Assembly (NCBI GenBank): GCA_003598085.1
Contig: QZKU01000018.1
Coordinates: forward strand, 1 to 33,671
From: Candidatus Abyssobacteria bacterium SURF_5
Lineage (GTDB): Bacteria > Abyssobacteria > SURF-5
Reading direction: 5' to 3'
Length of the DNA stretch: 33,671 bases
The notes beneath the pieces are model-generated. The model ran no database searches. It was given only the letters and a program-made list of their open reading frames with translations, and was not told the origin of the DNA. Of the stretch, positions 1 through 33,671 are shown piece after piece (position 1 is the stretch's first letter; every line of letters begins with the position of its first letter). A program made the position numbers and the translations under genes.

Positions 1-77
1 CTCAATTTCCCTCAGCATGCAATGCCTTAACAGGTCTGAGCGTCTTGAAAAACATAATTATGGGACAGCCTCTTAGT

Positions 78-96
78 CCCCCTTTTCCAAAGGGGG
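78..96. repeat. CCCCCTTT-AAAGGGGG palindrome
   Basis: Eight-base perfect inverted repeat, CCCCCTTT (78-85) and AAAGGGGG (89-96), with a 3-base centre. A second copy with a 2-base centre lies at 6951-6968, so this is a dispersed intergenic element. Confidence 0.65.
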
Positions 97-138
97 AAAC
101 ACACTCCGGCGATAACAGGAAGAGTGGACGGGCACGTT

Positions 139-428
139 CCCGCGAGGCGCGGTCAGTTTAGGCGCTTTGCTCAACGAGAAGAGGTAGATTAGTATGACCA
201 CGCGAGCCGCGTGGCAGGCATGGCTGACGCCGCGTATTCTGGATTCCTGCCCAAGGCATGCAGGAATGACGACGAAGAAAAGGCGCGTTCCCGCGGGGCG
301 CGGGATGAATCAACGGGCGCGTGTCGGCGGTTATCGGCGGTTGAAGAAGAGAGATTCTTCCCCCGCGAAGCGCGGGGTCAGAATGACAAAAGAGCTAAGT
401 CAGAAATGATCCCGCGGGGCGCGGGATC
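139..428. repeat. Cluster of REP-like GC palindromes
   Basis: At least five short palindromes of related sequence: 139-152 (CCCGCG/GCGCGG), 198-214 (CCACGCG/CGCGTGG), 290-304, 361-377 (CCCCGCG/CGCGGGG) and 408-428 (GATCCCGCG/CGCGGGATC, a 9-base arm). A similar one is at 79-93 of the 6.8-kb block, that is 6879-6893. They resemble repetitive extragenic palindromes. No RAYT-type transposase is in the window. Confidence 0.6.
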
Positions 429-495
429 GCGCCAAGGTGGTGACCTCGGGTAGCTCAGCAGTTTAGGCGCTCCGCTTTGTCGATGAGGGAAGATT

Positions 496-512
496 GCAGG
501 CAATATGCCTGC
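496..512 (-). repeat. Palindrome directly after the kinase stop
   Basis: GCAGGCA (496-502) and TGCCTGC (506-512) form a 7-bp hairpin starting two bases after the kinase stop codon. No T tract follows on the minus strand, so it is not a classical intrinsic terminator, though it could protect the 3' end. The similar CACAGGCT/AGCCTGTG element at 2872-2890 suggests a dispersed repeat family. Confidence 0.5.
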
Positions 513-513
513 G

Positions 514-2736
514 CTACGACCGCAATCCTATTTTTCTCAGCATTGCGGAGAAGCGGGGGTCGGAACTGAAGCTGTCGCTATTTGGATGCACCTTGAGGAA
601 GCAGAGCCAGTGGTCGCACTCCTCGTATGCTTTCTGGAGCCACTTGAAGGCCTCGTCATTCTCTCCGAGGGCGGAATAGATGCGCGCGATCGCATAGGGC
701 GAGACGTACATCCTTTTCGAGGTTTCCAACAGGCGGCGCAGGATTCGCACGGCCTCGTCCTTCATGCCGATGCGAGCGACGAACGATGCGAGGAACGCCT
801 CGGCGCCGGGGTTGCGGTTCTCGCAGATGCGCTTTTCTTTCTCGATTTCCGCGAGCCCCTCCTGGAGCATCCCTTTCTGGAAGTAGGCGCCGGCAAGCTG
901 CATGTGGGCGTAAGGAAGCGTAGGATCGAGTTCGATCGCTCTCTTGAATTTATCGATAGCCATGTCCTCGAAGCCGGCATAAAAGAGGATCATTCCGAAA
1001 TTCGCGTTGATCATCGGCGACAGCGGATTGAGCTCATGCGCCTGTTTGATCTCTTCGATGGCTTCGTCGAATCTGGCGGCGTACATGAAGTACATCGCAT
1101 ACCAGTGGTGAGCCGTCGCGTAGCCGGGATTCAGCTCGAGCGCCCGTCTGTATTCCTTTTGCGAATCCTCCCAATTCCATTCATAGCGGATGAGAATCGA
1201 TGCCAGCGACGCATGCGCTTCTCCGAGCGTCTCATCGAGTTCAAGGGCTTTCAGCGCGGCCTCTTTGGCCGTGAAATAGGTTCGTCTCGATGAGATTGCG
1301 CTGAAAAAGGGGAGGACATTGTAGCAGTCGGCGAGGCCGGAATAGCCGAGCGCGCAATCGGGGACTCTCTTTATGACCTCTCTGAAAAGTTCGATTGCGG
1401 CCTTGATCCCTTCTTCGGTCCACTTGTTGAATGAGTGGCGCGCCTTCAGATACAGGTCGTAGGCCTCGAGGTCCATCTCCTGGCATTTGCAGAGGGTTCC
1501 GCGGTTCTCCTCGAGCAGTTTCACCTTGAGCTTGTCGACGATGGCATGCGTGATTTCATCCTGGATCGCGAAAATGTCGCCGGCCTCGCGGTCGTACCGC
1601 TCCGACCAGAGGTGGTGGCCGTCGTCGACATTGATGAGCTGGCTGGTGATCCTGAGCCGGTTGCCCGCCTTCCTGACGCTTCCCTCCAGGACGGCATCGA
1701 CATTGAGCGCGCGGCCGATGTCGCGGATGTCTTTTTCCATTCCCTTGAACGAGAACGTTGATGACCGAGCGATGACGCGCATGTTCTTGAGCTGCGCCAG
1801 CGCGTTGATGACTTCTTCGGCCAGGCCGTCGCAGAAGTATTCCTGATCCTTCTGCGGGCTCATATCCGCAAACGGGAGCACGGCCACGGAAGGCACCTTT
1901 GCGGCCGGCCGGATCGAGTTTCCGGCGCCGCCCTGTTTGATGCGGCGCAGATCAGCGATGAGGGCGGCCATGTTTTCGTACCTGTCGTTCGGGTTTTTCT
2001 GCAGCATTTTCTGGACGGCATACTCCAGCGCTTCGGGCACTTCCTGGAAGACATTCCTCATGCGTTGCGGCCGGTCCTTCAGGATCGAGCTGATCATTTC
2101 GGATGCGGTATCGCCGCGGAACGGGCGCGCTCCGGTCAACATCCGGTAGAGGACCACGCCGAGCGACCAGATATCCGTCCGGTGGTCGATCGGCCTGCCT
2201 TCGGCCTGTTCGGGAGACATGTAGGCGATGGTGCCGGTGATCGAATGTGGCTTGGTTATCTCGACGCCTTCCATTCGCGCCAGGCCGAAGTCCATCACCT
2301 TCACCTGACCGCCGCGAGTGACCATGATGTTCGCGCATTTCAAATCACGATGAACGATTCCTCTGGCGTGCGCCTCCTGCAAGGCTTCCGCCGCCTGGAG
2401 CGCGATATCGATCGCCTTGTCGACGTCGAGGGGGCCGGTAAGAAGAATCTCTCTCAGGGTGCGTCCCTCGACGTACGCCATTGCAATGAACGAATGTCCC
2501 TCGTGTTCATCGATCTCATAGATCGGGCATATGTTGGGGTGGTCCAGCCGTGCGACGGCTTTCGCCTCGCGAGTGAGGCGCTCCCGGGCCTGGCTGTCCT
2601 TTTCCCGGTCTTCAGATATGACTTTGAGAGCGACGACCCGCTCGAGCCTGAGGTCCTCGGCCTTATAAACGATGCCCATGCCGCCCTCGCCGAGCTTTTC
2701 GATGATTCTGTAATGAGATATGATTTTTCCCTGCAA
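514..2736 (-). CDS. Ser/Thr protein kinase with TolB-like domain and TPR repeats
   Basis: A 740-residue soluble regulator predicted to phosphorylate Ser/Thr on unknown partners. The N-terminal Hanks-type kinase domain (about 8-265) is intact: glycine loop GEGGMG (16-21), ATP-binding Lys38, catalytic HRD (Asp131), DFG (149-151) and SPE in place of APE (174-176). Residues about 283-400 form a TolB-N/FlgO-like domain beginning SVAVLPFADMSP, as seen in many kinase-TPR and adenylate cyclase-TPR proteins. About six TPR-like repeats fill 430-740 and probably bind partner proteins. There is no membrane segment, so it should be cytosolic. The start is a TTG, supported by AGGAG eight bases upstream (complement of 2745-2749). 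It is monocistronic, flanked on both sides by repeat-rich DNA, and its stop abuts a palindrome. The partner and signal cannot be read from context. Confidence 0.93.
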   Translation of the reverse strand: MQGKIISHYRIIEKLGEGGMGIVYKAEDLRLERVVALKVISEDREKDSQARERLTREAKAVARLDHPNICPIYEIDEHEGHSFIAMAYVEGRTLREILLTGPLDVDKAIDIALQAAEALQEAHARGIVHRDLKCANIMVTRGGQVKVMDFGLARMEGVEITKPHSITGTIAYMSPEQAEGRPIDHRTDIWSLGVVLYRMLTGARPFRGDTASEMISSILKDRPQRMRNVFQEVPEALEYAVQKMLQKNPNDRYENMAALIADLRRIKQGGAGNSIRPAAKVPSVAVLPFADMSPQKDQEYFCDGLAEEVINALAQLKNMRVIARSSTFSFKGMEKDIRDIGRALNVDAVLEGSVRKAGNRLRITSQLINVDDGHHLWSERYDREAGDIFAIQDEITHAIVDKLKVKLLEENRGTLCKCQEMDLEAYDLYLKARHSFNKWTEEGIKAAIELFREVIKRVPDCALGYSGLADCYNVLPFFSAISSRRTYFTAKEAALKALELDETLGEAHASLASILIRYEWNWEDSQKEYRRALELNPGYATAHHWYAMYFMYAARFDEAIEEIKQAHELNPLSPMINANFGMILFYAGFEDMAIDKFKRAIELDPTLPYAHMQLAGAYFQKGMLQEGLAEIEKEKRICENRNPGAEAFLASFVARIGMKDEAVRILRRLLETSKRMYVSPYAIARIYSALGENDEAFKWLQKAYEECDHWLCFLKVHPNSDSFSSDPRFSAMLRKIGLRS

Positions 2737-2871
2737 GCTGCGTACTCCTGAAATGGGATAGTGCGAGTTCCGCTGTTACTACAAAGAGTGATCGGATACA
2801 GGAACGTTTTCAATGATATCGCATATTCTGCGGCAAAGCAATGCTAGGGCAGAGAAGATGGAATTGAAAGC

Positions 2872-2955
2872 CACAGGCTGGAAGCCTGTGCCACCGATGC
2901 ATGTGCCGAGATATGCAGGCGGAAGGTGCGAAAGAGAGCGCGAATGAATTCGCGC
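2872..2955. repeat. Two short dispersed palindromes upstream of the kinase
   Basis: CACAGGCT/AGCCTGTG at 2872-2890 (8-bp arms, 3-base centre) and GCGCGAAT/ATTCGCGC at 2938-2955 (8-bp arms, 2-base centre). The second is closely related to the terminator stem at 26309-26335, which suggests that both derive from one mobile palindrome. Confidence 0.55.
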
Positions 2956-3052
2956 CTACCGTGCTAGGGGGATTCGGCGAGGCGGTGAACCGCGCGAGGC
3001 GCGTGGCAGGCCAGGCAAGGTCAGCGTCATAGGCATGTGATCGCTGCGGTCA

Positions 3053-3193
3053 TGCTTCGGGGGACAGACACCATGATGCTTGGGGACAGCGAGACTGTCC
3101 AGCGATTGAACGACTGGTTTTTGCTTCGGGGACAGGCACCATGATGCTTGGGGACAGCCCCGAATCTACGGCCGAAAAGACCGGCCCGTAATT
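3053..3193. repeat. GGGGACAG-type intergenic repeat, copy A
   Basis: Two imperfect direct copies of a 36-37 base unit (3053-3089 and 3122-3157) both run from TGCTTCGGGG to ATGATGCTTGGGGACAG. Between and after them are modules found elsewhere: 3093-3132 matches 6784-6826 and, more weakly, 22451-22490, and 3158-3203 matches 22498-22545. The 558-base gap between the kinase and pectate lyase genes holds nothing else I recognise. Confidence 0.7.
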
Positions 3194-3293
3194 CTTGGGA
3201 CAGTCCCCGCCGCTGGTTCCGTAAATGGAGCCAGTCCCCTTCGCTTGGGACAGTCCCCGCCGCTGGTTCCGTAAATGGAGCCAGTCCCTTTCG
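3194..3293. repeat. Tandem 50-bp direct repeat, two copies
   Basis: Copy 1 is 3194-3243 and copy 2 is 3244-3293, head to tail, identical apart from about one C/T difference near the end. Each carries GTAAATGGAGCCAG. A diverged related sequence lies at 7028-7080. The second copy ends one base before the pectate lyase stop codon, so it forms that gene's 3' flank. Confidence 0.85.
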
Positions 3294-3294
3294 C

Positions 3295-4677
3295 TTATGG
3301 AGACACTGCGACCAGTTCCAGATAGTCACACAGCAGGTTTACATTCCGGACGAACGTGGAAGAATATATTTTCCCGTCATCAATCCAGCGGCCCTTCTCG
3401 TCGAGACTGGCAATAATCGCTTTGACCTCCTGGCCCAACTGATCCGCTTTCTGAACGCGCTGTGCCGGGTTGATCGGACTCGAACTTCGGGCCAGATATT
3501 CGGCCGCACCAATCTTCTTGACTTCGTTGTAATACCCGATGGCGCTCGCTATTCCGAATTCGGCTTGCCAAGCATACCCGCGTTTTCGCTCCTCACTGAT
3601 CTCATTGTAGTCGTAGTGAATCTTTCCATCCTTGTCGCCGTAGATGGGCCGGTTGGTTTCCAGTTCGTACAGGCGCGCCCACTGGTTTTTTCCGATCTTC
3701 GATTCCTCGAGCCACGCGATTGCCGCCGGAATGGGAGCAAGGAATCGCTCGTCCTTGGTGTATAAGAACAAATCGACGAGGGTGGTTATATTGCGTGCGG
3801 TGACTGCCGAACATAGTCCGGGCGGCTCGAAGGATCGCGCCCGGGCGGGCTCCATGTCGTGCGAGTATTGCTGGGCCCAGCCCGCCTGGGGACCGGCACG
3901 CTGAGAGAAAATGATAAAATCGCCTCCGGAGGCAGCGCTTATCAGAAGGGCATCTTCCTTGAACGTCCCATGCGCTTTCAGCAGAACTTTGATGCAATCG
4001 TTTATCGCCCCGTCGTTAAACGTATAATAGTCATGGTATCCATTGAAAAAATAATGCCACCACTTCAGCGGATTCCACTGCGGCCAGGCTCCATTCTCGA
4101 ATTGGCTCGCGAGGATATGGTTGAGACCGAGGCGTATGGAATCTGACAGCCACTCCTCGTCCAGAACTGCGTCCAGGTTGATCAGAAAACTTAAAGCTCC
4201 TTGCGTGATGTTGTCATCGAATGTGCATGCACCTCTCTTCCGCTCCGGATATACCGAATCCGGTCGCAGACGGGATACGTCCGCCAGGTGATCCCAGCCC
4301 CCGGCTTTTCGCTGCCCCCAGCACAGAGCCCTTCCCGCCTCCCTTGCCGCCGCCAGATACATCGATTCGCCCGTGATCAGGTGCGCCCGCAGAAGAGAGT
4401 CCCCGATAGCGGGAGTTCCCGGCGGCTGCACCCAGATTTGCGTCGGACTTACCGGCTCGTAGAGCCCTTCCCCGTATCGCTTCTCCAGATCAAGCGAATA
4501 AATGCCCGCATACCCTCCGCTCGTCGAAATGGATTGAAAATATGCGGCAGCCTTGCGTAAGGTTTCTTCAACCTGTTCCGCAGGGATATGTTCGGCAGGG
4601 GCATGCGAGGCGGGCAAAAGCAGGGTGATCATGCAGCATGCGAGGAAGAGTTTTAGTTCCGCAGATATCTTCGTCAT
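3295..4677 (-). CDS. Exported pectate lyase-like protein (family PL10, Pec_lyase)
   Basis: A predicted exported polysaccharide lyase of 460 residues acting on polygalacturonate-type pectin. Residues 1 to about 28 form a signal peptide (Lys-rich start, then a hydrophobic stretch ending PASHAPA). The body resembles the pectic acid lyase family PF09492/PL10: GAWPQWNPL (196-204), GYHDYYTFNDGAIND (213-227), WAQQYSHDMEPARARSFEPP (267-286). I place the start at the ATG at 4677 because it gives the signal peptide at once; the frame stays open to a TTG at 4749 but that extension is charged and non-hydrophobic. The ribosome site at 4677 is weak. It stands alone; with the rhamnose/arabinose operon at the right end it suggests pectin use. 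The lyase assignment is by motif recall; substrate is inferred. Confidence 0.72.
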   Translation of the reverse strand: MTKISAELKLFLACCMITLLLPASHAPAEHIPAEQVEETLRKAAAYFQSISTSGGYAGIYSLDLEKRYGEGLYEPVSPTQIWVQPPGTPAIGDSLLRAHLITGESMYLAAAREAGRALCWGQRKAGGWDHLADVSRLRPDSVYPERKRGACTFDDNITQGALSFLINLDAVLDEEWLSDSIRLGLNHILASQFENGAWPQWNPLKWWHYFFNGYHDYYTFNDGAINDCIKVLLKAHGTFKEDALLISAASGGDFIIFSQRAGPQAGWAQQYSHDMEPARARSFEPPGLCSAVTARNITTLVDLFLYTKDERFLAPIPAAIAWLEESKIGKNQWARLYELETNRPIYGDKDGKIHYDYNEISEERKRGYAWQAEFGIASAIGYYNEVKKIGAAEYLARSSSPINPAQRVQKADQLGQEVKAIIASLDEKGRWIDDGKIYSSTFVRNVNLLCDYLELVAVSP

Positions 4678-4836
4678 CGACTTGTTATCTCGTTTAATTG
4701 ACGGCTTCGAGAGGCGGATGCAGGCGCAACACTTCCCATAGTCAATCAAGGATCATATCATAATTGGAGATGAGGACATGAATCGGCTGATAGGCTGAAC
4801 GAAGATGATAATGAAGTCGGCGCCGAAAGGAGAGAA

Positions 4837-4864
4837 GGCTGGGTGCCACCCCAAACACCCAGCC
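4837..4864. other. Perfect 9-bp stem-loop
   Basis: GGCTGGGTG (4837-4845) pairs with CACCCAGCC (4856-4864) around a 10-base loop. On the minus strand it is followed by a pyrimidine-rich tail (TTCTCTCCTTT), so it could be a weak terminator for the radical SAM transcript or a leader element of the pectate lyase. On the plus strand it ends just before a GAGGAG ribosome-site word. Confidence 0.5.
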
Positions 4865-4878
4865 CAATGAGGAGAAAG

Positions 4879-4962
4879 ATGTCTGCGGGTCGTTGCGCGA
4901 CCCCACTGCAATTGCATGCAGACAAACATCAGTTATTAGAAGAGCAATTACTGTGCCAGTAA
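4879..4962 (+). CDS. Possible 27-residue small ORF
   Basis: An ATG at 4879 is preceded by GAGGAG with a 4-base spacer, one of the better ribosome sites in the window, and the frame runs 27 codons to TAA at 4960. The peptide starts MSAGRCATPLQLHAD and has two Cys. A perfect stem-loop lies directly upstream. I recognise no family, there is no clear promoter, and no other plus-strand gene is nearby, so this may be chance. Confidence 0.2.
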   Translation: MSAGRCATPLQLHADKHQLLEEQLLCQ

Positions 4963-5370
4963 AAAAGAGGTTGGTCTTGCCGGCTCGATGGAGGAAGCGA
5001 CCGGCCGGTCGGTTTCCCGGGCGCAGGTACTAGATTAAGATAAGCTAAGGGTTGCAATTTCAATTAGTTGTTGCGAGAACAATATTGACAATCTTGATCA
5101 ACTTGCTCGTGTATTGCTCGCTGATAAAGCGCCTCAGTCGGTGTTTTAGGCGCGGAACTCCTTCGGTATCAGGCGTTTCATGAAACTGGCGGACATGTTT
5201 CAACTGTTTTAATAGCGTTTCATTTGAAACGATTGGCGGCCGGAAACTGCTAGTTGAGCATGGCGAGCGTTGCGATGAGTAAACATTTCTCAAAAAAATC
5301 CAAAGAAAACTGATCAATAGCAGAAAGAAGCGGCTGATTTTCGGGATGGAACAGCGTGGATGCGGATATC

Positions 5371-6729
5371 TCAGGATTCGAGCGCAGGGTCACGAAGGTT
5401 TGCATTGAGGGAGCGGGCGAGCGCTTTGAGATCTTGGTACTGCTCCAGCATTCCGGGGACAAGGTAGGGGAGGACCGAGCTGTTGTGAAGGAGGGGCTCA
5501 CCGAGGTCCAGGTTCCACGTCGTCCTCGCCGCCTCAAAGCAGGGGGTTCCGGGGATGGGGGAGAAATCGGACAGCCGGATGAGCAGGCCTTCGCCGTGGA
5601 CGAATCGCATGGTTTCCTCGATTGCTTGGGGCGGCTGGCCGGGCATGCCCATCAGGACGTAAGCCTCGAGCGAGGCCGGCTCATATCCCGCTTCGATCAG
5701 ATTGTGCACGCCGCGCCGGAATCCGGCGGCGGTGACCTTCATGCAGGAGTCGTTCATGAGTGCGGGATCAATGCTTTCGACGCTGAGGCGGATGGTTGCG
5801 AAACCGGCATTCTTCATCAGGGTTGCCAGTTCCTCATCGATCATGTTTGCGTGAAGCCCATTGGGGGTGTGCAGGCGGACGTTTATTTTTCCGTCGATCA
5901 ATTCGCGCAGGATCGGTTTGATGTGGTTCTCCCGATTCACAAGGAGCGCGTCGTCGTAAAAAGCGATATCGCGGATATCTCGTTGTCGTCGATAGTGCTC
6001 TATCTCAGTGACGACCTCACGGACCGGTCTCTGCCGAAAAGCGGGGCGAAGCAATTTGGAGGCGCAATAGGCGCATGCGAACGGGCACCCGTATGATGTG
6101 GTCATGCTCACGGAATCGACGTGTTCGAGCAGATGGTAGGCCGGGCCGTTCTTATGGTGGTCGCGGATTTCTCCGGGCCCGACAAGTTTTTGCAGCAGTT
6201 CGGTGAACTGCCGCTCGCCCGCCGCTTGAATGATGTAATCGGCGCCCGAATGACTCTGGGCATGGTCGGGGCAAAGCGTAGCATATATGCCGCCCAGAAT
6301 GATGGGCACATCGGAGAAGACTTTACGCGCAATTTGTATTGTTTCTGCCACACCTTGATACCAGTAGGTCATCATCGAGCCGACGCCTATGGCATGCGGA
6401 CGAGGTCCGGCCTCGAGCTCTCTTCGAAAGACGTCACGCGGTATTCCGTAGCGCTTGAATGTACGGGGTATCGCGGCGAGGGGAGCGGGTTTTGGTATTT
6501 CCTCGAAGCTGAATTTGCCCTTTCCGTTTCCGTTTGATCTTGAACGATGTTTGCGGTCAAGTGTCTGTGCGGCCGGATGCAGGCGGTCGAGGCAGTTGAT
6601 CAAGCGGACAGAGTAGCCGGTTGCCTCGGCGGCCGAGGCAACATAGAGGAGGCCGAGCGGTTTCAACCAGAGGTCGTATGCGGCGAAATCGTGGATATGG
6701 GGGGCGATCAAGAGGATGTTCTTGCTCAT
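5371..6729 (-). CDS. B12-binding-type radical SAM protein
   Basis: A 452-residue radical SAM enzyme. Residues 1 to about 185 form a Rossmann-like region of the kind preceding radical SAM in B12-binding family proteins (start KNILLIAPH, PLGLLYVASAAEATGY, PIILGGIYATLCPDH), but I see no DxHxxG cobalamin motif. The [4Fe-4S] motif CPFACAYC is at Cys215, Cys219 and Cys222, followed by a TIM-barrel (FYDDALLVN, VRLHTPNGLH, IRLSVESIDPALM, YVLMGMPGQPP). A low-complexity insert RSRSNGNGKGK lies near 62-72. Start chosen at the ATG of MSKNILL; an in-frame TTG 36 bases upstream is possible, and neither has a strong ribosome site. The gene is monocistronic with no biosynthetic neighbours, so the substrate is unknown. 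Methylthiotransferase is less likely without a TRAM domain. Confidence 0.85.
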   Translation of the reverse strand: MSKNILLIAPHIHDFAAYDLWLKPLGLLYVASAAEATGYSVRLINCLDRLHPAAQTLDRKHRSRSNGNGKGKFSFEEIPKPAPLAAIPRTFKRYGIPRDVFRRELEAGPRPHAIGVGSMMTYWYQGVAETIQIARKVFSDVPIILGGIYATLCPDHAQSHSGADYIIQAAGERQFTELLQKLVGPGEIRDHHKNGPAYHLLEHVDSVSMTTSYGCPFACAYCASKLLRPAFRQRPVREVVTEIEHYRRQRDIRDIAFYDDALLVNRENHIKPILRELIDGKINVRLHTPNGLHANMIDEELATLMKNAGFATIRLSVESIDPALMNDSCMKVTAAGFRRGVHNLIEAGYEPASLEAYVLMGMPGQPPQAIEETMRFVHGEGLLIRLSDFSPIPGTPCFEAARTTWNLDLGEPLLHNSSVLPYLVPGMLEQYQDLKALARSLNANLRDPALES

Positions 6730-6783
6730 CCTAAAAAGCGTAGCACAGCGTTTCGGCCTTGTCAAAGCGGCAGAGAAAGGGGT

Positions 6784-6895
6784 AACTGTCCGACGATTGA
6801 GCGACTGGTTCTTGTTCCGGGGACAGTCGCCATTCTACTATTCAATGAGACAAGCTCCGGGGACACGCCCGAATCCACCCCGCGCAGCGCGGGAC
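6784..6895. repeat. GGGGACAG-type intergenic repeat, copy B
   Basis: 6784-6826 (ACTGTCC, ACGATTGAGCGACTGG, CCGGGGACAG) matches 3093-3132 over its length with few changes. Next come GGGGACACGCCCGAATCC and the palindrome CCCGCGC/GCGCGGG at 6879-6893. It lies in the divergent gap between the radical SAM gene and gatC. Confidence 0.65.
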
Positions 6896-6950
6896 TTCGC
6901 TTCGCTCAGCTTTGGGCTCCGGGGAGGCGGAAAGGGGAATCCCCCTGAGT

Positions 6951-6968
6951 CCCCCTTTAAAAAGGGGG
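6951..6968. repeat. CCCCCTTT-AAAGGGGG palindrome, second copy
   Basis: CCCCCTTT (6951-6958) and AAAGGGGG (6961-6968) with a 2-base centre. It matches the element at 78-96, also in a flank such as GAGTCCCCC against TAGTCCCCC. Confidence 0.65.
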
Positions 6969-7027
6969 AATGTAATGGAGGCGCGTGGGGGCTCAGCGCG
7001 TGGGCGAAATTGATCTTGAGACGAATT

Positions 7028-7080
7028 CTGTAAATGGTGTCAGTCCCCTTCACATTTCGTAAATGGAGCCAGCCCCTTCG
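7028..7080. repeat. GTAAATGGAGCCAG-type repeat
   Basis: Two adjacent diverged units, one with TGTAAATGGTGTCAGTCCCC and one with CGTAAATGGAGCCAGCCCC, related to the tandem 50-bp repeat at 3194-3293. It is placed about 60 bases upstream of the gatC promoter. Confidence 0.6.
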
Positions 7081-7137
7081 CCTGTGCCATTCTCTGTCGC
7101 AACCGCTAGACAGGTTGTCTTGTCGATTGGGAATGAC

Positions 7138-7166
7138 TTGCGATGCTTGGGCCGATTCTGTATAAT
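7138..7166 (+). promoter_or_regulatory. Sigma70-type promoter of gatCA
   Basis: A -35 box TTGCGA (7138-7143), a 17-base spacer and a perfect -10 TATAAT (7161-7166). Transcription should start near 7173, giving a leader of about 30 bases before gatC. This is the best promoter in the window. Confidence 0.75.
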
Positions 7167-7202
7167 TCCTCGATGGAAACGAACTGACAATGGAGATCGA
7201 CG

Positions 7203-7493
7203 ATGAAAATAACCCGCGAGATTATTGAACACGTCGCCCAGCTCTCGCGCCTGCGGTTCGAGGAGAAGGAGCTTGAGGGCTTCATCTCGCAATTGAATGA
7301 GATACTGGATTATGTGGCAAAGCTGGAAAAGCTGGACACTAGCGGGATTGCGCCCACATCGCACATGTTTTTCGAGAAGACCCCGATGCGCGAGGACAAG
7401 GTGCGCGAGGGATCCTCTCCCATTTCCGAGCTTTTGGCGAATGCGCCCCGGCGCGAAGACAATTTTTATGTGGTTCCGCGGGTAATCGAGTAA
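7203..7493 (+). CDS. gatC: Aspartyl/glutamyl-tRNA amidotransferase subunit C
   Basis: The 96-residue small subunit of the GatCAB amidotransferase, which converts Glu-tRNA(Gln) and/or Asp-tRNA(Asn) to the amidated forms in the cytosol. GatC wraps around GatA and stabilises the GatA-GatB interface. Family features are clear: ITREIIEHVAQLSRLRF at the N-terminus, QLNEILDYVAKLEKLDT in the middle, and the C-terminal LLANAPRREDNFYVVPRVIE. Length is normal for the family. Ribosome site GGAGA lies six bases upstream of the ATG. gatA starts nine bases after the stop, so the two are co-transcribed from the promoter at 7138-7166. Confidence 0.96.
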   Translation: MKITREIIEHVAQLSRLRFEEKELEGFISQLNEILDYVAKLEKLDTSGIAPTSHMFFEKTPMREDKVREGSSPISELLANAPRREDNFYVVPRVIE

Positions 7494-7502
7494 GGGAAGA
7501 CG

Positions 7503-8996
7503 ATGCAGAACAGGAATGGGAAGGATCTGGCGCTGCTTCCGGCTCATCGGCTGAGCGAGATGCTTCGGTCGGGCGAGACGACATCGACAGAGATTACCGA
7601 GCAGGTGCTTGAAAACATCGAGCGGCGCGATCAGCTCCTGAAGGCATATCTTTCCGTGATGAAAGAGGAAGCCTTGCGAAAGGCGGAGGAAGTCGATAAG
7701 AAGATACGCACGGGATCGGCGCTCTCGCCGCTGGCGGGAATCCCGCTTGCGCTCAAGGACAACATGTGTCTGATGGGGACGGAAACCACATGCGCCTCGA
7801 AAATTCTCAAGGGCTTTGTCGCACCGTATGATGCCACCGTGGTCGCGCGTTTGAAGGCGGCTGATTGTGTGTTTGTGGGCAAGACGAATCTCGACGAATT
7901 CGCGATGGGCTCTTCGACCGAGAATTCGGCGTTTGGGCCGACGCGGAACCCGTGGGACACGGCGCGTGCGCCCGGCGGATCGAGCGGAGGCTCGGCGGCT
8001 GCCGTCGCCGCGGGCGAAACGATTCTTTCACTGGGCTCTGATACCGGCGGCTCGATTCGCCAGCCGGCCGCATTCTGCGGGATAGTCGGACTGAAGCCGA
8101 CGTATGGTCGGGTTTCACGGTATGGGCTGGTAGCCTTTGCTTCGTCGCTCGATCAGATTGGGCCGCTCACTCGCGATGTGACCGATACGGCTTTGCTGAT
8201 GAACGTAATTGCCGGCCATGATCCATGGGATTCGACCTCGGCGGAAGTCGAGAGCCCTGATTTCACCGGGAGTCTGGTGAAAGATGTGGCGGGGCTGCGG
8301 ATCGGGGTGCCCAGCGAATATTTTATTGAAGGGATAGACGTTGAAATGGCGCGTGCTGTGCGCGCCGCTGTCGAGCTGCTCGAGGGTCTGGGGGCGAAAT
8401 CGGTCGAGATTTCCCTGCCGCATACCGAGTACGGGTTGCCGGTGTATTATGTGGTTGCGCCCGCCGAGGCCAGCTCGAACCTGGCGCGGTATGACGGGGT
8501 CAAATATGGCTACCGCAGTCCGTCGTCGGGCGACATGTTCGACATGTACTACAACACCAAGAGCGGAGGCTTCGGCTCGGAAGTCAAGCGCCGCATCATG
8601 CTCGGCACCTTTGCGCTCAGCTCGGGTTATTACGACGCGTATTATCTCAAAGCGCAAAAAGTGAGAACGCTGATCAAGCAGGATTTCGAAGAAGCCTTCA
8701 AGAAATGCGACGTCATTTTCACTCCCACAACGCCGACGCCGCCGTTCCTGATCGGCGAGAAAGTCGATGATCCGCTCCAGATGTACCTTTCCGACGTATT
8801 CACCCTGAACGTGAATCTTACCGGCATCCCCGCGGTGGTCATTCCCTGCGGATTCTCGTCTAACCACCTGCCCATCGGGCTGCAGATTATCGGCAAGCCT
8901 TTCGACGAGCAAACGATACTGCGGGCGGCGTATACCTTTGAGCAGAATACCGATTATCACAAACAGGCGCCCGATTTCTCGAAGCTCGACAAATAA
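7503..8996 (+). CDS. gatA: Aspartyl/glutamyl-tRNA amidotransferase subunit A
   Basis: The 497-residue amidase-signature glutaminase subunit of GatCAB; it releases ammonia from glutamine, which is channelled to GatB. The Ser-cisSer-Lys triad is intact: Lys85 ([10 protein letters not shown]), Ser160 (APGGSSGGS) and nucleophile Ser184 ([13 protein letters not shown]), with the same spacing as in characterised GatA. The C-terminal part ends with the usual [26 protein letters not shown]. Length is standard. Ribosome site GGGAAG lies just upstream of the ATG. The expected third gene, gatB, does not follow: the next plus-strand gene is an unrelated secreted protein after a 347-base gap. gatB is presumably elsewhere in the genome, which is common. 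Confidence 0.97.
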
Positions 8997-9068
8997 GACC
9001 GCCCTGGATCACAATATCATTCTGCTATCCAAAGATAATTGAAAGATTCGCCTGCTGGTTCTACGAGG

Positions 9069-9095
9069 TTGTCCTTGGACAAGGGTTCATTTTTT
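9069..9095 (+). terminator. Possible weak terminator after gatA
   Basis: TTGTCC (9069-9074) and GGACAA (9077-9082) form a short hairpin, followed after a few bases by six T (9090-9095). The stem is short and the T run is displaced, so this is a tentative call. The 8997-9343 gap otherwise holds the repeat at 9094-9125 and a -10 box at 9173. Confidence 0.35.
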
Positions 9096-9125
9096 AACCG
9101 CAGAGGCGCAAAGAGCGCAGAGGAA
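9094..9125. repeat. CGCAGAGGCGCAAAG-type dispersed intergenic word
   Basis: The string AACCGCAGAGGCGCAAAGAG followed by CGCAGAGGAAAA contains an internal duplication (CGCAGAGG twice). I know this type of sequence as a frequent intergenic repeat in environmental bacterial genomes. It occurs once in this window. Confidence 0.4.
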
Positions 9126-9172
9126 AAATGGAAAAAGTTCATGGATCTGTGCTCAAAACGATAAACATATGA

Positions 9173-9178
9173 TATAAT
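9173..9178 (+). promoter_or_regulatory. Candidate -10 box of the secreted-protein gene
   Basis: A perfect TATAAT at 9173-9178 in an AT-rich context. The -35 region (about 9150-9155, TGCTCA) is poor. If used, the leader before the ATG at 9344 would be about 160 bases and would contain a second possible start (9281) with a GGAGGTG just before it. Confidence 0.4.
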
Positions 9179-9343
9179 TATCGCAATTGATTAACATAGC
9201 CGCCTGCCGCTGCTGAACAGTTATTGGAGATGGCGATTCAGGACTATTATAAGCGGATATTTGAAGAGGCGGGGGAGGTGATGTTAATCGTAAGAACTCG
9301 TTTTTGTGAAACTGGCTTTGGCAGAATTGGGGGGATACCAAAA

Positions 9344-9871
9344 ATGGTCAAGTCATTGACAGCGGTAACAGTCATTCTTTTCATTTTCATGTTTGCTGTT
9401 GTTGTGGAGGCGGCTGTCCCGATCGATGGGCATTACCTTGGAGCGACCTCCCAGGGGGAAGAGATCGAGTTTGATGTAGTCTCGGGTCAAGTGCAGGGGC
9501 TCAATATAAGCGTCTGTCCGACATGCGCAGACACATGCATGTCGTTTTACGGATTCTGGGTCACCTATTATGGAGATGTTTTCACCTGGAACCATAATGT
9601 TCTCCAGGATGGCAGTGGAAAGCCTATTGGCATCAGGCCGGGCGCCACGTGGACGATTTTCGGGCAGGGGAGTTTTGACACCACGACGCATGCTTTCGGC
9701 GAGATATGGCACGCGCTGCCGTTTTTTACGGGCGCCGCTTTTAAAACTGCGTCATGTTTCGATAACACCATAACGTTTGAAGCGAGTTATGTGGGCCCAT
9801 CGCTTTCCGGCGAGGCTCTTGAGGGACCCGGGCAAGTGACTGTCACAATTCTGGAGGATGAGGCTGAATAG
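9344..9871 (+). CDS. Small secreted protein of unknown function
   Basis: I do not recognise this 175-residue protein. It starts with a typical signal peptide (MVKS, hydrophobic 7-22, likely cleavage after VEA near 23). The mature part is about 150 residues, polar and aromatic-rich, probably beta. It has four Cys: three in CPTCADTC (58, 61, 65) and one at 138, suggesting disulfides or metal binding outside the cytoplasm. Its sequence after the signal, VPIDGHYLGATSQGEEIEFDV, reads like the first strands of a beta-barrel. The start at 9344 is chosen for the signal peptide and a GGGGGG word nine bases upstream; the frame is open back to 9224 but the extension is not hydrophobic. A strong intrinsic terminator follows. 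Monocistronic. Confidence 0.72.
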   Translation: MVKSLTAVTVILFIFMFAVVVEAAVPIDGHYLGATSQGEEIEFDVVSGQVQGLNISVCPTCADTCMSFYGFWVTYYGDVFTWNHNVLQDGSGKPIGIRPGATWTIFGQGSFDTTTHAFGEIWHALPFFTGAAFKTASCFDNTITFEASYVGPSLSGEALEGPGQVTVTILEDEAE

Positions 9872-9900
9872 GTAAGCCGCCCGAACCTTGTCTTCGTAAT

Positions 9901-9940
9901 CCGGGGACGCAGCGTTAAGTTGCGTTCCCGGAATTTTTTT
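9901..9940 (+). terminator. Strong intrinsic terminator
   Basis: A 13-bp stem, CCGGGGACGCAGC (9901-9913) with GTTGCGTTCCCGG (9919-9931), two G-T pairs and a 5-base loop, followed by seven T (9934-9940). It ends the plus-strand secreted-protein transcript. The convergent glucan synthase gene ends at 9968; on the minus strand the hairpin lacks a T tract. Confidence 0.9.
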
Positions 9941-9967
9941 ATGGATAGCGGAACACCTGGTTGTCGT

Positions 9968-12900
9968 TCAGTCGATCCCCATTCGCACGATCACCTCATG
10001 CCGGCGGCCGTCGTCTTTGAGAGGGATTCGTTTATCGAGGGCGGGCCTTCCATCCATTTCAACGTATTTTATTCCTTTGCTGATGTTTTGGGGATTTTCC
10101 ACGCGGATATGATATTCGGCGGCGCCGAAGCGATATGTGATCTTGAATTGCGGCCACGATTTCGGGATGCAGGGGTTGAATTCGAGGAATTGACCGCGCC
10201 GGCGCAGGCCAAGGATGGCCTCGAGACCGAGCCGGTACATCCATCCGCCAGAGCCGGTATACCAGGTCCAACCGCCGCGCCCGACGAATGGAGGCACGCC
10301 ATAGACATCGGCGGCGGCGACGTACGGCTCCACATGGTAGCGTTCCATTTTCTCGGGTGAATCGGCGTGATACACCGGGTTCAACAGTCGGAACAGAGAT
10401 TCGGCCCACTCGCCTTCGCCCACTTTGGTGAAGGCCCAGGCGACCCAGAGAGCGGCGTGCGTGTATTGGCCGCCGTTTTCGCGAATTCCGGGCGGGTATC
10501 CCCTGATATAGCCGGGATCGTGCGACGTCCTATGGAATGGCGGCGTAAACAGGAGCACAAGTCTTTCTTCCAATCGCACGAGGTGCTGGAGGACCGCGTT
10601 CATTGCTCTCTGGCTCCGTTGGGGATCGCCCGCTCCGGATAAAACGGCCCATGATTGGGCGATGGAGTCTATCTTGCATTCGGCGTTTCGCGAAGAACCG
10701 ACAGGCGAGCCGTCATCGTGATAGGCGCGCAGGTACCATTCGCCGTCCCACGCATGGGTCTCGATTGCTTTTTGCAGGCGCTCGATTCGGCGCGAGTAAG
10801 CGGAAGCGCTATCTTCGTCATCGAGCAGTCTGCAGATCGGAATGAATTCATTTAGCACGGCGCACAGGAACCAGCCGAGCCAGACGCTCTCGCCAATTCC
10901 TTTGGCGCCGATGTTGCTCATTCCGTCGTTCCAGTCGCCGGTTCCCATGAGCGGCAGGTCATGGGGTCCGGCGGTGATACCTTTTCTAATGGCGCGGCGG
11001 CAGTGCTCATAGAGAGAAGCGATATCGACGGTGAGCGGATACTGTCCGTAGCGCTCGGCCTCATCCGGCTTGAGGGGGTCTCCGTGCAGGAAAGGGATCT
11101 GCTCATGGAGGATGGTGACATCTCCGGTTTCCGAAACATATTTTGCCGTTACAAAGGGCAGCCACAGCAGGTCGTCCGAGGTGCGCGTACGGACTCCTTT
11201 GCCGGCCGGCGGGTGCCACCAGTGGAGCACGTCGCCCGCCTCGAACTGGTGGCGTGCGGCCCGCAGGATGTGCGCTCGCGCGATATCCGGGGCTGTATGA
11301 CAGAGGGCCACCACATCCTGCAGTTGGTCGCGAAACCCGAATGCTCCGCTCGACTGATAGAGGGCGGTTCGGCCCCAGACCCGGCACGAGAGGTTCTGGT
11401 ACAGGAGCCATCGGTTGAGCAGCAGATTCATCGCGGTGTCGGGCGTATCCACCTGCACCCGATCGAGAAGGGAGTTCCATTTCCTCCTGGTTTCCGTCAA
11501 TGCGGATTCGATGCGGGCCGGCTCCTGAAATTCCGCGATGATGTCCAGAGCCGCTTGTCGATCGGTCCCCTGTCCGAGGAGGAAATACTCGTCTACCGCT
11601 TCTTTCGGATACAGATCGATGTGCAACTGAATCGCGGCGCAGGGATCAATTCCCGCGATTACGTTTCCGGACAGGCCGACCCTTTTCAGGGCTGCCGGCA
11701 ACTTGAAGTCGCCTGCCCGCCCGAGGAACTCGGTGCGATCGGTGGTAAATCCGAATGGTTCCCTTTGTGTGGCCAGGAATGCAACGCGCTCGCCGAAATC
11801 GACGTTGTAAGGGTTGCGCAAGAGAATTGCGTGCGCCCCCTGGTCGTATTCGGGTATGACGTATTGCTGCATATTTTCCCGGCTGTTGCCGAGGACGGCA
11901 TCAACATAGTAGGTCGCGGTGATTCGCCTGGTCCGCTGGGAGAGGTTTTCGAGCCTGAGATGCACGATCTTGAGTGGCGCATTTTCGGCCGGGAACAGAG
12001 TCAATATTTGCCTGATGCCGTGGCTATTGTGTTCGAAGTTTGAATAGCCGGCGCCGTGGCGAACGAGGTAGGGAAGCGTTGTTCCGGCGGGCAGGGGAGT
12101 CGGCGACCAGACCTCGGCGGTCTCTTCATCCCGCAGGTACAGCGCCTCGCCGGGCCGGTCAAGCACCGGGTCATTGCTCCACGAGCTGAGTCGGTTCTCT
12201 CCGCTGTTGGCGGCCCACGTGCAAGCGCCTCCGGCCTCGGAAACAAAGAAACCGAATTCCGCATTGGCGACCACGTTGATCCACGGGGCCGGCGTCCACC
12301 GGTCCGGTTGAATGTAGATGATATATTCTTTTCCATCGGGACTGAAACCGCCGATTCCATTATCGAACAGAAGGTCCCGGGGTCGCTCAACGGGGGGCGC
12401 CGACAGATTGGTTTGGGCTTCCGGCGGCGGTGTTGGGACAAAAGCGGGAAGGTAAACGGGAGGCTTCTGGAGTTTTTCAAGCTGCTGCGCGAAGGAGCCC
12501 TTCTCGCCGTCCAAAATAACTCGGGCGGTCGTCTCAATCAGGCATTGCTCGTTCCCGCTCATCTGATCGGCTCGAAGCATGAAGATGCCTCCCCGCTGAT
12601 TCAACCACGTGTCGCTTTGGGACTGGGCGAGGAGTCGAACCAGATGGTTGTGCAGCTCCTGCGAGTAGCCGGTCTCGCGCATGTTGAGGATGACCAGATC
12701 GATTTTCAAACCTCTGTTTCGCCAGTAGGTGTGCGCCTTGAGCAACTCGCGCACCAGAGGGCTTTCCTCTTCTCTCCCGATGCGGACGAGCAGTAGCGGG
12801 TAGTCTCCGGAAATCGCGAAGGGCCACAGGGACGGTTGTCCTTTCGAATTGGCCGCCAGGACGGCCGGCTCGGCTCGCAAGGCGTGGTGTGGATACATCA

Positions 12901-15900
12901 ACAGGGACAGCACCTGCTGATACCGCTGCAGGTCATCCACCTGCGCCTTCAGTTGCCGCAGCTCGAGTTCGCTTCGGGCCCGGGCCGTTTCATAAGCGCG
13001 GTCGATGATATGCCATTCCTGGTACCGGTTCGCGAGGTCAAGCGCCTGGCTTCGTCTTTCGGCGATCAGCGAAATGAATGCAACCCGCAAGGATGCGTGC
13101 GGCTCGATTATGATTTCCTGGCCGAGCGCCATGATGGGATCGAGTGTTGCGCCGGTAGTATTCGACATGACAGGACCTTCGCGTCCGATGGCCGCGGGAG
13201 CGCGAAGGCTTTTGCCACGGCCGATGAAATTGCGCCGTTCCGTTTCGTGCATGCCTGCCGGTCCGATTCCCGGTTCGAGAATGAGCATATGGACGAGATG
13301 AACGGGGGATTCGCCCGGCGACCGGGTTCTGCGGTTGAACACCAGCGCGTTCAGTCCGGCTTCGAACGAGCTTTCGATAAACATCTTGTTAAAGGCCTGA
13401 TGCCTGCGATCGGTCTCCCTCGGCGCGAGCACCACTTCCGCGTAGCTGGTGATTGCGAGGCGCCGCGGCCACGCGCTCTGATTCGTGATGGTTATTCGTC
13501 TGATTTCACCGTCGTCTTCCGGCGGCACGGTCACCTCCATATGCACAATGATGTCGCCCATTTTGCAGCGGAAATCCGCCTTGTGAGGATAAAAGAAGAC
13601 TTCGCGGTCCTGCGGCAAGGTGGCGGTCGGTTGATAGCCGACGGAGGAGACTTGTTCGCTGTCCAGGTCCTGGACGTAAATCCAGGTTCCCCAGTCATCG
13701 AGTGTCGTATCGGCGCGCCAGCGGGTGACATCGATATCTTTCCATATGCTGCAGCCGCTGCCCGCGCTCGTTATCAGCACTCCATAGTTTCCATTGGACA
13801 GGTAATACGCCTGAGGAAAAGCCGAATGAACCGGCGCCTGCCATGGTGTGGCCGTTATTGGGAGATGTGCCATGAGGGCGGCCGCAACCTCTTCGATCGG
13901 GAATCTCTCGATGGGGGCTCCGTAGGGCACTTGCTCCTGGAGGAGCAATTCGCTGCTCTGAATGGCGGGGTCGGCATGAAAGCGCCTGACCATCACATCG
14001 TCGAGCAGGTGATTCGCGATCGAGAGGAGGATCATACTCTGATGGTGCGACATGAAGGAGCGCACGATTGATCGCTCCTGTCCCAGGACCAGGCGCGCCG
14101 GCGTATAATCGGCCGCCTCATAGAATCCATACAACCCGAGCATCTGCAGTTGGATGAGGCGCTCGACGTTCTGCATGACCTCGCGCGGGCGAACCGGCAA
14201 CGCCAGCAGTGAAGCGTATGGCGCGATCACCAAGTCCTCGCTCAATCCTCGCTTGAAGCCGAGTCCCGGCACGCCGAACGCCCGGTACTGGTAATTCATG
14301 TTGATGTCGAAGCGGTAATAGCCGGATTCGGAAATTCCCCACGGCACGTCTTTCTTTTTGCAGTACTCGAGCTGTCGCTTGACAGCGGCGCGGCTGCTGT
14401 GTTCGAGCAGCGAGTTGTCGTACTGGCGGAGAAGCAGGGCGGGCATCAGATATTCGAACATGGTGCCGGCCCATGACAACAAACCGCGCGTGCCGTCGAG
14501 AAGGGCGAGCGGCCGGGACAGGTGCAGCCAATGGCTCTGGGGGATGTCGCCCTTCGCGATGGCGACGATGCTGGCGATTCGCGCTTCCGACGCGAGCAAG
14601 TCGTAGCGGTTGTTGTCCAGTTGTTCGGAGTCGACGTTATAGCCTATATGGAAGATTTCACGTTTCCAGTCGAAAAGAAATCCGAATTGCATCTCCCGGA
14701 TGTTCATCTCGGCAAGCAGTATCAGATCCTGGAAATCATCAAGAAGCTGTCTCACGTTTTCCTCGGAAGCGAAGACCTGGCGCTCGAGACGATTCAGCCA
14801 CTCGTTCGCCCGTTGTTGCTCGATTTCGAGGGAGGCATCTTTTCGCACATGTTCGCGCAGGCGCTGGATAAGTTGCCGGACTTCATGCGCCACGGGCGCC
14901 ACTCGATTAAAATGGAGTGCTCCCTGCAGTTTTCCCTCGATTTCCGCAAGCAGTGCCGTTTCAGAATCACGGTAAGGCTTTAAAGATGGCGGCGGGTTGT
15001 CGAGGAGGGACAGCCACGGCGTCAGGGTATCCAGCTCGCGCCGCATGTCAAAGAGGTGATGGCGGATGCGTTCCGACCAGGTGCGCAGGCTGTTCAAGGA
15101 AGAGGCGCCCAGGGTCTGTACATGATCGCTCATCAGCGCCATCAAGGTACGCTCAAGCTCGACGCGATCGCTTTCAAGATCATTCAGTAGGGACATCCGC
15201 AAGGGCGTGTTCCGCTGGGCTCGCTCCACGCGCTCCCTCATCATTGCCAACTGCCGGAGCAGGGAATCGGTGGCTCCTTGCGGGACGTGCCGTAAGTCTT
15301 GAGCGGCCGCATCGAGCACCGCGATAGTGTCCGTCAACCCCTGCCAGCGCTGTGGCGGCATGACGGGGTAAGCAGCGTAAACCCGCAAGGTCTCCTTCAG
15401 CGCAATGAGACATGCTGCAAGGTTTCCGCTGTCCACGGTCGAAACATATCGTGGTGGCAGGGGGTTGAGCGTGCGGGTGTCGTACCAGTTGAGGAAGTGT
15501 CCGCGGTAGCGTTCGAGCAGGTGCATGCTCTCGAAAGCATTGCGCAGGCGTGAGACCATATTCAGTGCGCCGATATAGCCCAATTCGTAAGCGGCTGAGA
15601 TTGAGATGAACATTAACCCGATGTTGGTGATCGAAGTGCGGTGAGCCACCAGCCCGCGGGGCGATTCCTGGAAATGATCGGGAGGAAGCCAATGATCCTC
15701 AGGTCCAACGAACTGCTCAAAGAAAAGCCATGTCCGCCGAGCGATGAAGCGAAGCCGCCGGCGCTGGTCGTCCGGCAGCGCCTTCTTTTTCTTACGGTAC
15801 GGCCGGCTTAAAAGATATGCCACTTGCGGAGAAAGAATCCACAGGAACAGGAGGGGGGCGGCCACGGGAAAACTGCGTATGCGCGCAAATGCAAGCGCCA

Positions 15901-18508
15901 GGCCGGTGATCGCTGCGATCAGCGGCGCGAACAACATCTGCTGCCAGAACATCGGCATCATTCTCTCTTTTTTGAAGATGTGGATTGCATGCGCCGCGGT
16001 AGTCCATTGGAGGAGGCGCTTTCGGCTGATCGCGAGCCGGAAAAGCGTGGACAGGACGGCGTGAAGCATAACGAGGCTCTCGTACGGCAGGAATACCAGG
16101 ACGAGGAACCAGCGTGCGGCGCGCATAACAGCAAGGCGCATCGAGTTGGTTTTCCGCCAATCGATGGTTACGGCCGCGGCGAGAGGGACTGCCGGCGCCA
16201 GAATGAACAGGAGCGTCCAGACAAATGCGGATCCTTTAAACCAGAACCATGAGAGGACCAGAAGAGCAAACAGGCAGGGTGTTATAAGACTGCGACAGAG
16301 GTTGTCAAAAATTTTCCAGCGGCTGATCGCGGGAAGTCTTGCCACATTGACGCGTTCGTCCCGATGAAACAGCTTGCCGGAGAACAGCCACGGCAAAAGC
16401 TGCCAATCGCCGCGAGCCCACCGGTGCAGGCGGTGCATGAATGTGAGAAAATTGCGCGGGTAATCCTCGAGGAAAACGACGTCGCTCACCAAAGCCACTC
16501 GCCCGTGCAATCCCTCGATCAAGTCGTGGCTCAGGATCGCATTTTCCGGCAGCTTGCGCTCGAGCGTTTTCTCGAAAGCCGCCAGCTCATACATTCCCTT
16601 ACCGACATAGATGCCTTCGCCAAACAGGTCCTGGTATACGTCCGATACTGCACGGGTATAGAGGTCCAACCCGGTATCGCCGACGAAAATGCGGGTAAAG
16701 AGGGATTGATTTGCGCTGGTGGGCTGGACCTCGGTTCGGGGCTGGAGGATGGTATAGCCTGAGACCAAGCGATTTTCCGCGTCAAATTGGGGCTGGTTCA
16801 GGGGATGCGCGAAAACCGCAGCCAGCTTTCGGGCGCTGTCGTGGGGAAGAACCGTATCGGCATCGAGCGTTATCACGTACTTGATTTCGGGCAGAATCTG
16901 GAGGTCGCCCTGCCGGACCGTGTAGGTGGACGGTTTCCCCATCAGGAGGTAGTTGAGTTGCTGCAGGTTTCCGCGTTTGCGCTCCCAGCCCATCCATACG
17001 CCTTCAGAGGCACTGAATTCGCGCTCGCGGTTGAAGAAGGAGAACGGATTTGAACCTGCACGGGGATGGCGCGCATTCAACTCCTGGATTCCTCTGACGG
17101 CTTGTGCGACAAGGTCTTCATCGCCCGGCATGTGCTTGGCGGGGGCGTCCGTAAAGTCACCCAACAGGGCGAACGAGATATGGGGATCAGCATTTGCGAG
17201 ATAATGGCGTTCGATCTGCCGCAGCAGTGACTTGATCTCTTCGCTATCCGTCAGGAGGGTGGGGATAACCACCATGATTCGGGATTCCAAGAAGTCTTTC
17301 CGATAATCCAGTTTCGGTAAAACGCGGGGCGGGAGCGCATGCGTAAGGATCCAGTTAATGATTCCGGTAGAAATGCGCAACAGCGGAATCAAGAACAGGA
17401 GGCATATCACGGAGATTTGTGCCGCGGGCGCATTTAGCGAGGCGGCGTACAGGATGACAACCGTCGCGATTGCGGCGGTGGTGGACCAGATGGCGGACAG
17501 GTAAAGCGGGGACGGATGCTCAAGCAGCCAGCGCCCGAGACGGGAAAAGAGAGCGGGCCGGTACTGCAGGCGATGCTCCAGCGCCGTCCTTCCGGCGTCC
17601 ACAACATAGTAGCCGACATGGCTCGTTTGAGGCGAGCCCGCCCTTCTCGAGTCTTCCAAGGCGAGAGCGACTGCCTCTTTTGCGACGTCGACTTCACTTG
17701 CACCGGCTGCTCGCGCCAGATCTTCGATCTTTTTGCGGTACGCGTCCCGCGTCTCGAAATCCATTGCGGGGTAAATGGCGGTCGGATCATTTCTGAGCGC
17801 CCGTTCGACCAAGCTGACGCGCTCGAAGAAATCCTTCCAATCCTCATCGGCGACCATGCGCAAACTGAGGATGGCGTTGGCGACAATTTGCTCATCGGAG
17901 ATCTCGTCCGGCAGCTTGAGGACGGCTGAGGGGGTCTGCTCCGGTTTGAGGGGAAGCCGAATCAGGCGGGAAAGCGCGCGCGAGACATATTCGACGACAA
18001 TGACCCGCAGCATGGCCGGCAACGCCCAGACTTCACCGATCGAAAGAGATGCGATTCCCTGATACGCTTGCACGAAGCGCACGGTAGTCTCCATGTGCAA
18101 ATGCCCCGCGCACGCGAGGAATATTTCACGCGCGACGGCATACACGCGCGGCATCAACTCCGGGATGGAATCCTTCAGTTTCGGCAGCCGTCGGTAAAAA
18201 CCCTCGGGCATGTCCTCCCGGATCTCGCGCACCGCCTGCTGAAGTATGTGGAAATTATCGAGCACCCATTCAGCCGCGTAGGATTGACCCGGCTCCTTGA
18301 CTACGGGTGTCGCGAAATGCCGGTACGCGCGGTTCAGCAGGTCCTCCTGCGCTTCGAGCCGGTCCAGCATGGCGCGCGCTTTGCCCGCTTTATGCAGGAG
18401 AACGTGTTGGGTGGCAACGAGCCGGGCGTGCTGTTCAAGCGAGGGTGAGACGGGCCGGCGCTCGTCGGAGGAAACGCGCTCCGCTATTTCCTGAACCTTC
18501 TGCGCCAT
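9968..18508 (-). CDS. ndvB: Cyclic beta-1,2-glucan synthase (NdvB/Cgs type)
   Basis: A 2846-residue inner-membrane enzyme making cyclic beta-1,2-glucan from UDP-glucose for the periplasm. Length and order match Brucella/Rhizobium Cgs. After an N-terminal NdvB-type region (LDNFHILQQAVREI, YRRLPKL) come two membrane segments (about 335-390), the GT84 glycosyltransferase with DAD (549-551) and RWARGDWQ (about 696-703), four or five further membrane segments (740-900), a GH189/glycoamylase-like transglycosylase region (about 920-1530), then two GH94-type modules; the last keeps GTGDWNDG with the catalytic Asp at 2528. Start chosen at the ATG at 18508: it follows the upstream TGA by one base and has AAGGG seven bases before it; a GTG at 18535 is the alternative. 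Such glucans serve osmotic adaptation and host interaction. Only the synthase is here; no NdvA exporter is seen. Confidence 0.93.
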   Translation of the reverse strand: MAQKVQEIAERVSSDERRPVSPSLEQHARLVATQHVLLHKAGKARAMLDRLEAQEDLLNRAYRHFATPVVKEPGQSYAAEWVLDNFHILQQAVREIREDMPEGFYRRLPKLKDSIPELMPRVYAVAREIFLACAGHLHMETTVRFVQAYQGIASLSIGEVWALPAMLRVIVVEYVSRALSRLIRLPLKPEQTPSAVLKLPDEISDEQIVANAILSLRMVADEDWKDFFERVSLVERALRNDPTAIYPAMDFETRDAYRKKIEDLARAAGASEVDVAKEAVALALEDSRRAGSPQTSHVGYYVVDAGRTALEHRLQYRPALFSRLGRWLLEHPSPLYLSAIWSTTAAIATVVILYAASLNAPAAQISVICLLFLIPLLRISTGIINWILTHALPPRVLPKLDYRKDFLESRIMVVIPTLLTDSEEIKSLLRQIERHYLANADPHISFALLGDFTDAPAKHMPGDEDLVAQAVRGIQELNARHPRAGSNPFSFFNREREFSASEGVWMGWERKRGNLQQLNYLLMGKPSTYTVRQGDLQILPEIKYVITLDADTVLPHDSARKLAAVFAHPLNQPQFDAENRLVSGYTILQPRTEVQPTSANQSLFTRIFVGDTGLDLYTRAVSDVYQDLFGEGIYVGKGMYELAAFEKTLERKLPENAILSHDLIEGLHGRVALVSDVVFLEDYPRNFLTFMHRLHRWARGDWQLLPWLFSGKLFHRDERVNVARLPAISRWKIFDNLCRSLITPCLFALLVLSWFWFKGSAFVWTLLFILAPAVPLAAAVTIDWRKTNSMRLAVMRAARWFLVLVFLPYESLVMLHAVLSTLFRLAISRKRLLQWTTAAHAIHIFKKERMMPMFWQQMLFAPLIAAITGLALAFARIRSFPVAAPLLFLWILSPQVAYLLSRPYRKKKKALPDDQRRRLRFIARRTWLFFEQFVGPEDHWLPPDHFQESPRGLVAHRTSITNIGLMFISISAAYELGYIGALNMVSRLRNAFESMHLLERYRGHFLNWYDTRTLNPLPPRYVSTVDSGNLAACLIALKETLRVYAAYPVMPPQRWQGLTDTIAVLDAAAQDLRHVPQGATDSLLRQLAMMRERVERAQRNTPLRMSLLNDLESDRVELERTLMALMSDHVQTLGASSLNSLRTWSERIRHHLFDMRRELDTLTPWLSLLDNPPPSLKPYRDSETALLAEIEGKLQGALHFNRVAPVAHEVRQLIQRLREHVRKDASLEIEQQRANEWLNRLERQVFASEENVRQLLDDFQDLILLAEMNIREMQFGFLFDWKREIFHIGYNVDSEQLDNNRYDLLASEARIASIVAIAKGDIPQSHWLHLSRPLALLDGTRGLLSWAGTMFEYLMPALLLRQYDNSLLEHSSRAAVKRQLEYCKKKDVPWGISESGYYRFDINMNYQYRAFGVPGLGFKRGLSEDLVIAPYASLLALPVRPREVMQNVERLIQLQMLGLYGFYEAADYTPARLVLGQERSIVRSFMSHHQSMILLSIANHLLDDVMVRRFHADPAIQSSELLLQEQVPYGAPIERFPIEEVAAALMAHLPITATPWQAPVHSAFPQAYYLSNGNYGVLITSAGSGCSIWKDIDVTRWRADTTLDDWGTWIYVQDLDSEQVSSVGYQPTATLPQDREVFFYPHKADFRCKMGDIIVHMEVTVPPEDDGEIRRITITNQSAWPRRLAITSYAEVVLAPRETDRRHQAFNKMFIESSFEAGLNALVFNRRTRSPGESPVHLVHMLILEPGIGPAGMHETERRNFIGRGKSLRAPAAIGREGPVMSNTTGATLDPIMALGQEIIIEPHASLRVAFISLIAERRSQALDLANRYQEWHIIDRAYETARARSELELRQLKAQVDDLQRYQQVLSLLMYPHHALRAEPAVLAANSKGQPSLWPFAISGDYPLLLVRIGREEESPLVRELLKAHTYWRNRGLKIDLVILNMRETGYSQELHNHLVRLLAQSQSDTWLNQRGGIFMLRADQMSGNEQCLIETTARVILDGEKGSFAQQLEKLQKPPVYLPAFVPTPPPEAQTNLSAPPVERPRDLLFDNGIGGFSPDGKEYIIYIQPDRWTPAPWINVVANAEFGFFVSEAGGACTWAANSGENRLSSWSNDPVLDRPGEALYLRDEETAEVWSPTPLPAGTTLPYLVRHGAGYSNFEHNSHGIRQILTLFPAENAPLKIVHLRLENLSQRTRRITATYYVDAVLGNSRENMQQYVIPEYDQGAHAILLRNPYNVDFGERVAFLATQREPFGFTTDRTEFLGRAGDFKLPAALKRVGLSGNVIAGIDPCAAIQLHIDLYPKEAVDEYFLLGQGTDRQAALDIIAEFQEPARIESALTETRRKWNSLLDRVQVDTPDTAMNLLLNRWLLYQNLSCRVWGRTALYQSSGAFGFRDQLQDVVALCHTAPDIARAHILRAARHQFEAGDVLHWWHPPAGKGVRTRTSDDLLWLPFVTAKYVSETGDVTILHEQIPFLHGDPLKPDEAERYGQYPLTVDIASLYEHCRRAIRKGITAGPHDLPLMGTGDWNDGMSNIGAKGIGESVWLGWFLCAVLNEFIPICRLLDDEDSASAYSRRIERLQKAIETHAWDGEWYLRAYHDDGSPVGSSRNAECKIDSIAQSWAVLSGAGDPQRSQRAMNAVLQHLVRLEERLVLLFTPPFHRTSHDPGYIRGYPPGIRENGGQYTHAALWVAWAFTKVGEGEWAESLFRLLNPVYHADSPEKMERYHVEPYVAAADVYGVPPFVGRGGWTWYTGSGGWMYRLGLEAILGLRRRGQFLEFNPCIPKSWPQFKITYRFGAAEYHIRVENPQNISKGIKYVEMDGRPALDKRIPLKDDGRRHEVIVRMGID

Positions 18509-18509
18509 T

Positions 18510-19460
18510 TCAATGCCCTTTTTTTTGGACGGCACTCAGTTCGGGCTCCGAAAACTCGACTTCCTCGGGCAGCAGGTCCTGCACAACCAGCAGCGGAACA
18601 GTTCCGAAGAGAATAAAGTTGCTCGCAACACTGCCGTACGGCCATTTTGTGCCGCCGGAAAACCCGTGAGCGCTCAGGATAACGAGGTCGATTTTCTCAT
18701 CTCTGACCAACTCGTGCAGCCGGCCGGAAACATTTTCATCCACAAAAAGGCGGATGTGAACATCTCCGGGCATCCGGGAGCGCAGCGTCTCAAAATATTT
18801 TCGCGCTTCACGTTGGTTGCGCTCGATCAGCCGATTGGCGAGTTCCAGGTCATCTTCGGTCGGCAGAGTGCGGCAAGGCATTTCCGGCCTTCGCACCACG
18901 TGCGCGATCAGGATGCGCGAATTGCAAGCACGCGCAAGAGCGGTTGCGGGCGCGAGCGCGCATTCGGCTCGTTTGGAGCAATCCAGCGGGACCATCAGGC
19001 GCTCGAACCCTGCACCTTCTTGGGGGGCGGGAAGGTACGCGCGCACGATCAGTGTCGAGACGCGGGAACGCAAGATGATTTTGCTGATGACGCTGCCGGA
19101 GTTCCATTCGCTCAATCCGCTCCGCCCATGGCTGCTGATTATGGTGAGGTCGACTTTGTGCGACTGAATGTAGTCCATGATACGCTGCGCGGCGGATCCT
19201 TCGAACATTGCGAAATCGGCCTGCAGTCCCGCCTGTTGAAAGGCGGTTGCGAGGCCCTCCAGATATAATCTGGCTTCGCTCTTGCACATTTCCCACTCGA
19301 GCGGGTCGACAGGTTGAAGACATGTCCCCCACTGTTCTTCAAGAACCCTCAGAAAAGTCACTCGCGCCCCGAATGCCTTCGCCAAGGCGGTTGCCTGCAT
19401 CAAGACGCGTTCAGCCAGAGAGGAACCATCGAGCGGGACAAGAATATGATGAAACATCAT
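18510..19460 (-). CDS. Tandem-domain universal stress protein (UspA family)
   Basis: A 316-residue cytosolic protein with two Usp domains. Domain 1 (about 3-150) begins FHHILVPLDGSSLAERVL and carries SSHGRSGLSEWNSGS; domain 2 (about 160-300) begins FERLMVPLDCSKRAE and carries SAHGFSGGTKWPYGS. Both keep the HG-9x-GS nucleotide-binding pattern, so ATP binding is plausible; the first G of the full pattern is Ser or Ala. The start is at the double ATG 19460/19457 preceded by GGGGAGGG; the open frame continues upstream to 19652 but that part overlaps the preceding gene and is not Usp-like. Its TGA is one base from the glucan synthase ATG, so the two are translationally coupled. Usp proteins usually respond to stasis and stress; here a link to envelope glucan synthesis is inferred. 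Confidence 0.9.
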   Translation of the reverse strand: MMFHHILVPLDGSSLAERVLMQATALAKAFGARVTFLRVLEEQWGTCLQPVDPLEWEMCKSEARLYLEGLATAFQQAGLQADFAMFEGSAAQRIMDYIQSHKVDLTIISSHGRSGLSEWNSGSVISKIILRSRVSTLIVRAYLPAPQEGAGFERLMVPLDCSKRAECALAPATALARACNSRILIAHVVRRPEMPCRTLPTEDDLELANRLIERNQREARKYFETLRSRMPGDVHIRLFVDENVSGRLHELVRDEKIDLVILSAHGFSGGTKWPYGSVASNFILFGTVPLLVVQDLLPEEVEFSEPELSAVQKKGH

Positions 19461-19566
19461 CCCTCCCCTTTCGTCTGCAGAACGCCGTCGCGCACGGACC
19501 GTTCTCCGTCGCAGGAACATATCGATAGACGAGCAAGAAGCGAGGTATCGGGGTCTTGGCACCTTG

Positions 19567-19606
19567 AAAAAAGGAGGATCGTGTGAGGCGAGCAGGAGTC
19601 GCCTCC
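19567..19606 (-). terminator. Intrinsic terminator or attenuator before the Usp gene
   Basis: Reading the minus strand directly after the disulfide reductase stop, AGGAGG pairs with CCTCCT, with a nested GGCGA/TCGCC stem, and six T follow (complement of 19567-19572). This fits an intrinsic terminator that would separate the DUF2254-reductase pair from the Usp-glucan synthase pair, or let only part of the transcription through. Confidence 0.6.
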
Positions 19607-20956
19607 TTACAGCATGTAGTTGATTTCGTATGTCGAGGACGGATATGTCCACAGCATCCGTTCAAGGTTATGAGCCGTGAGATTTCCCCGAATCGCCATT
19701 GAAAAAATATTTATGACTTCATCCGCATTATGCCCGAAGAGATGCGCGCCGAGAATGCGCCGGGAATGTTTCGCGATGAGCACTTTTGCGCCGGAATATT
19801 TCAGTCCTATTCTTCTTGATGAGAACCACGAAGAAGTCTCGTAGAACCTGCTCTCGTACACGATTCCCAGTTCCCTCGCCTGATCTTCCAGCATTCCGGT
19901 CGATGCCAGGGGCGGTATCGTAAAGACAACCTGCGGCACTCCCGCATAATCGGCTTTTACGGTATTGCCGCGAAGGATATTTTCAGCCACAATACCGCCT
20001 TCCATGGCCGCCACAGGCGTCAGCGGGAACGGGCTCGCGGCGACATCGCCGGCGGCATAAACAGAATCATTCGAGATGCTCTGCAGGTATTCATTGACGG
20101 CGATACCTTGCGGAGATGCTTCGATATGGCCCTGCTCCAGCTTCAGCGGCCCGACATCGGGAATGCGTCCCGCGGCATTGACGACAAGCGAGGCCTGGAA
20201 TTCGGTTTGTCCGCCGCTTCCGCCGTACACTTTCACGAGATCATCTTCGCGTGACAGCGACTGCACCTGCACATTGGTATGGATTTCGATTCCCATTTCT
20301 TTGGAGGCTTCCACCAGCAGGCGAACCATGTCCTGGTCGAAACCCGGAAGAACCGTATTTTTCATCTCGAGAATGGTGACTTTGGCGCCCGCAAGCGCAG
20401 CGATATGCGCGAATTCGAGAGCTATATAGCCGCCTCCGATGAAGATGATGGAATCCGGAAGCTGCTCGAGTTCGAGGAAGCCTTCACTATCCACGAGCAG
20501 GTGCTCTCCCTCGATGTTCAGTTTTCTGGTGATCATGCCGCTGGCCACGACCAGATGCTTTCCCGTCAGAACGTGCTCGTTCGCGCGAATCGAATGTTCA
20601 TCAAGGAAACGCGCTTCCCCTTGATAGACGTCGATTCCCGCATTTTGGAAGCTGTTCCTTTTGTTTTCGGAGACTGGATCCGTAAACGATTTTTTGAAGC
20701 GCATGAGTTCGGGCCAATCGATGGTAACTGCGCCCCAGATTCCTTTTTCGCGCATACTTTGGGTTCGGTGGATGATTTCGGCGGCGGCGACAAGGACTTT
20801 CTTCGGGTTGCATCCGCGGTTGGGGCACGTGCCGCCGAATTGGCGCGATTCCACGAGCGCCACAGTTCTCCCGGCCGATCGACATTTCGGAGCGACGACT
20901 CCGCCCGCCGGACCGGAGCCGATGACGACGACGTCATATTCACGTTCAAGGGCCAT
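19607..20956 (-). CDS. FAD-dependent pyridine nucleotide-disulfide oxidoreductase
   Basis: A 449-residue cytosolic flavoenzyme of the lipoamide dehydrogenase/glutathione reductase/mercuric reductase class. FAD motif GSGPAG (13-18), redox-active disulfide GGTCPNRGC (Cys44, Cys49), NAD(P) motif GGGYIALEF with ILE at the end of the next strand (acidic residue, suggests NADH), and second FAD motif VYAAGDVAAS are all present. The C-terminal dimerisation domain ends NLERMLWTYPSSTYEINYML; the His-x4-Glu base dyad of classical family members (HPTLSE-like) is not present, so it is probably not a normal lipoamide dehydrogenase or glutathione reductase. Substrate unknown. Start ATG at 20956 lies two bases after the DUF2254 stop with GAAGG six bases upstream: a two-gene operon at least. 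Confidence 0.88.
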   Translation of the reverse strand: MALEREYDVVVIGSGPAGGVVAPKCRSAGRTVALVESRQFGGTCPNRGCNPKKVLVAAAEIIHRTQSMREKGIWGAVTIDWPELMRFKKSFTDPVSENKRNSFQNAGIDVYQGEARFLDEHSIRANEHVLTGKHLVVASGMITRKLNIEGEHLLVDSEGFLELEQLPDSIIFIGGGYIALEFAHIAALAGAKVTILEMKNTVLPGFDQDMVRLLVEASKEMGIEIHTNVQVQSLSREDDLVKVYGGSGGQTEFQASLVVNAAGRIPDVGPLKLEQGHIEASPQGIAVNEYLQSISNDSVYAAGDVAASPFPLTPVAAMEGGIVAENILRGNTVKADYAGVPQVVFTIPPLASTGMLEDQARELGIVYESRFYETSSWFSSRRIGLKYSGAKVLIAKHSRRILGAHLFGHNADEVINIFSMAIRGNLTAHNLERMLWTYPSSTYEINYML

Positions 20957-20958
20957 AG

Positions 20959-22335
20959 TTACCTTCCTTCATAATTTCTCTTTCGGTATGAGTCATAGGC
21001 CGGCGGCCCGGCGTCCTTCATCAATGCTCGGACCGCCAGCCGGAATTTCTCCTCCACGCATTTTCTCTCCCACTGTTGCATTTGAAGAGCGCGGCTTCCT
21101 CGTTCGAGCATGAGGGCATGTTTCAGGAGAGCGACGCGGTCCGGCTCTCTTTGGACGGTTCCTCCGATTTCCTGTATGACTTCAAGCAGGCGAATTGTGG
21201 TCGCAACATTAAGGTTTGCGTACTGTCTGAGCTTGGTAAACATCTCGCCGGTGAGCTCGACGAAATCCAGGGGGTGAGCGATTATCCGCAGTTTTCCGGA
21301 TTTGTCGTAATGATAGGGAGACGGAATATCGGATTCCGCCATTTTCATCAGGCCGACGCCGAGCCAATCGACGCATGTGAGCGCGATGAACGGATCATTG
21401 AGAGAGGGAGAGAGCGCGCGGACGGCGATCTCGATTATCTGATTAACTGCGAATTCCACATCCTGCTCGAGCGTTCTTTCCGTGCCAAAGATAAATCCTT
21501 GTCTGATCTCGCGGCAAATGCGCTCATCCTTGCGTTCACCGGGCCATACCAAGGCCAGGGCATGTTGTTCGTTGACAAAGAGTCCCGGCCGGAAGCCCAA
21601 TCGGAGAATCAGGTCGTTTTCGCCGGCGATATGGAGCAGGTGCTGTGTGTCAACTGCCTGAAGGTATCCGGCCTGAGCGGCGAGTACGGGCGAAGCGTGC
21701 TGATCGAAATCGGGCGGAACAGACGGATCAACCTTATTCGTTGGGCGGCGGTTGTTGTTCTTTTTGGACTCGGGATATAAGCGCGCAATGGTTTTTTCAA
21801 AATCTTTTCCCACGGTCGCTATCACGTTATCTGATTGAATCGAGGCGGCCATGTGGTGGATGAAATACACCAGCACCCCGACGCTGACGATCCCAAGCAG
21901 GATACCGACCGTGACTGAGAGACCGGGCATATAATCAACTTGCTGTCCCTTCAGCAGGTTGAGCATCAAGTAGCAGTAAATGAAGGTGGCGACGAATATG
22001 CCGAATGTCACCTGGCTCGCTCTGTCATGCATGAAATTTCTGATCAGAAGCGGACCATACTGAGAGAGTGTTGTCGAGAGGACAAGCAACGAGATGGAGA
22101 AGACGACGCTGGCGATGGTCACCAGCGAAGTGGCCATCGAGGTAAGGATGGTGCGTGCACCGGATATTCCGCCTCCGTATAACCACCATACCGAAGAGAC
22201 GTCATTCTCGCGCAGATAAACATCAACAGCATATACTCCGTACGATAAGCCGACGGCTGCAAAGCCGAGAAGCGCCGGAACAAACCAGTAACTCGAACTG
22301 AGGTTAAACCAGACATTAGTAATTCGGGTTTTCAT
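20959..22335 (-). CDS. DUF2254 family membrane protein
   Basis: A 458-residue predicted inner-membrane protein of the DUF2254 family, whose function is not established. About four membrane segments fall in the first 160 residues (around 17-36, 60-90, 105-125, 132-155), including SIVFSISLLVLSTTLSQYGPLLIRNFM-like sequence typical of the family (TLSQYGPLLIRNF at about 90-102). The remainder is a large soluble domain with ALSPSLNDPFIALTCVDWLG, also a family hallmark. The start at 22335 (MKTRITNVW) fits the family N-terminus; ATG at 22365 would add ten residues. Neither has a strong ribosome site. It is followed two bases later by the disulfide reductase gene. Confidence 0.87.
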   Translation of the reverse strand: MKTRITNVWFNLSSSYWFVPALLGFAAVGLSYGVYAVDVYLRENDVSSVWWLYGGGISGARTILTSMATSLVTIASVVFSISLLVLSTTLSQYGPLLIRNFMHDRASQVTFGIFVATFIYCYLMLNLLKGQQVDYMPGLSVTVGILLGIVSVGVLVYFIHHMAASIQSDNVIATVGKDFEKTIARLYPESKKNNNRRPTNKVDPSVPPDFDQHASPVLAAQAGYLQAVDTQHLLHIAGENDLILRLGFRPGLFVNEQHALALVWPGERKDERICREIRQGFIFGTERTLEQDVEFAVNQIIEIAVRALSPSLNDPFIALTCVDWLGVGLMKMAESDIPSPYHYDKSGKLRIIAHPLDFVELTGEMFTKLRQYANLNVATTIRLLEVIQEIGGTVQREPDRVALLKHALMLERGSRALQMQQWERKCVEEKFRLAVRALMKDAGPPAYDSYRKRNYEGR

Positions 22336-22664
22336 AAAGATAGTCCACACGGGGGCGCGGCACATCCGCCAACTGATCGCGACAATGATCTCATGAGGAG
22401 AGGATCTTCATTTTTCCGAAGCAGACGTTTCGGCCGTTCGCGGAACGCGAGACCATCCGACGATTGATTCGCCTGCTTCTTTGCGATGTGGGGCCGCCCC
22501 GAATCGGCCTGAAAAGACGCGGCCGGCAATTCCTGGGACACTTCCGATCGCGATCGTTGGACGGATTCAACGTCCCGTTTTGGATCCTCATTTCCCAAAA
22601 TTCAGCTTGGGCAACGCGATAATGGCACCTGTTAACGAGGACAAGGATCCCGGTTTTGCCCGGA
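22336..22664. other. 329-base gap with a dispersed repeat
   Basis: Between the small lipoprotein stop and the DUF2254 start. It holds copy C of the modular GGGGACAG-type repeat (about 22451-22545) and CCGG-rich inverted words just after the lipoprotein stop. No convincing promoter and no gene are seen. Confidence 0.6.
22451..22545. repeat. GGGGACAG-type intergenic repeat, copy C (degraded)
   Basis: 22451-22490 (ACCATCCGACGATTGATTCG, CTGCTTCTTTGC) resembles 3093-3132 and 6784-6826. 22498-22545 (CCCGAATC, GGCC, GAAAAGAC, GGCC, AATTCCTGGGACA) resembles 3158-3203. The module order is the same as in copy A, but bases have drifted. Confidence 0.6.
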
Positions 22665-22829
22665 CTATTCTTCCCGGGTTTCCTCACCAGCTTCTTCTAA
22701 AGCTTCCCCGGCCTCCTCAGCGGCCTCGTCGATCTCCTCACCCGTACGCTCGGCCGGTCCTTCCCTTTCGCACGCGGTCATTCCTACTGTCAACAGCAAA
22801 GCAAGAACCAACGCCAGTTTTTTCAACAT
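22665..22829 (-). CDS. Small acidic lipoprotein
   Basis: A 54-residue predicted lipoprotein, too short for confident family assignment. The signal MLKKLALVLALLLTVGMTAC ends in a lipobox with the modified Cys at 20; the 34-residue mature part is almost all Glu, Ala, Gly and Arg (EEIDEAAEEAGEALEEAGEE) and should be a strongly acidic helix. It resembles entericidin-like small lipoproteins in form only. The ribosome site GAAGGAG is excellent and decides the start. It follows the larger lipoprotein gene by 74 bases on the same strand, so the two may share a transcript. Confidence 0.78.
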   Translation of the reverse strand: MLKKLALVLALLLTVGMTACEREGPAERTGEEIDEAAEEAGEALEEAGEETREE

Positions 22830-22903
22830 TTCTCCTTCCCTTTCCAATTGGGCGGCAACCTGGACCCGCTTCAGGGCGGATACTCCGGCTCCAGCCTGTA
22901 TAC

Positions 22904-23536
22904 TCACTCGAGCTCCGAAATATTAAAACGGAGCTCCTCAGCGTCCAGCCCGTAGTCCGTCTGTATACTCGCTACAACCAGATATTCTCCCGCGGGCGCT
23001 TCGGCAGGTAAGCGGATCCTGACGGTCGTGGTGTAGGTCCCGTCGGGAAGCGAAAGACGAGCCACTGGTTTCCCCACTAACTCCTCATTGAAGAAAATCT
23101 CGCGTGTCTCCGTAATTCTCATCCAGTTGTCGTGGGCGGGGGTCAGTAATGCGTAGCGGATGTTAATGTTGAGATAATCCCCCAACCTGACCGGATCAGG
23201 CTGAACGGAGACCTTCTCAATAATGGCGCGAACGCCTTCAGAGGGGGCGTAACCGTGAGCCCCGGCCGTTGGGCGGCCGCTCAGCACCTCGCTGACCAGC
23301 AAATATGGGTCGGCGGATGCTCTTGAGAAGTGACCGACGAGGTTGCCTGATACCATACCCGCATTAACACCGGTGAACGACTCGATCACATAAGGAGGCG
23401 GGACTACGTCGCGTGGGATTATGACGCCCATGTCGCGGGCTTGTCTTCTCAACTCCTTTCCCACTTGCTCCTTGTGTGCCGAACAACCAGCCGCGGAAAG
23501 AAGAACTGCAAGCATGAAAAAAAGCAACATTCTCAT
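22904..23536 (-). CDS. Lipoprotein with C-terminal beta domain shared with a neighbour
   Basis: A 210-residue predicted lipoprotein of unknown function. Signal peptide 1-17 with lipobox LSAAGC (Cys18). Residues 19-100 are unique and include a Pro-rich stretch VVPPPYVIESF. Residues about 101-206 align along their length with 96-202 of the glycine-zipper lipoprotein 1.4 kb upstream: shared pattern RYALLTP or TYAVLTP, ITETREI or ITEIREI, LVGKP or LVGRP, GTYTTTVRIRLP or GTYTSSIPLRLP, then GEYLV..SIQTDYG or GVYQV..TIESDFG. The pattern of alternating residues suggests an immunoglobulin-like beta sandwich. Start chosen at 23536 with AGGAGGTGG four bases upstream. I recognise no named family. Confidence 0.85.
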   Translation of the reverse strand: MRMLLFFMLAVLLSAAGCSAHKEQVGKELRRQARDMGVIIPRDVVPPPYVIESFTGVNAGMVSGNLVGHFSRASADPYLLVSEVLSGRPTAGAHGYAPSEGVRAIIEKVSVQPDPVRLGDYLNINIRYALLTPAHDNWMRITETREIFFNEELVGKPVARLSLPDGTYTTTVRIRLPAEAPAGEYLVVASIQTDYGLDAEELRFNISELE

Positions 23537-23778
23537 GAGTCCACCTCCTGCGGCATAATCCAAGGACCATGCCGCCCCCGCCTACTGCCTGATACAAATG
23601 TTTCTAGCGGAACCTCCGCAGTATCTTCCTGCTGAGCGTATTTCTCACGATCCCAATACTTCAGTCCACTGCGCACCTGCTCAAACGCCGTAGTTGCTTA
23701 ATTAATCTTCTTTTTTACATGATGTCACTGAAAGTGAAAAAGTGCTTCATGGATGAAGGTTTTTGGAGGTTAGTGTTG

Positions 23779-23794
23779 CGCCGGTTTTCCGGCG
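23779..23794. other. Perfect 6-bp hairpin after the DUF202 gene
   Basis: CGCCGG (23779-23784) and CCGGCG (23789-23794) with a 4-base centre, seven bases past the DUF202 stop on the minus strand. No T tract follows, so it is more likely an RNA-stabilising hairpin than an intrinsic terminator. The rest of the 23537-23801 gap shows no clear feature. Confidence 0.4.
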
Positions 23795-23801
23795 GGGGAG
23801 G

Positions 23802-24260
23802 CTACATCCAGAGAAGGAGCAGGGAGAGAACTGAGCCAGCGAGAAAGAGAAAAATGATCAGACCGAGCGTCCAGAGGGAGATTTGCCGTGAATCTCTCAG
23901 TTGGAGCTCGGATTCTGTGGCGTGATATCGCACAATTGAGAGCAGAAAGAGAATGATTCCTCCCAAAATGAACAGCGCTCCTATCACAACTGTCAGCCAT
24001 TCAGCCCGGACGGTTGGAATCAACTTTGCTATGCCGACTCCTGCCGCGACGGCTGCGAGCGCGGTTCTCACCCAGGCGCTGAAGGTGCGTTCATTCGCGA
24101 GGGCGTTTCGTTTGCGAGCCAGATCGGTGCGTTCGTCCGCCTGCTCGTATTGATTTTCGTTCAGAATATTTCCTTCCTGCCGGGTTGCTGTGGCGGAACC
24201 AGCCCAGCCTGCGGAGAGTTCCGAGGCCGGGCTGGGTTGTTTCTTTGCCGCCGTTTTCAT
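23802..24260 (-). CDS. DUF202 family membrane protein
   Basis: A 152-residue predicted inner-membrane protein of the DUF202/YidH type. A hydrophilic N-terminus of about 55 residues ends in the family signature DLARKRNALANERTFSAWVRTALA (46-69 region), followed by three membrane segments (about 66-84, 90-111, 130-151). Function is not established for the family. The ATG at 24260 overlaps the TGA of the PfpI-like gene by the four bases ATGA, so it is translationally coupled to it. The unusually long Ala/Ser/Gln-rich N-terminus may mean that the true start is internal, but the overlap supports the one chosen. Confidence 0.85.
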   Translation of the reverse strand: MKTAAKKQPSPASELSAGWAGSATATRQEGNILNENQYEQADERTDLARKRNALANERTFSAWVRTALAAVAAGVGIAKLIPTVRAEWLTVVIGALFILGGIILFLLSIVRYHATESELQLRDSRQISLWTLGLIIFLFLAGSVLSLLLLWM

Positions 24261-24838
24261 GAGCGGACGCCCGCCGGCTGTCGTTTGGGCGCTTTGTATT
24301 CTTCAAAAAGCTGAATCATCCCCTTGTTGAAAGCGGGCAGATCATCGGGCTTTCGGCTGCTCACCCAGTTGCGATCGCGAACCAGTTCCAGATCAAGCCA
24401 TTGCCCACCGGCATTGCGGATGTCGTCCTGAATGGTGTGATAACTGGTAAGCGTTCTCCCATGCACCAGGCCGGCGGATGCAAGCAGCCAGGGGCCGTGG
24501 CAGATAACGGCGATCGGCTTGTTCATTTCATCGATACGGCGAACGAATTCTCTCGCGCGAAAATCCATTCGCAGCGAGTCGGCGTTCAATGCTCCTCCAG
24601 GGATGAGAACGGCATGAAAATCGTCCGGATTTGCCTCATCGAGGGAAAGGTCGACCGGGAAAATATCCCCCTTCACGTCATGATGAAACCCCTGAACCTC
24701 GCCAGCTTCGGGAGCTATTATGACTGTTTTGGCCCCCGCTTGTTCGAGCGCTCGTTTCGGCTCCGTCAGTTCGATTTGCTCAAAGTAATCCGTGACCAGG
24801 ATGGCGACCTTCATTCCGGCGAGCCGTCTCCTGGGCAT
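24257..24838 (-). CDS. PfpI/YhbO-type DJ-1 family protein
   Basis: A 193-residue cytosolic DJ-1/PfpI superfamily protein, similar along its length to E. coli YhbO. The nucleophile elbow VICHGPWLLAS gives Cys113 and His114; the acidic partner is in DYFEQIE (Glu20 or Glu23); PGGALNADSLR and SYHTIQDDIRNAGGQW and SRKPDDLPAFNKGMI are typical. Family members have been described as intracellular proteases, glyoxalases or protein/nucleotide deglycases, and yhbO mutants are stress sensitive; which activity applies here is not shown. Start ATG at 24838 has GGGAGGTG with a 5-base spacer. The gene is followed by DUF202 with an ATGA overlap, and lies among oxidative-stress and envelope genes. Confidence 0.92.
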   Translation of the reverse strand: MPRRRLAGMKVAILVTDYFEQIELTEPKRALEQAGAKTVIIAPEAGEVQGFHHDVKGDIFPVDLSLDEANPDDFHAVLIPGGALNADSLRMDFRAREFVRRIDEMNKPIAVICHGPWLLASAGLVHGRTLTSYHTIQDDIRNAGGQWLDLELVRDRNWVSSRKPDDLPAFNKGMIQLFEEYKAPKRQPAGVRS

Positions 24839-24865
24839 AATACACCTCCCTTCTCAAAATGTCCA

Positions 24866-24911
24866 ACGACGGGAAGAAATATCTTCCCGTCGTCCCGGAA
24901 GTGCATTCCGG
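24866..24911. other. Two adjacent strong hairpins between cistrons
   Basis: ACGACGGGAAGA (24866-24877) pairs perfectly over 12 bp with TCTTCCCGTCGT (24882-24893) around a 4-base loop. Next to it CCGGAA (24895-24900) pairs with TTCCGG (24906-24911). Read on the minus strand they sit between the glycine-zipper lipoprotein stop and the PfpI ribosome site without a proper T tract. On the plus strand seven T begin at 24919. They may be a partial terminator or an mRNA-stabilising structure. Confidence 0.6.
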
Positions 24912-24940
24912 ACAGAGGTTTTTTTCGCTGTTGCGCTCTT

Positions 24941-25558
24941 CTAGAATCTCTGTGTTACGGTGAAGCTCGTCTCTCTGGTATCTCTTCCGAAATCGGATTC
25001 GATTGTCTCAGTCACCTGATAGACGCCCGGCTCGGCATCGCGGGGCAGACGCAGCGGAATCGAAGACGTATAGGTCCCGCCGGCCCGATCGACTGTGACT
25101 GTAGGACGGCCTACAAGCTGGCCGTCATGCCGTATTTCGCGAATTTCCGTGATTTCGCTCATCTCGCCGGGCGAGGGAGTAAGAACGGCATAGGTCATTC
25201 GCAAATCGACTTCTTCTCCGGGCCGAACGGTTTGCGGAACGGCGGAAGCCTCCTCAATGTTCAGGACTCGGCCCTCGACCGCCGGTTCATAGTCGTACAG
25301 GCGGGCTGTTTCATCCTGGTCTCTTTCGCGGTCGTAGGCATAGTAGCCGATAGCGCCGCCAACCAAAGCACCCAACAATCCGCCGACTACGGCGCTGGTC
25401 GTGCTGTCACCGATGGCCGCGCCCGCAATAGCCCCTGTTGCGCCGCCGACGCCGGCCCCTATAGCGGTTCCTCTGCGTTCTTCTGTAACCGTTTCGCACG
25501 CAAATACCGGCAGTACCAGTGCAATGCACAGGACGATTGATATGATCTTAGTGTTCAT
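24941..25558 (-). CDS. Glycine-zipper lipoprotein with C-terminal beta domain
   Basis: A 205-residue envelope protein. The signal peptide ends in the lipobox-like VLPVFAC (Cys21), so outer-membrane anchoring is likely. Residues about 29-73 are a glycine-zipper 2TM module (TAIGAGVGGATGAIAGAAIG, then VVGGLLGALVGGAIGYYAYD) as in 17-kDa surface antigen/SlyB-type lipoproteins. The C-terminal 96-202 is a beta-rich domain shared with the lipoprotein at 22904-23536 and not part of standard SlyB-like proteins. The start at 25558 is decided by AAAGGAG seven bases upstream and by the signal peptide. A possible promoter (TTGCAT, 16 bases, TATCAT; complement of 25752-25779) lies about 190 bases upstream, inside a gene relic. 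Overall role unknown; envelope stress is the family context. Confidence 0.87.
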   Translation of the reverse strand: MNTKIISIVLCIALVLPVFACETVTEERRGTAIGAGVGGATGAIAGAAIGDSTTSAVVGGLLGALVGGAIGYYAYDRERDQDETARLYDYEPAVEGRVLNIEEASAVPQTVRPGEEVDLRMTYAVLTPSPGEMSEITEIREIRHDGQLVGRPTVTVDRAGGTYTSSIPLRLPRDAEPGVYQVTETIESDFGRDTRETSFTVTQRF

Positions 25559-25640
25559 CTTGTCTCTCCTTTTACTGTTCGTGGTCAAGCATGGGAAAAT
25601 GTGCATCGGCTGTTATTAGCGCACACCTCCTTTCCGTCGT

Positions 25641-25772
25641 TTACGGCCTCAGGAGAACTCTTGTTATGCCATCTTTTTTTATCGAAGGTCTCATACGTCT
25701 GCCTCCCGCACCTGATCGAGGTCGGTCATCGAGGCGCAGATCGTATTCCCCATGATATACAAGTGCTTTCAT
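25641..25772 (-). pseudogene. Relic of the N-terminus of a zinc-type alcohol dehydrogenase
   Basis: The 43-codon frame starts MKALVYHGEYDLRLDDRP, which is the classic first strand and turn of zinc-containing medium-chain dehydrogenases. After residue 18 the similarity stops in this frame, but a shifted frame continues with TDLDQVREADV and then a stop, matching the usual following segment (Pro-x-Ile-Arg-Glu-Ala-Asp-x-Val). So it looks like a frameshifted and truncated gene start; the other 300 or so residues, including the zinc ligands and Rossmann fold, are absent. An AAGGA word lies about 11 bases upstream. The call rests on recognition of a short segment. Confidence 0.45.
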
Positions 25773-25779
25773 TATGCAA
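25752..25779 (-). promoter_or_regulatory. Candidate promoter of the glycine-zipper lipoprotein
   Basis: On the minus strand TTGCAT (complement of 25774-25779), a 16-base spacer and TATCAT (complement of 25752-25757; five of six bases match the -10 consensus). The -35 matches only in TTG. It lies within the dehydrogenase relic. Confidence 0.25.
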
Positions 25780-25924
25780 CTCATCCTTCCGTGCCTCTAG
25801 TTGAAATCGGCGGAGGCGGTTGGTTTTCCAAAAAAATTTTCGGGAACGGGGGCATCCTTATGTTACGCGGGCGCCCGATTCCGACTGAAAAGCCGAAAGG
25901 GGCGTTGGGGACTGACTTGGGGGA

Positions 25925-26218
25925 TCAGGCGATTTTTCGCCTTTCGGTTTCCTCCTTTACCTGTTTTTCGTAGTCGATCAACAGTTGCAGCCAGTAGGTT
26001 TCATAGGTGAAACGTTCAAGCTCGGTCTCTATCTTGCCGGGAGCGCGCGATGAGACTATCGATTCCGTGCGTTTTCTCAGGCATGTGGGAAGACTGAATT
26101 CCAGCAATTTATGCGTATGCTCTACTTCCTTCTTCAGTTGATCATCGGACAGGGAAGACAGAGTTCTCCGCTTTCTCTCAATGTCTCCGGTCAGCCGTTT
26201 TCTATCGTATTTTGCCAT
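25925..26218 (-). CDS. Small charged protein of unknown function
   Basis: A 97-residue protein that I do not recognise. It has no signal peptide or membrane segment, is very rich in Lys, Arg and Glu, and should be mostly helical (about 5-45 and 63-95), possibly a coiled coil: IERKRRTLSSLSDDQLKKEVEH, then IETELERFTYETYWLQLLIDYEKQVKEETERR. A single Cys is at 46. The start is at the ATG at 26218; the frame continues upstream through the terminator at 26303-26335, which argues against a longer protein. GAGGAG and GGGGA words lie in the 15 bases before the ATG. It is downstream of the superoxide dismutase terminator, so it probably has its own promoter. Confidence 0.72.
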   Translation of the reverse strand: MAKYDRKRLTGDIERKRRTLSSLSDDQLKKEVEHTHKLLEFSLPTCLRKRTESIVSSRAPGKIETELERFTYETYWLQLLIDYEKQVKEETERRKIA

Positions 26219-26302
26219 TATTCCCCACTCCTCTTTTTTCTTAAGTATGCATGTCAAGTTTGCTTTTAGAAAATGGCATGTACGGGACAACTTATTGAGG
26301 AC

Positions 26303-26335
26303 AAAAAAGGCGCGAACCCATGAAGAATTCGCGCC
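26303..26335 (-). terminator. Intrinsic terminator of the superoxide dismutase gene
   Basis: On the minus strand GGCGCGAA (complement of 26328-26335) pairs with TTCGCGCC (complement of 26309-26316) over 8 bp around an 11-base loop, followed by six T (complement of 26303-26308). It is placed 35 bases past the dismutase stop. The stem resembles the dispersed palindrome at 2938-2955. Confidence 0.88.
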
Positions 26336-26369
26336 CTGATCCCAAAGCATCCGGTCGTAGGAGCAGAGT

Positions 26370-27077
26370 CTATTTCAGCCGTTTTTCGACCGCCTCCCAA
26401 TTTACGTTCTTGAAGAAAGCGTCGATGTAACCCGCTTTTTTCGTGCCGTAGTCGATCATGTAGGCGTGTTCGAAGACGTCCATGATCAGGATCGGTATGC
26501 AGCCTGCCGGATGCCCGCAATCATGTTCATTAATCCAGAAATTGATGAGTCGGCCGTTGGTATTATCCTGGTACAGGACGGCCCAGCCGATGCCGCGCAT
26601 GCCGCCGACCTCGCGGAACTCCTTTTCCCAGGCATCATAGCTGCCGAAATCCTCAGCCAGCTTTTTGGCAAGCTTGCCGTCCTTTTTCAGAGCGGCCTTT
26701 CCGCCGAGATTACCGAAATATAATTCATGCAGGCGGATACCGTTAAATTCCCATCCGAGTCTTCGTTTGACCTCGCCGAAACCATACGTGTTGCCTTCCT
26801 TGAGCAACTGCTGGGACAACTCGAGGTTCTTGTTCGTGTTGGTGACGTAACCGTTGTACAGGGTGAAATGGTTGTTCAGCAGGGTGTCACTGAAGCCTTG
26901 CATTCCGAGCAGACTCTTAAAATCCTTGGGTTCGTAAGCCATTTTGACCTCCTCTTTCTGTTGCGGTCCTGATTCTGCGTGAACTGCCAGTGGTTGTGCC
27001 GCCAATAGAATGGCTCCCGTGGCGGAAGCCTTTAAAAAGAATCTTCTGGTAACAAAAGATTCCGTTTTCTTTTTCAT
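26370..27077 (-). CDS. Fe/Mn superoxide dismutase with Tat signal
   Basis: A 235-residue superoxide dismutase of the Fe/Mn family that converts superoxide to oxygen and hydrogen peroxide. The four metal ligands are visible: His70 (LLNNHFTLYNGYV), His117 (GIRLHELYFGNL), Asp200 and His204 (DVFEHAYMIDYG). The extra N-terminal 45 residues carry TRRFFLK (10-16), a twin-arginine motif, then a hydrophobic stretch to AVHAES, so it should be exported folded through Tat to the periplasm; most bacterial members of this family are cytosolic. Which metal is used cannot be told. Start at 27077 has GGGAG about six bases upstream; ATG at 27107 would only add ten residues. Own promoter and terminator: monocistronic. 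Confidence 0.93.
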   Translation of the reverse strand: MKKKTESFVTRRFFLKASATGAILLAAQPLAVHAESGPQQKEEVKMAYEPKDFKSLLGMQGFSDTLLNNHFTLYNGYVTNTNKNLELSQQLLKEGNTYGFGEVKRRLGWEFNGIRLHELYFGNLGGKAALKKDGKLAKKLAEDFGSYDAWEKEFREVGGMRGIGWAVLYQDNTNGRLINFWINEHDCGHPAGCIPILIMDVFEHAYMIDYGTKKAGYIDAFFKNVNWEAVEKRLK

Positions 27078-27181
27078 TGCCGCTCCCTGGAGATTTGTTG
27101 CGGCCATGATTGAGGGTGTTGCATGGTTCGTTACCCGCGGGCGCTCACCAACCTCGGATCAGTCGTTCGAACAAAAAATCA

Positions 27182-27210
27182 AATAAAACATAACACCACA
27201 TTTTCGCCAA
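27182..27210 (-). promoter_or_regulatory. Candidate promoter of the superoxide dismutase gene
   Basis: On the minus strand TTGGCG (complement of 27205-27210), 17 bases, then TTTATT (complement of 27182-27187) preceded by TGT, an extended -10. The leader to the ATG at 27077 would be about 100 bases and contains GTTCGAAC-like symmetry. Confidence 0.45.
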
Positions 27211-27218
27211 CGCAAGCG

Positions 27219-27241
27219 GGAGGAACGGAGTAGCTTCCTCC
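27219..27241 (-). terminator. Possible hairpin at the end of the rhamnose operon
   Basis: GGAGGAA and TTCCTCC form a 7-bp stem with a 9-base loop, about 20 bases after the UroD-like stop. No T tract follows, so intrinsic termination is uncertain. Confidence 0.3.
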
Positions 27242-27261
27242 TCCACGACGACGCGAGACCG

Positions 27262-28284
27262 TCATTTTTTCTGGGGAAATTCTTCAATGACGGCCACGGC
27301 GTTTTCAACCGGGACTTCCTGCATGATCGGTTTGGCCGGGGCAAGGATGTATCCGCCGCCGGTGCCCATTTCGGAGGCGAGCCGGCGTATCTCGCGGCGG
27401 ACATCGCGGGGGGAACCGAACGGAAGGAGTTGCTGGGTGCCAAGGCCGCCCCACAGGCGCAGGTTCTTGCCGTATCTGCGTTTGATTTCATAGACGTCCA
27501 TCGCCTCGGGCTGGAGCGATTCGAGGGCATCGAGTCCCATTTCGATCATGTCGGGAATTATCTCGAACACATTGCCGCAGCAATGCGTGATCGCGAGCTT
27601 GCCGAACAGGTGGGCGCGCTCATAGAGTTTTTGGGTGCGGTCTTTGAAGAGCTTTCTCCACCGCTCCGGCCCAAAGATGACGCCGCGCTGGTCGCCCCAA
27701 TCGTCTCCGAAGAAGACGGCGTCGATGGGGAACTGACAGAGACGGTCAACCATTGCGAGGTGCATCTCGAGGATGCGGTCGAGCAATTCCTCGTAAAAGG
27801 ACGTGTTGAGGACAGTGTCGATCAGCGCATTTTCGAAGCCGCGGAGGGTCCAGGAGCGCTCCCACAAGCCGAAGTTAATTTGGCCAAGGATGAACTTGTC
27901 CGAATTTTCGCGAATGAGAAGCTCGGCGCTGCCCTCGTCCAGCGACTCGAGGACGGTCCTCTGGACTGCATCAAAGTCGTATCCGGCGAGGCCCGGTTCC
28001 TTGAGAGGAGGACTGACCAGGTGAAGCGGCCGCGCGGAGAAGTCCCAGACACAGCCATATTCATCCTTTACATGGCGGTCATCGAGCAGTTCCGGCAGGC
28101 CGAAAACCGGATAGCCGACGAACATGATGTGCTGCTCGATCCTGTTTTCCCAATCGCGGCTGCCATAGTATTCGGTCAGTTTATCATCGACTTCCGGCTC
28201 AAAGATAACGTCATACGGCACGATGTCGGTTTCCTCGAAATTCAGGGCCGCCCGGACGCGTTCTTTTGGAGTGGGCGCTTTCAT
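27262..28284 (-). CDS. UroD-like protein (methyltransferase/decarboxylase superfamily)
   Basis: A 340-residue protein of the URO-D/MtaA superfamily (TIM barrel). GDDWGDQRGVIFGPERWRKL (193-212) and ITHCCGNVFEIIPDMIEMGLDAL (232-254) are typical of the many UroD-like proteins outside haem synthesis. His234 and Cys236 fit the H-x-C half of the zinc site of MtaA-type corrinoid methyltransferases, but the third ligand Cys is replaced in LAPAKPI (314-320). The N-terminal substrate-binding Arg motif of true HemE is not seen. The ATG overlaps the arabinofuranosidase stop as ATGA, so it is translated as the last gene of the rhamnose operon; the longer frame to 28455 is inside that gene. AAAGGA precedes the ATG. 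I infer a role in sugar catabolism, perhaps O-demethylation, not haem synthesis. Confidence 0.85.
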   Translation of the reverse strand: MKAPTPKERVRAALNFEETDIVPYDVIFEPEVDDKLTEYYGSRDWENRIEQHIMFVGYPVFGLPELLDDRHVKDEYGCVWDFSARPLHLVSPPLKEPGLAGYDFDAVQRTVLESLDEGSAELLIRENSDKFILGQINFGLWERSWTLRGFENALIDTVLNTSFYEELLDRILEMHLAMVDRLCQFPIDAVFFGDDWGDQRGVIFGPERWRKLFKDRTQKLYERAHLFGKLAITHCCGNVFEIIPDMIEMGLDALESLQPEAMDVYEIKRRYGKNLRLWGGLGTQQLLPFGSPRDVRREIRRLASEMGTGGGYILAPAKPIMQEVPVENAVAVIEEFPQKK

Positions 28285-29768
28285 GATTTTCCTTTCGAAT
28301 CCAATTTCAAGAGGGTTACAGAGTGAGCGGGAAACTCGTAACGAAATTCCGCCGCCGCTGAATTGAATCTCTTTTCGACTGTTTTCACGTTGTCCGGTTC
28401 GGAAAAGGAATTTTTTGCATCCACCTGCGGGCCATTGATCTCGAAGACGCGGCACACTTTTTTGGGATAAAAAGAGTCGAGAGAAATCTGCGCTACGATC
28501 GGGTTCTCCCTGTGCCGGTTTACTACGGCCAAGCTCAGTTCGGTCGCAGGCTCATTCACGGTGGCGGAAACATCGATATAGGGGACAGTTTCCACCGGAG
28601 AATCATGCCCGCCGCCGCTCCATTCGTGGAGAACCACGGTTTGATAGGCGAGGGAGTCAACAAACGGATCGAGAGCGATGGGCTGGCAATGGTCGCGGTA
28701 CAACTTGAAGGAATGGTAGATGGTCTGCAGAAACAGTCCTTCCGGGCCGGCAAATATTGGAGCAATAACGTTTACCATCTGAGACAGATTCGAGAGTGTG
28801 ACGGTCGTGCAGTTGCGGTGCATGACATTGAGGAAGCCGGCGACGGCAAGCGCATCGGACAGGTCGTACTGCTCCTCCATGCAGCCGCCGAAGGCCTTAT
28901 ACCACACGTTCCATTCGTCCATGGCGATTTCCGGTCGGGCCGCCTTCTTCCCATGCATGGCGATGGTGATCGTCGCGTTGAATATATCTATCAGCCTCTG
29001 CGCGCGGACTGGCCCGGCGACATTGGTGTAATAATCGGAGTTCCCGGTGTAGATATGCAACGAAAGGTAATCTATAAAGCCGGCGAGCTTATCGATCGTT
29101 TCCAGATTCCATGACGGTCCCTCCACCTGCTCCAGAAAACCGCATCCGACCAGTCGGATGGATGGGTCCGCCCATCGCATCATTTTCGCCGCTTCGCGGG
29201 CGGTTTTGGCGTAATCCTGAGCGTTCTTCTCGCCGATCTGCCAGAAACCTCCCATCTCGTTTCCGAGGCCCCAGAACTTGACGTTGTGCGGCTGATTGTA
29301 GCCGTTTGCCCTGCGCATGTTGGCGTAATGGGAGTCATCCGTTCCGTTGCAGTATTCGACCCATGCCGCGGCTTCTTCCGGCGTTCCGGTTCCGAGGTTG
29401 ACACACAAGAAAGGCTCCGTGTTTATCGCTCTACAATATTCGATGAACTCGTCGGTTCCAAAGCGGTTTGGTTCCACGGTATTCCATGCGAACTCCAGTT
29501 TCCGGGGGCGCTTGTCTTTGGGCCCGACTCCGTCTTGCCAGTGATAGCCGGAAACGAAGTTTCCACCGGGATACCTCAGATTCGGAAGCCGCAACCCCTT
29601 CATGATTTCCAGGACGTCCTTCCGGAAACCGCGTTCATCGGAGAGAGGAGAGCCTTCTTCGTAAATTCCGCCGTAAATGCAACGTCCCAGGTGCTCGATG
29701 AAACCGCCGTAAATGTTCGGATTGATGGGGCCGATTTTGCGTTCGACATCGATCTTTATTTTTGCCAT
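28281..29768 (-). CDS. Intracellular alpha-L-arabinofuranosidase (GH51)
   Basis: A 495-residue family GH51 enzyme releasing terminal alpha-L-arabinofuranose from arabino-oligosaccharides. The acid/base Glu171 is in GLGNEMGG and the nucleophile Glu285 in IAMDEWNVWY; INPNIYGGFIEHLGRCIYGGIYEE (15-38) and NLRYPGGNFVSGYHW (63-77) are typical of the family, and the C-terminal 380-495 is the usual beta domain. There is no signal peptide, so it acts on imported oligomers. Its ATG at 29768 has GGGAGAG just upstream and overlaps the rhaA end by 13 bases; its stop overlaps the UroD-like start. Arabinose side chains occur on rhamnogalacturonan I, which would explain its place in a rhamnose operon. No arabinose kinase or isomerase is in the window. 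Confidence 0.94.
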   Translation of the reverse strand: MAKIKIDVERKIGPINPNIYGGFIEHLGRCIYGGIYEEGSPLSDERGFRKDVLEIMKGLRLPNLRYPGGNFVSGYHWQDGVGPKDKRPRKLEFAWNTVEPNRFGTDEFIEYCRAINTEPFLCVNLGTGTPEEAAAWVEYCNGTDDSHYANMRRANGYNQPHNVKFWGLGNEMGGFWQIGEKNAQDYAKTAREAAKMMRWADPSIRLVGCGFLEQVEGPSWNLETIDKLAGFIDYLSLHIYTGNSDYYTNVAGPVRAQRLIDIFNATITIAMHGKKAARPEIAMDEWNVWYKAFGGCMEEQYDLSDALAVAGFLNVMHRNCTTVTLSNLSQMVNVIAPIFAGPEGLFLQTIYHSFKLYRDHCQPIALDPFVDSLAYQTVVLHEWSGGGHDSPVETVPYIDVSATVNEPATELSLAVVNRHRENPIVAQISLDSFYPKKVCRVFEINGPQVDAKNSFSEPDNVKTVEKRFNSAAAEFRYEFPAHSVTLLKLDSKGKS

Positions 29769-31099
29769 TTCTCTCCCTCTTGCAGATGGTTTCCTGTATC
29801 CTGCGGCTTTGTGATCCCTCGCGTCGACTGCGAACGCTTGCGCAGCGTCTCGACTTCGTAACGCCGGATCTCATTCAGCCATGAGTCGCCAGCCGGCAGG
29901 CCTTTCCTCAGACAATGATAATCCCACACCGCGCCAAACGGCATGCTTTTCAATTCCTCCATGAGCGCCAGCCGCGAGAAGTAGTCGCCTGCTTCCTCGA
30001 AGTTCCTGAGCGTCTCGGCTGGCTCCAGGAGCGCGATCAACAAGGCTTTCAAGACGGCCCTGGCGCCAATGACCCATGCGCCCACCCTGTTCATGCTTCC
30101 ATCGAAGAAGTCAAGCGCAAGATGAACGCGCGTAATAAAATCGTTCCTGACGATCTCCCCGCAGACCTCTCGCATATCGTCGCTGAGAATGGCCACGTGA
30201 TCGCTGTCCCATCGGACGCCGCGGCTCATGTGAAGGAGTAGTTCGTCCGAGAACAGCAGGATTGATGAAAGCTTGTCGGCGACTGATTCAGTCGGATGGA
30301 AATGACCCAGATCGAGGCAGAGCATTTTGCCTTTCTTAAGCGCATAGCCCATGTAGAACTCGTGCGAGCCTGTCACAAACGATTCGCTCCCGATTCCAAA
30401 AAGCTTGCTTTCGACGGAGTCCTTCATTTCAGACACAGGATATTCAGCGGCGTAGATCTCATCGAGCGATTCTTTCAGCAGAGCCCGATGCGTCAGCCGG
30501 TCCGCCGGAATATCTTTCGAGCCGTCGGGAATCCACAGGTTATGGATGCATGGGGAGCCGAGCTCACGCCCGATGAACGCGCTGATTGTCCTGCATCTGC
30601 TGACGTGCTCGATCCAGAACTGACGAATATCCTTATTCTTGCTGCTCAGCGTGAAACCGGATTCGGCTTTAGGGTGGGAAAAGCACGTGCAATTGAAGTC
30701 GATTTTGAGATGCTGAGTTTTCGCCCATTCGATCCAGCCTTCAAAGTGATGGGGCTCTATTTCGTTTCTCTCGATGCGTCTGCCGCCGAATTCACCGTAC
30801 ATCGCATGGAGGTTCAGCCGATGGAGGCCGGGGATGAGGGAGTAGGCTTTTTCAAGGTCGCTTCTGAGTTCCGCCGCGGTTCTCGCTTTGCCTGGATAGT
30901 TGCCTGTTACCTGTATCCCTCCGCCCTCCAGTCCAGCGCCCGGCCTCTCGAAACCTCCAACGTCGTCCCCCTGCCAGCAATGGAGCGACAAGGAGATTGC
31001 ATCCAGCGCCGCCAACGCTGTCTCGGTATCGACATCGAGCCGTTCGTACTTTTCCTTCGCGATTTGATACGCCTTCTCCATATTGGCGGTATTTTTCAT
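29756..31099 (-). CDS. rhaA: L-rhamnose isomerase
   Basis: A 447-residue enzyme interconverting L-rhamnose and L-rhamnulose, the first step of rhamnose catabolism. It aligns along its length with E. coli RhaA: SLHCWQGDDVGGFE (38-51), GGIQVTGNYPGKAR (60-73), DFNCTCFSHP (134-143), VESKLFGIGSESF (229-241), CLDLGHFHPTE (261-271) and LLLHMSRGVRWDSDHV (287-302). The metal ligands Glu230, Asp263, His290 and the Asp pair at 298 and 300 are kept. Length is slightly above the usual 420. The start overlaps the rhaB stop as ATGA; AAGGGCGG lies upstream. It belongs to the rhaDBA-GH51-UroD operon. Confidence 0.96.
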   Translation of the reverse strand: MKNTANMEKAYQIAKEKYERLDVDTETALAALDAISLSLHCWQGDDVGGFERPGAGLEGGGIQVTGNYPGKARTAAELRSDLEKAYSLIPGLHRLNLHAMYGEFGGRRIERNEIEPHHFEGWIEWAKTQHLKIDFNCTCFSHPKAESGFTLSSKNKDIRQFWIEHVSRCRTISAFIGRELGSPCIHNLWIPDGSKDIPADRLTHRALLKESLDEIYAAEYPVSEMKDSVESKLFGIGSESFVTGSHEFYMGYALKKGKMLCLDLGHFHPTESVADKLSSILLFSDELLLHMSRGVRWDSDHVAILSDDMREVCGEIVRNDFITRVHLALDFFDGSMNRVGAWVIGARAVLKALLIALLEPAETLRNFEEAGDYFSRLALMEELKSMPFGAVWDYHCLRKGLPAGDSWLNEIRRYEVETLRKRSQSTRGITKPQDTGNHLQEGEKWQK

Positions 31100-32613
31100 G
31101 GTATCCGCCCTTCCGAGGCATTGCGGCTTGGTGCGCTTATAATTTCTCTGAATGTATCATAAGCCGTCTCCCATTCCTTCACATGCTCGGGTTCGTACTT
31201 CTCAAGAATGAATGAATGGGAGATGACTTCGCGCATTCCGGCGAGCGATGTAACGCATCCCGCCGCAAGCGCCTGCGCCATGATGTTTCCGACCGCAGCC
31301 GCCTCGACCGGGCCAGCCATAACTGGAAGCCCGGTCGCATTTGCGGTGAATTGACAGAGAAGGCGGTTGTGTGCTCCTCCGCCAATGACGTGGATGCTGT
31401 TGATCGGCTTTGGAGACAATCGCCGTAGTTGATCGAGAACGAGGCGATATTTCAACGCCATGCTCTCGAGGATGCAGCGGACCAGCGCGCCGGGGGAATC
31501 GGGAACGGACTGCTTCGTGCTTTTGAGGGAGCGTCCTATTGCCGCCGGCATGTCGGGCGGATTGAGGAATTCGCTCCAATCGGGATCGATGAAAGCTGCG
31601 AAAGGTACGGCGCCCGTTGCGGCGACAAGGAGATCATCGTATTCGCAGCGGCGCTTCTCCGCCCAAACTCTGCGGCATTCCTCGAGCAGCCAAAGCCCCG
31701 CGATGTTCTTTAGAAAGCGAATGGTGTTTTCCATGCCGCCTTCATTGGTGAAGTTCAGGCGCAATGACTGGTCGGTGATGATGGGCTTGTCGATCTCGAT
31801 TCCCATCAGCGACCACGTGCCGGAGCTGATATAGGCCCAGTCTTTGCCGGCAGCGGGAACGGCCGCAACGGCCGAAGCGGTATCATGCGTGGCGACTGCG
31901 ATCACCGGAATCGGCGATAATCCGGTCTGCTTGCTGACATCCGGCATGATCTCGCCGAAGACCGCGCCCGGCTGCTCGATTTTCTGCATCAGGCTTCCAG
32001 GGAGCCCAAGCGCCGACAGCAGCTCTTCTTCCCAGTCTTCCTTTATGGGATTATAAAGCTGCGACGTTGTGGCAAATGAGAACTCGGTCTTTTTTACCCC
32101 GGTCAAAAGGTAGGTCAACAGGTCGGGTATGAAGAGCAGGTCGCGAGCGACACTGAGCAGGGGCGATTTGTCGCGGACCATCGCTTCCAGTTGGAACAGG
32201 GAGTTCAGTTGAAGAAACTGGATGCCGGTCAATCCGTAGACACGCTCACGAGGGATTTTCTGGAAGAACGATTCCATTGCGCCGTCGGTGCGGCTATCGC
32301 GGTAGCCGTACGGCAGGCCGAGGATGCTGCCGTCGTTTGCCAGGAAGCCAAAATCAACACCCCATGTGTCGATGCCGACGCTCAGCGGAATGGTTTCCGG
32401 CTCCTCCGCGCAGAGCTTCAGCCCGTTCTTTACTTGCTCGAAGAGGTTGAAGATGTTCCAGTGCAAATGGCCGCACACCTGAATCATGCCATTGGGGAAG
32501 CGGCATATTTCGCGAGTCCGAAGCCGATCGTCCGCGATTTCTCCGAGCACACCGCGCCCGCTTGAAGCGCCAAGATCAAACGCCAGGAACCGGGACGGGT
32601 GCAAGGGGATCAT
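31096..32613 (-). CDS. rhaB: L-rhamnulokinase
   Basis: A 505-residue FGGY-family sugar kinase that phosphorylates L-rhamnulose to L-rhamnulose 1-phosphate with ATP. The N-terminal phosphate loop AFDLGASSGRGVLG (11-24), the substrate region GIDTWGVDFGFL (80-91), the general base Asp244 in VATHDTASAVAA, and the nucleotide-site loop HVIGGGAHNRLLCQ are all present. Length is close to E. coli RhaB. The ATG at 32613 overlaps the rhaD stop as ATGA, but GGAGG is only one base from it; a TTG three codons later (32604) would have better spacing, so the true start is open by three residues. The C-terminus overlaps the rhaA start. Confidence 0.95.
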   Translation of the reverse strand: MIPLHPSRFLAFDLGASSGRGVLGEIADDRLRTREICRFPNGMIQVCGHLHWNIFNLFEQVKNGLKLCAEEPETIPLSVGIDTWGVDFGFLANDGSILGLPYGYRDSRTDGAMESFFQKIPRERVYGLTGIQFLQLNSLFQLEAMVRDKSPLLSVARDLLFIPDLLTYLLTGVKKTEFSFATTSQLYNPIKEDWEEELLSALGLPGSLMQKIEQPGAVFGEIMPDVSKQTGLSPIPVIAVATHDTASAVAAVPAAGKDWAYISSGTWSLMGIEIDKPIITDQSLRLNFTNEGGMENTIRFLKNIAGLWLLEECRRVWAEKRRCEYDDLLVAATGAVPFAAFIDPDWSEFLNPPDMPAAIGRSLKSTKQSVPDSPGALVRCILESMALKYRLVLDQLRRLSPKPINSIHVIGGGAHNRLLCQFTANATGLPVMAGPVEAAAVGNIMAQALAAGCVTSLAGMREVISHSFILEKYEPEHVKEWETAYDTFREIISAPSRNASEGRIP

Positions 32614-33446
32614 TCCTCCAGCTTGAACGTTCGCGCAATCTCATCCAACTGCTCTTTTGTCAGACCTGTTGGCGTGTGGCCGGCGCTGCGGCACATGAGC
32701 ACGATCGAGGCGGCCTTATTCGCGATATCGATCAGGTCGAAGGCAACCATCGGCTCCTTTGCCCTCGAGACGGAGCCATGGATTTCCCATAATACCACCG
32801 AGTAGCCGCGCCGAAAGCATTCCAGGGTGGCTTGCGCGAGTTTTTCGGAGCCGGGAATCACATAGGGAACGAATCCCACGCCTTTCGGCAAATTGTATTT
32901 TACTTCCGGATGAGTACTCCACAGCGCCTGGTTCAGGGCCGGTTCATCGCGATATTCCGGCAGATGTGTGAGCGCTATTAATTCGACGGGATGCGTGTGC
33001 AGTACGACCTTTTCTTGCGCGTTGGTCTGGCGCATGTGTTCGTGCAGCCGCAAGTGAGCCGGGAACTCCGAGGTCGGCCTGAAATCGGGGGCGTCCTCGC
33101 CGCCCCAGATGATGCGATATCCGGCGCCGTCATCAGATATTCGCAAGATACAGGCATTGGCCGCGGGCGCCTTGGCCATATCCCTGAAGCGTTTGCCTGA
33201 GCCGGTCACCAGGAAATAGCGGCCCGCGAGAGCGGGATAGGTAAAATCAAGCTTGCGGAGGCGGTCTGAAGATTCCGGGAACATACCCGGCGGAATATGT
33301 TCGGTCGCATCGATCGACAGGTTTCCTGCGTTGCGCTCGGCCCATCCTTTTTCCCATACATAGCCGCTGACCTCGAGCATTTCCTCCAGTACAGGTTCCA
33401 ATCCTGGACACCGAGAAAGCAAATCTTCGATTTTTCTTTTATTCAT
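32610..33446 (-). CDS. rhaD: L-rhamnulose-1-phosphate aldolase
   Basis: A 278-residue class II zinc aldolase that splits L-rhamnulose 1-phosphate into dihydroxyacetone phosphate and L-lactaldehyde. Zinc ligands are His150 and His152 (VVLHTHPVELIALTH) and His223 (VVLWEIHGSV); the catalytic Glu is Glu127 (TSEFPAHLRLHEHM). WAERNAGNLSID (36-46) and YFLVTGSGKRFRDM (77-90) match the E. coli enzyme. First gene of the operon. Start chosen at 33446 (MNKRKIE) with GGGGGCG about five bases upstream; 33461 would add five residues. No lactaldehyde oxidoreductase or dehydrogenase is seen nearby, so lactaldehyde handling is encoded elsewhere. Confidence 0.95.
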   Translation of the reverse strand: MNKRKIEDLLSRCPGLEPVLEEMLEVSGYVWEKGWAERNAGNLSIDATEHIPPGMFPESSDRLRKLDFTYPALAGRYFLVTGSGKRFRDMAKAPAANACILRISDDGAGYRIIWGGEDAPDFRPTSEFPAHLRLHEHMRQTNAQEKVVLHTHPVELIALTHLPEYRDEPALNQALWSTHPEVKYNLPKGVGFVPYVIPGSEKLAQATLECFRRGYSVVLWEIHGSVSRAKEPMVAFDLIDIANKAASIVLMCRSAGHTPTGLTKEQLDEIARTFKLEE

Positions 33447-33671
33447 GCGACGCCCCCACAACTCCTCGCAGCAAGTCCCAGAATATCCTTAATGCTAGCC
33501 ATATTCGCATCACGCGACACCTCGTTCGGATGCAGTTGTCAATAAATTATGCTCTGCCGGGGGCGCCTTAGTTTAGAATTTATCCGTAAATAATAATGCA
33601 TTGTCGAAAGGTTATTAGGGCGCATGCGATCTCCAGTAGGCCTTCGTAGCTATCAGCTCGTTTCTCATAGC
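33447..33671 (-). promoter_or_regulatory. Upstream region of the rhamnose operon
   Basis: 225 bases before rhaD with no gene. Two inverted repeats may be operators: GAATAT (33481-33486) with ATATTC (33501-33506), 35-60 bases before the start codon, and ATTTA/TAAAT around TCCG at 33578-33591. A consensus TTGACA lies at the complement of 33537-33542, but I see no good -10 at 16-18 bases. No regulator gene (rhaR, rhaS, LacI or GntR type) is inside the window. Confidence 0.35.

Follow-up and report, generated by a model that had tools for sequence, protein, structure and literature searches.

Methylated sugars occur widely in the polysaccharides of plants and algae. The demethylation route found for them in the literature is oxidative: a P450 enzyme of porphyran-degrading marine bacteria demethylates 6-O-methyl-D-galactose, a polysaccharide-derived sugar, ahead of catabolism and gives formaldehyde (PMC10033563). 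Corrinoid-dependent methyl transfer is carried out by several members of the UroD superfamily. The soluble CoM methyltransferases MtaA, MtbA and MtsA (PDB 4ay7) are TIM barrels with an H-x-C-G motif that function in methanogenesis. S-type corrinoid methyltransferases of the superfamily have a His-Cys-Cys metal site, whereas one or both cysteines are replaced in O-type members (PMC10418091). The characterised O-demethylases OdmB, VdmB, MtvB and MtoB use methoxylated aromatics, the cavity of the haloalkane enzyme CdmB is largely aromatic, and zinc has been reported absent from CdmB and from a Moorella O-demethylase (PMC13222342). In the part of the literature covered, we found neither a corrinoid sugar demethylase nor a UroD protein associated with rhamnose, methylated sugars or arabinofuranosidase in bacterial sugar clusters.

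The DNA analysed here, the window, is 33,671 nt long and makes up an entire contig (QZKU01000018.1, C18; positions 1-33,671, forward strand) of assembly GCA_003598085.1, the 5.1-Mb draft genome of Candidatus Abyssobacteria bacterium SURF_5 (Bacteria; Abyssobacteria; SURF-5; G000), which looks anaerobic. Two relatives in the same family, each from another genus, were used for comparison (G001 and G002, the latter 91% complete). A UroD-like protein of 340 residues encoded in the window (27262..28284, minus strand) is, with a probability of about one half, the substrate-specific methyltransferase I in an O-demethylase that depends on a corrinoid protein and takes O-methyl sugars or small methylated glycosides as substrates. 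It belongs to the same superfamily as OdmB, VdmB, MtvB, MtoB and CdmB and would share their role alongside a corrinoid protein and a second methyltransferase; however, its sequence similarity to them is weak (CdmB is matched by profile alone, E 0.0012), and their known substrates are aromatics or haloalkanes rather than sugars. The proposed system resembles the P450 demethylase in preparing a sugar for catabolism, but would be independent of oxygen.

The uroD-like gene is the last of five minus-strand genes in the order rhaD-rhaB-rhaA-GH51-uroD-like. The first-pass annotation had described this run as overlapping throughout, and every junction indeed overlaps, by 4 nt at rhaD/rhaB and rhaB/rhaA, 13 nt at rhaA/GH51 and 4 nt at GH51/uroD-like, with Pfam or NCBIfam support for each name. 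RhaD is a rhamnulose-1-phosphate aldolase (32610..33443; NF002963, 272.6 bits against a cut-off of 170), RhaB a rhamnulokinase (31096..32613; TIGR02627, 9e-145, under its cut-off, with an FGGY match) and RhaA an L-rhamnose isomerase (29756..31099; PF06134, 3e-190, equivalog cut-off passed). The GH51 gene (28281..29768) encodes an alpha-L-arabinofuranosidase of the ArfA type (alpha-L-AF_C, PF06964, 3.9e-33; ArfA, 1.3e-130, under the equivalog cut-off) and is the sole PF06964 gene of the source genome. The uroD-like ATG (28284-28282) shares the sequence ATGA with the GH51 TGA (28283-28281), as the annotation had stated for its range 27262-29768, which spans both genes together. Upstream of rhaD, the contig stops inside the end of a probable IS5-type transposase (33552..33671, minus strand; translation judged by eye), which makes rhaD the operon's probable first gene. 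Predicted promoters and terminators were no more frequent in the operon than in shuffled sequence. Elsewhere in the window, a 2855-residue protein resembles cyclic beta-glucan synthase by eye (9968-18535, minus strand).

The UroD-like protein matches the Pfam URO-D family well above the gathering score (PF01208, 63.8 bits against 23.9; 1.8e-17), and its AlphaFold2 model is a confident UroD/MtaA-type barrel (pLDDT 96). MtaA (4ay7) is its best solved relative both by sequence and by Foldseek. The predicted fold by itself leaves the function undecided, because VIA-align gives a Z score of ~27 to UROD and to MtaA alike. The Pfam match and the common fold are what would recommend uroporphyrinogen decarboxylase (HemE) and a role in haem synthesis, an identity that can be given almost no credence. 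The RQAGR motif, found at position 27 of E. coli HemE, is absent; fold alignments give 11-17% identity to solved UroD structures; the protein is not among the listed matches of the HemE model TIGR01464 (cut-off 302.95 bits) and is well separated from E. coli HemE in the tree, and its gene context differs as well. The earlier statement that it is not HemE thus holds, also by the tree comparison that had been suggested. The HemE cut-off is reached by no protein in the source genome or its two relatives, each of which has 13-15 weaker matches to the model; the three organisms may lack haem synthesis or achieve it in a different way. With a recognisable HemE in none of the three, ‘uroporphyrinogen decarboxylase’ annotations mislead in genomes like these. 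Membership of the MtaA/CmuA family was likewise rejected: TIGR01463 scores 50.7 bits against a cut-off of 235.4 and NF004889 56.2 against 244, and the zinc ligands His-Cys-Cys are replaced by His234, Cys236 and Lys318. The H-x-C-G motif is common to MtaA and the UroD-like protein; Lys318 in place of the last Cys, the low model score and the sugar-catabolic context set the latter apart.

The H-x-C motif reads H234-C235-C236-G and the lysine of LAPAKPI is K318, both as first annotated. His234 (codon 27583..27585, minus strand), a putative metal or substrate ligand, follows the predicted barrel strand 230-234 and is His in 62 of 62 homologs. Four further positions, D195, Q199, Q258 and Q284, are invariant across the same 62 proteins; residue 236 varies between C and D, and residue 318 among H, K, Q and I, with C in none of them. 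In the AlphaFold2 model, D194, D195, H234, C236, Q258, Q284 and K318, most of them invariant, lie just past the C-terminal ends of the strands on the active-site face. As modelled, this polar conserved site suits a sugar, in contrast to the mainly aromatic cavity of CdmB.

Phylogenetic analysis groups the UroD-like protein with orthologs of both sister genera, at 71, 64 and 62% identity (support 99). This group falls within a clade of 20 members (support 91, rising to 99 if one further row is included); the remaining members share 41-47% identity with the UroD-like protein and come from Lentisphaerota, Chloroflexota, Spirochaetota, Armatimonadota, Planctomycetota, Latescibacterota and Bacillota metagenome-assembled genomes. 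A plasmid search returned just four weak matches (25-29% identity). H234, C236 and K318 are present in all 20 clade members, Lys318 (codon 27331..27333, minus strand) standing where MtaA-type enzymes have their last Cys. By its sequence, the protein belongs to an uncharacterised clade defined by an H-C-K site, as opposed to the H-C-C site of S-type methyltransferases. The departure from H-C-C, by which O-demethylases are told apart (PMC10418091), is thus found in every member of the clade, and by this rule the replaced second Cys favours an O-type over an S-type methyltransferase. The departure is one that the protein shares with known O-type members (PMC10418091, PMC13222342). Lys is an unusual metal ligand, which counts against a corrinoid O-demethylase, and zinc may therefore not bind. 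The lost ligand is nevertheless no argument against methyl transfer, since CdmB and the Moorella enzyme were reported without zinc. Lys318 and the several invariant acids and glutamines could also do non-metal chemistry, in keeping with a UroD member that isomerises, decarboxylates or eliminates from a sugar or sugar acid and has an incidental link to corrinoids. We regard such an enzyme as improbable, MtaA being the closest solved structure by sequence; the gene neighbourhoods described below also bear on it.

The window contains no corrinoid gene, which weighs against an O-demethylase acting on sugars, but the orthologous locus of one relative does. On contig C14 of G002, a corrinoid protein (CP; PF02607 and PF02310) and a pterin-binding CH3-H4folate methyltransferase (MTII) are divergent to a run of sugar genes, TetR-GH51-PfkB-GH2-ortholog-UroD2-Gfo/Idh-Gfo/Idh-UroD-related gene, in which the ortholog is 71% and GH51 80% identical to the window's proteins, and the final UroD-related protein is without a Pfam match. 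In the source genome the same kinds of part are found in trans on contig C134, in the order RraA(-like)-GH2-GH4-Gfo-Gfo-UroD-UroD-NH-CP-MTII, where NH is a nucleoside-hydrolase-family gene and MTII a PF00809 methyltransferase; this block is divergent to TetR-UroD-GH29-UroD. The C134 MTII passes the cut-off of NF005719, the NCBIfam model for methyl-H4folate:corrinoid/iron-sulfur protein methyltransferase. In the other relative (G001), the same Gfo/Idh pair (60-67%) immediately precedes rhaD-rhaB-rhaA and a gene resembling fucose isomerase (fucI). The uroD-like, GH51, rhaDBA, Gfo/Idh and CP/MTII genes therefore behave as one module reshuffled in three genera; they likely work together, as their pairwise linkage in differing orders would otherwise be hard to explain. 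On the strength of this context, which supports a corrinoid partnership, the UroD-like protein is probably a corrinoid methyltransferase. Clustering with CP and MTII in G002 speaks equally against the non-methyltransferase alternative.

The link to the rhamnose and arabinose genes held for one part of the operon. Each of the three genomes has a single GH51 gene, which clusters with the UroD-like ortholog in two of them (G000 and G002), so that adjacency is conserved. Conversely, the adjacency of rhaDBA to uroD was found in the source genome alone, with no other instance around matches in 98 genomes or at 80 homolog loci, and rhaA has no match in G002, in its 91% complete genome; both facts detract from a sugar O-demethylase tied to rhamnose genes. 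To the question raised earlier, whether the neighbourhood is unique to this genome, the survey thus answers yes for rhaDBA-uroD among the genomes searched, and no for GH51-uroD. The restricted gene order and the IS-like remnant at the contig edge would fit a passenger gene with no sugar role that a rearrangement close to an IS element had put behind GH51. That the single-copy GH51 clusters with the ortholog in both G000 and G002, and that GH51 and AraB neighbours occur independently in Chloroflexota, makes a passenger very unlikely.

Loci of more distant homologs add both support and caution. In the Chloroflexota, one locus combines a CUT2-type ABC transporter and three UroD genes with GH51 (L073), and its sister has the same transporter and three UroD genes with the ribulokinase gene araB (L078); these are independent ties of UroD genes to L-arabinose release and use. 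At L054, a clade member of about 45% identity, the stop codon of CP and the likely GTG start codon of UroD overlap (GTGA). Among more distant homologs, CP lies just upstream at L131 and downstream at L116, and a RACo-type activase gene adjoins L129. The CP genes abutting UroD genes at L054 and L131 are a further point against the non-methyltransferase alternative, whereas the scarcity of such genes elsewhere favours it: a CP gene is within about 5 kb at just 4 of the 80 homolog loci, which also tells against a corrinoid sugar O-demethylase. Under the methyltransferase assignment, the corrinoid protein would mostly have to come from another locus; corrinoid-protein domains are encoded in all four genomes checked behind loci without a nearby corrinoid gene. 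The neighbours across the wider clade vary, with sugar genes common and rha or GH51 rare, a variability that again weakens the case for the proposed sugar O-demethylase. Added sampling of one phylum (that of G046) gave further homologs in varied contexts, in which no new GH51 or corrinoid link was noticed; a PfkB-like sugar kinase gene adjoins one of them by eye (L195). Two to four UroD-like genes stand in tandem at L061, L073, L078 and L095, several with CUT2-type sugar ABC transporters, and such paralogs may have differing substrates or steps.

The following route would account for these associations. GH51 and partner glycosidases would free a methylated sugar, and the UroD-like barrel would move its O-methyl group to the Co(I) centre of a corrinoid protein encoded in trans on C134. 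The PF00809 methyltransferase encoded beside that protein would hand the methyl group to tetrahydrofolate, while a RACo-type activase would hold the cobalt reduced. The CH3-H4folate formed could be used by CODH/ACS; the methyl groups have a destination, as contig C67 of the source genome carries genes for CODH/ACS subunits, the methyltransferase and RACo. The demethylated sugar would then be open to isomerase-kinase-aldolase catabolism (RhaABD). Demethylation would have a clear reason to sit in the operon, because an O-methyl group at C2 would block an aldose-ketose isomerase. The first-pass annotation had suggested a corrinoid methyltransferase acting on sugar O-methyl groups; the clustering of the ortholog with GH51, CP and MTII now strengthens that suggestion, in which the chemistry, its direction and the substrate are what we infer from such context.

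Should the protein be a corrinoid methyltransferase, a sugar or glycoside is the likely substrate. Rhamnose specifically as the sugar is doubtful overall; O-methyl pentoses and O-methyl fucose are equally good candidates, given the GH51, AraB, GH29 and fucose-isomerase neighbours. The methyl group could instead be borne by an aromatic moiety attached to the sugars that GH51 and RhaABD process, as in feruloyl-arabinose or the glycosides of methoxyflavonoids and lignans. Methoxyaromatics are often attached to arabinofuranosyl and rhamnosyl groups in plants, and the corrinoid context would serve an aromatic substrate as well as a sugar. The characterised O-demethylases of the superfamily also use methoxylated aromatics. 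We nonetheless consider this unlikely: no feruloyl esterase or aromatic-ring gene was recognised in the annotated clusters, where the neighbours are glycosidases, sugar kinases, Gfo/Idh proteins and sugar ABC transporters, and the conserved site residues are polar.

The components of a sugar O-demethylase such as we propose are of known kinds; the novelty would lie in the class of substrate and in the clade with its H-C-K site. A broader and more tentative proposal, to which we give somewhat less than even odds, is that the source organism has a complete O2-independent, B12-dependent demethylation pathway for O-methyl 6-deoxy sugars and pentoses from plant or algal polysaccharides, that the H-C-K clade consists of such demethylases in several phyla and that the methyl groups enter the Wood-Ljungdahl pathway. 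Should the sugar O-demethylase reading hold, anaerobes would gain a route to the use of methylated sugars, polysaccharide breakdown would be tied to C1 metabolism, and some of the many unassigned UroD-like genes, which number 20 in the source genome alone, would be accounted for.

Other corrinoid gene sets occur in these genomes. A second set of the source genome (C70, L038) encodes a corrinoid protein, two H-C-C UroD proteins, a third protein and a RACo-type activase. It is Mlp-like, resembling the type 1 mlp clusters, in which several UroD-like proteins accompany a corrinoid protein and an activase; Mlp proteins are of the S/Se type with H-C-C (PMC10418091), whereas the window's UroD-like protein falls in a separate clade. 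In G001, counterparts of the C134 corrinoid protein and methyltransferase (60-70% identity; C72, L164 3103-7042) adjoin a TetR-like gene and, by eye, an apparent MttB-family gene, so partner pairs of the C134 type may serve different methyltransferases. Finally, a superoxide dismutase gene and a small ORF of the window (25925-27107) recur as a pair in G001 (L165 5587-6870), near another set of corrinoid protein, UroD and methyltransferase genes.
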